From a virus: DNA of 56,773 nucleotides. The translations under genes were made by a program, and so were the position numbers. Location: the IMG/VR virus record IMGVR_UViG_3300025128_000043, positions 1-56,773 of that record; one strand, given 5' to 3'. This document shows, in pieces, positions 1 to 56,773 of the stretch. The notes under the pieces are model-generated. The model saw only the letters and a program-made list of their open reading frames with translations. It did no database searches and was not told where the DNA came from. Position 1 is the stretch's first letter. Each line of letters opens with the position of its first letter.

Positions 1-99
1 GTATATTTGCCGATACAAAAGCAAGGGTGGTGTTGATGATCTTAAAAAAGCTCGCCATTACATAGATTTACTTATTGAGGTGGAACAATGAATAAAAAC
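1..99. repeat. 99-bp direct repeat, left copy (with 56294-56392)
   Basis: Bases 1-99 are identical to 56294-56392, by direct reading. After base 99 the two copies diverge, but the following genes are related on both sides (88-380 versus 56473-56773). A perfect match of exactly this length, beginning at the first base of the window, is what an assembly-graph fork with a 99-base word would leave; a natural terminal or tandem duplication is the alternative. Either way it links the two ends. Confidence 0.9.
2..91 (+). CDS. DUF3310-family protein, 3' end only
   Basis: The reading frame open from base 2 encodes the last 29 residues (starting YICRYKSKGG, ending LLIEVEQ) of the same protein found complete at 56178-56384. 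The 5' part lies outside the window. DUF3310 is a small phage family of unknown activity, often annotated as a nucleotide-kinase-like protein. Its stop overlaps the ATG of the next gene (ATGA), so the two are translationally coupled. It is truncated by the window edge and is not a pseudogene. Confidence 0.8.
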   Translation, partial: YICRYKSKGGVDDLKKARHYIDLLIEVEQ

Positions 100-243
100 G
101 CCCTAAAAAAACGCCGTATCGTTGCTGTCAAAAAAATTCTAGCTAAGAAACTTCCAGCAGACATGAAGCACTACTGGACTAAAGTATTGAGAGCTTTGCA
201 ACCCTGGGAATTAGAAAAACGAAACTTGAGAATTGAGGAGTAA
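88..243 (+). CDS. Small basic protein, 51 aa (paralogue of 56473-56652)
   Basis: Starts MNKNALKKRR and ends NLRIEE. It is overlapped by the stop of the preceding DUF3310 gene. The protein is rich in Lys and Arg, with a middle resembling the 59-residue protein at 56473: both share MNKNA.KKRR, a D-M-K-x-Y-W-T core and a W-x-x-E-K-R-N segment. No known domain is recognised. Conservation of two diverged copies supports it being a real gene. Function unknown; a nucleic-acid-binding role would fit the charge but is only inference. Confidence 0.7.
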   Translation: MNKNALKKRRIVAVKKILAKKLPADMKHYWTKVLRALQPWELEKRNLRIEE

Positions 244-251
244 AGAAAAAG

Positions 252-380
252 ATGGGGAAGGGAAGCAAGCAGAGGCCAATTCTTAATAAACAAAGGTTTA
301 GCAATGAGTTTGATAGAATATTCAAGAAGTCTACAAACCACAAAAAATCAAAGAAAAAAGATACAAAAGCTCCAAGATGA
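252..380 (+). CDS. Small basic protein, 42 aa (paralogue of 56645-56773)
   Basis: Starts MGKGSKQRP and ends KKKDTKAPR. The diverged copy at 56645 starts MSKGSKQRP and ends KKKDTKAPI, so start and stop are conserved, which supports a real gene. The C-terminal third is nearly all Lys with a few Asp and Thr. Its stop overlaps the ATG of the GNAT-like gene. Small phage proteins starting KGSKxRP are common in phage genomes without an assigned function. Confidence 0.7.
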   Translation: MGKGSKQRPILNKQRFSNEFDRIFKKSTNHKKSKKKDTKAPR

Positions 381-868
381 CTCCAATCGTTAAAAAAGCA
401 CTCGGCTGGCTTCAGAAAAAAAGCAACTTTGTACGACTTTACAACATCGATGTAAAAACCGATCCGGTAAGGCCAGAGCTAAGTCTCAGGTGGAGAACTT
501 CATTCGATAGACAAATTTATGGTCTAAAGCAGGGTGATGAAATTCAGGCGGTTGTTTGCTTGGCCTTTACCAATGAAATTCCTCACACGATTCGTGAGTT
601 AGACCTAATGAGCAAAGTTAGCAAGTACGAGAAGAATGCAGAGATTGCCATCGCTTACACCGTTTGGAGTAACAAAAAAGGGGTAGGTGCTGGTAGAGAA
701 ATTATGAAAGAAGTGCTTGAGTACGCAAAAGCACAACATTTGCAAAGAGTTGTCACACTAAGCCCTTTAACACCACTGGCAACTCATTTCCATATCAAAT
801 GTGGAGCAAAGTTGATTTCTCTTAATTCAGAGACACAGAATTTTGAATACAGAATTAGAAAGAATTAA
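377..868 (+). CDS. GNAT-fold acetyltransferase-like protein
   Basis: A protein of 163 residues. Its second half has the layout of a GNAT acetyltransferase: a strand (EIAIAYTVW, about residues 91-99), a glycine-rich acetyl-CoA loop (KKGVGAGREI, about 102-111), a helix (MKEVLEYAKAQH), a strand, and a C-terminal CGAKL segment typical of the last GNAT strand pair. The substrate is unknown. The start overlaps the previous stop (ATGA). It is the last gene before a non-coding gap, so it may close the plus-strand transcript that crosses the circle junction. The GNAT call is from fold pattern, not from a close relative. Confidence 0.6.
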   Translation: MTPIVKKALGWLQKKSNFVRLYNIDVKTDPVRPELSLRWRTSFDRQIYGLKQGDEIQAVVCLAFTNEIPHTIRELDLMSKVSKYEKNAEIAIAYTVWSNKKGVGAGREIMKEVLEYAKAQHLQRVVTLSPLTPLATHFHIKCGAKLISLNSETQNFEYRIRKN

Positions 869-1023
869 AAGTGTCAACCCTTTAGGATTTTCTTTCACTC
901 TGCCCCATCTCAAAATTAAGATGGCTTACCTATGCGGTTTATTTTGCGCAAACCAAAATTGAACCCTCTGTACCCCGCGTCATTGCTGGGGTCATCCAAC
1001 TTTTCTGAATGAAATCAATAGCC
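869..1023. other. Non-coding gap after the GNAT-like gene
   Basis: No convincing gene. A weak hairpin is present (CCATCT ... AGATGG around 904-924) but it has no T-run, so I do not call a terminator. The operator/promoter block follows from 1024. Confidence 0.5.
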
Positions 1024-1080
1024 TAAGTCATTGATTTAAGGGGGCGTGGTATAATAGGTATGTAAGTCAATGACTTACAT
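1024..1080 (+). promoter_or_regulatory. Extended -10 promoter flanked by two palindromic operators
   Basis: TATAAT at 1050-1055 is preceded by TG one base upstream (1047-1048), the extended -10 form; there is no good -35. Operator 2 is a perfect 21-base inverted repeat at 1060-1080 (core TAAGTCA-A-TGACTTA, 1063-1077), placed on the expected transcription start. Operator 1 at 1024-1038 is the same core with one mismatch (TAAGTCA-T-TGATTTA), covering the -35 zone. This layout predicts tight repression by a dimeric repressor. The regulator is not recognised in the window and could be host-encoded. Confidence 0.7.
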
Positions 1081-1111
1081 CGTTCTTTAACAATAAGGTT
1101 ATAAAAAAGAA

Positions 1112-1134
1112 AAGCCCCGCGTGTTGCGAGGCTT
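1112..1134 (+). promoter_or_regulatory. GC-rich leader hairpin
   Basis: AAGCCCCGC, a five-base loop, then GCGAGGCTT gives a nine-base stem with one mismatch in the 5' leader between the promoter and the 1157 gene. There is no T-run after it, so it is not a complete terminator. It could stabilise the mRNA, act as an attenuator, or be a remnant of a terminator. Confidence 0.5.
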
Positions 1135-1156
1135 AGATTTCAGTGAGGAAATCGTA

Positions 1157-1426
1157 ATGAATAGTATCACAAAGCTTGACATAAAAAACTATCGAGACTA
1201 TGAGCAGACGCGAACCGCCATAATCGTCAGCACCGGAAGAAAATGGATGAAGGTGCTGGTGGTTGAAGCGGGTAGGCTCAAGATAGTGCGCAGACCTTTA
1301 TCCGATATGTCGTACATGACATCAGCGATAACCAACCAACGCAAGGCGAAAGCCACTTTGCGTAGAATGGCGAGGAAGCGCGGAACGGCTAAAGCGGTTC
1401 GCTCTTTCTTGGGGGGGTTGCTATGA
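1157..1426 (+). CDS. Unknown basic protein, first gene of the 1.1-1.85 kb unit
   Basis: The frame is open from 1121, but the start is placed at ATG 1157 because GAGGAA lies seven bases upstream and the earlier start codons lie in the leader hairpin. The product has 89 residues starting MNSITKLDIKNY. The C-terminal half is strongly basic (KAKATLRRMARKRG) and ends FLGGLL. No domain is recognised. It overlaps the next gene by four bases, so the two are coupled. A nucleic-acid-binding or autoregulatory role is possible but unproven. Confidence 0.6.
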   Translation: MNSITKLDIKNYRDYEQTRTAIIVSTGRKWMKVLVVEAGRLKIVRRPLSDMSYMTSAITNQRKAKATLRRMARKRGTAKAVRSFLGGLL

Positions 1427-1851
1427 AGCTCAACACTCTTCGGGCAAACGGATGGACTTCGACAAAATGGTGCGGCCCAACAGCACTGGCCTTAATCACC
1501 GGGAGAACCCTAAAGTTCTGCCACAACAAGTTGGCGCGGATAGAAGGCAAAGAGCCGCGCTACCTGAGAGGGGTTTATCAACCCTCCATGAGAAGGGCGT
1601 TGCGGGAAATGGGCTACCAGCCGGAGCGTATACCTCTTGTCCGGCAAAAAATGACGCTGCGCAAGTACATCGAGGAAGTTCAGACCACCGAACATTTCCG
1701 AGGCGTCATGCTGGTCAACGTCACACGGCACTACGTGGTCATTAACAAGGGCATGGTGGTGGACAACCACAGGATTCTGCCATTGCCTGTTCGTGAACAT
1801 CCAGCGTGGCGTAAGCGCATTGACGGTGCGTGGATTGTAAAAAGGAAGTAA
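1423..1851 (+). CDS. Papain/C39-like cysteine protease candidate
   Basis: A protein of 142 residues. The motif WCGPTAL places Cys17 at the head of a helix, as in C39-like and papain-fold enzymes. A later TRHYVVINKG segment offers His103 and VVDNH offers Asp114 or Asn115, in the order Cys-His-Asp expected for this fold. These are visible motifs; the fold call is from their pattern. C39-type proteases usually cleave leader peptides behind Gly-Gly, and phage proteins of this type are mostly uncharacterised. It is the second gene of a two-gene unit with its own promoter and terminator. Confidence 0.55.
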   Translation: MKLNTLRANGWTSTKWCGPTALALITGRTLKFCHNKLARIEGKEPRYLRGVYQPSMRRALREMGYQPERIPLVRQKMTLRKYIEEVQTTEHFRGVMLVNVTRHYVVINKGMVVDNHRILPLPVREHPAWRKRIDGAWIVKRK

Positions 1852-1856
1852 CCACT

Positions 1857-1888
1857 AAGCCTCGGTCTTTGGATCGGGGCTTTTTTTT
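1857..1888 (+). terminator. Intrinsic terminator of the two-gene unit
   Basis: AAGCCTCG and CGGGGC/TT pair around a short loop and are followed by eight T (1881-1888). It ends the plus-strand unit and sits two bases from the stop codon of the convergent minus-strand cyclase gene. On the minus strand no U-run follows the stem, so it probably works mainly on the plus strand. Confidence 0.85.
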
Positions 1889-1890
1889 AA

Positions 1891-3675
1891 CTAAGAAGAA
1901 AGCGTGTAAACGCTTAGTTTCTCGCTCTTGCCTTTGACTTCGATGGAATCTAGGTACTCCACCATATCAGGAACCTCTTGAGCAGTAGCCTCTCCGATCA
2001 ATACATCCTGCTCGTATTTTCTAGTGCTGGACTCTAACCTGGCAGCAACATTCACCGAATCACCGATAGCGGAATAGTCAAATCGCTTGTCTCCCCCGAC
2101 ATTGCCAATAACGCAAGGGCCAGTGTTGACTCCGATGCCAATGCCTAGCCTGGGCAATCCTTCTGCTTCTATTTCTTTGTTCAGTTCTTCCAATGCCACC
2201 AACATCATTGCGGCACAAGTCACTGCCCGTTCTTGATGGTCTTCACAGTCAACTGGTGCGCCCCAGAACGCCATCACGCAATCGCCCATGTACTTGTCTA
2301 TCGTTCCATCCAGTGATAGCACTACATCTGTCAATGCTGAAAGCAGTCTGTTGATAAGAGTCACTAACCCTTGGGGATCGTTGTTATTCTTGAAATGCTC
2401 TGAGATGGGGGTGAAGCCAACGATGTCGCAAAAGAGGAAACTTAATGTCTTGGTATCACCACCTAATCTCATCAGGGAAGGGTCATCGACCAACTGCTGA
2501 ACTAATTTTGGGGAAACATATGTCCCAAACATCCCCTTGATCTGGAGCTTTTGCCGATACTCGCTAATCATTCTCTGCCCAACACCCACTGAACCGATGG
2601 TCAGGCTACACAGAATAGGCCATGCCGCATCGACCAATATACCAGCCCTTAAATAGCCTAAGACCGATCCTGTTGCCGTCAGAGCGCCGACAACGACAAT
2701 GCCTAGTGGAACACTCATCACAGGCAAACGGCTTGCAGAGAAGGCTGTGAGCAGTCCTATGGCTAATATCAGCAAGACTTCTCCACCCAAGGCCCAATTT
2801 GGGCGAACAGGCGAGGTTCCTGCCAACAAAGTCTCGAACAGTGTCGCTTGAATCTCATGTGGAAACATAAGACCCCTCGGAGTAGGTACGAGCGGAGTAA
2901 TACCAGCCGCAGTCACACCCACAAAGATGATAGTACCTTCTGTCGGTTGCTGGGCAAACGTGGTTCCCCAATCAATCCATACCCTTCCTGCTGAATCAGT
3001 ATTGATGGTATCGAAGTTAGGCACTCTAACCGCCTCTATGCCTGTCTCAGAGCCTCTGACTTGGTAGGAAGGATCACCAGCCAGTCCACGCAAAACATCA
3101 AGCCCAAGGGCCGGATACAGGCTCTCACCAACCCTGACCACCATCGGCACTCGTCTAACTAGACCATCGACCTCTGGGGCCGTGTTAACTATGCCCGTAC
3201 CGATAGCTGAGTCCTGCAATACCTGCACATTCGGCAGGATGCCAGGGTAGTTAATGGCGTTTTCATTGACCTGACCCAGTGTGGCTACGCCGATATGCCA
3301 GCCTTCCTGTCGATCTGTGCTGGTTGTAGCTACGGCTGAGAGAAATGTTGGTAGTTGCCCCATGCTCTCGGCAAATTCAGCATCACCCCCAAATCGGTCT
3401 GTTTCGGGGAATAAAACCGAATACACAACTGCCGCTGCCCCTGAATCGAGAAGATAACGGTTAAGCTCTGCAAGTTGCTGACGAGGCCAGGGCCATTGAC
3501 CCCCCTCGGCTAATGCGGCTTCGTCTATGTTGTAAAGAGAAATGTTCTGACTTTGAACTGGCTCGGTAATCGTAAGCAGAGCATCAAAATACTTGAGTCT
3601 CAGAGTTTCTACAGGCCAGGGATCGACAACACGAAGAAGTAATAATCCAGCCAGCAAAGCAAGTAAAACCTTCAA
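1891..3675 (-). CDS. CHASE2-domain class III adenylate/guanylate cyclase
   Basis: A membrane cyclase of 594 residues. An N-terminal membrane helix (about 1-20) precedes an extracytoplasmic CHASE2-type sensor (about 25-285), three membrane helices (about 298-365) and a catalytic domain (about 405-590). Key residues are all present: metal-binding Asp417 in FCDIVGFT and Asp465 in KYMGD, substrate-selecting Lys461 and Asp533 (RFDYSAIGD), and transition-state Asn542 and Arg546 in VNVAARLE. The Lys/Asp pair favours ATP, so the product is probably cAMP. It is the last gene of the late operon. In bacteria CHASE2 cyclases often neighbour FecR-domain genes, as here. Confidence 0.9.
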   Translation of the reverse strand: MKVLLALLAGLLLLRVVDPWPVETLRLKYFDALLTITEPVQSQNISLYNIDEAALAEGGQWPWPRQQLAELNRYLLDSGAAAVVYSVLFPETDRFGGDAEFAESMGQLPTFLSAVATTSTDRQEGWHIGVATLGQVNENAINYPGILPNVQVLQDSAIGTGIVNTAPEVDGLVRRVPMVVRVGESLYPALGLDVLRGLAGDPSYQVRGSETGIEAVRVPNFDTINTDSAGRVWIDWGTTFAQQPTEGTIIFVGVTAAGITPLVPTPRGLMFPHEIQATLFETLLAGTSPVRPNWALGGEVLLILAIGLLTAFSASRLPVMSVPLGIVVVGALTATGSVLGYLRAGILVDAAWPILCSLTIGSVGVGQRMISEYRQKLQIKGMFGTYVSPKLVQQLVDDPSLMRLGGDTKTLSFLFCDIVGFTPISEHFKNNNDPQGLVTLINRLLSALTDVVLSLDGTIDKYMGDCVMAFWGAPVDCEDHQERAVTCAAMMLVALEELNKEIEAEGLPRLGIGIGVNTGPCVIGNVGGDKRFDYSAIGDSVNVAARLESSTRKYEQDVLIGEATAQEVPDMVEYLDSIEVKGKSEKLSVYTLSS

Positions 3676-3938
3676 TGTACGTCATACTCCCACCATTGAA
3701 TGATCGCAGACCACGGAATAACCATTGGTGTGTTAATAATATCAGGGTGTTTCTCGTAAATATCAGTGGATAAAATCAGACACTCTTCATTGTCTTTAGA
3801 AATAACATATCCTACGGTTGATCGCAGGACAGGAAGAAGCTCCATTGCGTCTTTCATCGTTACATCTTTTGGGTCGATCCAAGCATCCTCCCATATGACC
3901 TGAGCAATTTTATGTCGAGTGCTAAAACTGTCTACCAT
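3672..3938 (-). CDS. Unknown 88-aa protein
   Basis: Starts MVDSFSTRHK and ends QWWEYDVH. Overlaps the genes on both sides (stop over the cyclase start, start inside the basic-protein gene), consistent with one transcript. It reads as a small soluble alpha/beta protein: IAQVIWEDAW, then a strand VGYVISKD, then CLILSTDIY. No named family is assigned. Small phage proteins that combine a W-x-D-A-W start with a GYVI strand are familiar, but their role is unknown. Confidence 0.65.
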   Translation of the reverse strand: MVDSFSTRHKIAQVIWEDAWIDPKDVTMKDAMELLPVLRSTVGYVISKDNEECLILSTDIYEKHPDIINTPMVIPWSAIIQWWEYDVH

Positions 3939-4222
3939 TTAACTTTATTTGCCCAATAAGCCGCACTCATTTTGCCTTTCTTAATGTTTTTTCCATGTCT
4001 TGCTTTGAAAGATTTTCGTCTGGCTTTCTGCTTGGCAGACTCTCCAGCTTTAGGCTTACCCGCCGTCTTGACCCCCTGCTGGCCGAAACGAATGGTCTTA
4101 ATTTTGTCACCTTCTTTGGCAACAACAATGTGAGACTTCTTTGGATGATTCGGGGTGCGCTTTGGCTTATTAAAACCAGCAACACCCGCCCTCGCTAATC
4201 TTGGATCTTTTTTCTTTGGCAT
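3932..4222 (-). CDS. Very basic small protein, 96 aa
   Basis: Start set at ATG 4222 (MPKKKDPRLARAG), overlapping the stop of the upstream gene by one base; a GTG three bases earlier is less likely. Lys and Arg dominate. The middle holds a short beta-like segment (SHIVVAKEGDKIKTIRFGQQG), followed by a basic helix rich in KAGESAKQKARRKSFKARHG and a C-terminal AAYWANKVKW. It belongs to a run of four basic proteins. I know similar proteins from large marine phages without a proven function; DNA binding is inference. Confidence 0.7.
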   Translation of the reverse strand: MPKKKDPRLARAGVAGFNKPKRTPNHPKKSHIVVAKEGDKIKTIRFGQQGVKTAGKPKAGESAKQKARRKSFKARHGKNIKKGKMSAAYWANKVKW

Positions 4223-4473
4223 CACTTCCCAGCCTTTCTGTATTTACGGGTTTTTTTGGCTATCTTCTTAGGTTGTTTACTGACCTTCTTGCCTTTTTTG
4301 GTATCTTCTCGCTTTTTTCGAGTAGTTGCAGCGTATTCTTTAGAAGATAGCGCCTTAATTGCAGCACTCGGTAAGTACCTTTCACCTGTCTTTGCTGAAG
4401 GCTTACCACTTTTAGTACGCCATTTCTGCTTTGTCCAGGCTTTGAGGGACTTTTGAGATTTTTTCAAAGCCAT
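4222..4473 (-). CDS. Very basic small protein, 83 aa
   Basis: Starts MALKKSQKSLKAWTKQKW. The segment RTKSGKPSAKTGERYLPSAA followed by IKALSSKEYAATT resembles small proteins seen in marine phages, then a long Lys-rich tail to the stop. No catalytic motif is seen. Its stop overlaps the start of the next gene. Charge and size suggest nucleic-acid compaction or a virion-packaged protein; this is inference. Confidence 0.7.
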   Translation of the reverse strand: MALKKSQKSLKAWTKQKWRTKSGKPSAKTGERYLPSAAIKALSSKEYAATTRKKREDTKKGKKVSKQPKKIAKKTRKYRKAGK

Positions 4474-4655
4474 TACTTACCCCACTGACTCTTGGCTTTT
4501 TTCTTGGCAGTCTTGCCCAAATCGCCGTAATGAAAAATAGGCTTGCTCGTTTTAGTGTGTGTTTTGTTGGTGTGCAATGCACCATCAGGCATCTTGTGAT
4601 ATGAACCCTTCCATTCCTTACCGTCTTTCAGGTAATGCTTAACATTCATTCCCAT
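4473..4655 (-). CDS. Very basic small protein, 60 aa
   Basis: Starts MGMNVKHYLKDGKEWKG. A core of GSYHKMPDGALHTNKTHTK looks like a short beta-hairpin module that recurs in small phage proteins. Ends KKKAKSQWGK. Adjacent to basic proteins on both sides, with start and stop touching. Function unknown. Confidence 0.7.
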   Translation of the reverse strand: MGMNVKHYLKDGKEWKGSYHKMPDGALHTNKTHTKTSKPIFHYGDLGKTAKKKAKSQWGK

Positions 4656-4846
4656 TACTTATAACCTCCGCCTTTTGCTTTATATTCTTTAGCAAGCATT
4701 TGAGCTTTTCTAGCCGACCATTGACCTGCCTTACCGCCCTTAGTTCCTGCTTTAATCTTGTTAAACAGGTTTTTTCTCATGGTAGGCTTTGTATAATTGC
4801 CAGCCTCATTAACTTTTGACTTAGTTTTAGTTTTTTTCTTTGGCAT
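4655..4846 (-). CDS. DUF5872-like very basic protein, 63 aa
   Basis: The C-terminal half (GGKAGQWSARKAQMLAKEY followed by KAKGGGYK) matches, from memory, the DUF5872 core found in cyanophages and other large aquatic viruses (pattern GQWSARKAQ...YK..GGGYK). The N-terminal half is a Lys-rich lead. It is the first of the four basic genes and lies eight bases after the upstream curlin gene. Function unknown. Confidence 0.65.
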   Translation of the reverse strand: MPKKKTKTKSKVNEAGNYTKPTMRKNLFNKIKAGTKGGKAGQWSARKAQMLAKEYKAKGGGYK

Positions 4847-4854
4847 CTTGACCC

Positions 4855-5640
4855 CTAATCAAACTGATTAATTGTGACAGTTTTATTGCAATTAGATGTG
4901 CAATCAAGGGTTACTGTGTAACCTTTTGCACTTACCCCTGTTTGCGTAGCATTAACCGTATAGTTTCCTTGGGCTACAGTAATATTAGAAACATGAGCGC
5001 CATCCCCGCTCTGAGTTAAATTCACAGTGGAATTGTCGCTTGGGTTATTCTTAAACTCGATATCCCCATCTTTATTGCCTGAACCGCTCTGAGTAATCGT
5101 GGCATCGTTATTGTTACAATTATTACAAGACTTGATATAGGCATTGTGATCGCCTGATCCTGATTGAGTTACAGTCCATGCGCTGTCATCACCAAACGCA
5201 TAAAACTTGGCGTAATGCTCACCTGATCCTGATTGAGAAATGGTGTAAACATTATCATCGCCTGACATATAAACTTCAGCTTCCAAGTCATCGCCCGTTT
5301 GGGTGATTGTCATTTCGTTATTGTCTTCATCGGCATCTATGTAACCAATATTATCATTGCCATCCTGATTAATAGTGTACTCATTCCCCGTGTGATTGGT
5401 GTATTGACTATACGCTTTGGCAAGATTGCCTGTTCCATCCTGATCTATGTCAATAGTGGCGCTGGAGCAGGTATGGGTAGTATAGGTTCCGTTACTCAGA
5501 CCACACCAAACTCTCGCTGTGTTACCCGACCCGATCTGGTCTATATAAATACTGGTATTGGAACCTTTAGTGTCAATCTCTACAGAGTTATCTGATGCCC
5601 ACAGAGGAAAACTAAGGAGACTGATTAATATAAATCGCAT
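4855..5640 (-). CDS. Curlin-repeat protein (CsgA/CsgB-like), 10 repeats
   Basis: A secreted protein of 261 residues. The signal peptide is MRFILISLLSFPLWA, cut before SDN. The rest is built of curlin-type strands of form x-I/V-x-Q-x-G-x-x-N, about 20-25 residues apart: IYIDQIGSGN, IDIDQDGTGN, YTINQDGNDN, YTISQSGSGE, WTVTQSGSGD, ATITQSGSGN, VNLTQSGDGA and others, ending VTINQFD. In curli these strands stack into an amyloid fibre. Three Cys pairs are present, unlike E. coli CsgA, which has none. It is exported presumably by the CsgG-like pore encoded upstream in the same operon. Confidence 0.85.
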   Translation of the reverse strand: MRFILISLLSFPLWASDNSVEIDTKGSNTSIYIDQIGSGNTARVWCGLSNGTYTTHTCSSATIDIDQDGTGNLAKAYSQYTNHTGNEYTINQDGNDNIGYIDADEDNNEMTITQTGDDLEAEVYMSGDDNVYTISQSGSGEHYAKFYAFGDDSAWTVTQSGSGDHNAYIKSCNNCNNNDATITQSGSGNKDGDIEFKNNPSDNSTVNLTQSGDGAHVSNITVAQGNYTVNATQTGVSAKGYTVTLDCTSNCNKTVTINQFD

Positions 5641-6694
5641 TTTCTCCTCCCCCGTTAATAATAATGTCCAGTTTTTTCCCTGCCGTCATTACAGAAATAT
5701 TGTACGCATTGCCCTTGTCAAGCTCTAAATCAAAGGTATTTTCCACGCTACGATAAACCGTCAGCACTTCCCCTTCAACAAACGTATAGGTCTGATTCTG
5801 TTGATCGAAACCAGGCAGAATACCCTCTATTTGCACTCCGCTTATTTCTGCTACTTCTTTTTTCTCGGTTGCCGATACCTCAATAATGTCCAGTAAGTCA
5901 GTCAGGAAATCGACATTCAACAGGTCAATGTCCAACCTGCCAATCTCGTCCTGTAATTCATCCTCGTCCAGTTCATTCTCATCAAGCTCTGTTTCTTCAA
6001 GCAAATCCACATCTAGGATGTTAGAAGCCGTGCCTGATTGTTCTTCCACCACCTCGGTAATCTCGTCAGGGGGGCTGACAATAAGCAGGTTGTCGATGAA
6101 TCCCAGTGTCATATTCGATAACACAACGGGCCGTGTCGGAGCCGCCTCTGAAACAGTGGTCATGGTTGCCTGAAACGGCTGGTTTAATACCACCACACTG
6201 GTAGCTGTTTCTACAGTAATCTCACCACTGGAACTCCCGTCTTCATTGGGCAGCAGGATAACCAGGCTACGGCCTATCTCGTCCACAGTAGTAGTAAAAT
6301 CCGTGCCTCGTATCGCAATAGTCGCGGTGGGTGTGCGGATTGCAATATTTTCTTTATTAATCCTGCCTAATGCACCTGTAAGGAACCTTGCTGTACCACT
6401 TGCCATGTTCAATGCTAAACGGCTACGAGCAGGATCAGGATCAAACACAAAGTCATCTATAACAATCTTGCTGTGTTCCGTGAGCCTTAAAACGGAGTCA
6501 TCCAGAAAAGATATTGCGAGCCTGCCGTTGCCAGTACGCACATCATCGTAACTGGCAATGTCTAAGTCCAGTTCTGCTGTAAGAGAATCTGTGGTGTCTT
6601 GTCGAACAACCTCACCGATACCGCGAAGCTCGGTTATCTCACCAACCTGAGCATTAACTGCCAGTGGAAAAAGAACTAACAGCCACTTGTGCAT
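5612..6694 (-). CDS. Secreted FecR-domain protein with a curlin-like C-terminal strand
   Basis: A protein of 360 residues with a signal peptide (MHKWLLVLFPLAVNA, cut before Q). Residues about 16-160 form a FecR-type domain: a region of G-E-V-V-R-Q, a DVRTGNGRLAISFLDDS core and the conserved IAIRGTDFTT. An acidic linker (ETELDENELDEDELQ) follows, then a C-terminal beta domain. The last residues (GENAIYINQSP) match the first strand of both curlin proteins (NSIYITQSG and TSIYIDQIG). FecR proteins normally sense signals in the periplasm; here the domain could anchor or nucleate the fibre. It overlaps the genes on both sides. Confidence 0.8.
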   Translation of the reverse strand: MHKWLLVLFPLAVNAQVGEITELRGIGEVVRQDTTDSLTAELDLDIASYDDVRTGNGRLAISFLDDSVLRLTEHSKIVIDDFVFDPDPARSRLALNMASGTARFLTGALGRINKENIAIRTPTATIAIRGTDFTTTVDEIGRSLVILLPNEDGSSSGEITVETATSVVVLNQPFQATMTTVSEAAPTRPVVLSNMTLGFIDNLLIVSPPDEITEVVEEQSGTASNILDVDLLEETELDENELDEDELQDEIGRLDIDLLNVDFLTDLLDIIEVSATEKKEVAEISGVQIEGILPGFDQQNQTYTFVEGEVLTVYRSVENTFDLELDKGNAYNISVMTAGKKLDIIINGGGENAIYINQSP

Positions 6695-7389
6695 TGGTCA
6701 ACATCAATCACGCCACTGGTTGTAGTCGCAACGATATCAAGCACGTTGCTCACGCTACCGCCGTTACTGGTCTGGTCTACGTCAATATTGTTACTGTTTC
6801 CTGTGATATTTGCCGTAATAGAATGATCTGAGTTGTTGGCTTGGGTCGTGTCTATATCGTTAGAATCACCGTCAACCGTCCAGTTATTCACACATCCGAC
6901 CACGTTGCATGTCACAGCCAGGTTATTTGACGTTCCGCTAACATCGAAGTCGGCGTTCGCGGCTGTTGCTGTTGCTGCATCACCCTGAGTGTATACCAGC
7001 ACATTGGAGTCTCCAGTAGCAGCAAAATCGAAGTCGGTATTCTGGACATCACCTGTTGCGCCAAGCGCCAGCGTCTGCGTATTAGAATCACCAGTAGAAG
7101 ACAACGTGAAGCTAGTTGAGTTACCCTGTGCCACTGTCGCTGCAATCACATTTGAATCACCAATCTGGTCAATATCAACAGTCATACCTGTTCCTGTAAG
7201 GGAAACTCTTGCATTGCTAGTGCCTATTACGTTTGAGCCACCAATCTGGTCGATATTCATCGTCAATGCTGACGACCCACCGCTTTGAGTAATATAAATA
7301 GAATTGTTTGCCGCTAATGCAGAAACAGCAAACGCTAAGAACAACAAATAAAAGGCCCAGACTACACAAAAGTTAATTAAGATTTTCAT
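6676..7389 (-). CDS. Second curlin-like repeat protein
   Basis: A protein of 237 residues. A long signal peptide (hydrophobic up to about residue 26, ending SALA) precedes ANNSIYITQSG. Degenerate curlin strands follow: MNIDQIGGSNV, VDIDQIGDSNV, then copies in which Q is lost but G-x-S-N is kept (STGDSN, ATGDSN, SGTSNN, DGDSND, TGNSNN). It ends IDVDQCTSGC. The pattern is less regular than in the 4855 protein, so one may be the main subunit and this one a nucleator or minor subunit, as CsgA and CsgB are; that is inference. It overlaps csgG by 17 bases. Confidence 0.8.
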   Translation of the reverse strand: MKILINFCVVWAFYLLFLAFAVSALAANNSIYITQSGGSSALTMNIDQIGGSNVIGTSNARVSLTGTGMTVDIDQIGDSNVIAATVAQGNSTSFTLSSTGDSNTQTLALGATGDVQNTDFDFAATGDSNVLVYTQGDAATATAANADFDVSGTSNNLAVTCNVVGCVNNWTVDGDSNDIDTTQANNSDHSITANITGNSNNIDVDQTSNGGSVSNVLDIVATTTSGVIDVDQCTSGC

Positions 7390-8203
7390 TTTCGGTCTCC
7401 TCTGTTTGTGGCTGATAATCCCACAAGTCCTGTGCTATGCCCTGATGCACTATTTCAAGCACTGCTTGCTCAATGGCACTCCTGACGGCATAGGTTGCTG
7501 TTTCATTTCTAGCAACGCCAGCTTCAACCTCAACTAATTCAGTACCGTTTTCCGTAAATCTAAACGTATCAAATCCCGTTGATGTTGAATATACCTGTTT
7601 ACTGGTGATTACATTTAATAAAATTTGTCCGGTTTGCACCAAAACAACTCTGAGAGCCACTGTAACCTCGTCTACGCGATGTTGTGCGTTAAGCCCTATG
7701 CCCAGATACCTAGCGCCTATACCGCCGCTTCTGAGGTTTGTGTCGTAACCAATGATACCACCTGACATTATCAATCCGCTGAACAACAATGGCTGTAGCT
7801 GGTTTGCACCCTCACCGTCATAAGTGCTTCTGGTGGATATAATCAGTTGTCTTTCCCGCGTGAGGGAGTCTAATTCACCCCGTTCCGCGATTAAAAACCA
7901 TTTTCCATCTCCCGCAGCCATGAGTGCGTCAATCAGGAAAGAATCAGCCCCCTGCGTTACAGCAGTAGAAAATAACGCCATGTTATCCGCCGTGGCCCTT
8001 TGTCCGGTCATATCCAAAAAAGAATAAACGCTAACTACAGCCTTCTGGCGTGGCATGGGTAAATTAACCAGTTCTGTCAGCGTAGGGCGCTTTACCTCTG
8101 GTGGTGGCGAGCAGTAATTACTTAGCGTCCCGCATCGGTACGGATCAACACTAACACAACCAGAAAGTGCTAATACTGCTAAACATAAAGTTAGATACCG
8201 CAC
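7373..8203 (-). CDS. csgG: CsgG: curli secretion channel lipoprotein
   Basis: A protein of 276 residues aligning along its length with E. coli CsgG from memory. A lipoprotein signal ends LSGC, so Cys16 would be lipidated. Conserved blocks: VVSVYSFLDMTGQ (56-68), FSTAVTQGA (78-86), WFLIAERGELDSLTRERQL (102-120), GGIIGYDTN (148-156), SGGIGARYLGIG (159-170) and LWDYQ near the end. CsgG forms a nonameric outer-membrane pore. At the channel constriction F56 is kept (Phe78), but E. coli N55 is Leu77 and the Y51 position has no Tyr. It overlaps csgF by 13 bases, the same order as in curli operons. Confidence 0.95.
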   Translation of the reverse strand: MRYLTLCLAVLALSGCVSVDPYRCGTLSNYCSPPPEVKRPTLTELVNLPMPRQKAVVSVYSFLDMTGQRATADNMALFSTAVTQGADSFLIDALMAAGDGKWFLIAERGELDSLTRERQLIISTRSTYDGEGANQLQPLLFSGLIMSGGIIGYDTNLRSGGIGARYLGIGLNAQHRVDEVTVALRVVLVQTGQILLNVITSKQVYSTSTGFDTFRFTENGTELVEVEAGVARNETATYAVRSAIEQAVLEIVHQGIAQDLWDYQPQTEETENENLN

Positions 8204-8655
8204 TCGTCCGTACTACAAATACCGAAAGTTCCCACAGGGATTCTTATTTCGGTAATTGCTCCGTCTGTATCAGTAACTGTCAAAACGATTTCAGTACCTG
8301 TATTAACAAAGGCAATGCTGTTGCCTTCCAGATCAATAACGCCGCCTGAACCACCTGTCTCAGAGTTAAACAAAGATTCTGCTAAATCTCTGGAAAGCTG
8401 GGAAAAAATTCTTGATTCAAGATTTCTTATAAATTTTGCAAGCGTAGTGTTTTCCTCAGCCCTTAGTGCTTCTTCTGCCTTGGCCTCAGCTTCCTCCCGA
8501 AGAGACTGTTTGCGGCTACGCTCCTGCTCGTCAATGGTCAGATAATGGGCTGACTGTCCTATGCCATTAAAAGAAGGGTTTTTGAATTGAAATACAAGAT
8601 CGCTGGCTACTACAGGAGTCGCAAATAAACTAATCGTTATCAACCACTTGTTCAT
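8191..8655 (-). CDS. csgF: CsgF: curli assembly factor
   Basis: A protein of 154 residues with a signal peptide (MNKWLITISLFATPVVAS). The mature N-terminus contains FQFKNPSFNG (22-31), matching the E. coli CsgF segment FQFRNPNFGG that inserts into the CsgG pore. A charged helical insert (EEAEAKAEEALRAEEN) follows, then IRNLESRIFSQLSRDL and a C-terminal beta region (EIVLTVTDTDG), also as in CsgF. CsgF caps the CsgG channel outside the cell and helps nucleate curlin. It overlaps csgG downstream and the small membrane protein upstream. Confidence 0.93.
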   Translation of the reverse strand: MNKWLITISLFATPVVASDLVFQFKNPSFNGIGQSAHYLTIDEQERSRKQSLREEAEAKAEEALRAEENTTLAKFIRNLESRIFSQLSRDLAESLFNSETGGSGGVIDLEGNSIAFVNTGTEIVLTVTDTDGAITEIRIPVGTFGICSTDECGI

Positions 8656-8893
8656 CTTTTTGCTCCCTCAACTCAATGACTGTATCCAGTTTCTGTTGTA
8701 GTCTAATGATGTCATTATCGAGCATCCTTATTCTGTCAATCAAAGCGATCAAGGTAACATTAGCATCTGCCAGTTTTGCCTTGATATTGTTGGTGATGAA
8801 GTTCCAGATGAAATGAATCATATAGAGCAAGCCCACCGTAGCGACTATCGGAAAGCCGTATTCGCTGACCGCTGCCGCTATACCTTCCATCAA
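8630..8893 (-). CDS. Small membrane protein with coiled coil (paralogue of 8890)
   Basis: A protein of 87 residues: a short N-terminus, one membrane helix (about 14-36, starting FPIVATVGLLYM), then a helical tail rich in Asp, Arg and Leu (LDNDIIRLQQKLDTV). Its neighbour at 8890 has the same plan and shared words (GFPI at the membrane start, DI-I/V-RL in the tail), so the two look like a tandem duplication. The layout resembles BhlA/UviB-type holin-like proteins, but no family is certain. Confidence 0.65.
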   Translation of the reverse strand: MMEGIAAAVSEYGFPIVATVGLLYMIHFIWNFITNNIKAKLADANVTLIALIDRIRMLDNDIIRLQQKLDTVIELREQKDEQVVDND

Positions 8894-9171
8894 TCTCGCC
8901 TGGCATCTTCTTTCCCATCGGCTCTGGCAATTCTATTCAAATCGGGCCTGATACCAAGAACACTACACATCGTTGCGTCAAGTCTGACAATATCATGGTT
9001 CATCGTTTTTACGCGATTATCAAGGGATTGCACAATGCCGTGTATGCCATTCACCTGCCCGATAACGCTCTCAAGAATATATTTGATGGTCAGAAATATG
9101 AAGAACCCTGCAATCAAAGCAATAGCAATGGGAAACCCTACGTCACCGATCAGGGCAAAAGCCTCGTTCAT
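8890..9171 (-). CDS. Small membrane protein with coiled coil (paralogue of 8630)
   Basis: A protein of 93 residues: a membrane helix (about 12-34, GFPIAIALIAGFFIF), then a coiled-coil-like segment (VQSLDNRVKTMNHDIVRLD) and a charged end. The start and stop overlap the flanking genes by four bases. Related in layout to its neighbour. A holin-associated or membrane-anchoring role in lysis fits the place and topology but is not shown. Confidence 0.65.
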   Translation of the reverse strand: MNEAFALIGDVGFPIAIALIAGFFIFLTIKYILESVIGQVNGIHGIVQSLDNRVKTMNHDIVRLDATMCSVLGIRPDLNRIARADGKEDARRD

Positions 9172-9512
9172 TCTTCCTCACCCTTAAACTTCTTAGACTG
9201 ACCAGAGGTTCCAGCATAAATGCCAAAGACTGCTGCCATAGCACCGACAACAACCGACACCAATCCTGCCTGCTCTAAATTAGGCTCATCAATAGTCATA
9301 AACCACATGACAACTGCGTACAGCAAATAAATGTAAACACCCACAAAGACCCTTGGAAAGATACGCCACGCATCAACAGTTCTAGCCAGATGTATCCATT
9401 TCTGATACGGGTTTATACCAATATTGTTAGGTGTTACTTCAAGCTCAAGATTAACTTTCTTTTTGATTACGTCATTTTCAAGAATGACCGTTGGCCCATC
9501 TTTTTCAATCAT
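9168..9512 (-). CDS. Holin-like membrane protein
   Basis: A protein of 114 residues with two predicted membrane helices, about 57-74 (VFVGVYIYLLYAVVMWF) and about 84-104 (LVSVVVGAMAAVFGIYAG), and a charged C-terminus. The N-terminal 50 residues are polar. Two helices with a short loop and proximity to spanin-like genes suggest a holin or related membrane protein of the lysis cassette. No named family assigned. Confidence 0.55.
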   Translation of the reverse strand: MIEKDGPTVILENDVIKKKVNLELEVTPNNIGINPYQKWIHLARTVDAWRIFPRVFVGVYIYLLYAVVMWFMTIDEPNLEQAGLVSVVVGAMAAVFGIYAGTSGQSKKFKGEEE

Positions 9513-9514
9513 AA

Positions 9515-9922
9515 TTATTCTTCCGTTGTTTCAGCCTCATCTTTTCGAGTCGGGTCATTATCCCTATAATATTTAATAATATTAAGGACTTGGCGTATAT
9601 ACCTTCTCACATCTGCAAAATTATTGGAAAGGTTTTCATAGCCCTGAGAACTCAATCCGTAGTAGGCCATAGCTGGCGCATCCCCTTCATCATAGTTTTC
9701 TATGTACTCGCGCATCACAGAAGGATTCAGGACTGTCCATTCCACCTCAGAGGGAACCACAGACTCTGGTAGGGGGGGATGATACATAGGTGCAGGCTCG
9801 GTAATTGTAACCACCTCAACGGGCCTGACTTCAGGAACAGCAGTGCTTCCCCCGAACAGACCGCCCATTGTCGAACATCCTTGCAGCCATAACAGGCTAA
9901 TCAGCAGAAACCACTTCATCAA
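9515..9922 (-). CDS. Lipoprotein, candidate outer-membrane spanin (Rz1-like)
   Basis: A protein of 135 residues whose signal ends LLWLQGC, a lipobox placing the lipidated Cys at residue 16. A proline-rich stretch (PAPMYHPPLPESVVP) follows, typical of outer-membrane spanins. It overlaps the 3' end of the coiled-coil inner-membrane gene by 26 bases, the classic overlapping spanin arrangement. It is longer than usual for Rz1, so a specialised lipoprotein is possible. Confidence 0.6.
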   Translation of the reverse strand: MMKWFLLISLLWLQGCSTMGGLFGGSTAVPEVRPVEVVTITEPAPMYHPPLPESVVPSEVEWTVLNPSVMREYIENYDEGDAPAMAYYGLSSQGYENLSNNFADVRRYIRQVLNIIKYYRDNDPTRKDEAETTEE

Positions 9923-10316
9923 ATTGTCTCGGATTTGTTAACGCAGCTAGGGCTTCACCCACCTGCCTTGTGCCTCGGTTAACGGCATTTTCAATTAACC
10001 CAGGTCGTGCAATCGCCAGAGAGTTTAAGTCATGCCTGGCAAATGTATTGCGTAATTGCGTCACTTCCTGACGGGCTTCATCATTAGCCTCAGAAAGCTC
10101 TGCGATACGCGCTTGATTAACTCTTTGATTTTCCAGTTGTTCTTGCAACTGCGTATTCTGATTAGCAATCGTGCTTTCCAGAACCGCCTGATTGTTAACC
10201 GCAGTCTGTAACTCTACCTGTAACCGCTCTATCTGAGCCTTCTGCATATTGATATAGAAGTAAGAGCCTGCGGCAGTGGTTATCAAGGCAAACCCAAGAA
10301 GCAGGCTGAGTTTCAT
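9897..10316 (-). CDS. Inner-membrane spanin candidate (Rz-like)
   Basis: A protein of 139 residues: an N-terminal membrane anchor (about 3-23, LSLLLGFALITTAAGSYFY), then a long coiled coil (about 25-95; IERLQVELQTAVNNQ and QARIAELSEANDEAR) and a C-terminal tail. This is the expected form of an inner-membrane spanin that spans the periplasm to pair with a lipoprotein partner and fuse inner and outer membranes at lysis. The start overlaps the stop of the upstream 1056-residue gene. Confidence 0.7.
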   Translation of the reverse strand: MKLSLLLGFALITTAAGSYFYINMQKAQIERLQVELQTAVNNQAVLESTIANQNTQLQEQLENQRVNQARIAELSEANDEARQEVTQLRNTFARHDLNSLAIARPGLIENAVNRGTRQVGEALAALTNPRQFDEVVSAD

Positions 10317-13300
10317 TATATATTTTCCCTGATTCTTTCTGGAATTTGTAAATTTTCAAATAATTCAGGTTGTGATCTACGCACATCTCTCAAAAAAGCC
10401 TGTTCTCGTCTTGTAAAAGGCAACCCCATCTCTAGCTTCAAAATTTGTCTTGCAGTATTTCTGGTACTTTCCATGACTTTTCTAATTAACTCTATCTGCT
10501 GAGAAGGTAGTTTATCCAATCTTTTGTAACCAGGAGATTGAACTAAACGCTGAAGGATTTTATGAGCAGGTCTTCCTGCTCTTTCAACAAACTTATTATA
10601 TAAGTCTTGAGGCACTTCAGTTCCCCCTATAGACCTCGGAGGCATAGAAGGATAATACTCCAATCTTATTAACTCATCGGAAACCGGATCGTTCTTTGAA
10701 AACGAAGAATAAATTGGAGAAATAATGTCTGGCCCCAATCCACCAGTAAGCAAAATAGGCTGACCCCACAAATTACGTCTTGCAGGAAGGTCTTGAGAAT
10801 AACCAGGGATTCTGGATTTTATTCTGTCCATAACGGTCAGGGTTTCTCTAAGCACAGGGTCTTGGCTTCTTGCAATTTGAGCTAGACCTGTAGGAACTAC
10901 AGTTCCAAGCATATTACGAGCATAAGCCTCCATAAATCGGTCAGGATCATTGACCGCTTCAATTATGTCAGTAATTCCTCTGAAAAAAGTTTTGTCAGTA
11001 AGGTTTTGGCTAATTGAACCAGTAATTCTTGCCGCTATAGAAGCTGCATCTTCCTCTCCTAAAGAACCTGCTATGTCGGCAAAATCAGCAGACAATCCTA
11101 ACAAAATACCCAAAGGCTCTATCCGATTAAAAGCAAGGTATCTTTTAGTGCCATCTTCTTGAGGAATACCAAATGAATAAGGTTGCCATCCGGTTTCTCT
11201 TAGCCTTGCTCTTGCCGCAGGATCAGTCGGGCCAGAACCAGTAATCTTTCCTTCAGCAGCCGCAAATGCGGCAGACCCGCCAGCCATTGCCGCTAGAGCC
11301 ATTTTTGCAGTTTGAATATCTTTATCTACCCCTTTTAAGCCTCTGCTTTCCCTCATAAGCATTCCAAATGGAGTTCTTTCAGCAGCAAACCGAACAATAT
11401 TGACTGGAGTTCTAACAAAAGGAGCGATTAATCTTAAAGCTGGTAGTTGAGCTTGAGCCTTAGTCAAATGTTGACTGGCCCCTTCAAGCGGCTTGGTGAA
11501 GGTAAGGTATCTGGCATTGTCAATCGCTTTCATAGAAATTGCATCAGAAGGATTATCAATGACTTCCTTCATGTGTTCTGCAAATTCCCTGCTGTTTGGC
11601 TTTAATCCTTCATCAATAGCACTACGATATGCCTGAGCATTAAGCTCCATCCTATGACCTATTGACTTAAAAAATTCATCAGAAGTCATTAAAGCCCTGC
11701 CAGGCAATCTTACAAACTCACCTAGTTTTCCCTTTATTGCCTTTTCTCTGCGAGCCTCCATCTTGGAAAATACATCTGAAGGGGTCTCGGTCAGAAAAGT
11801 TTTCTTCGCCAAAGAAAGACCCTCTCTCGCTCCTTGAAGCCATCCCCATGCCCTAGCATTAGCCTCACCAAATGTAACCCGACCCTTTGTTCCTCTTAAA
11901 AGACCTACACCAGCAGCCATGTAATGCTCTGGTATAGACCATATTCCAGTAAGAGTGTTTGACAAAGCGTTAACAACCTGAGTTTGTGGCCCTGACAAAA
12001 GACCATTAATCCAAACTTCCAGCCATTTATCGCTTAACGTGGGATCATTCATTGTCTTTGCGAGCTTATTCATCGTAGCGGTATCTTTTGGATCAACAGC
12101 AGACAGCATCTTTGCCATATCAGCCATGTTTTTCTTGCCGCCAGCAGCATTCAGCATTTCATCTACGTTAGTTCCTACTACATACCGCCATTGCCTTAAT
12201 GCCCTGCCTGCTTCTGCCCTGATTCCCATTACCTGACCTTGTAACGCAGTATGCGTATCTACAGCATCTTTTAACTTCAAAAGGTCTGAGTCCAAACCAG
12301 TGCTATTCGCTATTCTTGCCAAATCATGTATGTTCGTTGCGCTTTCTGCCATTAATATTCTTGCTGCATAGGCTTCTGAATCGCTCCATGCCTCACCAAA
12401 TTCCCTTGAAAGAACCTCCTCAGAGGTCATGCCCAAGTCATTTGCCATCCCTGCTACATCCCTCTCAGAGCGAGGCCCACCTCTATATACATCTATCTCA
12501 TCTTTTTTGTCTCTTGCAAAAGTTTTGATGACATTCCTTAAATCTTCAGTAGATTTAACATCTTTACCTACATACTTATCTATCCAGATATTGTCATCAC
12601 GAACAGGAAGGGTTCCTTCAAGCTGTGATTTGGGAGCATTTTCCCCCATAGCATCATAAATGCTGGAGCTAGGTGTAGCAGCTTCATTAATATCCTGAGC
12701 CGCTTTCTGACCTTTGCTAATCTCATCAAGAGCCTTGCTGTTATTGCCTTTTTTAAGAGCAGTTAAGCCCTTAATGCTCTGGGTTATGGTTGTAAACATA
12801 ACGCCTAAACCCGCACTCTCAAGAGCTAACTTAAACCTTGCTTCCGCTTCTGTATCATCCTCATCGGCCTGTAAATACTGCGTTATGGGATTGCGTAAAA
12901 CAGGATATTCCTGAACCAGATCAGACAGCTTCTCGTCAAAAGGATCAAAAACAACTTGCTCCGTAAGAATTGCACCGCTTTCTGCTCTGGCTAAATTACT
13001 TAAAACCCCCCTGCCAACACCAATTACTTTCATTGCCCCCAGATAAGGAACAAAAAACTGAGACATTGTTCTTACGGCATTTCCCGTTGCAGTCTCAGCG
13101 GGAGCAACAGTTGGGAGTTCTAATGGCTTAAACGGTCTTTCTGCGTTTTCAGGAGTATAATCGAGGTCATAGTTCCCTTCTTCATCAAAAAAAGAAACTC
13201 CCGCCCATTGAGCAGGTCTGTTAACAATTAAGTTAAGTGCGCTTTGCGCTGCATCTCTGACCCCACCGAATGCCTGAGTCAGCACTTCATCACTGAGAAA

Positions 13301-13486
13301 TTCTAAAGTAGAGTCATCCTCTTCGGTTTTTTCTTGTTGTAAGACCAAAGGAGAAGATTCAATAACACCTTGTTGGGCAGGGGCTTTTTCAGCAAGAGCC
13401 TGAAGCATAGCTTGCCTTTCAGCTTCAGTCGGAACATCACCTGCTATTTCATAATCACCTAAACCTTTTACTTGAATAGTTCCCAT
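10316..13486 (-). CDS. Large virion ejection-type protein with LPD38-like C-terminus
   Basis: A protein of 1056 residues without a signal peptide. The N-terminus (GTIQVKGLGDYEIAGDVPTE) is a short phage-type motif. The C-terminal third contains GWQPYSF followed by YLAFNRIEPLGILLG, which resembles the LPD38 domain found at the C-termini of many phage giant proteins (from memory). The body is helical with Ala-rich segments. Size and place, downstream of tail genes and followed by other long proteins, suit an internal virion protein ejected with the DNA. No catalytic motif is seen. Confidence 0.7.
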   Translation of the reverse strand: MGTIQVKGLGDYEIAGDVPTEAERQAMLQALAEKAPAQQGVIESSPLVLQQEKTEEDDSTLEFLSDEVLTQAFGGVRDAAQSALNLIVNRPAQWAGVSFFDEEGNYDLDYTPENAERPFKPLELPTVAPAETATGNAVRTMSQFFVPYLGAMKVIGVGRGVLSNLARAESGAILTEQVVFDPFDEKLSDLVQEYPVLRNPITQYLQADEDDTEAEARFKLALESAGLGVMFTTITQSIKGLTALKKGNNSKALDEISKGQKAAQDINEAATPSSSIYDAMGENAPKSQLEGTLPVRDDNIWIDKYVGKDVKSTEDLRNVIKTFARDKKDEIDVYRGGPRSERDVAGMANDLGMTSEEVLSREFGEAWSDSEAYAARILMAESATNIHDLARIANSTGLDSDLLKLKDAVDTHTALQGQVMGIRAEAGRALRQWRYVVGTNVDEMLNAAGGKKNMADMAKMLSAVDPKDTATMNKLAKTMNDPTLSDKWLEVWINGLLSGPQTQVVNALSNTLTGIWSIPEHYMAAGVGLLRGTKGRVTFGEANARAWGWLQGAREGLSLAKKTFLTETPSDVFSKMEARREKAIKGKLGEFVRLPGRALMTSDEFFKSIGHRMELNAQAYRSAIDEGLKPNSREFAEHMKEVIDNPSDAISMKAIDNARYLTFTKPLEGASQHLTKAQAQLPALRLIAPFVRTPVNIVRFAAERTPFGMLMRESRGLKGVDKDIQTAKMALAAMAGGSAAFAAAEGKITGSGPTDPAARARLRETGWQPYSFGIPQEDGTKRYLAFNRIEPLGILLGLSADFADIAGSLGEEDAASIAARITGSISQNLTDKTFFRGITDIIEAVNDPDRFMEAYARNMLGTVVPTGLAQIARSQDPVLRETLTVMDRIKSRIPGYSQDLPARRNLWGQPILLTGGLGPDIISPIYSSFSKNDPVSDELIRLEYYPSMPPRSIGGTEVPQDLYNKFVERAGRPAHKILQRLVQSPGYKRLDKLPSQQIELIRKVMESTRNTARQILKLEMGLPFTRREQAFLRDVRRSQPELFENLQIPERIRENI

Positions 13487-13494
13487 AATTAAAA

Positions 13495-15669
13495 TTAATT
13501 TGTGCCCACAAAATTATCGGACATAGTTCTCATAACTTGATCCAAGGGGCCTAATCCTCTTGCTTCAGCTAATATTTGTCTATCCTTCTCAGATAAAGCA
13601 TCAAGTCCATAAAACCTTGTGGTTTCTCCAGTGCTAGAATTATATTGTTCAACGCCTTGTTCCATTTTATTTATTATTCCAGCTACAATATCTCCCGTTG
13701 ATGCTTCAGTTATCCTCCTTATTCTCTTCTCTAACTCTTCTCTTTCTTTTGTTCCTTCAGGATAAAGCATTCTTAACCTTTGAAATTTCTCCAAATTAGT
13801 TAATCCGGCGGTTGTGCTTTGAAATCCTGGTATGCCGCCTAAAATTGCGGCTTCTGCTGCTATCTCGTTTTCCAGTTGTTTGATTTCTCTTTCAGAGGCT
13901 CCTTTCGCTTTAGCCATTTCAATCGCGGTAACAGCATCTTTAGCCTTTTCTTTTATAGCCATTGCGTCTGAAAAATCTGCTTCTCCAATACCTTTACCTG
14001 AACTAATCGATTTTCCTATTGCCATAAGAGCAGCAGCAGCAGCATCATCATCCACCCCTTCCATTACTTTTTCTTGAAAAGCTGCATAATCTGGCCCAGA
14101 TATTTCTCTCTTGGCTAAATCTCTGAGAGCTTGTTGACTACCAGAAATCATTTCTAATAATGTTGCATTTGTGCTTGCATTAGGACTGGTAAAATTAATT
14201 CCGCCAGCGCTATCGTTACCGCCAGTGCCGTCGTTACCGCCATCTTTAACGCCAGCGTCATCGTTACTGTCAGCGCTATTTTTTATCGGTAAAGGCCCTC
14301 CGGGGTATGGTGAAATTGGATAAGATAAGAAACCATCTGCATTCCTACCAAGAATGTTTTCAAGAAAATCATCAGAGAAAACAGGGCGAGGTCTAGCACT
14401 TGATGTATTTGTTCTAAGATATTCTTTCGCTTTAGCATCTCCTCCAAAGGCTGCTTCTTTAATAAAGTCTTGTAATTCAGCATCAGTCATGTCTCTTACT
14501 GAGGGAACTTGACTACCATTTTGCATCTTTACAATGCCGCCAGAAAACGAGCCTTGCTGTCTAGCCAGAATACCCTCAACTAGAGCTATTTGTCTGTTTC
14601 TTTCTGCTGATGCTTGATTAGCGGCCTCTGCTTCTGCTTGATTAGCTATTTCGTTTGTTATTTCGCCTGTCTGTGATGTCCGTGGATCGAGTGCTGAATC
14701 AGCAAGTCCCAATGAACTAAGTAATCGGGTTGATTTCTTGAATTTTGTAATCGGTGTTGTCAACAGTTGTGCTGCTGCCCTAGAAGACTCTGCTCCTGTA
14801 AGCGTTGCCTTTTTTGGCAATTTTTTATATTGAGGCAACTTTCTCATTAAATTGGAAGCTGCGGTTTGTGCTTTCTTGCTTCTTAACAACAATCTACCAA
14901 GACCCCCAGCTAATTGAGCGCCTCTTGCAGCCATGCCAACAGGTGTGAACATAAGTCCCGTTAATGCTGCGTCTTTAGCCACCTTGCCCCAATCAACAGT
15001 GCCATCTTCCTCGATATATATATCCTTAACGAAATCTATAGCTCCACCTGCCACATCAAATGCTGCATCTTTTGCTGCATCTTTTGCTGATACATATGGG
15101 GCAAATCCTGCATATCCTCCTTGCTGCATCCTCACAACACCACCAGCAGCCATAGGCAAGACAGAAGCAATACCCATGTTAGTGGGGCTTGCCATTGCCA
15201 TTTGAGAGGCATCCATGTCATACATAGTTTGCGGATTAAACTTAGCTGCATCCTCTACTAAAGAATTAGGTGGGACTATGCCACCACCAGCCATTCTCCG
15301 ATAAGGCATTCTGCCGCCCCCTGCCACCTTGAGCGTCTGAGAGTCTATAGGAGCCTCTGTAGCGTCCATCATCTCTTGAGGAATCGTTTGCTGTGACATA
15401 GACATAGAAGCAGCCTGAGAAGGCATTTCATAGGCTAATCCTGCTATTCCCTGTGGGGCAGAGGCTTCGGTAACAATCTGTTCTGAAACTGTTTGCTCTG
15501 GCTGTTCTTGTTGGGCCACAACGCGATCACGCATTTGTTTCCTGCGCTGTAACTCAGAAACAATAAGAAAATGAGGTAAATTTCCAGAAGGCACTTGAGC
15601 TTCTTGAATCAACACATCATCTGGAGCGCCTTTAATCAAATCTTCCTGTTCAAGAATATTCATAATCAT
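13495..15669 (-). CDS. Ejection-type virion protein with GGxVxMQ motifs
   Basis: A protein of 724 residues. The likely start is MNILEQED at 15663, two codons after the first ATG. It carries a recurring short motif: AGGGIVPP (about 131), GGVVRMQQGG (about 178) and GGIVKMQNGS (about 378), shared with the 905-residue protein at 17240. A hydrophobic Ala/Gly-rich stretch (VGMAARGAQLAGGLG) follows the second copy. The Ala- and Glu-rich C-terminal half is predicted helical. I infer a DNA-ejection or internal head protein from size and position. Confidence 0.65.
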   Translation of the reverse strand: MIMNILEQEDLIKGAPDDVLIQEAQVPSGNLPHFLIVSELQRRKQMRDRVVAQQEQPEQTVSEQIVTEASAPQGIAGLAYEMPSQAASMSMSQQTIPQEMMDATEAPIDSQTLKVAGGGRMPYRRMAGGGIVPPNSLVEDAAKFNPQTMYDMDASQMAMASPTNMGIASVLPMAAGGVVRMQQGGYAGFAPYVSAKDAAKDAAFDVAGGAIDFVKDIYIEEDGTVDWGKVAKDAALTGLMFTPVGMAARGAQLAGGLGRLLLRSKKAQTAASNLMRKLPQYKKLPKKATLTGAESSRAAAQLLTTPITKFKKSTRLLSSLGLADSALDPRTSQTGEITNEIANQAEAEAANQASAERNRQIALVEGILARQQGSFSGGIVKMQNGSQVPSVRDMTDAELQDFIKEAAFGGDAKAKEYLRTNTSSARPRPVFSDDFLENILGRNADGFLSYPISPYPGGPLPIKNSADSNDDAGVKDGGNDGTGGNDSAGGINFTSPNASTNATLLEMISGSQQALRDLAKREISGPDYAAFQEKVMEGVDDDAAAAALMAIGKSISSGKGIGEADFSDAMAIKEKAKDAVTAIEMAKAKGASEREIKQLENEIAAEAAILGGIPGFQSTTAGLTNLEKFQRLRMLYPEGTKEREELEKRIRRITEASTGDIVAGIINKMEQGVEQYNSSTGETTRFYGLDALSEKDRQILAEARGLGPLDQVMRTMSDNFVGTN

Positions 15670-15675
15670 CGTTAT

Positions 15676-16731
15676 TTACCTTAGCCCTTTGTATAAGCCT
15701 AACAAGGAAATACCACCACCCAATGCCTGTTGACCTGGGGTTGGACCACCGTAGCTTGTTGTCGTTGTTCCAGGCTGAATTGGAAGCCCTCTGAGAAGAT
15801 TGCTTAAATAACCAAGCTGTTCTTTAGGAAAGGCTTGCTGCCTTAAAAAGTCCTGATAACCGATATCGAGACTTTGCTGACCCAATCTTCTCTGCATCTC
15901 GCCAGCCGCTTGCATATTAGCTAATCGCTCATAAGCCATACGTTGTGATTGATCGCCTAGACCGCCGAGCAACTGAGAGGCTTGTAATCTTTGCGCTTCT
16001 GTTGCCTGATCGACCCCGATACCCTGCAAACCAAGCCTTGCTTGAGTTTGTCTTGCCCTGTCTTCAATCTCTTGGGCGCTCATTCCCATTCTGGCAGCTT
16101 GTAATCTTGCGGCTCGATCTGCCTCAAATGCTTGTTGTGCCTGACCAAATGCCCTCTGGGAGCCTCTGGCCTGTATATCGCCTAGCTGTTGTCCTAAGTT
16201 TCTTTCGCGCTCGGCCTGCATAATGGCTTCTCTGTAGCCACCCATACCACCCGTCTGTGCCGCCTGCTGACCAATCTGGCTTCCCATGATGTCTGATTGT
16301 CTCGATGCTTCACGCTTTTCGATGTCCGTTACCATCTGCTGGTACGGGTCCATATAACGCTGGAGCGTTTCTGGATCAGCGACAGTGCCTGGCGAGAATC
16401 CAGTCTCTATATCTGGAGCCATATACTGAGAAGCGACATCGTACCCACTGCCCATTGGCTGATAACCAACTCCTGCGGCAATATCACTGGCCTGACGAAA
16501 CTGAAGAGGCGCACCGGATTGAGCCATCTGAGACATCCCCTGCATCGCCGCCTGTTCTTCGCCTGTAAAATCCATTAAACGCGAACCAGCATAGGTCTCA
16601 TACGGACGAGCGGTCTCGTACAAACCACGCTCTAATGTCTGACGAAAATACGGTTCCGCATAAGCAGGCAAATTTGTTGTGGTCGATGTTACTTGTTGTG
16701 TGGGTGGTCTCCCACTGCCGCCTTTACTCAT
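15676..16731 (-). CDS. Gln-rich virion protein, ejection-type
   Basis: A protein of 351 residues, unusually rich in Gln, Gly and Ala. The N-terminus (QQVTSTTTNLPAYAEPYF) is a recognisable phage start, followed by a segment ending RLMDFTGEEQAAMQGM. The middle (QAQQAFEADRAARLQAARMG) is a long helix. The C-terminal part ends LLGLYKGLR. Such proteins occur with injection proteins in podovirus-type phages. It overlaps the next gene by four bases. Confidence 0.6.
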   Translation of the reverse strand: MSKGGSGRPPTQQVTSTTTNLPAYAEPYFRQTLERGLYETARPYETYAGSRLMDFTGEEQAAMQGMSQMAQSGAPLQFRQASDIAAGVGYQPMGSGYDVASQYMAPDIETGFSPGTVADPETLQRYMDPYQQMVTDIEKREASRQSDIMGSQIGQQAAQTGGMGGYREAIMQAERERNLGQQLGDIQARGSQRAFGQAQQAFEADRAARLQAARMGMSAQEIEDRARQTQARLGLQGIGVDQATEAQRLQASQLLGGLGDQSQRMAYERLANMQAAGEMQRRLGQQSLDIGYQDFLRQQAFPKEQLGYLSNLLRGLPIQPGTTTTSYGGPTPGQQALGGGISLLGLYKGLR

Positions 16732-17243
16732 TTTTCAACCTCTACATTTTTCTCATAAGTGGTATATGACCGGACAAATCCATCCTGCTCCAGCCATTTC
16801 CAGAATCCATGCCTTGCGGTTCCTTCAATACCATCGCATTGATTGTCTTTAGCCCATGAATTGAAACGATCCAGCATGTCCCATACCCAACCATTAAAAT
16901 TAGTACCGCCAAGATACTGCATTGCCAGCATTTTCTTTCTGGGATAAAACACAAACTCCGTAGTCCCTACCCCCTCGATAACTCCTTCTTCGTTAAACGC
17001 AACCCATAAATGCTGCTCTAAATTTCTAATTGACTCATACAAAGACTGCATATCCCACCTTCCGCGAGACCTTGCAATCGCAGGAGCCAGCAATTCTTCC
17101 ACATCGTCCCACAGAGTCTGCACATAATTGGGCGGTATGAGCGCGATTGTATGGGTTACTTCTCTTGGAGCATTCTGAGGCCAAACCCTCGGCTCACGAG
17201 AAATATCCTTTATCACAGGCTCTTGAACAGCAGTCTCACTCAT
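16728..17243 (-). CDS. T7 gp13-like / GNAT-like virion-region protein
   Basis: A protein of 171 residues. The central region (HLWVAFNEEGVIEGVGTTEF then KMLAMQYLGG and FNGWVWDML) reads as a GNAT-like strand-turn-strand core, and RHGFWKWLEQDGFVRSY resembles the last GNAT helix and strand. In podovirus genomes small GNAT-like proteins sit between tail and ejection proteins. It overlaps its neighbours by four bases on each side. Whether it is enzymatic is unclear. Confidence 0.6.
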   Translation of the reverse strand: MSETAVQEPVIKDISREPRVWPQNAPREVTHTIALIPPNYVQTLWDDVEELLAPAIARSRGRWDMQSLYESIRNLEQHLWVAFNEEGVIEGVGTTEFVFYPRKKMLAMQYLGGTNFNGWVWDMLDRFNSWAKDNQCDGIEGTARHGFWKWLEQDGFVRSYTTYEKNVEVEK

Positions 17244-19957
17244 GCTGGCATTGCTCCTCTTGGGTCGATTTCAGGTGGTTGCTCTGTCATCCCTGTTCGG
17301 GCTTGCCTGATATCAGCTAACATTCTGTCAAGCTCTCCGGCTCCCGCATCACTGCTACCGTTGCCTATTCCAGAAACCACATCGGCTGGGACAATATACT
17401 CGCCTGGCGAAACAGCTACCTGCTGTTGATCTCCAATCATCCCCATAATTTCATCGCTCATTCCGTCGCCCTGACCCTCAACCATGCCCTCTGTCTGGGC
17501 ATTAGGCACAACTGAGGTTAAAACCTGATCCCTGAATTGCTGGAAAATCTCTGGGCCAAACTGCTCAATAAAGGCTTGAATGATCGCGTCAGCCTCTTCT
17601 GGCGGAATCTGACCTAAAATAGCCATCGCTGTTTGTTCCAGAAGTTGTTGTGTTTCTGGATCAATATTAGCCATTGGGTCTTCCATTACAGGGTCTACAG
17701 AAGCTATACCTTCCTGCATTGGATCAGCCTGCATCATTGCAGGGTCTTCTAATGCGGGGTCTATAGGCATTTCAGGAACCTGCCCCATATCCTGCATTTT
17801 GACTAAACCGCCTTTGTTGAAAGGATTGATGCCCCTGAAATCCCTTAAATCAGCCATGAAATCATAAGGGCTGTCATAATCGCCTCGTCTTGGCCTGTCT
17901 GCCAATATGCGTTGTAATTTTTCATTACTAACTGGTGGCTGTTCTACTGGAGGTTGCATTACCGGAGGTAGTTGCGTTGCCGGAGGTGGCATTGGGGGAG
18001 TTATTACCGAGCTTCCTGTTGAACGCGGCCCGAAATCACCCACAGTCAAGATAGGCCCACGATCCACCCCTGATGTCAGTATTGGTTTTGGTTTATTTGG
18101 ATCAGAAACTTTTCCGACTCCAATATCATCAACTCTGTCAAAACCTATATCTACAGGAGGCGGCGGGGTAGAAACAACAGGAGAGGTTGCTTCAGAAGGC
18201 ATAACAGACTGGTCTATCCTTGCGGATGGCATTCTATTTCTAAACCATTCCTGTTGTGCCTGCTGATATTCTAAATGCCCCCCTTCATCAGAAGGCCCGA
18301 AATCACTACGCTTGGGATAATCTGAATAATCCAAGCCCTGAAGTGCAGCAATGCCTTCATTAGATGAACTAGAGTAGTCAAGCGTATTGTCGCTACTCAA
18401 GACTGGCATATCTGATAAATAATTCTGACCCATAGTCGGGACACCCGCTATTCCTGATCCAAGAGTGCCACCAAGAAATTGGGAATACGTTCCATCTGAC
18501 GAAGCATAGCCTGGCATATCATATAATGCAGCAGAGTCAGCAGTCCCTGCTCCTGCGCCAGAAGCCTCTGCTTCGGCTAATTCTTGAGCTAATTGCGCGT
18601 CTGTCGGAAGGACAGGTGCGTTAGGATTTCGAGGATCAAAGACTTCAGGAAAAGGATCATTACCAAATCTATCTGGAGTTCTGAAATACTCAAGCTCAGG
18701 GTCAAAACCCGCTCTGTACCCTGAAGCGGTTAATGCTTGCATTTGAGGCGCTGATATAGCTTGCGTTCCTCTGATTGCGCTTTGTGTTTCTGATGAGTTC
18801 GGCTGAATAAAATATCCTTGATATTCACCAAGACTAGGGAGCGCCCCCCCAATCTGCATCCTGACAGGTTCTCCCATCAGACGAGCAAGCCCATCTCTTT
18901 TATCCTGATAATCAGAAGGGTTAAGAGAAACCAAACCGCCACCAGCCAAACCTTGAGGAGCAAATCTGGGGTCTCTGGGCAAAATACCTCTTGATGGAAG
19001 GCCATAATCATAAATTCTTTGTTGTATTGCTCTTTGTGCCTCACCTTCGGTTCGCTCTAAATCTGACTTTCCCTCTGCATCAAGTTCTTCAGCCTGTCTT
19101 CTTAAAGCATCCTGTCTATCCATCTCCAACTGAGTAGAATAACCAAGCCCAGACATTAAAGCGCCTGGAAATATATCTTCTTTGAAATCTAACTCGCCTA
19201 TTCTGCTGTAATCGGGTTTGCCATCTCTGAAAAGACCACGACCAAACAAACCTTGCGGTTCATCAGGAACAACATTTGAGGCTATATTTGCACTGCCTAT
19301 ATCTAAATCTAAATTGGAAAATAAATTTGGATCAAATTCAAAACGAGGCGATGCAAGCCCAGGGGCGAGAGGTTCTATTAAATCTGCTGTTGCTGCGCCT
19401 GCATTTGTTGGAAGATTTAGGCCTATAATCTTATCTAATTTGGGATCTAACAATAAATCTGGAGCAAGTTCAATACGAGAGGAAATATCAACTGGGCTGC
19501 CTGCAGAGTCAAATAAATTCATATTTCTTGCTGCGCCTGTATCTGTTAGCATTTCCCCAAAATTCACAGCAGGGGATTCGCCAGTAAGAGCAGAAGGGTC
19601 AACACCCTCACCTACAGATGGAATTTTGTCCATTATCTTGCCTAAACCAAAGCTAGTAAGCCCCGAAAGAATCCCTTTTTTGAAATCCCCACCAGAAGCA
19701 ATGGTTGTTAAAGCTCCGCTTAATAACGCACTACCTGTTGCCCCTAATCCTAAAGCGCCACCAAGCAAAGGGGCAAGGAAAGGCAAAAATGCTTCCTGTT
19801 GTCCGGTAACAGGGTTAGTAGTTAACCTTCCAGTCGGAGACAAAGAAGCAATACCCTGAACCTCAATCGGATTCATGTGTACCAGCATGGAATCGCCATA
19901 ACGACCATGTTGCGCTAAGTTTTCAGCCATTCCCTGTAAAGGAGCTACATTATTCAT
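17240..19957 (-). CDS. Large virion protein with GGxVxMQ motifs
   Basis: A protein of 905 residues with no signal. It starts MNNVAPLQGMAENLAQHG, followed by an early hydrophobic Gly/Ala segment (LAPLLGGALGLGATGSALLS) that could be membrane-active. Motif copies: AGGGLVSLNP (about 332), VRMQIGGAL (about 357) and KGGLVKMQDMG (about 711). A long Pro-rich middle and an acidic, Gln-rich C-terminal part follow. It is in the place of tail-needle or ejection proteins; the function is inference. Confidence 0.6.
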   Translation of the reverse strand: MNNVAPLQGMAENLAQHGRYGDSMLVHMNPIEVQGIASLSPTGRLTTNPVTGQQEAFLPFLAPLLGGALGLGATGSALLSGALTTIASGGDFKKGILSGLTSFGLGKIMDKIPSVGEGVDPSALTGESPAVNFGEMLTDTGAARNMNLFDSAGSPVDISSRIELAPDLLLDPKLDKIIGLNLPTNAGAATADLIEPLAPGLASPRFEFDPNLFSNLDLDIGSANIASNVVPDEPQGLFGRGLFRDGKPDYSRIGELDFKEDIFPGALMSGLGYSTQLEMDRQDALRRQAEELDAEGKSDLERTEGEAQRAIQQRIYDYGLPSRGILPRDPRFAPQGLAGGGLVSLNPSDYQDKRDGLARLMGEPVRMQIGGALPSLGEYQGYFIQPNSSETQSAIRGTQAISAPQMQALTASGYRAGFDPELEYFRTPDRFGNDPFPEVFDPRNPNAPVLPTDAQLAQELAEAEASGAGAGTADSAALYDMPGYASSDGTYSQFLGGTLGSGIAGVPTMGQNYLSDMPVLSSDNTLDYSSSSNEGIAALQGLDYSDYPKRSDFGPSDEGGHLEYQQAQQEWFRNRMPSARIDQSVMPSEATSPVVSTPPPPVDIGFDRVDDIGVGKVSDPNKPKPILTSGVDRGPILTVGDFGPRSTGSSVITPPMPPPATQLPPVMQPPVEQPPVSNEKLQRILADRPRRGDYDSPYDFMADLRDFRGINPFNKGGLVKMQDMGQVPEMPIDPALEDPAMMQADPMQEGIASVDPVMEDPMANIDPETQQLLEQTAMAILGQIPPEEADAIIQAFIEQFGPEIFQQFRDQVLTSVVPNAQTEGMVEGQGDGMSDEIMGMIGDQQQVAVSPGEYIVPADVVSGIGNGSSDAGAGELDRMLADIRQARTGMTEQPPEIDPRGAMPA

Positions 19958-19966
19958 AATCTCATC

Positions 19967-20296
19967 CTACTTGGTTTCTACTCCAAATAAAGTAAATGTC
20001 ATATCTACTGCACTGGCATAGGTTTTAACAACGTCTTTCTGTCCCAAACAAATGCCAATAACCGCAGTAAATGTCGTGTTTGCTGCAACAGAGGTGTCAT
20101 AGTAAAGAAACTGCTTATCATCATCACCCGCTCCGGCAACATTGATGCGTAACCTGAAGGTGATGGCAGAACCTGTTCTATTGCAAGCCGCAAATGAACT
20201 AACAGTGGTCTGCGTAAGGTCTGGGACGGTATAGAGCGTTTCTTGCGTTGTAGCCGCACAATCCAACTGACCAAGTACCTTGATGATGTCACTCAC
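19967..20296 (-). CDS. Small virion structural protein, 109 aa
   Basis: Starts MSDIIKVLGQLDCAATTQET. The body is beta-rich with a short Gly/Asp turn (INVAGAGDDDK) and an FNNT-like periodicity of Thr and Val. No signal peptide or catalytic motif. It lies between the 67-residue gene and the large virion protein and overlaps the former. I infer a capsid or tail decoration protein of beta-sandwich type; the family is not named. Confidence 0.55.
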   Translation of the reverse strand: MSDIIKVLGQLDCAATTQETLYTVPDLTQTTVSSFAACNRTGSAITFRLRINVAGAGDDDKQFLYYDTSVAANTTFTAVIGICLGQKDVVKTYASAVDMTFTLFGVETK

Positions 20297-20496
20297 GATC
20301 CCCCCGCACCCATTAACAGGAACTGAAATCTACGCATTGCCAAAGAACCATCCTTGTCTCCTTGGGTCTTTGCTAACACAACGTCATTCTTCACCTCTTG
20401 AAGCGATTGTTCAATAGTTAATCGCGTTGTTGCTTCATTGTTTTCCTCGTATTCTTGAGGGGCTGTCGGCAATGGAATAACTCTGCTTTGTGCCAT
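20293..20496 (-). CDS. Unknown 67-aa protein
   Basis: Starts MAQSRVIPLPTAPQEYEENN, with a helical middle (ATTRLTIEQSLQEVKNDVV) and a short Gly-rich end. Overlaps the 617-residue gene (one base) and the 109-residue gene (four bases). Its position between two structural genes suggests a tail or head accessory protein. Family not recognised. Confidence 0.6.
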   Translation of the reverse strand: MAQSRVIPLPTAPQEYEENNEATTRLTIEQSLQEVKNDVVLAKTQGDKDGSLAMRRFQFLLMGAGGS

Positions 20497-22349
20497 TACC
20501 TTCTCCCATCCGGTCTCATGTCAAAACGCAAATCACCTAACCGCCAGCCATAACCACTCTCACTGCTCTCAATACGGAAAGCCGAGGAACGTGTTCTTGC
20601 CCTTAAAAATGCTTGTTTTGTTGAGGAAGTTACTGTTGATGTCGATAAAGTGGCGGAATCTTCCAGAGGGAAATCCTTTCCTTTGACAATGACGCTCATA
20701 GAGGCGTTTCCTGTATCTCCCTTAAATGTAAAGTCAGGAATCAACTTACTCAAAAGCATATAGCGTTCCCCATCGCCCATTTCTACATCCCCTGATTCAA
20801 TATAGGCGGTCATTGCTGACCCGTCATCGTCATGTCCACGCTCTTGGATGTAGAGATAGTTGTTGTCGGAACTGGTAATTACAGAAGTGGCAACTGGATA
20901 ATTTTTGCTGTTTGCCTCAATCCATGCGCCTCTCGTCATTGTACCAATAGTCCAAAGCTGTTCCAGATAGTTATAAGTCACATAATTAGTATTATCTGTT
21001 TCGCCAGAGCCTATGGGGTAAAACCATGTAACCTCATTATGGTCGGCATTAGTTGTAGCGAAAACCTTGTATGACTGATCTATGTTGATGTTAGACATTA
21101 CATGGTCAAGGACAGAGCAGGGGATTCTTTGCACTCCACCGTTATAAATATAAAAGCCACCACGATCCATGAAGTAAACGGACCCGCCTGCGTTTACCGC
21201 AGCTTTGGGAGAAATCATAGAAAGCCCTTCGTTAACAACACTAAACTGAAAAATAAACGGAGAACCGATAAATCGCATGGAATGAACGCCTGCATCAGTC
21301 CAGATTAGTATTTCTTGTCTTGTTTTTAGCGCCCCAATAATAGTAGAGCCTGTGCTGAGATTAACACCACCAGCCGTATTAATAGCTGTTGGAGTCCAAT
21401 CAGCCGCTGATTCTGAATCGCTCCACCTAACATGAAGCGGATCAATTGTTGAAGAACCAATCGGGTTAGCCCCAAAACAAATAACGTGCTTGTCCACATC
21501 GGACATCATTACCTGCAAAGCAATAGTAGGGGCATTAGAAGCACCTGAAACCGCAGATAGCGCAGTGGCTCTGGTCGAGGTTCCAGAACTTTCATCCCAA
21601 TAATAAACACCGCCAGCGCGTACATTGAAAACCAGATCATCGCCAAAGACATCCTGACTGTATAATCGTAACTGGCCTGCGGCAGATAAACTGCTGGCAC
21701 TACCAAAGGTGCTCGCGCCCCATGTATCAGAACCCCACCCGACACCCTGAACATAATTGGTCAGACCAATATTGATCTGATAAGCCCCAACTACGCTACT
21801 TCCGCCGTTGCCGCTATCTGAGCTATTAGCAGTAACAGTATCGCCAGAGGTGTCTTTTGCTGTGATTGTGTAAGAGTTAGTATTTACTACACTTGCAATC
21901 TGATATTCCTGATTCAAAACAGCAGCCGTAACATTTCCACCTAAACTGGCTGAATCTGAAAAGGTAACAAAATCATTAACTACCGCACCATGAGATGAGT
22001 CTGTTACTGTAATTGTCGATGAGCCATTGGTTGCTGCAAAGGTGACATCACCAGCACTCGTAGTGGCCCTTATAGGAGTTATGTCATGGAAAGAAGAACC
22101 TTCATTGACATAAAATTTAAGATGAGTTCCAACGCCAATGTAAGCAATGCCGTCTACAACTACCCAATCCTCTAAAGATCGGCATACTCCAAGAAAGGAA
22201 TTAGTGCTGTATTTTTCCCAGCCACCTATCTTTTCAGGTCTGCCCTTTCTGAATCGAACCTTGTCAGCGTCATACCAGCCAGCGTCAGCAGAGTACTCTG
22301 TACCTTCTTTGTTAATGCCTGGCTGAAACTGTAACTTCGTTAAGGGCAT
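20496..22349 (-). CDS. P22 gp10-like tail protein candidate
   Basis: A protein of 617 residues, starting MPLTKLQFQPGINKEGTEYS. The segment GWYDADKVRFRKGRPEKIGG is typical of phage tail proteins of the P22 gp10 or tail-needle-adaptor type. A Thr/Ser/Val-rich middle contains repeated beta strands. Its C-terminus (RIESSESGYGWRLGDLRFD) is compact. The gene is in the place where P22-like phages keep their stabilisation protein, upstream of the lysis genes in transcription order. Family by resemblance, not by full alignment. Confidence 0.65.
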   Translation of the reverse strand: MPLTKLQFQPGINKEGTEYSADAGWYDADKVRFRKGRPEKIGGWEKYSTNSFLGVCRSLEDWVVVDGIAYIGVGTHLKFYVNEGSSFHDITPIRATTSAGDVTFAATNGSSTITVTDSSHGAVVNDFVTFSDSASLGGNVTAAVLNQEYQIASVVNTNSYTITAKDTSGDTVTANSSDSGNGGSSVVGAYQINIGLTNYVQGVGWGSDTWGASTFGSASSLSAAGQLRLYSQDVFGDDLVFNVRAGGVYYWDESSGTSTRATALSAVSGASNAPTIALQVMMSDVDKHVICFGANPIGSSTIDPLHVRWSDSESAADWTPTAINTAGGVNLSTGSTIIGALKTRQEILIWTDAGVHSMRFIGSPFIFQFSVVNEGLSMISPKAAVNAGGSVYFMDRGGFYIYNGGVQRIPCSVLDHVMSNINIDQSYKVFATTNADHNEVTWFYPIGSGETDNTNYVTYNYLEQLWTIGTMTRGAWIEANSKNYPVATSVITSSDNNYLYIQERGHDDDGSAMTAYIESGDVEMGDGERYMLLSKLIPDFTFKGDTGNASMSVIVKGKDFPLEDSATLSTSTVTSSTKQAFLRARTRSSAFRIESSESGYGWRLGDLRFDMRPDGRR

Positions 22350-22351
22350 TT

Positions 22352-22420
22352 TTACCTCTTAAAAGAGCTGATACTGTATTGAATTTGTCCCTGACCGCCT
22401 AGCCTACCACCTCTGCTCAT
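22352..22420 (-). CDS. Tiny 22-aa ORF between tail protein and lysozyme
   Basis: ATG 22420 follows a good CAGGAG ribosome site. The product is MSRGGRLGGQGQIQYSISS and three more residues, FKR before the stop. Stop and the next ATG are two bases apart. A short, clean, Gly/Arg peptide of this kind is plausible in such a compact genome but cannot be proven from one sequence. Confidence 0.45.
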   Translation of the reverse strand: MSRGGRLGGQGQIQYSISSFKR

Positions 22421-22421
22421 G

Positions 22422-22844
22422 TCAATATTCTCCTGTTCTTATCATCTCTGTTAATGTTTTAGCTCTGTTTCCAACCTGTCCAGACCATCTGGAGTCCATA
22501 AACTGATCGGCTGCTTCGTTCCAATCCCCAGAAGCCATGCCTGCAAGCGCATTCTTAAAGGCTCTAAGGCGTGTTTGTCCTAAATTAAAGCTAATATCAA
22601 TTATTGCATCCTGCCGAACTCTATCAAGACCAGCAAACCAGTCATATTCAGAGTCCAATTCTGCATAAACACGGTCAATATCGTTCTGTAAAAGATAGTC
22701 TATCTCGTCCTCAGACAAGCCAATACCACCTTCAGGGTCTATATTGCGCCCAACCCCTACAGTGATTTTGGATGCACTGCATTCATAAGCATGGCTTTCC
22801 ACGCCCTCATGCAACTTCAGCATTTCAATCAACTTTTCTCGCAT
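22422..22844 (-). CDS. T4-type lysozyme (GH24 endolysin)
   Basis: Start set at ATG 22844 because GAAGGA precedes it and the upstream stop TAATG overlaps it. The product has 140 residues. The catalytic pattern is E-8aa-C-5aa-T: Glu in LHEG, Cys in YEC and Thr in KITVG; Asp is usual at the middle place, but Cys is a known alternative in GH24. GRNID and GQTRLRAFKNALA continue the fold. No signal peptide, so it would need the holin to reach the peptidoglycan. It stands right after the holin and a small soluble gene in the operon. Confidence 0.9.
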   Translation of the reverse strand: MREKLIEMLKLHEGVESHAYECSASKITVGVGRNIDPEGGIGLSEDEIDYLLQNDIDRVYAELDSEYDWFAGLDRVRQDAIIDISFNLGQTRLRAFKNALAGMASGDWNEAADQFMDSRWSGQVGNRAKTLTEMIRTGEY

Positions 22845-23026
22845 TACTTTTCCTTCTTCACCCAAGCCTCATTTTCTTCTGTAGCAGGGTCATCAGCAAC
22901 ATAATGGCCTTTGCTGTTTCTAGCCCTAACGAGGTCTTCTTTGAGAATACTTTTAATCTCCTCTACAACCTCTTTATTGGCCTCATGGGGAGAAAAAAAA
23001 CTAATGATTTTTTTGAACAAATTCAT
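22844..23026 (-). CDS. Unknown 60-aa protein between holin and endolysin
   Basis: Starts MNLFKKIISFFSPHEANKEV. A hydrophobic, basic N-terminal helix (FKKIISFF) is followed by charged residues (VEEIKSILKEDLVRAR) and an acidic end. Four-base overlap with the holin gene and five-base overlap with the lysozyme gene put it firmly in the lysis unit. A membrane-peripheral helper role is possible but not shown. Confidence 0.65.
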   Translation of the reverse strand: MNLFKKIISFFSPHEANKEVVEEIKSILKEDLVRARNSKGHYVADDPATEENEAWVKKEK

Positions 23027-23187
23027 TTTTGCTTTGCCTTGCCAATATTCAATGCCAGTAAATCAATCAGCTTATACAGCTTGCCAATCCAGACATCATC
23101 TTTGGGTGTAGGTGTTGAGGCTGCAATAAGACTTGCAACCGTAACAATCAGTGTAACTACAGTTATTATTTGAAAAATTATTTCCAT
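23023..23187 (-). CDS. Holin, one membrane helix
   Basis: A 54-residue protein, starting MEIIFQIITVVTLIVTVASL. One hydrophobic helix (about residues 2-24), then TPTPKDDVWIGKLYKLIDLL and a Lys-rich end. The words IAA-STPTPKDD and GKLYKLIDLLALN are familiar, from memory, in holin-annotated proteins of marine phages. Immediate neighbour of the lysozyme. The stop overlaps the next start (ATGA). Confidence 0.75.
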   Translation of the reverse strand: MEIIFQIITVVTLIVTVASLIAASTPTPKDDVWIGKLYKLIDLLALNIGKAKQK

Positions 23188-23195
23188 ATTTCCTC

Positions 23196-23921
23196 CTAAT
23201 TGACAATCTGTCGTGCGACTGTATTTTCGTTAAAACGATCCATGTCCCATACATTCAAGTTAGCTGCAACTGTTCTTCTTTCGCCTGGCCCTTCAAAGGG
23301 ATAGACCATGTGCTGAAGCCAACTTGGAAACATATAAAGTTTTCCTACCTGCGGTTGCAGAGAAGTAGATTGAGGTGGACATAAACGCTCCACATCCATC
23401 AAAGAATTTTTTCCATATTGAAAACATAAGTACCCATCGCAAGCTCCACTGGCGTTGTAAAGGTTATAACTCGGTGTACCTGCTGTTGGTTGATCCAATA
23501 TTTGCTGCGGAACTTTTGTCCACGTTGTTACCGAAAGTCCCATTATCGTCTTGGTTCCATGATCGTGAATAGGGTTATAGTCCCTTTCAAAAGAATGAAC
23601 CGACCAAAGCTCATCGACCTCAACTTTTCTGGTTCCAGACAGCATATTTCCAGTCTGTTGACCAAAATGTTTAAGATACTCAATGCCAAGACCACAGATC
23701 AGATCAGAAAATTCCTTTAACTCAGGAACTTCGTGATTCATCGTCAACTGTTGCCCATGCTTAATCTGTCCTACCAGAGTGCCTGCATGGGAACGACGCT
23801 CCTCGCTCTCAAGCAATTCATCAAGATACTGATTTAGATTAACCACCATCTCGCCTGGCAAGTCTGTCTCCAGCATAAATGCTGCTGGTAATGTCCAGAT
23901 ATTGACGTTTATATTAGCCAT
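23196..23921 (-). CDS. 2-oxoglutarate/Fe(II) dioxygenase-like protein
   Basis: A protein of 241 residues. The iron-binding triad is visible: NPIHDHG gives His-x-Asp, and a distal His lies in LQHMVYPFEGPGERRTVAA, where Arg contacts 2-oxoglutarate. The layout is that of phage-encoded 2-oxoglutarate oxygenases of the TIGR02466 or related type. The target is unknown; host or virion protein hydroxylation or tail modification are possible. It lies between the fibre genes and the holin. Confidence 0.75.
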   Translation of the reverse strand: MANINVNIWTLPAAFMLETDLPGEMVVNLNQYLDELLESEERRSHAGTLVGQIKHGQQLTMNHEVPELKEFSDLICGLGIEYLKHFGQQTGNMLSGTRKVEVDELWSVHSFERDYNPIHDHGTKTIMGLSVTTWTKVPQQILDQPTAGTPSYNLYNASGACDGYLCFQYGKNSLMDVERLCPPQSTSLQPQVGKLYMFPSWLQHMVYPFEGPGERRTVAANLNVWDMDRFNENTVARQIVN

Positions 23922-24253
23922 TAGCTAGGAATTGTGTAGGCTGTATCAGGAACAGGCTTAACTGGTGGATTAGTGATTACACTGTCTACCTGACTAGCGA
24001 ATATCGCATCCCACTTGGCTGTGGGAAAAATTCCTTCAAGCTCGCTCTTAGTCCAAGAGCCTTTAGCTTTCTTAGAAAACACTGTAGCACCAGAAAGAGA
24101 GTCTACGTTTTCTACTATAGTCGAAAAGGTACTCGTGTAATAAGTAGCATCGCCTTCGCTATCGTTCTCATACTTCATTTCCAAGTCCCACTTTTCAACC
24201 TTGCTCGATTTAACGTACGGAACAGCCTTAGTAAGCGTTTTCGTTACTGCCAT
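23921..24253 (-). CDS. Unknown 110-aa protein following the fibre gene
   Basis: Starts MAVTKTLTKAVPYVKSSKVE. Beta-strand-rich with no catalytic motif. Stop and next start overlap (one base). Its place just downstream of the fibre gene suggests a tail accessory or fibre-assembly protein, which is inference only. Confidence 0.6.
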   Translation of the reverse strand: MAVTKTLTKAVPYVKSSKVEKWDLEMKYENDSEGDATYYTSTFSTIVENVDSLSGATVFSKKAKGSWTKSELEGIFPTAKWDAIFASQVDSVITNPPVKPVPDTAYTIPS

Positions 24254-24254
24254 C

Positions 24255-27071
24255 TTAATCTCCTTGACATTTACATTTAGGCTGCGCTTTCAATTCCTCT
24301 ATTTCCGCAGACAGTTCTTGAACCGCATTTACCAGATACCAAGTTATGTTCTCTGGATTAACACTCTTGGCTCCCGTACTTTCTTCTTTAACCACATCAG
24401 GCAAAACAGTTTCTATTTCTTGAGCAATAACTCCGACCTGAACACCTTGAGTGTCAATCGCTGCATGTTTAGGCAAATCAGTCACTTCCTCTGGCGTTCT
24501 GTACTCAAAGTTTCTGACTTGTATCTGATTGAGTTTGCTCAAACCTATTGAGTTGTCCGATATGTTTTTCTTGATTCGCTCATCAGAAGTCGTACTCCAA
24601 GCCGACTGATTGTTGCCATTGTAAGGAACCCCCTCAATAAAAGCGGTACTATCTCCTTTTGAGGTTAAATTTGTTCCAATTACGATCTGATTGGAAGCGT
24701 CTGAAGCAGAAACATCATTGTAAGCACCAATAAGCGTGTTATCACCTCCGGTTGTCAGGTTGACATCATGTGTTCCTGCCTGATACCCAATGAGGGTATT
24801 AGCACCTCCTGTCGTGACAGCATCACCTGCTAATGAACCCAAACAAACATTGTATTGTCCTGTGGTGTTGCTCAATAAAGCATAATATCCAACTGCGGTG
24901 TTATTGTCTGCCGTAGCAGCCCCTAAAGCCGCATAACCAATCGCCGTGTTTGCATCTGTTGTTGTATTTGCATCGAGGGCGGCTTGTCCTATGGCAATAT
25001 TCTTGCTGCCAGTAGTATTAGACCCTAGCGCATCCTGACCAAGCGCCACATTTCTCTCACCCTCTGTGTTCACATCCAGCGCGCCAGAACCTACAGCCGT
25101 ATTCCTAATTCCGGTCGTGTTTGCAGCCAGAGCATTGAATCCTACTGCCGTACCAAATGTTCCAGTGGTATTGGCAGTTAACGCATCGTGACCAACCGCA
25201 GTCAATCCGCTTACCGTAGTCGTAGTCTCTAAAGCCTTGATTCCTATGGCAACGTTGTTAGCCCCGGTGGTATTAGCAGCTAAAGCCCCCTTTCCCACCG
25301 CCGTGTTGTCACCGCCAGTGGTCGTTGCTTTTAAGGCATCTGATCCTATCCCCGTATTCTGAGATGATGTTGTAGCAGCACTCCCTGCGCTATCTCCCAC
25401 AAAAGTATTGTCAGAGCCAGTGGTTACAGCATCTCCAGCCTGAAAACCTACCGCAACATTATCAACTCCGGTAGTTGCGGCAGTTAATGCTTGATGTCCG
25501 ACTGCTACATTGCCAGCATCTGCACCAGCATTCAGGGTCGCAAGAGCAGAAACGCCCACCGCAACATTACTTCCGTTTCCATCCTCTGTTGATAAAGCCG
25601 CCGAACCCACCGCGACATTATTTGCCCCTGTTGTTAAAGCTCCGCCAGCACTATCTCCAATTAAAGTATTATCTGAGCCAGTGGTAACTGCGTCACCTGC
25701 TTGAAAGCCCACCGCTACATTATCAACTCCCGTGGTAGCGGCTGTTAGAGCTTGATATCCCACCGCCACGTTACCCGCATCAGCACCAGCGTTTAGGGTG
25801 GCTAATGCAGCCGATCCAACCGCTACATTTTGTCCGTTTCCGTCTTCTGTGGCTAATGCGCCTGAACCCACAACCGTATTGTCACCGCCCGTTGTTATGG
25901 CTCCACCAGCGTTATCTCCAATCAGCGTATTATCTGATCCGGTAGTCACCGCATCGCCTGCTGAATCTCCAACGGCTACGTTATCCGTTCCAGAAGTATT
26001 AGCCCCAAGAGCATCTGATCCAATTGCTATATTATTACTTGCTGTTGTCACAGCATCTAGCGCACCAGAGCCTATAGCAACATTATCGCTACCCGTTGTT
26101 ATAGCACCCCCAGCGTTATCACCAACCAAAGTGTTGTCTGAACCAGTTGTTACAGCGTCACCTGCCGCGTATCCGACTGCCGTATTGTCCGTGCCAGAAC
26201 TATTAGCCGTTAAAGCTAATGTTCCCACCGCAGTGTTGTCGGCTGCTGTAGTTGCTACTAATAAGGCTCCTGATCCAACAGCTACGTTATTACTTCCTGT
26301 TGTCAGAGCGCCACCGGAGTTATCGCCAATCAGGGTGTTGTCTGAACCTGTCGTTACAGCATCCCCGGCTGCGTCACCCACCGCCACGTTATCCGTACCG
26401 GAAGTATTAGCCGTAAGTGCCGAAGTACCAACTGCCACGTTATTGCTCGCAGTTGTCGCAACCAGCAGAGCGCCGGAACCAATGGCTACGTTCGATCCCC
26501 CCGTCGTAACGGCTCCTGCGGCGTTATCACCTACCGCAGTGTTGTCGGAACCCGAAGTCACCGCATCAAGCGCGGCCTCGCCTATGGCGACGTTATCCGT
26601 TCCCGTTGTTAGGGCCGTACCTAAGTTGCCAGAACCCAAGCCGACATTACCTGTACCGCCTGTTAAATCGAGTACATCAGTAACGGCGGCTCCTGCGCCT
26701 GCTCCATCAGTAACAACCATCTTAATTCCACCATTAGGAATTACGACATTAGCGCCTGTGCCTTGTGAAATAGTGACCTGATACCCAGCACTGTTTTGAA
26801 TAATCCAAGTTTTGCTGACCGTATTAGGAGCAAGAGTCACTGTGTTAGTCGCAGTAGTAGAGCCTGTCAGCGTCAAAGCGTAAGCCCTTGCAGCGTCACT
26901 TGATCCATCTGCCATAGTAATGGTATGACTTGTGCCAGTGATTGCTTCAGAACCGCTGCCCCATGCTTCAGCAATTAACTCAAGATTCGTGTTCGTGCTT
27001 GTGCCCCATGTCCCTGATTCGTCGCCAGTAGCGATTTCTTTCAGCCTGAGATCATTTACATAAGTTGCCAT
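24255..27071 (-). CDS. Tail fibre with YadA-head-like repeats and S74 chaperone
   Basis: A protein of 938 residues. After a short N-terminal domain (MATYVNDLRLKEIATGDESG) and a GTSHTITMADGSSDAARAY region, the bulk (about 140-780) is tandem repeats of form (D/S)NVAVGxxAL and TTGxDNTLIGDNAGGAL, the layout of YadA/Hia head repeats that build trimeric beta-helices. The C-terminus holds the Peptidase S74 chaperone: WSTTSDERIKKNISDNS starts the self-cleaving domain, ending in a coiled coil. The repeats suggest a long trimeric fibre with receptor binding near the end. The DNA repeats in this gene also create long but false antisense ORFs. Confidence 0.85.
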   Translation of the reverse strand: MATYVNDLRLKEIATGDESGTWGTSTNTNLELIAEAWGSGSEAITGTSHTITMADGSSDAARAYALTLTGSTTATNTVTLAPNTVSKTWIIQNSAGYQVTISQGTGANVVIPNGGIKMVVTDGAGAGAAVTDVLDLTGGTGNVGLGSGNLGTALTTGTDNVAIGEAALDAVTSGSDNTAVGDNAAGAVTTGGSNVAIGSGALLVATTASNNVAVGTSALTANTSGTDNVAVGDAAGDAVTTGSDNTLIGDNSGGALTTGSNNVAVGSGALLVATTAADNTAVGTLALTANSSGTDNTAVGYAAGDAVTTGSDNTLVGDNAGGAITTGSDNVAIGSGALDAVTTASNNIAIGSDALGANTSGTDNVAVGDSAGDAVTTGSDNTLIGDNAGGAITTGGDNTVVGSGALATEDGNGQNVAVGSAALATLNAGADAGNVAVGYQALTAATTGVDNVAVGFQAGDAVTTGSDNTLIGDSAGGALTTGANNVAVGSAALSTEDGNGSNVAVGVSALATLNAGADAGNVAVGHQALTAATTGVDNVAVGFQAGDAVTTGSDNTFVGDSAGSAATTSSQNTGIGSDALKATTTGGDNTAVGKGALAANTTGANNVAIGIKALETTTTVSGLTAVGHDALTANTTGTFGTAVGFNALAANTTGIRNTAVGSGALDVNTEGERNVALGQDALGSNTTGSKNIAIGQAALDANTTTDANTAIGYAALGAATADNNTAVGYYALLSNTTGQYNVCLGSLAGDAVTTGGANTLIGYQAGTHDVNLTTGGDNTLIGAYNDVSASDASNQIVIGTNLTSKGDSTAFIEGVPYNGNNQSAWSTTSDERIKKNISDNSIGLSKLNQIQVRNFEYRTPEEVTDLPKHAAIDTQGVQVGVIAQEIETVLPDVVKEESTGAKSVNPENITWYLVNAVQELSAEIEELKAQPKCKCQGD

Positions 27072-27842
27072 TTAAGCTACCTCTTTCCATTCAGGAGTCT
27101 GGTCAGTATCCACCGAACTCCAGTTAGCTGTTTGTGAATTTGATACGGAAGACCAAGAACCGTCCTGAGTTGTTGATACACCAGACCACTCAGGTGTCTG
27201 AGTAGTGCTGATACCGCTCCAGCTTGCTGTCTGATCTGTGTCAACAAGCCCCCATATATTGATACCGGACGTTGTTGCTTCAACGCTGTTTCCGCTTGGC
27301 GTAACCACCGCATCGGAACCAGTGCTGACACTGCCAACGAGTGCCTGAGACTGAGGAGCCGTAACATCAACAACATTAGCGGTTTCAGTGCTAACACTAC
27401 CAACAGATGCAGTAGCACCCGAACCAGTAACGCTGACACCAGCAGCGGCAGAAATACTAACGCTGCCAACATTAGCCGTAGCGGAATTTCCTGATACCGA
27501 AACTCCCGCAGAGGCCGAAGGGGTAACGCTCCCAACGGAGGCTGTAGACGCTGGCGCAGTGACTGATACGTTGGCAATGCCTGTAGCCGTAACAGAGCCA
27601 ACTGAAGCCGTTGCCGAATTGCCGCTTGCGCTGACCGAAGCCGCCGCTGTAACCGTGACAGAGGACGTTGATACAGTGGCTTCATTCCCTGAAGCTGATA
27701 CGCCTGCTTCTGCACTGACTGAAACGGAACCGACTGAGGCTGTTGTGCCTGGCACTGCCTCTTCTGCATCACCCCATGTGCTTTCGCCCCATGCAATGTT
27801 GCTGGAGTTCCATCCCTGCCATGCGACTTTTGCATCTGCCAT
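27072..27842 (-). CDS. Ala/Ser/Val repeat protein with Trp-containing C-terminal repeats
   Basis: A protein of 256 residues. The N-terminal part (GWNSSNIAWGESTWGD) is Trp-rich; the middle carries repeats of form TASVGSVxxxAxAxVSVSG; the C-terminal 60 residues hold four or five repeats of W-S-x-V/I-S/D-T-x-Q (WSGISTTQTPEWSGVSTTQ). It is of low complexity and probably forms stacked beta structure. It follows the fibre gene and a smaller structural gene, so a fibre or tail-sheath accessory is likely. Not recognised as a named family. Confidence 0.6.
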   Translation of the reverse strand: MADAKVAWQGWNSSNIAWGESTWGDAEEAVPGTTASVGSVSVSAEAGVSASGNEATVSTSSVTVTAAASVSASGNSATASVGSVTATGIANVSVTAPASTASVGSVTPSASAGVSVSGNSATANVGSVSISAAAGVSVTGSGATASVGSVSTETANVVDVTAPQSQALVGSVSTGSDAVVTPSGNSVEATTSGINIWGLVDTDQTASWSGISTTQTPEWSGVSTTQDGSWSSVSNSQTANWSSVDTDQTPEWKEVA

Positions 27843-27854
27843 TCCATTAACCTG

Positions 27855-28328
27855 TTAGGCAATCCTTATAATTGCGTTTGAAGCGTCTGCTGCTGGGAAT
27901 GCAATCGTAAAATCACCAGCCGTACTTGTTTTATCGCCACCAAATGCCAGAACAACCACCGCTCTGTTCGCTGAACCTGCCGTGGTGCTTGAGTTGTAAA
28001 TCAATGCCCCGTTTGCGGTTATCGTGGCTGAACTCCATGTGCTGTCTGCAAAATCTGTCAGTGCTGTCGTTCCAGAGGTTGAAGGATCAACATTCGTTAA
28101 TGTATTTCCTCCCGCAGTGTAGTTCGTGCCGGACACCTCATTTGTGGTCGTATAGGCCGTAGTTGAGGCAGACATCGTGCTACTACTCGTGTACAGAGCA
28201 ATCTTAAAGGTATTACCTGTCCCTGTAGTCGTGGTTGTGCCGCCACCCGATCCGTTATGAAAATTATGAATACCCTGAAGTAATTCACTCTTGAAAGACG
28301 TTGCTACCGCTTGGGTATGGGCCATCAT
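27855..28328 (-). CDS. Beta-sandwich virion structural protein, 157 aa
   Basis: Starts MMAHTQAVATSFKSELLQGI; the second Met is an equally good start. Gly/Thr-rich turn (GSGGGTTTTTGTGN), then KIALYTSSS, and a C-terminal core (TSTAGDFTIAFPAADASNAI). This is a common phage structural protein type; the exact role (fibre tip or capsid decoration) is unknown. Its start overlaps the stop of the preceding gene. Confidence 0.65.
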   Translation of the reverse strand: MMAHTQAVATSFKSELLQGIHNFHNGSGGGTTTTTGTGNTFKIALYTSSSTMSASTTAYTTTNEVSGTNYTAGGNTLTNVDPSTSGTTALTDFADSTWSSATITANGALIYNSSTTAGSANRAVVVLAFGGDKTSTAGDFTIAFPAADASNAIIRIA

Positions 28329-28615
28329 AGCCTCCTTAAAATATCCGCCATGTCTTTATGGCCTTGTTGTGTCAAAAGATTGGCAAGCGTTGTTCTGTCG
28401 CTTTGTATTGCGTCATTACAAGCCTTGACAATCACATGGAAAAGTCTTCGCTTAAACGCCTCTGCCTGCTCTCTTACCTCTGGGTTTGCACCCTCGGCAA
28501 TAGAAACCACCTTGGGAATTGCCCTTTCAGCAATTTCTTCTGGGGTAAAACCTCTGTTTTTAGTGGTATGCACCACGCAGGTTCCTGGCTCTACTTGTGC
28601 GCTTATATTTAGCAT
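28325..28615 (-). CDS. Unknown 96-aa protein
   Basis: Starts MLNISAQVEPGTCVVHTTKN, followed by a helical domain (EEIAERAIPKVVSIAEG; EQAEAFKRRLFHVIVKA) and a LTQQGHKDMADILRRL end. No catalytic motif. Overlaps both neighbours. Frequent in marine phage late operons by my impression but unassigned. Confidence 0.65.
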   Translation of the reverse strand: MLNISAQVEPGTCVVHTTKNRGFTPEEIAERAIPKVVSIAEGANPEVREQAEAFKRRLFHVIVKACNDAIQSDRTTLANLLTQQGHKDMADILRRL

Positions 28616-29256
28616 CAGACTCTTTCTTTCCTTACAGCACCGCTACGATAACTGTCCGTTGTACTATAACCTTCGCCCAATGACTTCAACTGCATCAGAG
28701 CATCTTCATATTGCTTCTGGTACGCAGCGAACACATCAGGCTCTCCTTTCATAAAAGTATATCCTTCCACAAGACAGCCATAGAGCAAAGCGGTTTCTGC
28801 GTTATTACCCAGCCAGCTTGTACCGTCTGCTGACGTAGTAATAGACGTAGGTTTATAAAAATAATGCAGTTCTACCGTATAATTGCTGTTAGGTGTCGGC
28901 CCTAAGATAAATGAGGCATCATCAAACATGGCGTAATATTTCGGTGTAGCCGTTGTTGTAGAGACCGGATAAGCCTCTCGGATGAAATTAACGTCCTTGA
29001 AAATAAGAAACTCATAGCCGCTGTTGTCAAGCGCCAGAGAATATGGAGACATAAAGTCCGTAGGCGTTGAAAGATAGGCATTATCGCTAGTCATTGTTCC
29101 CGTGGTGTTCTTTCTAAAATCAGGCAACTGCACCGACTTTAGTATTCTGTTTTCTGCCTGAACGATCATATTGGCAAGATTATTTTCAAAAGTCGTTTCA
29201 GAGTTTTGCAAGTAATCCTTAATCGCGTTTTGAAGCGTTGTATATGTCCAAGCCAT
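28615..29256 (-). CDS. Head-tail adaptor-like protein
   Basis: A protein of 213 residues. The helical start (LQNAIKDYLQNSETTFENN) followed by MIVQAENRILKSVQLPDFRK resembles the adaptor type found below phage portals. The middle has short beta strands (YLSTPTDFMSPYSLAL) and the C-terminus is helical. Position between the P22 gp4-like gene and the fibre genes supports a neck role. Family inferred from resemblance. Confidence 0.65.
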   Translation of the reverse strand: MAWTYTTLQNAIKDYLQNSETTFENNLANMIVQAENRILKSVQLPDFRKNTTGTMTSDNAYLSTPTDFMSPYSLALDNSGYEFLIFKDVNFIREAYPVSTTTATPKYYAMFDDASFILGPTPNSNYTVELHYFYKPTSITTSADGTSWLGNNAETALLYGCLVEGYTFMKGEPDVFAAYQKQYEDALMQLKSLGEGYSTTDSYRSGAVRKERV

Positions 29257-29600
29257 TATCCTGTACTCACTGTCACTTTTCCGACCTCAGCCGTAATATC
29301 CAAACCTACCGTTCTGCTGCCCAAGGCGCTGTTACCGCCGCCCACAGGGTCAAAGGCAAAAAGTCTTCTGCTTTCTGCTAGTCCCTGATCGGGCCTTGGG
29401 TCTCTCAATGCCTGTGGATCTGCTGTTTTAAGACGACCCAACTGCAACTGAGGCTGATCTTCATCAACCACATCACGACCCACCAGCAAACCATTGGGCC
29501 TGCCATTTTCTATCTGTGGAACTAAATCCTTCAACGGATACCTGAATCCCGTCCTGTCACAGAACCCGAAAGCCTTTTTACCTGTAGCGTAACTACTCAT
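29256..29600 (-). CDS. Conserved virion-region protein, 114 aa
   Basis: Starts MSSYATGKKAFGFCDRTGFR, then YPLKDLVPQIENGRPNGLLV and RDVVDEDQPQLQLG. These short motifs are familiar in phage structural regions. It has no membrane segment. Overlaps the P22 gp4-like gene by four bases and the adaptor gene by one. Probably a small neck or tail component. Confidence 0.65.
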   Translation of the reverse strand: MSSYATGKKAFGFCDRTGFRYPLKDLVPQIENGRPNGLLVGRDVVDEDQPQLQLGRLKTADPQALRDPRPDQGLAESRRLFAFDPVGGGNSALGSRTVGLDITAEVGKVTVSTG

Positions 29601-30292
29601 ACTCGGCTATACCCCCCAGGAACCATAAAAAACGATGACTTATCTCTGTCGGCATCTGCCGCCAAATCCCACTGCTCATCGTAAATTTGCTTTAATAATG
29701 GCGCTCTGTCAGATGCTTCAGGTCTTTTAACGCTAATGTAATAAGCCAATCCTGCTGCCATGCAAGGCAAAAACCTTGCAGGAATATCAACATTATTGGA
29801 AGCGGGACTCCCTGTATCCTCTACACGCTGAATGTAGTAATAATTAACCTTATAGGTCTGTGCATCATCAGGCACAGGCCATACATTCAAAGCAATAGCA
29901 TCTGGGTCTTTTTCAATCCAATATTGAATCGGACGACCCTGAGTCAGCTTATTGGTCAGATGTGAATACTGACTAATTGAAATGCGGCTCATGGTCAGAT
30001 CACTCTGCTTATCAGCATCGCCATCATCAGTCCTTAACGAAGCCTCAATCACATCTAACTGATCGCCTGCTAAAGCATATCGACCAGTACCTGCTGTAAG
30101 CGTCTGAGAGCCTTCCTGAACCGTCCAGAGGTTTAACCCCTTGTTCTGCCATTCCAGAAACATTAAGTCCAAGCTACGCCTTGCTGTGCGATAGTCGTAA
30201 CCACTACGCAATTCAAGACCAGCCCGCTCATAGGCTTCTTCAAGAATATCGCTCAAGTCCAGATTAAAGGCATAAGTTCCGCTGGTAGCCAT
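29597..30292 (-). CDS. P22 gp4-like tail accessory factor
   Basis: A protein of 231 residues. Residues about 11-60 (SDILEEAYERAGLELRSGYD; MFLEWQNKGLNLWTVQE) match the gp4 type of P22-like phages, which binds under the portal and links it to the tail. The PCMAAGLAYYISVKRPE segment and following YDEQWDLA also fit. The gene is two genes below the small structural genes and above the adaptor gene, as expected. Confident from motif but not from an alignment. Confidence 0.8.
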   Translation of the reverse strand: MATSGTYAFNLDLSDILEEAYERAGLELRSGYDYRTARRSLDLMFLEWQNKGLNLWTVQEGSQTLTAGTGRYALAGDQLDVIEASLRTDDGDADKQSDLTMSRISISQYSHLTNKLTQGRPIQYWIEKDPDAIALNVWPVPDDAQTYKVNYYYIQRVEDTGSPASNNVDIPARFLPCMAAGLAYYISVKRPEASDRAPLLKQIYDEQWDLAADADRDKSSFFMVPGGYSRV

Positions 30293-30442
30293 TTACACGC
30301 ATCTCCCTGATTCACGCATTAAGCGCGTTATCATTCTTGGATTTCTTTTTACCCCTTTGGGAAGCGTTAAAATAGTTCTGTTACCTTTAGTAACAGGCCC
30401 ATTTTTTACCTGCTTTCCCATTTGCGCCCGACTAATTGCCAT
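30293..30442 (-). CDS. Small basic protein, 49 aa
   Basis: ATG 30442 follows the stop of the Lys-rich gene in the overlap TGATG, so the two are coupled; TAA and the gp4-like ATG are adjacent. The product starts MAISRAQMGKQVKNGPVTKG and is basic. It is missed if only longer frames are considered. Function unknown. Confidence 0.6.
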   Translation of the reverse strand: MAISRAQMGKQVKNGPVTKGNRTILTLPKGVKRNPRMITRLMRESGRCV

Positions 30443-30756
30443 CAGCGTTTCTTCTTAGCCGTTTTCTTTTTGGCAGTTGCTTTCTTTTTAGGAGCCGCTT
30501 TTTTCTTTGTGGCTACTTTTTTCGGCGCTGCCTTTGGCTCTGGCTCTTTCTTTTCTGGCTCCGGCGCTTTTTTCGGCACGACCTTAACTGGTCGTAACTC
30601 TGCAAGTCTTGCCTTAGCTTCCTTTTGGCTCATTGCATCAAATACAACTACGTCATATTCACCATCAGCATTTTTACTGCCAATCTGGTAAACCGGATCA
30701 CCCATAGTGTCAGGGTGCATGGAAGTACCATTTTGAAAGATTTCTAGCTTTGCCAT
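30442..30756 (-). CDS. Protein with histone H1-like Lys/Ala tail, 104 aa
   Basis: The N-terminal half (MAKLEIFQNGTSMHPDTMGD; YQIGSKNADGEYDVVVFDAM) is globular. The C-terminal half is Ala, Pro and Lys (KKVATKKKAAPKKKATAKKK), similar in composition to histone H1 tails and bacterial HU-tail proteins. It may bind DNA during packaging; this is inference. Confidence 0.65.
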   Translation of the reverse strand: MAKLEIFQNGTSMHPDTMGDPVYQIGSKNADGEYDVVVFDAMSQKEAKARLAELRPVKVVPKKAPEPEKKEPEPKAAPKKVATKKKAAPKKKATAKKKTAKKKR

Positions 30757-30765
30757 GATTCTCTC

Positions 30766-31173
30766 CTACGCATAATTTTTAATCATTTTCAGAGTAACGG
30801 TATAAGCATCACCACTGGAATGTCCTACCGTGGTAAATTGTATATCACCCGTTTTCCCTGAACCTGAATTATTCTTTAAGCTGCCAAAATTGCTGTAGTC
30901 CAAGGTATCTGCGTAATCCGCAGGCAAATGAAGACATAGCACATCCGTTGTCGCATCCCACAAAAGTTTTACACTCATGCCAAATGTCGAGAACGTCACC
31001 GATTCTATGGAAACCCCATCACAAGCAGCCCCTGTCATTGGATCAGCTTCAAGGGCAGAAACATCCACCTTTGTCACCGCAGACTCGCCAGTGCCATCAC
31101 TGACATTGGTAAAGCTCATTACGACATGTCGCGCTCCATCCTGAATGGTTTGACTTGTTACCGTATCAGCCAT
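30766..31173 (-). CDS. Virion structural protein, 135 aa
   Basis: Starts MADTVTSQTIQDGARHVVMS. Beta-rich with an FTTVGHSSGDAYTVTLKM end, the style of capsid or tail decoration proteins of phage. No signal peptide. It lies 56 bases downstream of the next structural gene, with a strong hairpin between them. Confidence 0.6.
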   Translation of the reverse strand: MADTVTSQTIQDGARHVVMSFTNVSDGTGESAVTKVDVSALEADPMTGAACDGVSIESVTFSTFGMSVKLLWDATTDVLCLHLPADYADTLDYSNFGSLKNNSGSGKTGDIQFTTVGHSSGDAYTVTLKMIKNYA

Positions 31174-31195
31174 TTTCTATCTCCTTAAATAGTCA

Positions 31196-31215
31196 GATGG
31201 AGCCGAAGCTCCATC
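31196..31215 (-). promoter_or_regulatory. Strong hairpin with UUCG tetraloop between structural genes
   Basis: GATGGAGC-TTCG-GCTCCATC: an eight-base stem closed by a cUUCGg tetraloop, about 25 bases upstream of the 31173 start. No T-run follows on the minus strand, so it is more likely an mRNA-processing, stability or partial-termination element than a complete terminator. Confidence 0.7.
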
Positions 31216-31229
31216 CAACTAACAATTAA

Positions 31230-31787
31230 CTACTCAAACGGTGTAGCCAATGTGCCGTCACCATGCAAGAAAGCCTCGCAATGCCAAACCGCCGCACTGG
31301 TTGCCACTAAGCGAATCACGCCACCCACAAGCCAGCCCTGTGCTGCTGAACCCAAATCAATGGTGTCATCATCACTGGCATCAGGAATGAAGGTGTTGTT
31401 ATCGGTAGCCGTTGCCGGATCAAAGATCGTAGCAAAACCAGAGAACAAGTCACTGGCATTGTCCGTATTGATCTTCCCTGCGCCTGAGAAGGTTGTTCCA
31501 ACGATAAACGTGTAGTTCAGACCAGCCGCTGCCGTAGGTAACGTAACCACGATACCTGCGGCTCGGTTTAGAGTGTAAACCGTACCCGAATCGGTGGACT
31601 CAACGCTGTGAGTAGCAGACGTAATGCTGCTGACGTTGGCATAAGAGGAAACATAGCCCGTTGTGGTGATATTACCGCTGCTGTCAATATCCAGATTGGT
31701 GGTAATAGCGCCTGTTCCAGCCGTCTTGCTGATTTGTTCAAATCCGCCTTCAGACCGAACTGGGCCGTTAAAAGTTGTATTAGCCAT
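31230..31787 (-). CDS. Virion structural protein after the capsid gene, 185 aa
   Basis: Starts MANTTFNGPVRSEGGFEQIS. The TGYVSSYANVSSITSATHSV segment and RLVATSAAVWHCEAFLHGD end are typical of capsid-associated or tail-associated beta proteins. It follows the capsid gene after the terminator/hairpin block. Function unassigned. Confidence 0.65.
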   Translation of the reverse strand: MANTTFNGPVRSEGGFEQISKTAGTGAITTNLDIDSSGNITTTGYVSSYANVSSITSATHSVESTDSGTVYTLNRAAGIVVTLPTAAAGLNYTFIVGTTFSGAGKINTDNASDLFSGFATIFDPATATDNNTFIPDASDDDTIDLGSAAQGWLVGGVIRLVATSAAVWHCEAFLHGDGTLATPFE

Positions 31788-31812
31788 TTCTTTCTCCTGT
31801 CGTGGCTAGTGT

Positions 31813-31831
31813 CAGACACGCCATGTGTCTG
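31813..31831 (-). promoter_or_regulatory. Hairpin upstream of the 31787 gene
   Basis: CAGACAC-GCCAT-GTGTCTG, a perfect seven-base stem right after the terminator-like structure of the capsid gene and before the ribosome site of the next gene. It may stabilise the mRNA or time expression. Confidence 0.6.
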
Positions 31832-31835
31832 TCAG

Positions 31836-31904
31836 GAAAAAGGAAAGCGACCTGCTAATTGATTAACAGGCATTTTGTTATGTTAATAAAACAAGTCGCC
31901 TTCC
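31836..31904 (-). terminator. Intrinsic terminator after the major capsid gene
   Basis: On the minus strand GGAAGGCGAC (31904-31895) pairs with GTCGCTTTCC (31851-31842) with one G-U pair, enclosing an AT-rich loop, followed by a run of T (31841-31837). A terminator here would let the capsid gene be made in excess over the genes below, which is common in phage. Confidence 0.7.
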
Positions 31905-31912
31905 CTCATTAC

Positions 31913-32848
31913 TTACGCTCCTGGCGAACCGTAAATTCCAAGTGGGTCGCTTACCCCGAAAGAGTAACGCTCACGCGCTTTGTAGCGCACGTTACCCGTA
32001 TCGAAGTCACCGTCCATTGAAGTTTCCAGTGCGGTACGCTCGAAGTGTCTCAAGCCATTTGGCACATCAGTAATGATGTAGAAGGAATCTGAGTCAGTCA
32101 GATAATGATTGACCGAATATCCTTCTGGAACGATACCCATGCTGCGTACAGCATTGATGTCGTTATCCGCCGTTCCGACTCTTTGATCTGACTCAAGAAG
32201 CCGTGTGGCAATAAACATTCCAGCAGGTGGAACTAACAAACGTCTTGGTCTAGCTGCGATTAGAAGTCCACGCTCATCTGTGAGAGCCGCAATCGTTACA
32301 ATCGCTGCCTCTAGTGAGGTTTCGTTCAAATCAGCCGCTGTCGCAGGACGATTATCGTTCTTACCGCCGTCCACCCGTGGGTGTCCGTCACCGCCAGTTA
32401 CACCATCACCAGATGCAGTAAAGAGGTTAACCCCATCACCTGTCTGGTAAGAATTAGTGAAACCGTTGTTTAGCGGGTTCGCTGCTTTTACCTGCTTGGT
32501 GTAAGCCATTGCACGAGCAAGAGCTTTGGTATAACGAGCCGATAAAGAATCATATAAATTATCTTCCATCGCCTCTTCTGTTATCGCAAAACCCATTGCA
32601 ATCGTTTCATGGTTATACCTTGCAGTGTACGCTTCCTGTGCAGAATCGTAAGAAATTGCATTTCCTTCGTCCTTAACAGGAGCCGCACCAAAGCCGCTCA
32701 GTTTCACCTCTTCCTCGAATGAACGCTCTGACGAGGCCGTATCATAAATAACGGCATGTTCATCCTCGTACTTTTCATACTCCAAGCCAAATAAGGCATT
32801 AAGCCCTGGCAGGAGTTCTTTAAGCATTTGTGCTCTTGAAATAGCCAT
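31913..32848 (-). CDS. Major capsid protein (gpT-like, HK97-fold candidate)
   Basis: A protein of 311 residues. Residues 1-60 (MAISRAQMLKELLPGLNALF; GLEYEKYEDEHAVIYDTASS) and the middle (YTARYNHETIAMGFAITEEA, a spine-like helix) resemble the Mu gpT-type capsid family, as I remember it. Late segments RRLLVPPAGMFIATRLLESD and DVPNGLRHFERTALET also look capsid-like. It lies just below the scaffold and a small structural gene, with a terminator after it. The HK97 fold is inferred. Confidence 0.75.
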   Translation of the reverse strand: MAISRAQMLKELLPGLNALFGLEYEKYEDEHAVIYDTASSERSFEEEVKLSGFGAAPVKDEGNAISYDSAQEAYTARYNHETIAMGFAITEEAMEDNLYDSLSARYTKALARAMAYTKQVKAANPLNNGFTNSYQTGDGVNLFTASGDGVTGGDGHPRVDGGKNDNRPATAADLNETSLEAAIVTIAALTDERGLLIAARPRRLLVPPAGMFIATRLLESDQRVGTADNDINAVRSMGIVPEGYSVNHYLTDSDSFYIITDVPNGLRHFERTALETSMDGDFDTGNVRYKARERYSFGVSDPLGIYGSPGA

Positions 32849-32860
32849 GCTAGTTCTCCT

Positions 32861-33439
32861 TTATATGCCTGTAGTATTGATTAGCTGATGACCCGCGTTG
32901 AAACGGAAGATACCATCAGTGTAGGAATCGCCAACCGAACTGGAAGGGCCATCGTAAAAATCGACAATCCTAATCGGTAGCGTGTTAGTTGTTGCAACTG
33001 TAGACGCATCACAAGCATTTTTGCTTCGACCAATCGTGGTTGAACCCGCTGTTTGAACAACAGCAAAGTTTGCACCAAGACCAGTTTGAGCAATAGCCGC
33101 ATCACCTTGCATCCTGAACAATACGTCAGGATCAATCAAAACATAAGCCGCTATATCGGAAGCCGCTGTATCGGCTGGAAATGTTTGATTAAAGGTCATT
33201 TGACTTGTGCTTGGGTCTGTGTACTTACAGCCCAGAAAAATACCTATAGGGGTCAAAGAAGTTGTGCCAGTGTCTTTTTCAACCGTTCCGGCAGTCACCA
33301 ATTTAACAAAATCCCCATAGAATATAGCGGTGTTATAAGCCGAAGCAATCTTGATATGAACAACTTTTCCTGTAAAGGAACCGCTGCTCGAACAAGTGCC
33401 AATAGGCTCTGCACCATTTGGAGTGGCAGATGTAGCCAT
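32861..33439 (-). CDS. Capsid-associated structural protein, 192 aa
   Basis: Starts MATSATPNGAEPIGTCSSSG. Beta-rich with a compact end (DGIFRFNAGHQLINTTGI). It lies directly before the capsid gene in the operon, the usual place of a decoration protein or head stabiliser. No family is assigned. Confidence 0.7.
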   Translation of the reverse strand: MATSATPNGAEPIGTCSSSGSFTGKVVHIKIASAYNTAIFYGDFVKLVTAGTVEKDTGTTSLTPIGIFLGCKYTDPSTSQMTFNQTFPADTAASDIAAYVLIDPDVLFRMQGDAAIAQTGLGANFAVVQTAGSTTIGRSKNACDASTVATTNTLPIRIVDFYDGPSSSVGDSYTDGIFRFNAGHQLINTTGI

Positions 33440-33494
33440 CTAAGTTTCTCCTAGATTCTATTAAACACAAAAGACTACATCTTAAAAAAAGATG

Positions 33495-33950
33495 TCAGCC
33501 TTTCCCAAAGGTTGTGCGCGTACTTTTCTCCGGTCTCAACAAGGGCATACGCGGATCATTCTCTCTCATGTAGTTGTTGTCCACGGACTCCATCTGTTTT
33601 TCTGCCAAATCTTGAAAATGTGCATTTCGGGCATCCATTTTTTCTTTTGGAGCCTTGCATAATAACAAGCCGCCGACCTCAAGATTCCCCTTAAACTGGG
33701 AATTGATGTCAGACTGGATATGAAGCTCTGGATGTTCTTCTGCCTTAACAGGTGTCCATCCATCTCTAAACTTCTGGGATACATTCGGGTTATCCGATTG
33801 ACCCATAACACTGGTTCTAACCCAGCGAAAAACCCAGCCATCCTGCGGATCAGGCGTTGGCAAAATCGAAGAAGGAACCCAAGAATCATTACTTTCTCGG
33901 ACATCTTCTGCACGACTATCGTGAGACCTTGGGGTGCGCTCATCAGCCAT
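33495..33950 (-). CDS. Unknown protein before the scaffold gene, 151 aa
   Basis: Starts MADERTPRSHDSRAEDVRES. It contains GWVFRWVRTSVMGQSDNPNV, a Trp-rich core, and a charged C-terminal helix ending STRTTFGKG. Its position between the scaffold and head genes, and overlap of its start with the scaffold stop, suggest a head-assembly role, which is inferred. Confidence 0.65.
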   Translation of the reverse strand: MADERTPRSHDSRAEDVRESNDSWVPSSILPTPDPQDGWVFRWVRTSVMGQSDNPNVSQKFRDGWTPVKAEEHPELHIQSDINSQFKGNLEVGGLLLCKAPKEKMDARNAHFQDLAEKQMESVDNNYMRENDPRMPLLRPEKSTRTTFGKG

Positions 33951-35001
33951 TTTTCATCTCCTTAACGAGTTGTTTGGCGTACTGCTCATTGGTTAACCCA
34001 AGTCGTTTAGCGAGAGCGACTTGAGTGGACGTTAACTGCACTTTGCGTGGTTTAGCTCCATTGTTCCTTGCGGAAGGAGCAACCACGGACGAGGGTTGGC
34101 TGTTTGTCGCAGGCGCGGCTTGTCCATTACCGCTAACATCTTCCGATGTATTGTCCTCCCAGCCATAATCATTAAATCGGCCCCTCATGCCTTGATCTAT
34201 GTAAGTAAAATACTGATCTGAATTGGGCGATAGCCCATTATCCTTTATGGCTTCTTCATGGAGAGCATAAGCATACGCTGTCATGCCCTTATGTTCTTCA
34301 TCACCAAACCAAGGATTTTTTTCTCCCCATTCCTTTGCTTTCGGTTCCGGCTCAGGAATTGTCGGGGCAACAGGCTGTTGATAGGTAGATTGTACCTGCC
34401 TTTGATAAGCGGCCTGTTGTTCCGGTGTTGGCTGGGGTGGCAGATTATTTTCATAACGCTGCGCTTCATTCAGTTCAGCCTGAGCGCGAATCATCTCTTC
34501 CTGAGAAGAAACAATCGCATCCGTATTTCCTTCCTCGTAAGCCTTTCTATATTCAGCTTTGGCCTTATCTGCTGCCAACTCCGCCTTTTCTTTAATCTGC
34601 GATACCAGCACGTTCTCGCCACGATTAATCAAAGACTCGTATTCTTTGTTCTTCGCGGAAAGCTGCTGATTCTGCTGATTAAGCGTTTGAGCGGCCTTAA
34701 CCGCTTCATCTGCAAGACGCTCTGCCTCTCTTCGTTTGTAAGTGGCTTTGTCCAAACGCTTTCTGACACTGGCACTGTATTGATCCAGTTCTTCATCGCC
34801 TGTTGGTTCTTCTGCCGCTTTCTTGGAAGGTGGCTTATCGTCTATAATTTCCAAATCCAGATCGGACTGCTCAGTAGCGGTTTTCTCCTGATCGGACTTC
34901 TTGGCAATTTGCGTCTTAACACCGAAGAACTTGTCCTCGGCTGACGTTGGTGCAGCGATAGACTCTGCCTGGTCTATACTGGTTTCTGTTGCTTCACTCA
35001 T
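33943..35001 (-). CDS. Scaffold-like protein
   Basis: A protein of 352 residues: acidic N-terminus, then a long charged helix (RRKEAERLADEAVKAA-like, residues about 90-190), a Pro/Gln-rich linker (PPQPTPEQQAAYQRQVQSTY), and a C-terminal basic helix (RKVQLTSTQVALAKRLGLT). This layout is typical of phage scaffolds and lies between the portal and the capsid genes. The protein would shape the procapsid and then leave. Confidence 0.75.
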   Translation of the reverse strand: MSEATETSIDQAESIAAPTSAEDKFFGVKTQIAKKSDQEKTATEQSDLDLEIIDDKPPSKKAAEEPTGDEELDQYSASVRKRLDKATYKRREAERLADEAVKAAQTLNQQNQQLSAKNKEYESLINRGENVLVSQIKEKAELAADKAKAEYRKAYEEGNTDAIVSSQEEMIRAQAELNEAQRYENNLPPQPTPEQQAAYQRQVQSTYQQPVAPTIPEPEPKAKEWGEKNPWFGDEEHKGMTAYAYALHEEAIKDNGLSPNSDQYFTYIDQGMRGRFNDYGWEDNTSEDVSGNGQAAPATNSQPSSVVAPSARNNGAKPRKVQLTSTQVALAKRLGLTNEQYAKQLVKEMKNG

Positions 35002-35417
35002 ACCTTTACGATACCCCGTGGGTCTTCGACCACAGCTTCTACGCTGTCGTCATTGATTAAACGGAACTCTTTCCCATGAACCGTGAATCTTGTTCCTGTG
35101 TAGGAGCGCATCACAATCCAATCCCCTTTTTTGCAAAACGGGCCTGTGGGAAAACGATCTTTATTACCATAAGCATCCGGCCCCATGTCCAAGACGAAAC
35201 CGACAATACTGCCGACTTCTTCATTGTGCATCGTTTCTCTAGCTTTAATAATACCGCCATCCGTTTTCTCATCAGGTTCTGGTAGAGCAATCAGTATCTT
35301 ATAGCCCTGTGGCTCTGGCATCTGACTGGCTTTGCGAGTCTCTGATTCATCAAGCTGAATTTCTTCAACCTTTTCCTCAGCCTCGTTTACTTCTGCTGTT
35401 GCTAATGATCTTGCCAT
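34998..35417 (-). CDS. GroES-like co-chaperonin
   Basis: Start set at 35417 (MARSLATAEV) rather than at 35435. The C-terminal two-thirds are a GroES-fold domain: PEPQGYKILIALPEPDEKTD, GGIIKA, GSIVGFVLDMGPDAY and KGDWIVMRSYTGTRFTVHG. Phage T4 gp31 uses a GroES-like cap to fold its capsid protein with GroEL. A role in folding the capsid protein is inferred from the place next to the scaffold and capsid genes. Confidence 0.8.
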   Translation of the reverse strand: MARSLATAEVNEAEEKVEEIQLDESETRKASQMPEPQGYKILIALPEPDEKTDGGIIKARETMHNEEVGSIVGFVLDMGPDAYGNKDRFPTGPFCKKGDWIVMRSYTGTRFTVHGKEFRLINDDSVEAVVEDPRGIVKV

Positions 35418-35481
35418 TAGTTGTCTTCCTTGCACTGGAAATGGGTGTCCAGAGTCACCTGCGTTGCCTTATACAACGATG

Positions 35482-35664
35482 TTATGCTTCCTCAATCCTC
35501 TTTTTAAGATCGAGCAATTCTCTTTCCGCTGTCGCCAGTCCTTCTATTACTCCGCAACAACGAGTATATTCATCAAAACTCTTACAACCCCCCGTACTTA
35601 CATGGTCGCTCATCTCATTCATCATTTCTCTAAACTTATCTCTTAAAAAGTCCAGTTCGTCCAT
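35482..35664 (-). CDS. Small coiled-coil protein, 60 aa
   Basis: Starts MDELDFLRDKFREMMNEMSD, with a TGGCKSFDEYTRCCGVIEG core and a KKRIEEA end. This size and layout are familiar between portal and scaffold genes in marine podovirus-like phages. It may assist procapsid assembly; unknown. Confidence 0.7.
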   Translation of the reverse strand: MDELDFLRDKFREMMNEMSDHVSTGGCKSFDEYTRCCGVIEGLATAERELLDLKKRIEEA

Positions 35665-35680
35665 GTATCTTCACATCACC

Positions 35681-38176
35681 CTAAGAGGGTTTTCCTTCTG
35701 AATTTTTATCACTCATCAGGTCTTTTGCAATTTCCTTGCCTAATTTAGCACCTTCTATCTGCTCTTTACTAGCAATTCTTTTCGATTCAAGTTGCTCCCT
35801 GCTATTGTCTTCTGCAATTCTGGCCCCCAACTTAGCCTCTTCCAATCGCTGCTGCTGAGACAACTTCTCTCTTTCAAGCGCCGATTTGTCCATTGCTTTT
35901 TGCAAATCAAGCTGAATCTTAGCCATGTCTGACTGCGCTTTAGCCTGAGCCTGCTGTTGTTTAAGCTGCAATTCTTGCTGTTGCATTTGAATGATCGGGT
36001 CTTCTGCCTGCTCCATCTGCTCCCGCATCTGCGCTTCTCTCTGGTCTTTGCCAGTAAGTTGCGCGGCTGCTGGCGCAACCAGCCTTGAAAGCCTAAGTTC
36101 GATGTCCTCTGGCAGCTTCTCGTCAGGACCAGGTAACGGAACACCCAACTCTTCTTCGATTTTTCTTCTGTAAGCAAACGCAACGTGTTCTGAGATGTGC
36201 GCTGCCATTGCAGCTTCTGCTGCCTGCGCGGTAGGACTCTGAGACATGATTTCCATAATCTTAGGGTCTTGAATGAGAGCCGTATGGGTTTGGATGTGCG
36301 CTTCGTGATCCTGATAAATGAACGCTTTAACTGGTTCACCGTTAATAATATTCATATTTTCTGTCACCGGATCAGCAATATCCACTTCATCTTCAAGCGG
36401 TACAATCTTTTCTGCGTCCCGAATACCCAGAACTTCCAACATCTGACGGTGCAATAACGGCATGTCGTACATTTGAGGTGCTTGTACCGCTAACTGCAAC
36501 GCTGCCTGATACTGCATAATGCGTTGCGCCATCGTGCCTGCATTGGGATCACTAACTGGAATAATGTCCACGCGATCATCAAAGTCTTCGGGCAATAATT
36601 CACCGCCTGGAACCGCATAAGGATACTCGGTGGGGCCAAAATCTCGCACAATGCCTGAAAGAATCCGTAATTCTTTCTTCATAGACGCATGAAGCCTTGC
36701 CTGAACCGCGCTCATCACCTTCATAGAGCGTTCTAAAATGGCTAAAGTCGTACCAACTGGCGCTTCAGCGTTCATATCCGCTGCTTTTACATCCCCCGCA
36801 GAGGCAAATCGCCTGCCTTCGGTAACAATATCGCCTAATAGCTGATAAAGGACGTTGGATGGCTCTTTATAGGGCAAAAAGGTGATGTTATCGCGGATTG
36901 CGCCACCAGGTACGTCCACATCCCTAAACTCACCAGGCATAATCGGCGTATCATCGCCTTTAATGCGTAATCCACGGGATTTTAAGCCACCAGGCAGGTT
37001 GGAAAGCGTTCCTGCGTCCACTAATTGCCGTAAAACACTGGTTGCAGACTTCGCCAATCCACCAATCATGTGAATTAAGCCAAATCCGTAGAATCCAATG
37101 CCAGGTAAATACTGATAATGAACAAAATGCTCCCGTTTCATTCTCATCGGGTCGTTTTCATACCAGTTTCTGCGTATTGAAAGTATCTGGCGGGAAGATT
37201 TGTCGATGCTTACGACATAAGGCAAAGCTATTCCAGTAGGCTCACCATTTTCTTTGTCTTCAAACCCAACCAAATCCATCTCTGCCTGTACTTCGAGAAT
37301 GGTGTGACGGTTATCGAACTCATAATTGGCCGAACCGCCTGTTAACTGGTTATATTTACGCTCTATTTCGCCCGTATCAGGGCTAGGATCAGGTAAATCA
37401 ATGTCACTATAAAATCCTGAGACCTGTAATTTGCGTACCTCGTTGCTGGTACGCTTCATAATATGAGTAGCACGTTCACAAGTGACCAGATCAGAGGCTC
37501 CGTAGCTCACTACAAAGTCTTCCGCAGGCACAAACATCGAACAAGGCCGACCCATATTCGGGTCGTAGTACACTTTTCTAAAGGCAGAACCCGCTAAAGG
37601 CAAAGAAAACAGCATCTTTTCTGTTTCTGAGCGATATTCGGTCATCTTTTCCGTAATGAGATAGTTCAGGTAGTCCCGAACCCGCTCTGACTGCTGTGCT
37701 TTTTCGTCAGTAATCTGTCCGACCACTGAAGTCTTTACTGGCCCAGCCGCAGGAAATATCTCCTGAATGGATTGAGCCTGAAAGCGGATTACCGCTTCTG
37801 TCAAGACCGGATGAAATACTCCGCAAGCCCCGTCCCAAGGCTGCGTCCGGTCTTCGTTCTTGAGTCCCAGAAGATCAAGTCCGTTAATATAAGTGTCTTC
37901 CCAATCAGATCGGGAATCTCTGTCAGCCTCAAACGCCCCTATAAGCTCGGAAGCAATTTGAGTTAAGTCATCGTCTTCAATCAGATCAGCCAGATTCGCG
38001 TTATGCTCCTCACCTCCGATCATATCCCCATCGGGATCGAAGTCTATGAGTACACCGCCATCGGGCGTATCTATTGAAACAGCCTCTGGATTGACAATGC
38101 CAATCTCTAAGTCAGCTTCATCTTCTTGAGGCCAATTATTAAAAGGATTAAGCCCCATTGGGCGCTCTATCGCCAT
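35681..38176 (-). CDS. Portal protein (P22-like)
   Basis: A protein of 831 residues, the size of P22-type portals. Conserved words: DLLGLKNEDRTQPWDGACGV, VIRFQAQSIQEIFPAAGPVK, LYKKV-type segment FRKVYYDPNMGRPCSMFVPA, EDFVVSYGASDLVTCERATH. The C-terminal 130 residues are a long Gln-rich helix (QQQELQLKQQQAQAKAQSDM) that would extend as the barrel. Portal forms the DNA gate of the head. It lies near the terminase genes, as expected. Confidence 0.85.
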   Translation of the reverse strand: MAIERPMGLNPFNNWPQEDEADLEIGIVNPEAVSIDTPDGGVLIDFDPDGDMIGGEEHNANLADLIEDDDLTQIASELIGAFEADRDSRSDWEDTYINGLDLLGLKNEDRTQPWDGACGVFHPVLTEAVIRFQAQSIQEIFPAAGPVKTSVVGQITDEKAQQSERVRDYLNYLITEKMTEYRSETEKMLFSLPLAGSAFRKVYYDPNMGRPCSMFVPAEDFVVSYGASDLVTCERATHIMKRTSNEVRKLQVSGFYSDIDLPDPSPDTGEIERKYNQLTGGSANYEFDNRHTILEVQAEMDLVGFEDKENGEPTGIALPYVVSIDKSSRQILSIRRNWYENDPMRMKREHFVHYQYLPGIGFYGFGLIHMIGGLAKSATSVLRQLVDAGTLSNLPGGLKSRGLRIKGDDTPIMPGEFRDVDVPGGAIRDNITFLPYKEPSNVLYQLLGDIVTEGRRFASAGDVKAADMNAEAPVGTTLAILERSMKVMSAVQARLHASMKKELRILSGIVRDFGPTEYPYAVPGGELLPEDFDDRVDIIPVSDPNAGTMAQRIMQYQAALQLAVQAPQMYDMPLLHRQMLEVLGIRDAEKIVPLEDEVDIADPVTENMNIINGEPVKAFIYQDHEAHIQTHTALIQDPKIMEIMSQSPTAQAAEAAMAAHISEHVAFAYRRKIEEELGVPLPGPDEKLPEDIELRLSRLVAPAAAQLTGKDQREAQMREQMEQAEDPIIQMQQQELQLKQQQAQAKAQSDMAKIQLDLQKAMDKSALEREKLSQQQRLEEAKLGARIAEDNSREQLESKRIASKEQIEGAKLGKEIAKDLMSDKNSEGKPS

Positions 38177-38353
38177 TTATCCGTTTTTCCTGAAAATCTG
38201 AGGTCGGGCAGCGCCACTACCACGGGCCACTGTGCCACCACCTTTCATCTTTTTAACCTCGCCGCCCTTATCGTACTCAACCTTGCCGCCTTTCTCGTAC
38301 TGCATATCGGCTCTGCCTGGTTTCTTCTTCTTGCTGTCGTAATAGCTAGGCAT
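38177..38353 (-). CDS. Small Gly/Lys-rich protein between terminase region and portal
   Basis: ATG 38353, product of 58 residues starting MPSYYDSKKKKPGRADM, then YEKGGKVEYDKGGEVKK and RGSGAARPQIF. The stop TAA is adjacent to the portal ATG. This sort of small Gly-Lys protein (GG-V motifs) is frequent here in phages and seems related to the GGxV motifs in the ejection proteins. Function unknown. Confidence 0.65.
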   Translation of the reverse strand: MPSYYDSKKKKPGRADMQYEKGGKVEYDKGGEVKKMKGGGTVARGSGAARPQIFRKNG

Positions 38354-39074
38354 TACTTTCTCCCTCTTGATAAAACTTTTTTTCCCATTCTTTATGCCTC
38401 TTTACAGGCTCTCTGAAGTAAGGAATAAATCGCGCCGCTTTCAATATAATCCAGTTTATCCAATTCCACGGTACAGGCAAGGGGCGCATGTAGTCAATAA
38501 ATAATACCACTCGATTGTTATTGCTTAAATTTACCGCAAAATGCTCATAGGTGTCATCAAAAACTACCGCTTCCCCGTCTTTCCAGCGATATTCTTTCTT
38601 GTTACAGACCAAAATAGATTCCCCGTCAGTTGGAATCATCATCCCCAAATGAATACGGATAAGGCCACACCACGGGCCTTCATGGGGCATCAGCATCTTA
38701 TTAGGGCCAATGACCGAAAAATACGCTGAGACAATATTTTTATCGCTATCAAGTATTTCCATTGTCTTTGGAGCCTGTTGACAGTTTCTGTCAAAGCGAT
38801 AAGTGCCTGCTTTGAGAAAAAACATTTTCCATTTGTCGTCATTGGAAATGTATATCTGGTCAGGGCTGATGTCCTGAAAAGGTGCAAAATCAGCCACACG
38901 TTCCATCAGGGGTTTAAGCTCAGAAAGAATGACCTCGTAGTTATCCTCCAGAGACTTAGTAACGGGAAAGTCTTTTTTATCAAAAAAATCATTGTCCCCT
39001 ACCAGCGATTTACGCCTGAAGACAGGTCTGAAGATCTTTTCCATAGACCATTCATTAACAATCACATCAGCCAT
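38346..39074 (-). CDS. Aspartyl/asparaginyl beta-hydroxylase-like oxygenase
   Basis: A protein of 242 residues. The core LMPHEGPWCGLIRIHLGMMI followed by WKDGEAVVFDDTYEHFAVNL matches the Asp/Asn hydroxylase family (PF05118): His in the PHEG strand, the WxxGExxxFDDxxEHxAxN motif with the second His, and Arg in NNNRVVLFID. It would use Fe(II) and 2-oxoglutarate. The protein target is unknown. It overlaps the terminase gene by one base. Confidence 0.8.
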   Translation of the reverse strand: MADVIVNEWSMEKIFRPVFRRKSLVGDNDFFDKKDFPVTKSLEDNYEVILSELKPLMERVADFAPFQDISPDQIYISNDDKWKMFFLKAGTYRFDRNCQQAPKTMEILDSDKNIVSAYFSVIGPNKMLMPHEGPWCGLIRIHLGMMIPTDGESILVCNKKEYRWKDGEAVVFDDTYEHFAVNLSNNNRVVLFIDYMRPLPVPWNWINWIILKAARFIPYFREPVKRHKEWEKKFYQEGESNA

Positions 39075-40579
39075 CAGTAATACGCCGCTTTTTTCCGATA
39101 CATGGGTTCGTCTTCCTCATCGGTATCAAGTCGTAAAAACCCACCCTGCCTGAATCGCAGTAACGCCTGTGTACTGCTGTCCACCAGATCGTCATGCTCT
39201 CCCACAGGAAATGAGGCAAATTCCTCAATAACCATCTCTGCAAAACGGGTTTCAGGACACCATACCACGCCGGACGCAAACAAATCTGCCACGGCATTAA
39301 CACGGGCCACTTTGTCATTGCCTCTCGATGGTGTGTACTCAGAAACAGGCATTCCCATAGCCCTTAACTCAAAAACCAGCGGGGTTCCCGCAGCCTTGGC
39401 CTCAACAATACAGGCATCTGGCTCCCAGTTATTATAAAACTCCATCGCTGTTTTCTTCAGTTCAGGGAACTCTAAGCGTTCTTTGTAGGCATCCAGAAGA
39501 ATAATATTAGGCCGTGTCTGCCCATCGTCATCGGGCTGGTAGAATACGCCCCAAGTCGTACAGGCAGAGAAGTCAGCCCTTCGGGTTTTAAGAAAAGCGG
39601 TATCCCATGACTGAATAATAAACTCACAGGGCGGTGGCCTGTCGCGCTCCCAGCGTTTCCACCATTCCCGCTTGACCAGTGCGCCTTCCTCAGAGGTAGG
39701 GCTTTGCTGGTATTGGGCTTCCCACTTAGGGGCAGGCAGTTCGTTTTTAAGCGCCAGTAACTCGTCCTGACTCCAAAAGCCAGGCCAAAGAGAGTTTCCT
39801 GAAGGCATCAGGGCTGGAAACTCAATCAGTTCCCAATCATCCACGCCTTCTCTCTGGGTTGAGGATTTAATGATCTTTCCGGTCAGGTCTCGCTTATGCC
39901 ATCGGGTCATAACGATAATGATGGCTCCGCCTGGCTGTAATCTCTGCCGTGGGCCAGAGGTATACCATTCATAGGTTTTATCAAACACAGCCGCATCAAT
40001 GCTTTGTCCGTCCTGTTCAGAATGAGGATCATCAATAATCAGTAAGTCAGCACCTTTACCCGTCACCGCACCGCCTACACCAATAGCGAAGTATTCCCCG
40101 CCCTGATTGGTGCTCCAGCGTCCGGCTGCTTTAGAGTCTGCCCTGAGTGCCAGTTCAGGAAAGATTTCCTTAAAATCATCAGAATCCACCAGATTCCTGA
40201 CCTTACGCCCGAAACCCACGGACAGTTCTGCTGTGTGCGATGTTTGAATCACTTTCTTTTCAGGGCTTTGTCCTAAAAACCAGGCGGGTAAAAGATAAGA
40301 AGCAAACTCTGATTTGGTGTGTCTCGGTGGCATATTGATAATCAGGCGCTTGAGATCACCTTTAATGACACGCTCAAAAGCCTCGGCAATAACCTTGTGA
40401 TGTCGGCCTTCAATAAAAGCAGGCCAGACATACTTGGTAAATCCTAAAAAGGTTTCTCTGGCAATCTCTTTTTTCTTGGCTTCTTCTAAATCTTCCAGTA
40501 ATTCCAGAACTTCTCGCTGATCTTCAACGGGTAGATTCTTTACTTGGCTCAGGGCTTTCAGGTCAATTCCGTCCAGCAT
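39074..40579 (-). CDS. terL: Terminase large subunit
   Basis: A protein of 501 residues. ATPase: Walker A-like PPRHTKS (84-90) and Walker B IIDD (181-184) are clear. Nuclease: Asp326 in SWDTAF starts the RNase H-like domain, with VEAKAAGTPL and HDDLVDS (461-466) as later acidic motifs. The enzyme cuts concatemers and pumps DNA through the portal. Next to it are an oxygenase and small genes, then the portal. Confidence 0.93.
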   Translation of the reverse strand: MLDGIDLKALSQVKNLPVEDQREVLELLEDLEEAKKKEIARETFLGFTKYVWPAFIEGRHHKVIAEAFERVIKGDLKRLIINMPPRHTKSEFASYLLPAWFLGQSPEKKVIQTSHTAELSVGFGRKVRNLVDSDDFKEIFPELALRADSKAAGRWSTNQGGEYFAIGVGGAVTGKGADLLIIDDPHSEQDGQSIDAAVFDKTYEWYTSGPRQRLQPGGAIIIVMTRWHKRDLTGKIIKSSTQREGVDDWELIEFPALMPSGNSLWPGFWSQDELLALKNELPAPKWEAQYQQSPTSEEGALVKREWWKRWERDRPPPCEFIIQSWDTAFLKTRRADFSACTTWGVFYQPDDDGQTRPNIILLDAYKERLEFPELKKTAMEFYNNWEPDACIVEAKAAGTPLVFELRAMGMPVSEYTPSRGNDKVARVNAVADLFASGVVWCPETRFAEMVIEEFASFPVGEHDDLVDSSTQALLRFRQGGFLRLDTDEEDEPMYRKKAAYY

Positions 40580-40582
40580 AAA

Positions 40583-40894
40583 TTAATTCTCCTGAGATTC
40601 CGTTTCTGTAATGTTATACAGATTAGTGCGTATCGCCGGATAGATTGTTTTCTGGCTGGGAACGGTTCCCACTAAACTTATATTTTTAGACATTTTGCCA
40701 TTCAATCGGGAATTGATGGACTTGACGAGCTTTTCCAAATAAACCTCTACTTCCGGCTGTTCTCCGGCGATCATACCCCGAACCGCTGAATGCTTTGATA
40801 TTTCACAGGATATTTCATATTGCCACCATTTCCCATCCACTGCGTCTTTTGGTGGTTTTGCTCTTCTTAAAAAATCAAGCGAGTAAAGCTGCAT
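40583..40894 (-). CDS. Unknown 103-aa protein
   Basis: The frame is open further upstream, but start 40894 (MQLYSLDFLRRAKPP) has a GGGAAAGGGTGG ribosome site and overlaps the nuclease gene end by only 20 bases; the earlier ATG at 40966 would overlap it by 92. The protein has DGKWWQYEISCEISKHSAV and ends ITETESQEN. Not recognised. Confidence 0.6.
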   Translation of the reverse strand: MQLYSLDFLRRAKPPKDAVDGKWWQYEISCEISKHSAVRGMIAGEQPEVEVYLEKLVKSINSRLNGKMSKNISLVGTVPSQKTIYPAIRTNLYNITETESQEN

Positions 40895-41294
40895 CCACCC
40901 TTTCCCTGTTGGCGAGATGCTCTTTGGCAATATCCTCTTTAGATTGTCCATGATACGGAACCGCATGACTTTCCTGGCACATCAGGTCATTGGCACAAAT
41001 CCCGTCTTTATTGATGATTTTGCCTAAAATACGCCCGAATTTACCCCTGCCACTGCCCTTGGCGGTCTCCAAAGTGATTTGGTAGTCTTCGGCTTCGATG
41101 AAATCCACTAAGAATTTCTTCGCCAGAAGGCCGTATTTCTTCTCAACCTTATCTCTGGTACGGGATTCAGGGGTATCAATCCCATAAAGCCGAATGCGTT
41201 GCTTGGCTAAAATCACCTTAAAGCCAAGGTCTATATCACAATCAACGGTATCGCCATCAATGATTCGAGTGATTGTGGCTTTGTACTGGTACAT
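40875..41294 (-). CDS. Staphylococcal-nuclease-like (thermonuclease) protein
   Basis: A protein of 139 residues. The segment IDGDTVDCDIDLGF, then IRLYGIDTPESRTRDK and KFGRILGKI give the SNase triad Arg-Glu-Arg and Ca-binding Asp pattern. No signal peptide, so it would act in the cytoplasm, possibly degrading host DNA. Start overlaps the stop of the upstream 55-residue gene (TGATG). Confidence 0.8.
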   Translation of the reverse strand: MYQYKATITRIIDGDTVDCDIDLGFKVILAKQRIRLYGIDTPESRTRDKVEKKYGLLAKKFLVDFIEAEDYQITLETAKGSGRGKFGRILGKIINKDGICANDLMCQESHAVPYHGQSKEDIAKEHLANRERVDAALLA

Positions 41295-41461
41295 CAGTCA
41301 GATTCCCCGAACCGCTTCTTCTGTTCCCTGAATTCTTTATCAGACTTCCATATGTCGTATCCTGGATGATCGGGAGCAGGATCGGGCCTGTCGCTTAAAT
41401 CCATCGCCAGAAATTCTTTTGCCGATAGACATACGATTTCGACAGGTTTTTTGTAAGCCAT
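41294..41461 (-). CDS. Small protein, 55 aa
   Basis: ATG 41461 lies one base after the upstream gene's stop; the product starts MAYKKPVEIVCLSAKEF and ends KKRFGESD. Pro- and Asp-rich middle (SDRPDPAPDHPGYDIW). It is coupled to the nuclease through a TGATG overlap. Not recognised. Confidence 0.6.
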   Translation of the reverse strand: MAYKKPVEIVCLSAKEFLAMDLSDRPDPAPDHPGYDIWKSDKEFREQKKRFGESD

Positions 41462-41692
41462 CTAAAACATTCCAGTCAGCACCTGAACAACGACTGCCGC
41501 CACGACCAACCACGCGAGCTTCTCCCACCGTGCTGAATGACTGGAAGTGAGTTCCTTTAGGTGTCTTATCTCTGTGATTGCCTCAGACCAACGCTCACCG
41601 CATTCTTTTTCATGCGCCTCTATGCGTTTTAAGGATTCTAAGGCTATGTCCATTGCTTTCTTATCCACCACTGATTGCTTATGTTTATTCAA
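41462..41692 (-). CDS. XhlA-like membrane-anchored protein, 76 aa
   Basis: Soluble helices (MDIALESLKRIEAHEKECGE; RWSEAITEIRHLKELTSSH) followed by a C-terminal membrane helix (about 58-75, LAWLVVAAVVVQVLTGMF). This is the layout of XhlA-type hemolysin/holin-helper proteins. It overlaps the small-terminase gene by four bases. Whether it works in lysis so far from the other lysis genes is unclear. Confidence 0.6.
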   Translation of the reverse strand: MNKHKQSVVDKKAMDIALESLKRIEAHEKECGERWSEAITEIRHLKELTSSHSARWEKLAWLVVAAVVVQVLTGMF

Positions 41693-42216
41693 TGCACGGG
41701 TTCTTCCGAGCCACTATACACAGAAAGTTGTTCTTCTTCCTTATCTTCCTCAATAATGCCTTCTTCTGCTAAAGCCGCCAGCTTGGATTCTAAAAGACCT
41801 TCTATTTCTGAGGCGGATCGTTCTTTAGTTTCAATGGAAATGTCGGTACGCATCATCCCACTAACACGGGCAAGCAGTTCTGCACTGCGTAACTGGCTGG
41901 AAGAGGCTTCTATATCGCCATCTATCCAGGTTCTTAGTTTATCAAGAACCCGCTGCGTATCACTTAAAACCAGTAATTCCTGTTTTTTCTGTATTTTTTT
42001 CTCCGCTTTGGCAATGCCTGCACGTTCTATCTCAATGAGTTCCATCACCGTATCACTCGCCATCAACCGACAAGCCTCAACATGCTGGGCATTTCTGGGG
42101 AATAACTCTTTGTATCCCGCCAGGGTATAAGCATCAGTGGCTGTTACCGGATTGTTATCCTCATCACAGCCATTAGCAATCAGTTTAGCAAAACGCTTTT
42201 GCTTCTCTGTCGCCAT
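41689..42216 (-). CDS. terS: Terminase small subunit candidate
   Basis: A protein of 175 residues. The N-terminus (MATEKQKRFAKLIANGCDED; VTATDAYTLAGYK) is the helix-turn-helix-like DNA-binding domain of phage small terminases. A helical oligomerisation segment (AKAEKKIQKKQELLVLSDT) follows. It would recognise the packaging start site, probably nearby in the non-coding region to its right. First gene of the 40-kb late operon. Confidence 0.75.
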   Translation of the reverse strand: MATEKQKRFAKLIANGCDEDNNPVTATDAYTLAGYKELFPRNAQHVEACRLMASDTVMELIEIERAGIAKAEKKIQKKQELLVLSDTQRVLDKLRTWIDGDIEASSSQLRSAELLARVSGMMRTDISIETKERSASEIEGLLESKLAALAEEGIIEEDKEEEQLSVYSGSEEPVH

Positions 42217-42297
42217 ATCGAACTCCGGTTTATTTGAAATACCGATTCTAGCTTCTAAAAGGGGGGCATGTAAATAATTCTTGTCACAGAGGGAAAA

Positions 42298-42402
42298 TGA
42301 GGCGATGACCCAGTTTCGTGGTGTTACTCAGTTAGCCAAGAACTCCTGTAGGGGAACTGATGATTAACCAGCCGGAGTATGAGCTATTGAGCCACCGCCT
42401 CA
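42298..42402. other. Foldable 105-base segment, possible structured RNA
   Basis: TGAGGCG (42298-42304) pairs with CGCCTCA (42396-42402), enclosing inner pairs such as ACTCC with GGAGT. It has no tRNA T-loop sequence and no acceptor end, so it is not a tRNA. It could be a leader RNA of the late operon or a structured DNA site. Low certainty. Confidence 0.3.
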
Positions 42403-42587
42403 AAAGGTCTAAGTGAGTGAGATAAAACACCAAGACCCTATAAATAAAAATAATCTTCAGCCTAAAAGCTCTTGAGATTCGATATAGGCCCAAATCCCTC
42501 CCAAGAACTTATGAACCATTCACATGGCTCAATTAACGACTCGCCTATTCAGCAGTCATGCCACTAAGACTAAAGATCAAAAATCGC

Positions 42588-42717
42588 AGGACTATTATAG
42601 TCCTATAGGTATATTCCTATAGATATATAACTTATAAAAAACTAGGAATAAACCTAGTATCTAGGACTATTCTAGCTTAGGACTGTCCTATCTAGGTGTA
42701 TTCCTATAGGGATTATA
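42588..42717. repeat. Iteron-like palindrome cluster A (AGGACTRT)
   Basis: Perfect inverted repeat AGGACTAT-T-ATAGTCCT at 42588-42604, then AGGACTAT at 42663-42670 and AGGACTGTCCT at 42679-42689, with CCTATAGG words between and ACTTATAAAAAACTAGG at about 42630. The last word and TCCTATCTAGG also occur, in reverse orientation, in cluster B at 53495-53575. The cluster resembles iterons of an origin or operators of a phage regulator. Confidence 0.75.
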
Positions 42718-42952
42718 CACACAGTAAATGCAAAGGAAGAAAAAAGCAAATTTTTATAGAAAATTTTTAAGGGCTTTGGTTTCAATTTTTTGCAAAAAAT
42801 TTAAAGGGGCTGGGACTCCCAGGGCTGTTTCTGGCAAAAAAAGGGGTCAGGATGAATAACGATTGTACAGATGTCGGGACTAAATGAGAAATTAACGATT
42901 TATTTGAGTGGATTAATATGTACAACTCTCTCGCCCCACGCACTTTTCATTA

Positions 42953-42967
42953 GGGGGGTCGGGGGGG
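42953..42967. other. G6-TC-G7 run
   Basis: Six G, TC, then seven G. The run is unusual for this AT-rich region. It might be a G-quadruplex, part of a packaging site (it sits upstream of the small terminase) or a slippage-prone tract. No further evidence. Confidence 0.5.
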
Positions 42968-43038
42968 CGTGATGACGCATTAGGTGATATCACTAAAAAA
43001 TAAAAAAGCGCACCCCTTATTAAATGAAAAACCCCAAA

Positions 43039-43267
43039 GTGGGAAAAAGAAGCTCTTGGGCTATTTCCACGACAACCAAGAATCAACGACTTACAGGGCA
43101 TATCTCGAAAATAGCAATGTGGGAAATAGGGGTTATATCATATTATCCTTATTAATCAGCTACTTACGTTTCTATTTAACATAATATAGATTATGCGCTC
43201 AACAAATTATTACCCGTTTTTAATGCTGAAGTGGGAAACCCCTATATATATAGGTATCCCGACAACC
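43039..43267 (+). promoter_or_regulatory. Repeated GTGGGAAA and CGACAACC words before the early operon
   Basis: GTGGGAAA at 43039-43046, 43119-43126 and 43231-43238; CGACAACC at 43070-43077 and 43260-43267, again at 43815-43822 and 45260-45267 before later early genes. Between is CCTATATATATAGG, a 14-base palindrome near 43240. Repeated words ahead of plus-strand genes suggest binding sites or start sites of early transcription. Confidence 0.55.
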
Positions 43268-43393
43268 GAAAAAATATATTCAGAAAGTAGTAGACACGAC
43301 ATGCATATTAGTATAGATTTGCTTTCAACAGGTCAGGGTAAGCCATCTAACGGATTACCAAGGCCATAACTTAGGGATAACAAAGGGGAAAAC

Positions 43394-43756
43394 ATGGGAA
43401 ACACGATATTACAAAAAATTAAAAGCGAAAAAACAAAAGTATTAGCGGAGATGAAAAAAGATTGGGATAAAAAAGAATTTCCTTTAATTCGCTCTAATCA
43501 GTGGTGGGTAGCATATGACGCTGGGGACGAAGACATCGAGTATAGCTTTCAGGATGGGCCAGTAACATTGCGCGTCCTGATGGAAATTGTGGAGGGATTG
43601 AAATCCATCGGTATCAAAGAAGCCTCTTTCGAGACTAGGTACGACTACTTTAGAAGCGTAAGAGATTACATTGATATGGAGGATTACGAGTGCGGCGAGT
43701 ACGTCACCGTAGACATTACTCCATTGTTTCAGCGGGATCATAGCCGACTAACCTAA
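43394..43756 (+). CDS. First early protein, 120 aa, unknown
   Basis: Starts MGNTILQKIKSEKTKVLAEM after AAAGGGGAA. A basic helical start is followed by an acidic core (DAGDEDIEYSFQDGPVTLRV) and ends PLFQRDHSRLT. First gene of the plus-strand early operon, so it is probably made early in infection to alter the host. No family recognised. Confidence 0.65.
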   Translation: MGNTILQKIKSEKTKVLAEMKKDWDKKEFPLIRSNQWWVAYDAGDEDIEYSFQDGPVTLRVLMEIVEGLKSIGIKEASFETRYDYFRSVRDYIDMEDYECGEYVTVDITPLFQRDHSRLT

Positions 43757-43775
43757 CCCACAACTAACCAACCTT

Positions 43776-43822
43776 ACGGGGAGCCTATGCGCTCCCCTTC
43801 TAGGTAGAAAATCACGACAACC
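43776..43822 (+). repeat. Dispersed hairpin-leader module, copy 1
   Basis: A 37-base block (43776-43812) is identical to 45221-45257, starting ACGGGGAGCCTATGCGCTCC. It contains a GGGGAGC-CTATGC-GCTCCCC hairpin and is followed by CGACAACC (43815-43822) and a GAGGA ribosome site of the next gene. No T-run, so a partial terminator or RNA-processing element is more likely. Confidence 0.85.
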
Positions 43823-43856
43823 TAAAATAAATAATCACTAATAAGAGGAACCAACA

Positions 43857-44708
43857 ATGGCTAAAAGAGACATTAAAAACGAAATAACAACCAAGATAAT
43901 AGAACTTATAGAGACACATGGAGCGGACTGGGTGAAGCCTTTCAGCTCATTGTGCGGCGCACCAGTTAATGCGCTAACTGGCAAGTCATACCGAGGCATG
44001 AATTCATTCTGGCTCGGACTACAAGGCCAGACCTATTGGGCCACCTACAAACAATGGCAGGAGTTAGGCGCTCAAGTAATCAAAGGCTCTAAGGCTTCAG
44101 GCATAGCAGTACCCATGCCGATTAAAGATAAAAAAACGGATGAAGTAAAAGGCTTATATTTTCGTGGTGCGTCCGTGTTTTCAGCCGCTCAGGTTGAAGG
44201 CTGGGAAGCTCCAACAGTAGAAACTCCAGACTTAACCGAAGTATTGGCCAATGTTGATACCTATATAAAGAATGTCGGCGCGGATGTTCGGCACAATTCA
44301 ACTGGGGGCGCGTACTACAACCCCTCTAATGACTTCATACAAATGCCGCACAGAGAGCAATTCACCGCTACCGATACCAGCACCGCGACCGAGTGCTACT
44401 ACAGCACTCTACTGCACGAACATACTCATTGGACGGGACACAAGTCCAGGCTTAACAGGTTAGAGCTAAAGAATAAACGCGGGTATGCTTTTGAGGAGCT
44501 AATCGCGGAGCTCGGAGCCTGTTTTTTATCCGTGGATCTTGGTATTTCCGTGGAAGTGAGGCCCGACCATTCAAAATATATTGCTGGCTGGCTTCAAGCT
44601 CTTACCAGTGAAGATGGTTCCGACTACATATGGAAAGCGGCGAGCGAGGCACAAAAAGCCGTGGATTACCTCAACGCGGCACAGCAAGCGGAATCAATCG
44701 CCGCATAA
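43857..44708 (+). CDS. ArdC-like antirestriction protein
   Basis: A protein of 283 residues with two parts. The N-terminal DUF1738-like domain (about 5-120; WVKPFSSLCGAPVNALTGKS, YRGMNSFWLGLQ) binds single-stranded DNA in ArdC of plasmids. The C-terminal zincin-like domain has HEHTH (187-191), an HExxH zinc motif, and a later FEELIAELGACFLS acidic/third-ligand segment. In plasmids ArdC protects incoming DNA from restriction. In this phage it is the second early gene, matching an early counter-defence role. Confidence 0.85.
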   Translation: MAKRDIKNEITTKIIELIETHGADWVKPFSSLCGAPVNALTGKSYRGMNSFWLGLQGQTYWATYKQWQELGAQVIKGSKASGIAVPMPIKDKKTDEVKGLYFRGASVFSAAQVEGWEAPTVETPDLTEVLANVDTYIKNVGADVRHNSTGGAYYNPSNDFIQMPHREQFTATDTSTATECYYSTLLHEHTHWTGHKSRLNRLELKNKRGYAFEELIAELGACFLSVDLGISVEVRPDHSKYIAGWLQALTSEDGSDYIWKAASEAQKAVDYLNAAQQAESIAA

Positions 44709-44839
44709 CTTAAACCACACCCAACTGCTAACGGCTCGCTACATGCGGGCCTGAGGCAGTAGAGGAACACGACAATTAGAGGAACTAACACAATGCAATA
44801 TTTATGTAGTAGTAGCTTAATAAAAGGGAGTAATTAAAA
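44709..44839. other. Gap with a degenerate hairpin-leader module
   Basis: GGCTCGC-TACAT-GCGGGCC (about 44731-44749) forms a seven-base stem with one G-T pair, followed by CACGACAATTAGAGGAACTAA, a weaker form of the CGACAACC plus GAGGA leader. It looks like a third, diverged copy of the module at 43776 and 45221. No gene is seen in the gap. Confidence 0.55.
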
Positions 44840-45193
44840 ATGAAAAAGTACAACGAAAAACCCTACCCGTGTGTTTTCTGTGAACATCCAACAGAATTTG
44901 GTTCGGGGAGATTTGTCAATCGAATAGCTGCCGGAACTTGGCATGAATTTGACGATGGAACCGAAGAATATCGAGACGGCTACGCTTGCGCGGAGTGCAT
45001 GGCCCCAGAGTGCGACCGATGCGGGAAGAGCATTCCACTGGATGAGGATATTCAGCCCGCTTTAGTATATCACGAGAACGACTCTCGACACTTCGACCTT
45101 TTTGAAGATGGCGCTTTTCGAGTGCATGAAACTTGTTTGACTGCCGAAGAGTCAGCGCATTATTTACATGGAGAAATAACTGATGCTGTATAA
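44840..45193 (+). CDS. Zinc-ribbon-like protein, 117 aa
   Basis: Several Cys pairs suggest zinc binding: PCVFCEH near residue 11, CAEC near 51, and CDRCGK near 60 with a further Cys. Acidic middle (DEDIQPALVYHENDSRHFDL). The ATG follows AAGGGAG. It lies between two hairpin-leader modules and reads like an early host-control protein; the role is unknown. Confidence 0.6.
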   Translation: MKKYNEKPYPCVFCEHPTEFGSGRFVNRIAAGTWHEFDDGTEEYRDGYACAECMAPECDRCGKSIPLDEDIQPALVYHENDSRHFDLFEDGAFRVHETCLTAEESAHYLHGEITDAV

Positions 45194-45220
45194 CTAATAC
45201 AGCAATAACTAACCAGCCTA

Positions 45221-45267
45221 ACGGGGAGCCTATGCGCTCCCCTTCTAGGTAGAAAATACCGACAACC
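45221..45267 (+). repeat. Dispersed hairpin-leader module, copy 2
   Basis: 45221-45257 is identical to 43776-43812 and is followed by CGACAACC at 45260-45267, then a second CGACAACA and GAGGA before the ATG at 45284. The same order of hairpin, word and ribosome site is kept, so this is a shared regulatory leader and not a chance repeat. Confidence 0.85.
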
Positions 45268-45283
45268 AAGAGGAACCGACAAC

Positions 45284-45820
45284 ATGATAAGCATAAAATT
45301 GAATCGCAAGAACCTGCAAATTACCGCGCCGGAAGAGCGCGCCCTGCGTATCCTGAAAAGTAATAATTTTTCAGCTAAGAAGGCAGAATTTGCCGAGGGT
45401 ACTGGCAATTACATCAAGTCAATTCTGCCTAAAGATAGAGAGCGACGCAAAGCATTAGGAATTACTGAAACAAGCAACAGCAATCCTTTTGATTTGCCAA
45501 GAAGCAACAAAGAAAAAGCATTTTTCAAAGAAAACCCACGCTGTCAGTCTGGCATTTTTGGAAACCCGCGTAGAATAAATGCCATTCTCAAGAGACTTAT
45601 GGAATTAAAGATAGCTAAAAAACCTATCATAAAATGGCAAGTCGGTTGGGATGATGAAAACATTCCAGCTTTTGGGCTGGAGTTTTTTGACTCAGAAACT
45701 GAGGCACAAAAATACGCTGAATCTCTCGACAGCGACGGGGAAACGGGGATTGTTTTGACCGAGTTTGACGATGACTGCCCCCTTTCTAGTTGGAAACTCA
45801 TCGACGGCGTTTGGGAGTAA
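45284..45820 (+). CDS. Early protein, 178 aa, unknown
   Basis: Starts MISIKLNRKNLQITAPEERA. A basic helical N-terminal half (KRDRERRKALGIT-like) is followed by PRCQSGIFGNPRRINAILKR and a C-terminal acidic domain with FDSETEAQKYAESLDSDGET and WKLIDGVWE. Two parts, possibly a DNA- or RNA-binding part and an acidic regulatory part. Not recognised. Confidence 0.6.
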   Translation: MISIKLNRKNLQITAPEERALRILKSNNFSAKKAEFAEGTGNYIKSILPKDRERRKALGITETSNSNPFDLPRSNKEKAFFKENPRCQSGIFGNPRRINAILKRLMELKIAKKPIIKWQVGWDDENIPAFGLEFFDSETEAQKYAESLDSDGETGIVLTEFDDDCPLSSWKLIDGVWE

Positions 45821-45824
45821 ATTA

Positions 45825-45992
45825 ATGCTAATAACTAACACAGTCATTTTTCTTGCGCTGATCTTTCCAGCTTTGCTATTGCTATGGCTTGTAATCCATC
45901 TTGCAGTAACAGACCAGAGAGGGATGCTAATGGGAATTTACCTGGGATGCTTAGGTGTCATGGTCGTAATTTTTGGATCAGTCATGGCGTGA
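45825..45992 (+). CDS. Small two-helix membrane protein, 55 aa
   Basis: Start set at ATG 45825, just after the upstream stop. The first helix (TNTVIFLALIFPALLLLW, about 4-23) and the second (GIYLGCLGVMVVIFGSVM, about 37-54) are clear. Short charged loop (TDQRGM). An early membrane protein is often used for superinfection control or host effects; the function here is unknown. Confidence 0.65.
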   Translation: MLITNTVIFLALIFPALLLLWLVIHLAVTDQRGMLMGIYLGCLGVMVVIFGSVMA

Positions 45993-46088
45993 AGAAAACT
46001 GAAATTTTTTGTAACTTTTTTAGTTTTGAGTCGTCTTAATTGTAGACATATCATTTTTTAAACAAGGAAAACCAGCGAGGAGCTAACT
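45993..46088. other. AT-rich gap ahead of the 46.1 kb gene
   Basis: No gene. It is AT-rich (TTTTTTGTAACTTTTTTAG) and may hold a terminator or promoter, but no clear -35/-10 pair. The leader AGCGAGGAGCTAACTATG starts the next gene. Confidence 0.4.
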
Positions 46089-46415
46089 ATGTGGAATTTT
46101 TTAATGGAGCGTTTATTTTGCGTGATGTATTCGGCAATGAATCAGCACGAGTCAACGGGGACAGAGTGGGGAAAACAACGAGTTTATAGAAATTATACAG
46201 ATGAAGAGATGATGTCATGGATAGACGGAGAAAAAAAAATTGACCTAAGCAAAATCCTTCTAGACGATCTTGAGGCCGCTCAAAAATTCATTGATTGCAA
46301 CGTCATTACGAGACAGTTACGCGAACAATACTTCCTGCAAAAGACTAAGGAATCCAAATCCGATCTGGATGCTTTTTATAAATGGTCTCGTGCTGATGCT
46401 GACTCTTTGGACTGA
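46089..46415 (+). CDS. Unknown protein, 108 aa; 5' third probably read in another frame
   Basis: The frame starts at ATG 46089 (MWNFLMERLFCV), but its first 40 codons overlap a conserved motif in another frame (next entry). The second part (DEEMMSWIDGEKKIDLSKIL; DDLEAAQKFIDCNVITRQLR) looks like a real helical protein. A shorter start at ATG 46209 is possible. Either the 5' part is out of frame or the two frames are used in succession. Confidence is reduced accordingly. Confidence 0.45.
   Translation: MWNFLMERLFCVMYSAMNQHESTGTEWGKQRVYRNYTDEEMMSWIDGEKKIDLSKILLDDLEAAQKFIDCNVITRQLREQYFLQKTKESKSDLDAFYKWSRADADSLD
46091..46189 (+). CDS. Alternative frame: GAFxLRDVFGNESAR mini-protein
   Basis: GTG start at 46091 gives VEFFNGAFILRDVFGN and ESARVNGDRVGKTTSL before TAG. 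The same words (GAFVLRDVFGNESARING) end the 65-residue protein at 47243-47440. DNA changes between the two copies fall mostly at third positions of this frame (I/V, V/I and synonymous), pointing to this frame as coding. It overlaps the 46089 frame, so only one can be used from here. Confidence 0.45.
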   Translation: MEFFNGAFILRDVFGNESARVNGDRVGKTTSL

Positions 46416-46533
46416 CACGATATAAGTTGCACCGATAAATCAACAAGTGTAGTATAATAAACAGACATTAAATGGAGAGGAGTACCGACATTAAAAAGTG
46501 AATAGACCAAACGGACTTAATGACGAGGTTGCA
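46416..46533. promoter_or_regulatory. Possible sigma70 promoter
   Basis: TATAAT at 46453-46458 has TTGCAC at 46427-46432, but the spacing of 20 bases is longer than ideal. It precedes a short gene at 46534. Low certainty. Confidence 0.3.
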
Positions 46534-46641
46534 ATGCAAAATCAGAGACACGAGAAAATCTGGGAAGCACCAACCGATGCACAACAAGTGTTAATGCGAG
46601 TCCGTTTCAATGTGTTTACTTTCAGCGAGGAACTGATATGA
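46534..46641 (+). CDS. Small protein, 35 aa
   Basis: ATG 46534 has GAGG five bases upstream. The product is MQNQRHEKIWEAPTDAQQVL followed by MRVRFNVFTFSEELI. Its TGA overlaps the ATG of the 202-residue gene. An earlier GTG at 46498 would add 12 residues but has a poor ribosome site. Not recognised. Confidence 0.5.
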   Translation: MQNQRHEKIWEAPTDAQQVLMRVRFNVFTFSEELI

Positions 46642-47246
46642 AATTTGACTACTGCCTTTTAGCGATTGATGGCGATTGTTCCGATCATGGAATGAGCCAT
46701 GTTGCAGATGCCTTACCTATTAGCGATGAAGATATGCCTTTTGTCGCTGATTTTCTCAAAGCAGATTTAGATTGGCATCTTGCGTCTGCACGGGATTGTA
46801 TTAGTAATAGCAAGTCTAAACCTGATGCAAGATATGAGACCTTTTCTAAAGCCGCCTTTAAGTTGAGAGACCTTGGCATATTCCAGCATAAATGGCACTA
46901 CAGAACCACATGGATTTTGGTTGAGACCGAATCTCTGGAGAACGGCTCCTATGGTGATAAATGGGAATACAAAGGCTACCTCATGCAAAAGAATGTCGGC
47001 GAGGCTTATGAGGCTCTGAAAGCTCTTGGTGTGCATGTTTTACACCCGCGTTTAGAGCACGGTGGACATTTTGCAATAAGCGGAGAACTTTACGGCGATG
47101 GATCACAAGGCGATAAGCCAGAGCTTAAACTTGATTACTATGAAAATTATACGGGTGAAAACACTCCAATCCCTGAGATTTTGAAAAAGCATGGATTGCA
47201 TTTTGAATGGATAAATGCAGGTGTTGCAGGAGTCTATTCACGATGA
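46638..47246 (+). CDS. Early protein, 202 aa, unknown
   Basis: Starts MKFDYCLLAIDGDCSDHGMS after AGCGAGGAACTGAT. Ordered domains with two Trp-rich spots (KWHYRTTWILVETESL) and a C-terminal beta core (HPRLEHGGHFAISGELYGDG). No catalytic motif is recognised. Stop overlaps the next ATG. A nucleotide- or phosphate-related role cannot be supported. Confidence 0.65.
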   Translation: MKFDYCLLAIDGDCSDHGMSHVADALPISDEDMPFVADFLKADLDWHLASARDCISNSKSKPDARYETFSKAAFKLRDLGIFQHKWHYRTTWILVETESLENGSYGDKWEYKGYLMQKNVGEAYEALKALGVHVLHPRLEHGGHFAISGELYGDGSQGDKPELKLDYYENYTGENTPIPEILKKHGLHFEWINAGVAGVYSR

Positions 47247-47440
47247 AGCATAACTTCCACACAGCGTTTTATAGATATGCTTGTTATCTTCAAGATAACC
47301 TAGGGCAATCAGCCTCAAGTCGTGAATACATATGCCGAGAAACCAGCGGTCTTGATTCGTCAGGGGCGTTTGTTTTGCGTGATGTCTTTGGCAATGAATC
47401 AGCAAGAATCAACGGTACGCAAGTCAAAATTATTTTTTAA
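47243..47440 (+). CDS. Small protein with GAFxLRDVFGNESAR end, 65 aa
   Basis: Start ATG 47243 (MKHNFHTAFYRYACYLQDNL) overlaps the upstream stop. The C-terminal 25 residues, from GAFVLRDVFGN to NGTQVKIIF, repeat the mini-protein motif of 46091. A different frame in this stretch is open (from 47322), but it begins as the shadow of this motif. The function is unknown. Confidence 0.6.
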   Translation: MKHNFHTAFYRYACYLQDNLGQSASSREYICRETSGLDSSGAFVLRDVFGNESARINGTQVKIIF

Positions 47441-47459
47441 CAAAACGAGGAACCGAAAG

Positions 47460-47852
47460 ATGAAAAATAAACTAAAATTTAACAGCAACAAATCACTGGT
47501 GAAGCTGGCGCGGGATACCATTGCAGCCAGCAAGTTCAAGATAGCCTATCGTGATGAATATACCGCAGACAAATGCTTTTACTTGGTCAAGGACGATGGC
47601 ATTTACCTGATGAACTGCTATGAATCAGACAATGCTGATTCTGAGCTTGGCAGGGATAAGCCAAACAGTGTGGTCTACGCCAGCGGTTTTAACCCCAAAT
47701 ATAACGAACATGTTTGGGATGATGCATATGCGATCAGTGGTGACGATTTTGCTGAGAACATCTATTTGACTGATGAGCAACTCGACAGAGTAGCTAATGG
47801 TGGCTCAGTTAATATCAGTTTAAGTGAGACTGAAATCGAGGTGAGGGCATGA
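47460..47852 (+). CDS. Early protein, 130 aa, unknown
   Basis: Start set at ATG 47460 (MKNKLKFNSNKSLVKLARDT), which has GAGGAACC upstream; the frame is open earlier but only as a shadow. The segment LARDTIAASKFKIAYRDEYT, then a DGIYLMNCYESDNADSELGR acidic part, and TDEQLDRVANGGSVNISLSE. Stop overlaps the next ATG. No family named. Confidence 0.6.
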   Translation: MKNKLKFNSNKSLVKLARDTIAASKFKIAYRDEYTADKCFYLVKDDGIYLMNCYESDNADSELGRDKPNSVVYASGFNPKYNEHVWDDAYAISGDDFAENIYLTDEQLDRVANGGSVNISLSETEIEVRA

Positions 47853-48289
47853 GCACTCGCAGCGAAATTGCAGTAGAAAACCCAGACAACTCTATTAGTT
47901 CAATTTATTGCCACGGTGATGGCTATTTGGAACATAATGGGGTCATTCTTAATAAGCACTATGCAAGCTATGGAGAAGCCTTATCCATCATAGAACAAAA
48001 CGATTGTTCATCTTTAGGAGAAACTATAGAGGAAAGTCGTTTCTACAACACATGGCGTGGTGAAGATACAGAATCAAAGAAATTTGATAACGAGTATCAT
48101 TTTATGGAAGAGTTTGGAAACAATATCTTTGCCGAGTACATCTATCTTTTTAAGGATGATAACTGGTATGTGTCAGAATTGAAGTTTATAGATAATCCTT
48201 CCGATAACTATAATCATTGCCTTGCGTACCATACAAAATTCTTTTTGTTGAGCGATGCCCTTAAAAAAATTAACGAGAGGGCAGCATGA
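47849..48289 (+). CDS. Conserved phage protein, 146 aa
   Basis: Starts MSTRSEIAVENPDNSISSIY, then CHGDGYLEHNGVILNKHY. From memory this MSTRS-IA...SSIYCH-DGY start recurs in early regions of many phages without a known role. Length and domain form fit that family. Start and stop overlap its neighbours. Confidence 0.65.
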   Translation: MSTRSEIAVENPDNSISSIYCHGDGYLEHNGVILNKHYASYGEALSIIEQNDCSSLGETIEESRFYNTWRGEDTESKKFDNEYHFMEEFGNNIFAEYIYLFKDDNWYVSELKFIDNPSDNYNHCLAYHTKFFLLSDALKKINERAA

Positions 48290-48477
48290 CACTACCTAAC
48301 AAAATTTTAATAGGCACTCTCGCTTTCATGGCTTTCGCCTGGGTCAATAACTCCTCTTTCGAGGATGAACTGGCAGAGCAAAAGCATTATTGCGAGATGG
48401 TGTCGATCTATGAATCCAGCGATGGTCAGAATGGCTGGCCTAATTTCAAAAAACTAGACTGTAAAAAGGGGAACTGA
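48286..48477 (+). CDS. Small N-terminally anchored protein, 63 aa
   Basis: Starts MTLPNKILIGTLAFMAFAWV, a short hydrophobic segment (about 5-20) that could be a membrane anchor or uncleaved signal, followed by a charged soluble part (EDELAEQKHYCEMVSIYESS). Overlaps both neighbours. Not recognised. Confidence 0.6.
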   Translation: MTLPNKILIGTLAFMAFAWVNNSSFEDELAEQKHYCEMVSIYESSDGQNGWPNFKKLDCKKGN

Positions 48478-48478
48478 G

Positions 48479-48820
48479 ATGAGTAACGAAAAAGTGGTCA
48501 GCATCGACCAAAACAGCGAAAAACTGGCAGACAAAGGCTTATGGAATCCTGATTTAATTGCTGAAATAACCTGCGTCACTGGAGCTAGAATTATAACTAA
48601 CCTATCTGCTCAATCTCAGGGATTTTATCTTCTCAGATGGGTGAACAACTCTGGCAGAACTGAAGTCATAATTGAGATACAAGATCGCGTCAGTAGCATG
48701 ATCGTGAATATCGACCGATTCCGCACCCAAAAGGATGAGCTGGCCTTGGATGGTATAGCCGCTAAATATGGCTTGCAGTACGGAGAATGTAATGATGAGG
48801 AGAGAAAAAATGAAAGGTAA
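48479..48820 (+). CDS. Early protein, 113 aa, unknown
   Basis: Starts MSNEKVVSIDQNSEKLADKG. Short beta strands (ARIITNLSAQSQGFYLLRWV; EVIIEIQDRVSSMIVNIDRF) and an acidic, charged C-terminus. Overlaps the next gene by 11 bases. No family recognised. Confidence 0.6.
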   Translation: MSNEKVVSIDQNSEKLADKGLWNPDLIAEITCVTGARIITNLSAQSQGFYLLRWVNNSGRTEVIIEIQDRVSSMIVNIDRFRTQKDELALDGIAAKYGLQYGECNDEERKNER

Positions 48821-49205
48821 ATTACCTGAGTTTGATCTTACGGCTAAAGAACTCGGTTCAAACGCGCAAGCGTTTTGCGACCATATCTGTGCGGGCCTTG
48901 AGGCTGGTGGCTTCAACCCAAAGGACTACCCAATGTCGATTGTGGCTGACGACGTAACCAAAGAGGTCGGCTTTCTTATTGGTCAAGTACCTCTGTCTGA
49001 AATGTGCGAGGAGCACATGCTTAAAACCTCAGAGGCCATCGTCTGTTACGAGGATCGAATCGCGTGGCATTTTGAAGAAAATACTGCGTGTATGTCGGTC
49101 AGCGAGAGGCAGCCGGCCAGTATGTGCGCCGTACTGTTTTTGGGCGCAATTCTGACGGGGAAAACCGTTCCTGCGCAGATACTCCAGGAGTGTGAAGATG
49201 AGTGA
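48810..49205 (+). CDS. Early protein, 131 aa, unknown
   Basis: Start set at ATG 48810 (MKGKLPEFDLTAKELGSNAQ) because GAGGAGAG precedes it; longer alternatives are unlikely. Contains several Cys (FCDHICAGLEAGG; SEMCEEHMLKTSEAIVCYED) that may bind metal. Ends EILQECEDE-like, acidic. No family recognised. Confidence 0.6.
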   Translation: MKGKLPEFDLTAKELGSNAQAFCDHICAGLEAGGFNPKDYPMSIVADDVTKEVGFLIGQVPLSEMCEEHMLKTSEAIVCYEDRIAWHFEENTACMSVSERQPASMCAVLFLGAILTGKTVPAQILQECEDE

Positions 49206-49434
49206 AGATCAAGTAAAAAAATCAATGAAAATAATTATACCCGCTGAAAATTGGATTGAGCTATATTCAGAGTTATCAGAGTACGTTCTGCAATATGCTT
49301 CACTTGATCCAATTTATGATGATGAAGGAAATAGAACAGAAGAAAAGCAAGATGAATTTATAGATATAGTAAATTCAGTTGAATCAATTATGGAAAGTGT
49401 ATTAACCAAAGGAGATGGGAACTATAACTATTGA
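49198..49434 (+). CDS. Small acidic protein, 78 aa
   Basis: Start set at ATG 49198 (MSEDQVKKSMKIIIPAENWI), overlapping the previous stop, with AGGAG upstream. It is helical and acidic (EGNRTEEKQDEFIDIVNSVE). No family recognised. Confidence 0.55.
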   Translation: MSEDQVKKSMKIIIPAENWIELYSELSEYVLQYASLDPIYDDEGNRTEEKQDEFIDIVNSVESIMESVLTKGDGNYNY

Positions 49435-49477
49435 AAATTAGAAAACCATTCGACTCAAGCGAACTAGGAGAAAATAG

Positions 49478-49780
49478 ATGAGTGAAGACATACCTACAGA
49501 AGCGAGCCACTATACAATAGCGACAGAGGATGACTCTGAATCTTGGGAAGCCCATCGCATGTTGGAAGAAGCGCAACGGCGTGAAGAAGAAGAAAAACCA
49601 CCCCTCAGAATGTCTACAGTTGAAATCTTGGAAAGGCTACGGAAGGCTCATTCGATACTGGATGTGGCTGATGCTCGCATTGACCACTTAACTTGGACAA
49701 TTCATGAGATGATTGAGCGACTTAAACGAAAAGATCAGGAGTTTAGAGATGGACTCGAAGATCAACTCAAGAAAATGTAG
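49478..49780 (+). CDS. Coiled-coil protein, 100 aa
   Basis: Starts MSEDIPTEASHYTIATEDDS. The second half is a long charged helix (EILERLRKAHSILDVADARI; IHEMIERLKRKDQEFRDGLE). It is the last gene before a strong terminator. May bridge other proteins; unknown. Confidence 0.6.
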   Translation: MSEDIPTEASHYTIATEDDSESWEAHRMLEEAQRREEEEKPPLRMSTVEILERLRKAHSILDVADARIDHLTWTIHEMIERLKRKDQEFRDGLEDQLKKM

Positions 49781-49804
49781 AGGTTTTTGTTGCACTCTCA
49801 ACAG

Positions 49805-49847
49805 GGAGCATATCCCCTTATTGATGGGGATACTGCTCCTTTTTTTT
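49805..49847 (+). terminator. Strong intrinsic terminator ending the early operon
   Basis: GGAGCA and TGCTCC flank an inner TATCCCC/GGGGATA stem, followed by eight T (49840-49847). It lies between the convergent plus-strand early genes and the minus-strand recombination genes and overlaps the stop region of the latter. It is the best intrinsic terminator in the window. Confidence 0.93.
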
Positions 49848-50286
49848 ATTCTGGGCTAGGTGCTTTTGGTGGGGGGATGATGAACCCCATCTCTGCTGAT
49901 TCTCTTATCAGCGTTTCAATCAGGTCCGAGTAAGAGCTTTTGCTTTGATCGGCTGATCTTTGAATCGGACGATTCATCACACCAAATTTAGTGTCTACCT
50001 GTTCGCTTCCATAAGTCCTCGACAACATAATTTCATGGATTTCATCAGGGGTATTGCCTGTAAATTTGCCAAACTCCCTTGCCCATTTTCGATAATAACT
50101 TTCCTGGCTTCGAGTTCTCTCATCTCTTATCGGCTGAACGCAGAGTTCAACGCCCTTCTCTTTGAGCTTCGGCAACATATGCTGAATCGCTGGTATTTCA
50201 CCAGGAAACCGCCCAGCCAAGGCCATCAACAGTTTATTGAAGATGGCCTTATGGGTTTCTGGATTAAGCTCAAATCTTAGTCCCAA
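49846..50286 (-). CDS. NinB-like recombination protein candidate
   Basis: A protein of 146 residues. The layout resembles NinB/Orf-type recombination mediators: RTRSQESYYRKWAREFGKFT, TPDEIHEIMLSRTYGSEQVD and SYSDLIETLIRESAEMGFII. It lies at the end of the recombination block beside SSB-like and SSAP-like genes. Family by word pattern only. Confidence 0.55.
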   Translation of the reverse strand: MGLRFELNPETHKAIFNKLLMALAGRFPGEIPAIQHMLPKLKEKGVELCVQPIRDERTRSQESYYRKWAREFGKFTGNTPDEIHEIMLSRTYGSEQVDTKFGVMNRPIQRSADQSKSSYSDLIETLIRESAEMGFIIPPPKAPSPE

Positions 50287-50609
50287 GGGTCTTTTCCAGA
50301 ATCAACTGGTGGCGGTGGTGGTGGTGGTGGAGCGTCATTAGTATCACTTGCCACCCCCATCACAGCATCTTGATTTTCCTTTGCAACATATGCCTCGCCA
50401 GTGAGATAGATATATCGCTGACCGTTGCTCTGAGCCGTTCTATCCCAACCTGCAATTTGAATTTTGATATCACCAACGCCAGCTTTCGCCTGGTTGACTA
50501 ACATCCTCAGAACATCACGAGTGATCTCAACGTGACCCTTTACGTCAGGCTGTTTCTCACTGGTTTTGTTGTGCGCCCAAAGCCCACCTTTAGTTTTTGG
50601 AAAATCCAT
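50277..50609 (-). CDS. Single-strand-binding-like protein with Pro linker and acidic tip
   Basis: A protein of 110 residues. N-terminal OB-fold-like strands (GHVEITRDVLRMLVNQAKAG; VGDIKIQIAGWDRTAQSNGQ) precede a PPPPPPPPV linker and an acidic, aromatic tip (DPWD). Bacterial SSB proteins also end in an acidic aromatic tip that recruits partners. The position between recombinase genes fits. OB fold is inferred. Confidence 0.65.
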   Translation of the reverse strand: MDFPKTKGGLWAHNKTSEKQPDVKGHVEITRDVLRMLVNQAKAGVGDIKIQIAGWDRTAQSNGQRYIYLTGEAYVAKENQDAVMGVASDTNDAPPPPPPPPVDSGKDPWD

Positions 50610-50610
50610 G

Positions 50611-51360
50611 CTATTTCACCTCTTCTGTTATTGATAATTTATTTTTTAATTCACTAAAACCCACACGCAATTTCTCATACTGCTCGTTCCAATCTCTATC
50701 AAGCACATCAATAGTGGCTTTGTTTTTCCTATAGAAATCCTTGAGTTCATCGGGGTTTTCTGCAAACTCACCTGCCATCTGCAACATGAAACCAACTAAA
50801 CTCTCAGCACCTTCTACGCTGGTTATCTCAGCTACTTCACCCAGGGTATAATCCTCTATATCTTTTGTTTTATCTGCTGGCTCAGGCTGAGGCTCAGGCT
50901 CAGGTTTAGGCTTTGCTTTTGGCTTAGGCTTGGGCTTGGGTTCTGGTGCTTCTGCCTTGTCATTGATGGCATGGTTCACTTCATCAAAAGAAGCGTAGTT
51001 GCCCCCTGACAGACCGCAAGCACTTAACGCCCTGCCAATACTGCTGGTAAGACAGTTCTCAACCGCGCTGGTTTTATTAACTGGCCCACTCGCCCTGTAT
51101 TCCTCAGCAAAATCATTGGCAATAACTCGCCATGATCCATCGACAAATACGCTGATAGAGGTCTCTGCCAGAACTTTAGTATCATCTGCAACATGAATCG
51201 TGGAGATAATCTTTCCATCATCCCCGTAGGTTTCCCGAAAAATCTGGACTCGCGTATGCACTTCCGCGTAACGCTTACCCCTTATGTCAACCTTTTCTGA
51301 GTCGGGTAACTCAGACATCTTAGCAACGGCTTCTAAAAGCCTGTTTTGTTCCTCGCTCAC
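50611..51360 (-). CDS. Rad52/ERF-type annealing protein candidate
   Basis: A protein of 249 residues. The first 130 residues carry RYAEVHTRVQIFRETYGDDG, FAEEYRASGPVNKTSAVENC and LTSSIGRALSACGLSGGNYA, the layout of ERF-like or similar single-strand annealing proteins. A Pro-Lys linker (EAPEPKPKPKPKAKPKPEPE) follows, then a C-terminal helical domain. Such proteins anneal DNA for phage recombination. Family by resemblance. Confidence 0.65.
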   Translation of the reverse strand: MSEEQNRLLEAVAKMSELPDSEKVDIRGKRYAEVHTRVQIFRETYGDDGKIISTIHVADDTKVLAETSISVFVDGSWRVIANDFAEEYRASGPVNKTSAVENCLTSSIGRALSACGLSGGNYASFDEVNHAINDKAEAPEPKPKPKPKAKPKPEPEPQPEPADKTKDIEDYTLGEVAEITSVEGAESLVGFMLQMAGEFAENPDELKDFYRKNKATIDVLDRDWNEQYEKLRVGFSELKNKLSITEEVK

Positions 51361-51372
51361 TGTACTTTCTCC

Positions 51373-51633
51373 TTACTGATTAAATTTTTGTTTAGCCGCC
51401 TTAATAATTATTTCTGCTAATTCTTTTACTGCTAGTTGGTCAAAGACCAAAAAGCTGATGTCAGTCACATGATGCTCATTCATGGTGATCTTTACACTCT
51501 CACCGAGGAGCTTCATGCCTAGATTCACGGTCTTAAATCTGGAATCAGCCCACAGACCAAGCATCTTACGTTCAATGACATCTTCTGCGTGAAATTCAAT
51601 GCTGATCGACTTTTCTAAATCAAATGTTGCCAT
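51373..51633 (-). CDS. Unknown 86-aa protein in the recombination block
   Basis: Start placed at MATFDLEKSISIEFHAEDVI (51633) to limit overlap with the next gene to 14 bases; the longer frame back to 51810 would overlap too much. It ends with a helix (KELAEIIIKAAKQKFNQ). No family recognised. Confidence 0.55.
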   Translation of the reverse strand: MATFDLEKSISIEFHAEDVIERKMLGLWADSRFKTVNLGMKLLGESVKITMNEHHVTDISFLVFDQLAVKELAEIIIKAAKQKFNQ

Positions 51634-52021
51634 TTCTGATTGCCTCATATTGATCGCACCATCTCGCAACACCGCAATAATCGCCCTCGCATCGCACGTT
51701 CTTTCCTTTGCGTTCTTCAATGCAATGCTTGTTGTCCAGCTTGTTATCATCAAAGTATCGCTGTGCTTCTTCTTCTGATGGAAAAACACGCATAGCTCGC
51801 TTATTAACAATCTTCTTCACAGCCCATGTGGACGGCCTTGCCCATCGCTCAAGGTCAGAACAAAGTGGCAGATCACCGCCAGTTAATCTCTCATACTCAG
51901 CATCCTGGTGGAGCTTTACTCTGCCAGCGATGTATTCATCTTGTTTAGCATCATCCCAAAGCTGAATCGGTATGATAGTTATTGGGGATTTTGGATAAGC
52001 GTTAGTCTCTTTCATCTTCAT
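51620..52021 (-). CDS. C-terminal half of a PD-(D/E)XK nuclease, split gene
   Basis: A protein of 133 residues. From memory, the part PITIIPIQLWDDAKQDEYIA, then GRVKLHQDAEYERLTGGDLP, a WARPSTWAV word and a final Cys cluster (VRCEGDYCGVARWCDQY) is the usual C-terminal half of phage Cas4/RecB-like nucleases. Here it starts with MKMKETNAYPKSP, right where the N-terminal half at 52184 breaks off. A small gene lies between them with overlapping start and stop codons. Confidence 0.65.
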   Translation of the reverse strand: MKMKETNAYPKSPITIIPIQLWDDAKQDEYIAGRVKLHQDAEYERLTGGDLPLCSDLERWARPSTWAVKKIVNKRAMRVFPSEEEAQRYFDDNKLDNKHCIEERKGKNVRCEGDYCGVARWCDQYEAIRNGNI

Positions 52022-52187
52022 CGACCTGAGCTATAGTGTAGTAATAAAGCCTTCTTACCTCATCATCACTGAACTGTAAGATAACTCTCTCTCTGACATA
52101 ATCGAATAAATTACGGGTACTTAACGTCTGAATATGCTCGATTTCATACTCAGTAAGCACATCACGCATATGGTCAATGTTCATCAT
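52002..52187 (-). CDS. Small inserted gene, 61 aa
   Basis: Starts MMNIDHMRDVLTEYEIEHIQ (52187), with AAAGGGGG upstream; the stop of the N-terminal nuclease half overlaps its start and the C-terminal half begins inside its end. The second half (LFDYVRERVILQFSDDEVRR, then LYYYTIAQVDEDERD) looks like a helical DNA-linked protein. It sits in the middle of the nuclease, as an insertion would. Not recognised as a known mobile element. Confidence 0.6.
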   Translation of the reverse strand: MMNIDHMRDVLTEYEIEHIQTLSTRNLFDYVRERVILQFSDDEVRRLYYYTIAQVDEDERD

Positions 52188-52702
52188 TTCCCCCTTTGCT
52201 TTTCTAGTTCCGACAATTTCCAATCACGCAGAACTGCAACGATCTGGCATTTGCCTACGGGCATCTTCTTTACATGACGCACAAGCCAGGCATAAGCATT
52301 AAGCTGGTTAACCCATTCTTGTTTGCCGTAGATCACGCTCCAAACGGAAGTGCATTTGTAATCTGAAACAGTGACAGAACCATCTGCTTCGGTTTCCTGC
52401 AAATCAATCGCACCAGAAAGCTCCCAACCCTCATGGTCAACGAATAATCGTTCCTCGCTGATATGCTCTTTATCAGATACAGCATCCTCAAACATATTGT
52501 GAACAGCCGTTCCAAGAACACTCCAGACCTTTTCTGAGGCATCTTCAGTCATTTCAGCATCATGCTCGGCTCTGAGTATCCTAATTCTAGGAGAATCAAT
52601 CAGTTGCGTGATACTTCGATTACTCGAACCGCGACTGTAATTATCTTTGGTTAACGCATCAACAACAGGCTTTGGCAGGTTGTGTTTATTCGTGAGTTGC
52701 AA
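52184..52702 (-). CDS. N-terminal half of a PD-(D/E)XK (Cas4/RecB-like) nuclease, split gene
   Basis: A protein of 172 residues. A conserved motif order: SNRSITQLIDSPRIRILRAE, LGTAVHNMFEDAVSDKEHIS, WELSGAIDLQETEADGSVTV, then SDYKCTSV (the D-xK active-site strand). It ends LRDWKLSELEKQRGK, in mid-domain. The missing C-terminal part is at 51620. Together they would make a typical exonuclease used in phage recombination with the annealing protein. Confidence 0.75.
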   Translation of the reverse strand: MQLTNKHNLPKPVVDALTKDNYSRGSSNRSITQLIDSPRIRILRAEHDAEMTEDASEKVWSVLGTAVHNMFEDAVSDKEHISEERLFVDHEGWELSGAIDLQETEADGSVTVSDYKCTSVWSVIYGKQEWVNQLNAYAWLVRHVKKMPVGKCQIVAVLRDWKLSELEKQRGK

Positions 52703-52952
52703 GACAAAAGACCCTAATGGACTGAGGTGATTCTGTGGTCACAGAAAATTTAGACCCTGCATACTTCTTTTGGTATCGTTGAACCTTCATTCTCAAAGCG
52801 TTCAAGGTCTTGTCCAAATTACCATTGTCTACATCCAGCTTAAAAGATTGCCCTGGTTTCATCGCATCGAGAGGTAAATTTGGTAGCGGCACCCTATCAA
52901 CCACCCTATTGGGTAGTGGAACATTGTCTTCAATAATAATCGGACTCATCAT
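52686..52952 (-). CDS. Unknown 88-aa protein
   Basis: Starts MMSPIIIEDNVPLPNRVVDR; the segment VPLPNLPLDAMKPGQSFKLD is followed by a helix (LDKTLNALRMKVQRYQKKY) and a beta end with a KFSVTTESPQSIRVF core. Early-region proteins of this form occur widely in phages and lack a known role. First gene of the minus recombination block, divergent from rusA. Confidence 0.6.
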   Translation of the reverse strand: MMSPIIIEDNVPLPNRVVDRVPLPNLPLDAMKPGQSFKLDVDNGNLDKTLNALRMKVQRYQKKYAGSKFSVTTESPQSIRVFCLATHE

Positions 52953-53024
52953 TTTTCCTTTACGTTTGATTTGTGATGTTGTTGTATGTTTAGATGTAGC
53001 GAATTGTCGCGTAAAAGAGTAACC
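52953..53024. other. Short divergent promoter gap
   Basis: The minus-strand recombination block and the plus-strand RusA gene face away from each other here. No strong -10 is visible; promoter positions cannot be fixed. Confidence 0.4.
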
Positions 53025-53462
53025 ATGTCAAATGATGAAATCGTACATAGTTTTACCGTACTGGGGGAGCCAGCCTCGAAAAGTAATAGCAGACGACTCG
53101 TTACCATTAAAAACCGACCTGCTTTCATCAAATCAAAAAAAGCACTTAACTATGCAAAAGATTTTTCTAGGCAATGTCCTGTGCTTGATCCGCTTCTGGA
53201 AGGTTATCTTGAGGTTGAAATGACAGTCTATTACGCAACAAGAAGGCCCGACCTAGATGAATCAGTCATACTCGACTGTATGCAAGACAAAATTTATAAG
53301 AATGATCGCCAGGTAAAGTCCAAGATTGTTCGCTGGGGTTTAAGTAAGTCTAATCCAAGAGCAGAGATCGAAGTTCGCCCATTAAAAAAGCCCCCTCACG
53401 AAGAGGGGGCCAGAAGTCAGCGAGGAACCGACCCTGCCAAAAATTCTAAAGGGAAAATTTAG
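53025..53462 (+). CDS. RusA-like Holliday junction resolvase with an extra C-terminal tail
   Basis: Start set at ATG 53025 (MSNDEIVHSFTVLGEPASKS), with AAAAGAG upstream. RusA motifs: the FTVLGEPASK start, RRPDLDESVILDCMQDKIYK, and NDRQVKSKIVRW with the Asp residues that bind metal. The C-terminal 28 residues (from KKPPHEEGARSQRG to KGKI) extend beyond the family core; their DNA includes an intrinsic terminator on the minus strand and a leader-like GCGAGGAACCGA, so the tail may be read through former intergenic sequence. Confidence 0.85.
   Translation: MSNDEIVHSFTVLGEPASKSNSRRLVTIKNRPAFIKSKKALNYAKDFSRQCPVLDPLLEGYLEVEMTVYYATRRPDLDESVILDCMQDKIYKNDRQVKSKIVRWGLSKSNPRAEIEVRPLKKPPHEEGARSQRGTDPAKNSKGKI
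53390..53410 (-). terminator. Antisense intrinsic terminator inside the rusA 3' end
   Basis: On the minus strand GCCCCCTC-TTCGT-GAGGGGGC is followed by six T (53389-53384). The perfect eight-base stem with a T-run is a good terminator for transcripts running leftward. It would stop antisense reading of rusA and the genes to its left. It lies in the part of RusA that encodes its extra tail. Confidence 0.8.
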
Positions 53463-53620
53463 CAAATGAATAATATGCTAAAAAATCAATATAGAACAGT
53501 CCTAATAGAAATATACCTAGTTTTTTATAAGTATGTACTAAGAATAGGACTATCCTAGATAGGATTATATACAGAATATGAAAATAATAATGTAAAGTAA
53601 AGTAAGCGAGGAACGATTAC
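53463..53620. other. AT-rich gap before the primase gene
   Basis: No gene. It contains the second iteron-like cluster (53495-53575) and the leader GCGAGGAACGATTACATG of the next gene. Confidence 0.6.
53495..53575. repeat. Iteron-like palindrome cluster B (AGGACTRT)
   Basis: AGGACTATCCT at 53546-53556, AACAGTCCT (complement AGGACTGTT) at 53495-53503, and CCTAGATAGGA next to the first. ACTTATAAAAAACTAGG (reverse strand, about 53515-53532) repeats a word of cluster A (42588-42717). It sits directly upstream of the primase-helicase gene, a natural spot for replication control. Confidence 0.7.
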
Positions 53621-55336
53621 ATGGAAGCAGTTGAATCTGTAGTGAGGAACATGACCCAAGATGGGCGTATTAAATGCCCTGCTTGCGGTGATACCAGAAA
53701 GAAAAAATCCCAAAAAACAATGGGCGTAACAATTAATGGCGAAGGAACGCTATATAATTGTTTTCATTGCGGAATTTCAGGAAAAATTGTGCCTAAAAAG
53801 CCTTATATTGAGCCAGTATCCGCGCCTGTTATCAGACCTAAAAAGCACACAAGAACACCTGAGCAGAATGAACATCTCTATAGCTTTCTCGAAAAGCGAG
53901 GTATCTCTAAGGATATTGCCAAGCAATACGGCGTTATCGGTGGCAGTAAATACTTCAATGGGAGTGGGGAACTGCCCTCAGTTGGTTTTGTTTATGGATG
54001 CAATTCAGATGAACCAGAGGCAATAAAATGGCGTGGAACCGAGAAAAAATGTTTCACACAAGAGGGAGCCGCGCAATCTTTCTATGGATTAGAGCAACTA
54101 CCCGAAGATATTGAAACACTTGTCATTGTTGAGGGTGAACTGGATGTGCTGGCACTCGCTACCGCAGGTATACCCTCAGTTTCCTGCCCGAATGGTGCGC
54201 CTCAAAAGGTCAGCATCTATGAGAAAGATGAGTCTGAGGACACAAAATACCACTATGTATGGGAATCAAAAGACCTCATTGAGAAGGTTTCAAAGATTAT
54301 ATTTGCTGTAGACAAGGATGAGCCAGGTGAAGCTCTGGCAGAAGAACTTGCCAGAAGAATAGGTCGAGCTAAGTGCTGGGAAGTTAAGTGGCCTGATGGC
54401 TGCAAAGATGCTAATGATGTGCTGATTAAGCATGACAAAGAAACGCTTGCGACTTTGATTGAAGATGCTGTGCCTGTGCCTTTGGTTGGTGTTTATTCAG
54501 CAGAAGATTATGACGATCAGGTGGATTTACTTTATGACAAAGGCAATGGCAAAGGGGTCAGCACAGGATTTTCTACCCTTGACGATCTTTATACCATAGC
54601 ACCTGGGCAATTAAGTGTGGTCACAGGTCTGCCAGGTTCCGGTAAATCAGAGTTCTGTGATGCACTGCTTGTGAATCTTGCTCAGAAAGAAGGCTGGACA
54701 TTCTGCATAGCGAGCTTTGAAAACCCCGTTCCCACTCACATTGCTAAACTTAGCGAGAAAATAACGGGCAAGCCTTTCTTCTCTGGCCCTACGGAAAGAA
54801 TGACAAAAGAAGAATCAAAGGAAGCCAGAAAATTTATCAAAAATCATTTTGTCTTTCTGGAACAAAGAGATGGCAGCGCGATCAAGATTGATGATTTGCT
54901 GGAAAGAACACGACTTGCTGTGATGCGGTTAGGTTGCAGAGGTGTTGTCATAGACCCCTACAACTATATTGAAACCAGCAAGGGAGACAAAGAGCATCAA
55001 TCTATCTCAGCCATGCTGACTCGCGTTGCTGCTTTTGCAAAGGCTTACGATATTCATGTCTGGTTTGTAGCTCACCCAGCAAAGATGTATCCAGACCCAA
55101 GCGGTAAAACACCTGCTCCTGTCGGTATGCACATCTCTGGTTCTGCTGCTTGGTTTGCCAAGGCTGATTGTGGAATTACTGTCCACAGGTCAGGTGATTA
55201 CGACAACAACCAGCCAGAAATACATTGCTGGAAATCCAGATTCAAATGGGTGGGCAGGATTGGCATGGCTAAACTTAACTATGATGTCCCCACAGGCAGA
55301 TTTTCCGACATCAATGAAAATTGGGAGTTTGAATAA
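53621..55336 (+). CDS. T7 gp4-like primase-helicase
   Basis: A protein of 571 residues. A zinc finger (Cys19, Cys22, Cys47 and Cys50) at the N-terminus, a TOPRIM domain (VEGELD at 170-175, DKDEPG at 231-236), a linker, then a RecA-fold helicase (Walker A GLPGSGKS at 336-343, VVIDPYNYIE as Walker B). It would prime and unwind DNA at the phage fork. It stands alone: no DNA polymerase or other replication protein is recognised in the window except SSB-like and recombination proteins. Confidence 0.93.
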   Translation: MEAVESVVRNMTQDGRIKCPACGDTRKKKSQKTMGVTINGEGTLYNCFHCGISGKIVPKKPYIEPVSAPVIRPKKHTRTPEQNEHLYSFLEKRGISKDIAKQYGVIGGSKYFNGSGELPSVGFVYGCNSDEPEAIKWRGTEKKCFTQEGAAQSFYGLEQLPEDIETLVIVEGELDVLALATAGIPSVSCPNGAPQKVSIYEKDESEDTKYHYVWESKDLIEKVSKIIFAVDKDEPGEALAEELARRIGRAKCWEVKWPDGCKDANDVLIKHDKETLATLIEDAVPVPLVGVYSAEDYDDQVDLLYDKGNGKGVSTGFSTLDDLYTIAPGQLSVVTGLPGSGKSEFCDALLVNLAQKEGWTFCIASFENPVPTHIAKLSEKITGKPFFSGPTERMTKEESKEARKFIKNHFVFLEQRDGSAIKIDDLLERTRLAVMRLGCRGVVIDPYNYIETSKGDKEHQSISAMLTRVAAFAKAYDIHVWFVAHPAKMYPDPSGKTPAPVGMHISGSAAWFAKADCGITVHRSGDYDNNQPEIHCWKSRFKWVGRIGMAKLNYDVPTGRFSDINENWEFE

Positions 55337-55842
55337 TGGCTGATATAACTTGGTTAACAGACCCAGAAGAACGCAATCATCCTGCTTTCAAAGAGAACTT
55401 GAGGGCCAGCCAGAAGGGGGTATGGGACACAGCGCAATGGCTGAATAATTACGGGATGAAGGTGACTGTTAATCCCACTGAGGAAGCAGACACCTACAAG
55501 AACCGCCATGCCTTTATGGATGATGGCGATATAGAGATCAGCCAGAAGATTGAAGTAAAGGTTCTTGGCTATCAGTTCACAGGACAAGATGATTGGCCTT
55601 TTCACAGGTTTGCAGTCTGTAATGTAAATGCCTGGGACAGAGCCAAAAGAAAGCCTTATGCCTATCTTATCTGGTCAAGTGACCGCCATCATTTAGCCAT
55701 TGTGTATGGGTCAACCAACCCACATTGGTTTTCTGATGAAATGAAAGACAGGCGTTATGAGGGTTACACCCAGCGGAGCTATTTTTGCCCGATGGAATTT
55801 GTACGATGGACTAATAAAAACGAACCAGATTGTCCGTTATAA
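55336..55842 (+). CDS. Unknown 168-aa protein after the primase gene
   Basis: Starts MADITWLTDPEERNHPAFKE. A KIEVKVLGYQFTGQDDWPFH stretch and NAWDRAKRKPYAYLIWSSDR resemble restriction-endonuclease-fold cores, but no complete PD-(D/E)XK motif is certain. Overlaps the primase stop by one base. It may be a DNA-modifying or nuclease-like helper. Confidence 0.6.
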   Translation: MADITWLTDPEERNHPAFKENLRASQKGVWDTAQWLNNYGMKVTVNPTEEADTYKNRHAFMDDGDIEISQKIEVKVLGYQFTGQDDWPFHRFAVCNVNAWDRAKRKPYAYLIWSSDRHHLAIVYGSTNPHWFSDEMKDRRYEGYTQRSYFCPMEFVRWTNKNEPDCPL

Positions 55843-55860
55843 ATAAGCGAGGAGCTAATT

Positions 55861-56007
55861 ATGTACGACTTACCAGAAAATATCATTGATCCACCAGATC
55901 ACTGGACATGCGAGGAATGTTGGCGGCATTTTTATCCTAGTTATGGAGAAGAACCAGGAGAAGATGAGCGTGTTTTGTGCTACTCCTGTGACAGTTTTGA
56001 CGGATAA
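55861..56007 (+). CDS. Small zinc-ribbon protein, 48 aa
   Basis: ATG 55861 has GCGAGGAG upstream. Two Cys pairs (CEEC near residue 18 and CYSC near 42) suggest a zinc ribbon. Product starts MYDLPENIIDPPDHWT. Not in a longer frame. Unknown role. Confidence 0.6.
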   Translation: MYDLPENIIDPPDHWTCEECWRHFYPSYGEEPGEDERVLCYSCDSFDG

Positions 56008-56020
56008 AAAAGGAGAAACA

Positions 56021-56185
56021 ATGAATTGTTGGCATTGTAATGAAGAGCTTATTTGGGGCGGAGATCACGACCTTGAGAAAGGATATGGAACATTGTCTGA
56101 CGAATATTGCGTTGAAACAAATCTTTCCTGCCCAGAATGCGGAAGTTTTGTTTTAGTTTATTATCCAAGGGAAAAAAATGAGTGA
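56021..56185 (+). CDS. Small zinc-ribbon protein, 54 aa
   Basis: ATG 56021 has AAGGAG upstream. CWHC (residues 3-6) and CPEC (about 37-40) give a two-pair zinc ribbon; the middle is GGDHDLEKGYGTLSDEYCVE. From memory this type is frequent near DUF3310 in marine phages. Stop overlaps the DUF3310 ATG. Confidence 0.65.
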   Translation: MNCWHCNEELIWGGDHDLEKGYGTLSDEYCVETNLSCPECGSFVLVYYPREKNE

Positions 56186-56384
56186 TCCACTAGATGAACA
56201 AGTGGGTGGAGACCACTACAAAGACCTAGCCATTCAGCCTTTTGAGTTCATAGAACTCAATAATCTCGGCTACGGCGCAGGTAATGTCGTGAAGTATATT
56301 TGCCGATACAAAAGCAAGGGTGGTGTTGATGATCTTAAAAAAGCTCGCCATTACATAGATTTACTTATTGAGGTGGAACAATGA
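56178..56384 (+). CDS. DUF3310-family protein, complete copy
   Basis: A 68-residue protein: MSDPLDEQVGGDHYKDLAIQ, then PFEFIELNNLGYGAGNVVKY and a helical YKSKGGVDDLKKARHYIDLL end. The QVGGDHYK, GNVVKYI and DLKKARHYID words are the DUF3310 signature. Its last 29 codons are repeated at 2-91. Its stop overlaps the next ATG. Confidence 0.85.
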   Translation: MSDPLDEQVGGDHYKDLAIQPFEFIELNNLGYGAGNVVKYICRYKSKGGVDDLKKARHYIDLLIEVEQ

Positions 56385-56392
56385 ATAAAAAC
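56294..56392. repeat. 99-bp direct repeat, right copy (with 1-99)
   Basis: Identical to bases 1-99. After 56392 an extra small gene (56381-56476) is present, absent from the left copy. Confidence 0.9.
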
Positions 56393-56476
56393 CAAGCATT
56401 TGACAATCCGTTAGGTCTGTCGGAAAAAATAATAAAGACCATTTTAGATCATCAATTAGCAGAAGCAGAAGGATGA
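56381..56476 (+). CDS. Small protein, 31 aa, only in the right copy
   Basis: MNKNQAFDNPLGLSEKIIKT and ILDHQLAEAEG. Starts in ATGA overlap with DUF3310 and ends overlapping the next ATG (ATGA). The left copy has no equivalent: there the MNKN start continues directly into the 51-residue protein. It is therefore an insertion/deletion difference between copies. Confidence 0.5.
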   Translation: MNKNQAFDNPLGLSEKIIKTILDHQLAEAEG

Positions 56477-56652
56477 ACAAAAACGCCATTAAAAAACGCC
56501 GCATTAAGGCGGTGAAGGCGGTTTTACAGAAACCTCTGAGTCAAGACATGAAAGCCTATTGGACTGGCGTTCTGAAACACCTCAGTTCTTGGTCGGTGGA
56601 AAAACGCAACATGGGGTTGAATGAAATGAAGAAGGCGGTATCAGATGAGTAA
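56473..56652 (+). CDS. Small basic protein, 59 aa (paralogue of 88-243)
   Basis: Starts MNKNAIKKRRIKAVKAVLQK, ends MKKAVSDE. Shares the N-terminus and DMK-YWTGVL core with the left copy and a W-x-VEKRN segment. Stop overlaps the next gene. Function unknown. Confidence 0.65.
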   Translation: MNKNAIKKRRIKAVKAVLQKPLSQDMKAYWTGVLKHLSSWSVEKRNMGLNEMKKAVSDE

Positions 56653-56773
56653 GGGAAGCAAACAAAGACCAGTCGATAAAAAGCGTTTTGATGAAGGGTT
56701 TGACCGAATATTCGGCAAGAAGCCAACAAGCCACAAAAAATTAAAGAAAAAAGATACAAAAGCTCCAATATGA
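56645..56773 (+). CDS. Small basic protein, 42 aa (paralogue of 252-380)
   Basis: Starts MSKGSKQRPVDKKRFDEGFD and ends KKKDTKAPI, the stop codon being the last three bases of the window. Same length as the left copy. If the genome is circular, this end joins the GNAT-like gene at 377, as in the left copy. Confidence 0.65.
   Translation: MSKGSKQRPVDKKRFDEGFDRIFGKKPTSHKKLKKKDTKAPI

Follow-up and report, generated by a model that had tools for sequence, protein, structure and literature searches.

The stretch of DNA analyzed here, called the window below, is the whole IMG/VR virus record IMGVR_UViG_3300025128_000043 (56,773 nt). On its minus strand, 16 genes run from position 10316 to position 1891, with gaps of at most 8 nt and mostly overlapping. 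The series begins with an inner spanin-like protein (9897..10316; phrog_739 Rz-like spanin, 2.6e-11), an outer spanin-like lipoprotein (9515..9922; phrog_812 Rz-like spanin, 2.9e-13) and a 114-aa membrane protein of unassigned function (9168..9512; phrog_10198, 2.2e-20). Two membrane and coiled-coil proteins follow, tm93 (93 aa; 8890..9171; phrog_18771) and tm87 (87 aa; 8630..8893; phrog_18771 at 1.3e-26, and weakly the holin family phrog_4898). The curli genes come next, encoding the chaperone CsgF (8191..8655; Pfam, 3.3e-14), the outer-membrane pore CsgG (7373..8203; Pfam, 3.8e-48) and the curlin-like protein curA (237 aa; 6676..7389), which matches the Curlin_rpt model at just E=0.018 and is assigned by a phage curlin HMM and its position between csgG and fecR. 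A FecR-domain periplasmic protein of 360 aa ending in NAIYINQSP (5612..6694; Pfam FecR, 1.8e-11) precedes the curlin-repeat protein curB (261 aa, ending in VTINQFD; 4855..5640; Pfam Curlin_rpt, 1.7e-16, with NCBIfam CsgA/CsgB matches under cut-off). Four small basic ORFs (97, 83, 60 and 63 aa; 3932..4846) separate curB from sORF88, an 88-aa ORF (3672..3938) that lies directly upstream of the cyclase gene. All four basic ORFs are present in the close relatives L002, L003, L004 and L006 (L numbers denote loci) and missing in most relatives. Two of them belong to phrog_7595 and phrog_14910, both of unassigned function. Family searches gave no family for sORF88, which tblastn and HMM searches found conserved beside the cyclase in many relatives. 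This layout fits the claim of the initial annotation that the cyclase is co-transcribed with the curli genes and FecR; a promoter scan of the window gave fewer matches than shuffled sequences did.

Comparison of the contig ends (1-380 against 56294-56773) showed that positions 1-99 are identical to 56294-56392 and that the remainder of the contig end repeats the contig start, diverged but in unchanged order. Closure on a strain variant is probable, which would make the record a near-complete genome of about 56.3 kb, though IMG/VR calls it linear. GC content along the window ranges from 41 to 52%. The terminase is 53-58% and the capsid protein about 60% identical to those of the HTVC023P lineage, and judged by these two proteins the window phage, which is marine, is a relative of HTVC023P. 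Phage 023Pt_psg01 (MW574966) has no close relative of the window cyclase, and no curli gene was found in the parts of it examined.

The last gene of the series (1891..3675, minus strand) encodes a predicted CHASE2-class III adenylate cyclase of the IIIb type. Its reading frame is uninterrupted through 594 aa and shares 4 nt with the preceding gene; the TTG start codon is forced, because an in-frame TGA stop three codons upstream rules out an earlier start. Pfam models matched above cut-off for CHASE2 (residues 9-310, E=1.4e-35) and Guanylate_cyc (residues 409-592, E=5.8e-21). The AlphaFold2 model (mean pLDDT 88.7) comprises an N-terminal helix, a CHASE2 ectodomain, three transmembrane helices, a connecting helix and the cyclase. 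Its helices at 2-34, 295-316, 321-344 and 351-383 follow the plan of CHASE2 receptors, in which an N-terminal transmembrane segment, CHASE2 and three transmembrane segments lead to a cytosolic output. The cyclase part has the class III catalytic fold, matching CyaC (1wc1) and CyaB (3r5g) in Foldseek with TM scores of 0.89-0.90 at 1.5-1.6 Å. These two enzymes also share the Lys and Ser/Thr substrate pair of the window cyclase, but carry other N-terminal regulatory parts, whereas the window protein sits in the membrane and has a CHASE2 ectodomain. The reading frame, the two domains and the model bear out the earlier description of an intact CHASE2 sensor cyclase rather than a fragment; sequence and model together make it very likely that the protein is an active adenylate cyclase receptor.

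In the alignment, the metal-binding Asp417 and Asp465, Lys461, Asn542 and Arg546 were all present, which confirms both metal Asp and the Asn/Arg pair noted initially. The Lys/Asp pair that had been taken to favour ATP was a misreading: the real pair is Lys461/Ser535, Ser535 lying seven positions ahead of Asn542. In alignments with P. aeruginosa CyaB, Lys461 stands opposite Lys and Ser535 opposite Thr; the guanylyl cyclase Cya2 has Glu and Gly at these two positions. Class IIIb adenylate cyclases are said by Linder and Schultz to combine the substrate Lys with Thr or Ser replacing Asp. Enzymes of this class work as homodimers that convert ATP to cAMP, and some of them respond to bicarbonate. 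Given the pair K461 and S535, the window cyclase is class IIIb-like, as are CyaC and CyaB, and not of the Lys/Asp type; by the established rules it would prefer ATP.

The motif D/K/D/(S or T)/N/R was kept in full in 70 of 76 complete viral cyclase domains, the window included. Four Melnitz-like copies carry S535D and N542S, and the close relatives L006 and L016 carry K461T. A catalytic residue is thus lost in six of the 76 copies, so activity is not essential everywhere. These substitutions could indicate that the protein acts mainly as a sensor or scaffold, with catalysis dispensable or drifting, as could the L017 group, in which the sensor half is conserved far better than the output half. 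We consider such a role quite improbable, given a dN/dS of about 0.05 and the fact that the 70 full active sites extend to phages whose cyclase domain was exchanged. Where synonymous sites were unsaturated, pairwise dN/dS against close relatives was mostly about 0.03-0.07 for the whole gene and the sensor, and 0.02-0.13 for the cyclase domain; by these estimates, the cyclase is under strong purifying selection. Besides K461T, L006 (L006:10001-11782) and L016 have Asp460 replaced by Ile, and the CHASE2 domain of L006 is 99% identical to that of the window.

The core order csgF-csgG-curlin-FecR-curlin-cyclase was also found in the cultured Pelagibacter phage HTVC008M and the Methylophilales phage Melnitz, and the window follows the published order of the type VIII secretion (T8SS)/curli cassette (csgF, csgG, curlin, FecR, second curlin, cyclase). 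PMC9599517 (2022) describes this cassette, FecR and cyclase included, in HTVC023P-type podophages and pelagimyophages, and PMC7029224 and PMC9004378 describe it in part. The operon is therefore already known, and the window adds a member to it. Compared with the HTVC023P-type pelagiphage and pelagimyophage cassette of PMC9599517, the window has the same genes in the same order in a related phage lineage, but its cyclase belongs to a separate podophage subclade, and it has the four extra basic ORFs and spanin genes directly upstream. The cyclases of HTVC008M (AGE60353) and Melnitz (QZI95054) have the same domain architecture and cassette position as that of the window, but are only 38% and 36% identical to it, the latter also differing by N542S and S535D. 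Four features appear undescribed in the portions of the literature covered: the exchange of domains, the pairing of FecR with a cyclase in bacteria, the lack of a known receiver and the common tail motif.

The frequency of the cyclase was assessed in 35 viral loci picked by csgG with at least 6.5 kb downstream, a set unbiased for cyclase presence. The cyclase was found in 33 of them, and FecR with two curlins in all 35. This is the survey for the same gene beside csgG in other phages which the initial annotation had proposed. The idea that a phage-encoded cyclase is rare does not hold: the gene is present in this large majority of csgG loci, is carried by cultured HTVC008M and Melnitz, and is published (PMC9599517). 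In L142 and L144, spanin and lysozyme genes directly follow the second curlin gene, and the stretch examined contains no cyclase. The Acinetobacter 'phage' matches H7 and H8 were rejected as phage cyclases, the neighbourhood of H7 being bacterial (mfd, isc genes) and thus mislabelled host DNA. In L036 (CAKLQH020000011.1, 'Acinetobacter phage MD-2021a'), the part labelled as phage is bacterial chromosome with mfd, isc genes and cyaA, apparently mislabelled.

A tree of 81 proteins (41 from phages and 40 from a pattern-selected bacterial sample) separated all 41 phage proteins from the others by a branch with SH-aLRT 100. The same split was recovered at 100 with CHASE2 alone and at 59 with the cyclase domain alone. 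The suggested phylogeny against bacterial CHASE2 cyclases thus sets the phage copies apart. Host origin through chimeric assembly, in which a host gene would have been joined to a phage contig, had also been raised; its probability is negligible, as many independent viral contigs and the genomes of two cultured phages carry this gene within an unchanged gene order, and in the tree a branch with full support sets the phage copies off. The many viral loci, the 70 of 76 intact active sites and the low dN/dS point to a real, old phage gene.

The two halves of this gene have partly separate histories. In L017-L023, a window-type CHASE2 (80% identical) is joined to a pelagiphage-type cyclase, which is 43% identical to that of the window and 73% to that of L163; the active site is intact despite the exchange. 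L002 and L006 have a breakpoint of the same kind on a smaller scale: for L002, synonymous differences from the window amount to 0.33 (sensor) and 0.08 (cyclase), for L006 to 0.20 and 0.73. From these mosaics, it follows that phages swap the output domain while the sensor stays.

Both small genes before csgF are always part of the cassette, that of myophages included. Each encodes a protein of 87-93 aa, or 115 aa for one of the Melnitz copies, that combines a single hydrophobic segment with a coiled coil, falls in phrog_18771 and matches holins weakly (E 0.002-0.008). tm93 is the best conserved gene of the cassette, with 88-98% identity among podophages and about 50% in HTVC008M and Melnitz, and tm87 stays beside csgF in the latter two phages. 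According to PMC9599517, one or two histidine kinases always precede the csg genes. Neither Pfam nor NCBIfam recognized a kinase domain in tm87 or tm93, and the window thus lacks the published histidine kinase upstream of csgF. Judging from their position, the published 'HK' genes are probably these membrane coiled-coil proteins of about 90 residues.

The proximity of lysis genes raises the question of whether the cassette is part of the lysis program, with the small membrane proteins, the CsgG pores and the cyclase timing or triggering lysis. In the window, the spanin genes lead without gaps through the pair of holin-like small genes into csgF. Among 31 viral loci for which both flanks are present, 14 have a spanin or lysozyme gene within 3 kb, and the authors on Melnitz (PMC9004378) proposed that CsgGF has a pinholin-like role. 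However, myophage cassettes lie among other genes, late genes often cluster even when their functions are unrelated, the match to holins is weak, and a pore needs no curlins, FecR or cyclase. We therefore regard a lysis function as unlikely.

In our preferred reading, the FecR protein would link the curli genes to the cyclase. It has a signal peptide followed directly by the FecR domain and a predicted C-terminal beta domain; the N-terminal cytosolic anti-sigma domain and transmembrane segment of FecR anti-sigma regulators were not found. The model matches the C-terminal signalling domain of PupR (6ovk, Z 16.7), as expected for a periplasmic FecR signalling domain. All 36 distinct phage FecR tails carry the motif h.h.Q within their last 10 residues (2.4% in shuffles), a count that overstates independence because the tails are related by descent. 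Curlin tails from these cassettes carry the motif as well, in 28 of 34 and in 36 of 40 distinct sequences, and a slightly stricter form was present in none of 18 bacterial FecRs beside cyclases. The Pfam curlin model did not match phage FecR even at E=10, so the likeness between FecR and curlin tails consists in the strand motif. The simplest alternative is that the FecR tail may be just the last strand of the modelled C-terminal beta domain.

Bacterial genomes gave further clues to the pairing of FecR and cyclase. A FecR-like ORF was located within 2.5 kb of 16 of the 77 bacterial CHASE2-cyclases with flanks, compared with five such ORFs in 774 kb elsewhere; the pairing is limited to about a fifth of these loci. 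The bacterial CHASE2-class III cyclases with FecR share the CHASE2-3TM-cyclase layout of the window protein and are at best 37-38% identical to it, but they have no curli genes nearby (csgG at 0 of 80 bacterial CHASE2-cyclase loci) and their FecR has no curlin-type tail. Conversely, neither FecR nor cyclase was seen in ten bacterial csgF/csgG regions of 10-20 kb each, a small sample drawn from 659 alpha- and gammaproteobacterial genomes and one Pseudoalteromonas genome; this agrees with PMC9599517. The two distributions suggest that a curli unit and a FecR-cyclase signalling pair, both bacterial and both older, came together in the phage cassette. A comparable arrangement is the Burkholderia BiofilmReg operon (PMC5192318), which pairs a FecR/LysM protein with a CHASE2 histidine kinase. 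There too, a FecR gene adjoins a CHASE2 receptor gene in a biofilm-linked setting, but the output is a histidine kinase and no curli genes are reported.

Taken together, the last gene of this phage-borne curli (type VIII secretion) cassette encodes a membrane receptor that very probably makes cAMP, and FecR and the cyclase would report the state of the envelope or of curli secretion; we put this forward tentatively. FecR would sit in the periplasm, read curlin secretion or the state of the outer-membrane pore, and pass it to the CHASE2 ectodomain, which would switch the cyclase. During infection, cAMP would then mark the point at which fibre or pore is in position. We slightly favour a sensing partnership between FecR and CHASE2; that curlin secretion or the pore state is the actual signal has some support but is rather doubtful. 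A further step, in which a curlin-tailed FecR reads assembly of the phage's own fibre or pore and a CHASE2 cyclase with exchangeable output signals in streamlined hosts lacking CRP, would make the cassette a self-contained envelope-sensing circuit; it requires an unrecognized receiver of cAMP and is improbable.

The receiver was sought in phages and hosts. No match to the cNMP-binding domain PF00027 was found in the window or in eight other phage records, including HTVC008M and Melnitz. We also searched 60 genomes of a family that we take to be SAR11 from two 16S probe sites found in L220; they are kin of the known HTVC008M host, and what they show concerns this family of phages rather more than the window phage itself. 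Only two of the 60 genomes carry a cNMP-binding domain; although many of the assemblies may have gaps, this would hardly account for the 58 negatives. A class I cyclase was detected in none of the 60 and a class III cyclase in two, both phage-like. One of these (L224, genome G681) lies with a FecR tail, spanins and lysozyme and is clearly this phage cassette, the contig being either a prophage or a phage sequence that contaminates the bin. The other, L225, is a full-length phage-type CHASE2-cyclase whose phage origin is less certain.

These results bear on a reading that is partly the published one, namely that the phage cyclase raises host cAMP and reprograms a CRP-type regulon. Several points favour it: all ten bacterial genomes with related CHASE2-cyclases, in contrast to the SAR11 family, have cNMP-binding domains; cAMP supports curli expression in enterobacteria (cited in PMC9599517); the CHASE2-type cyclase CyaD1 of S. 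meliloti signals via the CRP-type regulator Clr, with an adjoining FecR-domain gene as a Clr target (PMC5498481); and the host of the window phage may not be SAR11. In the SAR11 family, however, cAMP receptors and own cyclases are almost entirely missing, both class III cyclases apparently being a phage cassette or phage-like copy, and the cassette has no CsgD. Rewiring of a host CRP regulon is thus unlikely there from the genomes surveyed, less likely for SAR11 phages than the published text suggests, and as a general explanation we rate it as fairly unlikely. The initial proposal that the cyclase alters host cAMP signalling is doubtful on the same counts (2 of 60 genomes, 0 of 9 phage records). 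That leaves a non-canonical receiver, or else a host of the window phage outside SAR11; a literature search for a cAMP receptor in SAR11 gave nothing useful. If the cyclase is active in SAR11, a second messenger enters cells without a known receiver, which would imply a new cAMP target or a wrong idea of host range.

The nucleotide product might instead feed, saturate or mislead cyclic-nucleotide defence, as initially suggested, and CBASS and Pycsar defences do use cyclic nucleotides. A decoy enzyme, however, needs neither a constant linkage to FecR and curli nor a receptor-type sensor, and no defence gene was noticed at the loci in an unsystematic look. The analysis gave no specific sign for or against such a role; this is a very remote prospect.

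The curli cassette is common in ocean phages, and its function has so far been guessed, with sibling capture, an uptake pore, a superinfection block or lysis timing as suggestions. Three findings offer testable handles on it: FecR is paired with the cyclase, FecR and the curlins end in a common motif, and output domains are exchanged. As a separate lead only, residues 1-110 of FecR resemble the surface-anchoring domain of an RTX adhesin, the ice-binding adhesin (5ix9; sequence E 0.04, Z 7.0), and a retention or plug function of this N-terminal part is possible.

Follow-up and report, generated by a model that had tools for sequence, protein, structure and literature searches.

Curli (type VIII) secretion cassettes of phages are described in papers of 2020 and 2022, the accessible portions of which also place them in HTVC023P-type podophages. 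The T8SS module of these podophages, as given in the accessible part of PMC9599517, consists of csgF, csgG, CsgA/B, FecR, a second CsgA/B and an adenylate cyclase, lacks CsgE and has one or two small genes upstream, in all of which it resembles the locus studied here. Pelagibacter phage HTVC008M and Methylophilales phage Melnitz show the same six-gene order. A partial likeness is found in the Burkholderia BiofilmReg operon, where, according to the part of PMC5192318 available to us, a FecR-domain protein with a signal peptide lies beside a CHASE2 sensor and is linked to biofilm; its output is a histidine kinase with a response regulator instead of a cyclase, its FecR-domain protein also carries LysM, and that part of the paper names no curli genes for the operon.

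Here, we analysed a stretch of 56,773 nucleotides (IMG/VR virus record IMGVR_UViG_3300025128_000043, called the window), an HTVC023P-like marine podovirus contig with a GC content of 45%. Its minus-strand order csgF-csgG-curlin-FecR-curlin-cyclase is that of the pelagiphage T8SS module in a tailed phage, and the cassette adds a further member to those described in pelagic phages (Table 1). Portal and terminase are related to those of HTVC023P-type podophages: the portal is 45% identical to those of HTVC023P and 023Pt_psg01, TerL is 53-58% identical to the nearest HTVC023P-type records (58% at most) and stays below 60% identity with all phage records found, and the GC content of HTVC023P is 35%. 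The CsgG proteins of HTVC008M and Melnitz (46% and 40% identical to that of the window, respectively) form a separate group in the CsgG tree, in which the window is a locus of its own (L004). Terminase, portal, head and tail genes share this virus record with the cassette, whose genes are therefore here part of no bacterial chromosome; a chromosomal piece, the outcome that would have spoken against a phage unit, was rejected. A preliminary description had read csgF, csgG and two curlin genes at 4855-8655 as a phage-borne curli export unit in a late operon. Genes, positions and reading were all recovered, on the minus strand and at the end of the operon, with structural and spanin genes beside the cassette, but the unit had been drawn too short: a FecR-domain gene between the two curlins was missed, and the unit runs past these limits to a CHASE2 cyclase on one side and two small membrane-protein genes on the other. 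Of the five small ORFs between curlin 2 and the cyclase, three were scanned and none of these matched Pfam.

Table 1. Features of the curli cassette and its neighbourhood in the window.
Feature	Position	Strand	Evidence or remarks
CHASE2 adenylate cyclase	1891..3675	-	CHASE2 1.4e-35, Guanylate_cyc 5.8e-21
Five small ORFs, four Lys-rich	3672..4846	-	Between curlin 2 and cyclase
Curlin 2	4855..5640	-	Signal peptide (by eye); curlin repeats
Curlin-type strand, last 14 residues of FecR	5615..5656	-	C-terminal [IV]xIxQ
FecR-domain protein	5612..6694	-	Signal peptide (by eye), FecR domain, acidic linker, C-terminal beta domain
Curlin 1	6676..7389	-	Signal peptide (by eye); predicted beta-solenoid with curlin-type strands
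csgG	7373..8203	-	Pfam CsgG 3.8e-48; lipoprotein-type start (LSGC by eye)
csgF	8191..8655	-	Pfam CsgF 3.3e-14
Small membrane protein, second copy, 87 aa	8630..8893	-	Same family as the 93-aa protein; overlaps csgF
Small membrane protein, 93 aa	8890..9171	-	One hydrophobic segment, then charged, probably coiled-coil tail (hydropathy)
114-aa protein, possible holin	9168..9512	-	Two hydrophobic segments (hydropathy); PHROG 10198, unknown function
Rz1-like and Rz-like spanin pair	9515..10316	-	PHROG 812 2.9e-13, PHROG 739 2.6e-11

Both pore proteins are as recognisable as had been claimed, and their genes overlap by 13 nt. CsgF scores 53.6 bits against a Pfam cut-off of 25.8, and CsgG matches solved CsgG in the PDB at 2.3e-45. 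The N-terminal FQFKNPSF of CsgF aligns with solved CsgF at a profile E of only 0.088, and its residues F24, P27 and F29 are conserved in 78/79, 79/79 and 79/79 viral rows. CsgE, whose gate is not universal in type VIII systems, had no match in the window record, the only record searched, with a positive E. coli control. It is likewise absent from pelagiphages and Alphaproteobacteria according to the accessible text of PMC9599517.

The two proteins described as curlin-repeat proteins fared differently. Curlin 2 is one (Curlin_rpt 1.7e-16, 60.3 bits against a cut-off of 20.7, six stretches) and matches solved structures of a curlin (8c50, 1.5e-8) and of E. coli CsgA (8enq, 0.0048); Pfam, the half-repeat pattern and the solved curlin together reject chance repeats in this protein. 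For curlin 1 the Pfam match stays below threshold (Curlin_rpt 0.018, 15.4 bits, same cut-off), and the support comes from half-repeats (five matches to the pattern against a shuffled mean of 1.9, family-wide), from an alignment of 33 and from a model predicted as a beta-solenoid with a mean pLDDT of 86.5. Foldseek returned no match to this model at an E of 0.001, and VIA-align matched it to general beta-helices (best SufB-SufD, Z 18.1) with no curlin among the best 50 listed. We treat curlin 1 as a putative curlin-type protein on the basis of alignment and model. Judged by sequence, the window holds the type VIII secretion parts CsgG, CsgF and a curlin-repeat substrate.

FecR-type iron-dependent anti-sigma regulators carry an anti-sigma domain and a membrane helix before the periplasmic FecR domain. 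In the FecR-domain protein of the window only FecR (1.8e-11) passes the Pfam cut-off, and this domain starts within about 50 residues of the hydrophobic start, with no anti-sigma domain and helix in front. The label of iron regulator found in the accessible part of PMC9599517 is therefore not borne out for the cassette FecR. The model of the protein is of low overall confidence (mean pLDDT 66.8); its FecR domain matches the PupR signalling domain (Z 15.6, rmsd 2.5, 135 residues), and a profile search against solved sequences gave nothing useful (best E 1.2). The motif [IV]xIxQ forms the C-terminus in 65 of 66 distinct FecRs and occurs just once among 5425 other 8-residue windows taken from these proteins. 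Because a curlin-type strand ends the protein, FecR may meet curlin by strand addition, as a sensor of subunits or as a nucleator and anchor, a comparatively weak suggestion.

The predicted class III adenylate cyclase of the window has the full catalytic set, D417, D465, K461, D533, N542 and R546, which we take to be two metal aspartates, the adenine lysine and aspartate, and the transition-state asparagine and arginine. All six are present in 45 of 57 distinct cyclases; in the Melnitz cyclase N542 and D533 are changed. A phage-coded cAMP receptor was rejected, as no cNMP-binding protein was found across 12 virus records.

Upstream of csgF, one or two small membrane proteins are present in 75 of the 76 loci with at least 700 nt on this side. 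The 93-aa protein matches only YvrJ in Pfam, below the cut-off (0.0032), and the 87-aa protein matches PHROG 18771 (1.3e-26, unknown function). From their position and number they are probably the genes that the accessible part of PMC9599517 names histidine kinase. This label was not borne out either: the small proteins had no kinase match in Pfam, and HATPase_c was found in 0/12 virus records, most of them fragments, compared with 14/14 control genomes.

The preliminary description was right to recall csgF/csgG in pelagic phages, as HTVC008M, Melnitz and published reports show, and overstated the rarity of the unit, since at least 584 IMG/VR stretches, among 600 listed, encode a CsgG relative. 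Of 37 IMG/VR loci long enough to show it, 32 preserve the six-gene order, an argument for joint action of the genes. The FecR, cyclase and CsgG-tree tallies include each distinct protein only once. The cassette also occurs in a chromosome, that of Hyphomonas sp. TMED17 (L085), where csgF, csgG, a curlin-like gene, FecR and a CHASE2 cyclase follow in the order of the window. Unlike the window, this locus has only one curlin-like gene, coding for 504 aa (15 regex matches, nothing in Pfam at 1e-5), lacks the small membrane proteins and has a FecR homologue without the curlin-type tail. In the CsgG tree it falls within the viral clade, on a long branch, and it may be either donor or recipient. A FecR search for further chromosomal cassettes in 385 genomes of the class returned the query itself and a next best match at 3.5e-19. 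CsgF was found in 34 of 299 genomes of the order, and the 30 loci kept from these are mostly 3.4 kb long, too short to show FecR or cyclase. Among 80 genome-contig loci eight have FecR, and seven of these look viral because their CsgG falls inside the viral clade and small membrane genes lie upstream (in six of the seven; the seventh has 223 nt of room). The accessible portions of earlier accounts of pelagiphage curli modules contain no mention of the C-terminal strand of FecR, the small membrane proteins present at nearly every locus, the spanin neighbourhood of the podophage-type group (see below) or the Hyphomonas TMED17 cassette.

We lean, at a little better than an even chance, towards a phage type VIII cassette by which the infected cell exports curlin-type fibres through CsgG:CsgF and reports export or assembly via FecR/CHASE2 as cAMP. 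Late in infection CsgG would form a pore in the outer membrane, with CsgF attached; signal peptides would take the two curlin-type proteins across the inner membrane, and after passage through the pore these would assemble on the infected cell as beta-solenoid fibres. Export and fibre assembly are thus predicted from parts that are themselves recognised in the sequence. Periplasmic FecR and the CHASE2 cyclase may be a sensor pair with cAMP as output, by analogy with the bacterial biofilm operon, the sensing being speculative. The benefit probably lies in an altered cell surface, through aggregation or shielding from other phages, which is likewise speculative; the preliminary description had named a matrix around infected cells and the blocking of other phages as possible gains. 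Expression of viral curli genes in metatranscriptomes (PMC9599517, accessible part) was counted for this reading and the lack of clumping with Melnitz (PMC9004378, accessible part) against it; the absence of CsgE, the sub-threshold curlin 1, the missing cNMP-binding protein and the low-confidence FecR model also weigh against it. An extension, which we regard as unlikely, is a self-monitoring amyloid exporter, in which the FecR strand would bind periplasmic curlin or nucleate the fibre and pass the export state to the CHASE2 cyclase, so that cAMP would track assembly and retune host physiology or, in view of the neighbouring spanins, the approach to lysis.

The idea of a lysis role for the phage curli pore comes from PMC9004378 (accessible part), and the preliminary description had also suggested pore formation near lysis. 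As a lysis device, CsgG:CsgF and the small membrane proteins would serve the timing or course of lysis, with the curlins secondary. Of 52 podophage-type loci that have CsgF and cyclase, 31 show a spanin pair next to the cassette (28 downstream, three upstream; 15 of the 25 loci that extend far enough on either side); this fits a lysis role as well, as do the single hydrophobic segment of the small proteins and a weak holin PHROG match of the 87-aa protein (0.0021). On the upstream side alone, spanins lie beside the cassette in 4/76 loci, most sitting directly downstream of the cyclase, and the 114-aa possible holin lies at most 1.5 kb upstream of csgF in 24/76. Against this stand the other groups (HTVC008M, Melnitz, MAG contigs, Hyphomonas), in which spanins of this family adjoin 0/15 loci (0/7 with room); a lysis device moreover gives no reason for the conservation of curlins, FecR and cyclase, and we doubt it as the main function. 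An ungated CsgG admitting nutrients or cofactors to the infected cell, an idea put forward by PMC7029224 and PMC9599517 (accessible parts), would agree with the missing CsgE gate, yet CsgF and two curlin-type genes are kept with CsgG and would be superfluous for a bare pore, which makes uptake quite improbable. Curlins destined for the virion or for post-lysis debris would suit a late-operon unit that has structural and spanin genes as neighbours; signal peptides and a dedicated outer-membrane exporter instead point to secretion by a living cell, so fibres attached to virions, another earlier suggestion, find no support and this use is very improbable.

At least hundreds of viral contigs (at least 584 CsgG relatives) carry this predicted amyloid exporter. 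Deleting one by one the strand at the FecR tail, the small membrane proteins and the neighbouring spanins would make the ideas of aggregation, shielding, lysis and uptake testable. The published names histidine kinase and iron regulator are both questioned, and parts of this cassette hint at a possible sensing of fibre export.

The window is a virus record of 56,773 bases. The preliminary description had placed a curli export unit, comprising CsgF, CsgG and two curlin-repeat proteins, at 4855-8655 in a phage late operon. Gene-by-gene matches to CsgF, CsgG and curlin confirmed that these genes are real and lie on the minus strand, and the interpretation as a phage curli unit was upheld in part; the limits were drawn too narrowly: the operon extends on both sides, to the cyclase as well as to the small membrane proteins and spanins. 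Adjacent frames from csgF to curlin 2 share 13 to 29 nt. Small Lys-rich ORFs form a run at 3932-4846, in the interval between curlin 2 and the cyclase.

Features of the cassette and its flanks in the window, with database matches
Feature	Position	Strand	Placement or property	Match
csgF	8191-8655	-		Pfam 3.3e-14
csgG	7373-8203	-		Pfam 3.8e-48; solved CsgG 2.3e-45
Curlin 1	6676-7389	-		Curlin_rpt below Pfam cut-off, 0.018
FecR-domain gene	5612-6694	-		Pfam FecR 1.8e-11
Curlin 2	4855-5640	-		Curlin_rpt 1.7e-16; solved curlin 8c50 1.5e-8
Five small ORFs	3672-4846		downstream of curlin 2	
CHASE2 adenylate cyclase	1891-3675		downstream	CHASE2 1.4e-35; class III catalytic domain 5.8e-21
Two small membrane-protein genes	8630-9171		upstream of csgF	
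114-aa protein			upstream of csgF; two hydrophobic segments	
Rz1/Rz-like spanin pair	9515-10316		upstream of csgF	

As judged from sequence, a pore, CsgF, two curlin-type substrates, a FecR domain and a CHASE2 cyclase with the six catalytic residues were all shown to be present. The N-terminal FQFKNPSF of CsgF aligns with solved CsgF (weak profile match, E 0.088), and curlin 1, whose alignment spans 33 cassettes, was predicted to form a beta-solenoid (mean pLDDT 86.5). The FecR model had a mean pLDDT of only 66.8 with a poor linker; in model comparisons its domain matched the PupR signalling domain (Z 15.6) and, more weakly, the 'cell surface anchoring domain' of 5ix9 (Z 7.2).

Units of this kind appear in the available text of three papers: csgF and csgG in pelagimyophages (PMC7029224, 2020), the phage Melnitz, said to lack csgA and csgB (PMC9004378), and, in nine genomes of HTVC023P type, a unit that includes FecR and the cyclase (PMC9599517). 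The window cassette is therefore a further case of a known kind. Contrary to PMC9004378, the GenBank record of Melnitz lists two curlin-repeat proteins. The virus is closest to HTVC023P-type and related podophages: the portal reaches 45% against both HTVC023P and 023Pt_psg01, and TerL reaches 54% against HTVC027P and 58% against both 023Pt_psg01 and phage DSL-LC04. The GC content of the virus is 45%, whereas that of HTVC023P is 35% (first 50 kb); the host need not be Pelagibacter. An anti-restriction PHROG was matched strongly at 43857-44708 (6.9e-67).

The IMG/VR scan for CsgG returned at least 600 stretches, at least 584 of them confirmed, from which 80 loci were kept. Searched with profiles built from the window, HTVC008M and Melnitz, 77 of these 80 yielded CsgF, 71 yielded FecR and 59 the cyclase, many contigs being incomplete. 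The full six-gene order was found in 32 of 37 loci with room; by the filter one curlin is missing from L006, L054, L067 and L083 (a looser listing gives one for L006 and L054), and no cyclase was detected in L022. Among 18 larger records, eight carry a window-type portal and one a T4-type gp23; the remainder may be fragments. In the CsgG tree (157 rows, quick method without bootstrap), a branch of support 100 sets off 86 rows: 74 viral, two isolates, seven viral-looking MAG contigs, two contigs of a single Rhodobacteraceae MAG (L087 and L092) and the Hyphomonas sp. TMED17 locus L085. The 65-row group that contains the window is entirely viral (support 97) and excludes HTVC008M and Melnitz. Viral-type cassettes in MAGs labelled Bacteroidota, Pelagibacter and Synechococcus (L086, L088, L089, L090, L091, L093 and L094) look like binned phage contigs. 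L003 (OR851715.1), a 1.5-kb record labelled Salmonella phage whose CsgG groups with Pseudomonas, is probably bacterial DNA.

The Hyphomonas locus (L085 9465-15488) lies on a 705-kb contig among TonB receptors, acetyl-CoA hydrolase, FAA hydrolase and further chromosomal genes, and reads csgF (Pfam 8.8e-18), csgG, a curlin-like gene (504 aa, without Pfam match), FecR and CHASE2 cyclase. It qualifies the statement, in the accessible part of PMC9599517, that FecR and cyclase do not occur in bacterial curli operons. Because its CsgG, which forms a long branch, sits within the viral clade, the cassette may be a virus-derived island.

Our analysis adds that the C-terminus of the FecR protein is, by its residue pattern, a curlin-type strand similar to the first strand of curlin 1. 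All of the 66 distinct FecRs except L085 (65 of 66) carry the motif [IV]xIxQ at the C-terminus, and 1 of 5425 other eight-residue windows of these proteins contains it. A stricter half-repeat pattern was found in the last 16 residues of 61 out of 72 FecRs (a wider set including MAG contigs); the rate was 13% for shuffled tails and 3.7% for other windows. It is missing from 11 FecRs, namely those of seven IMG/VR loci whose variant is shifted, of three MAG contigs and of L085. The main text of PMC9599517, as far as available, uses none of the terms C-terminal, transmembrane and signal peptide.

Small membrane proteins of a single family, one or two per locus, precede csgF in 75 of the 76 loci that extend 700 nt or more upstream, the sole exception being the Hyphomonas chromosome. 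The distance to csgF is at most 100 nt in 72 of these 75 loci and 762 nt in L069, L070 and L084; in the phage collection the family is confined to the six cassette-bearing records. The available text of PMC9599517 describes a histidine kinase, at times two, always upstream of the unit, and since position and number agree we infer that these proteins are its 'HK'. No kinase match was found for them (about 90 residues), and a HATPase domain was present in 0 of 12 virus records versus 14 of 14 control genomes.

We infer roles for the cassette in secretion, fibre formation and sensing. In a Burkholderia biofilm operon, according to the accessible part of PMC5192318, a FecR-domain protein adjoins a CHASE2 sensor, which is a histidine kinase there but a cyclase here; given this known pairing, FecR and cyclase may be read as a sensor pair, which would have cAMP as output. 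The FecR tail strand suggests what would be sensed or nucleated. All six catalytic residues are kept in 45 of 57 distinct cyclases; the adenine Asp is replaced in 12, the transition-state Asn in Melnitz only. In the Melnitz cyclase (L002 10655-12706) Ser replaces both, so that this enzyme may be inactive or altered. Against a sensor pair with cAMP output counts that no cAMP-binding protein was found in the 12 virus records and that, in the available text of PMC9004378, clumping was not seen with Melnitz.

A role in lysis fits as well. In the podophage-type group (every locus outside a 21-locus list set apart on the basis of the CsgG tree), 31 of the 52 loci with CsgF and cyclase have a spanin-family gene no more than 3 kb from the cassette, 28 downstream (one on the opposite strand) and three upstream; where both sides offer room, the count is 15 of 25. 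For the other groups it is 0 of 15, or 0 of 7 when room is required. Divergent spanins could escape detection. This neighbourhood agrees with lysis and was counted against the sensor pair. Endolysin-like and 2OG-Fe(II) oxygenase-like genes of the window (22422-22865 and 23196-23921) lie amid structural genes, distant from the spanins. The features of interest in the window cassette are the C-terminal strand of FecR, the small membrane proteins and the neighbouring lysis-related genes.
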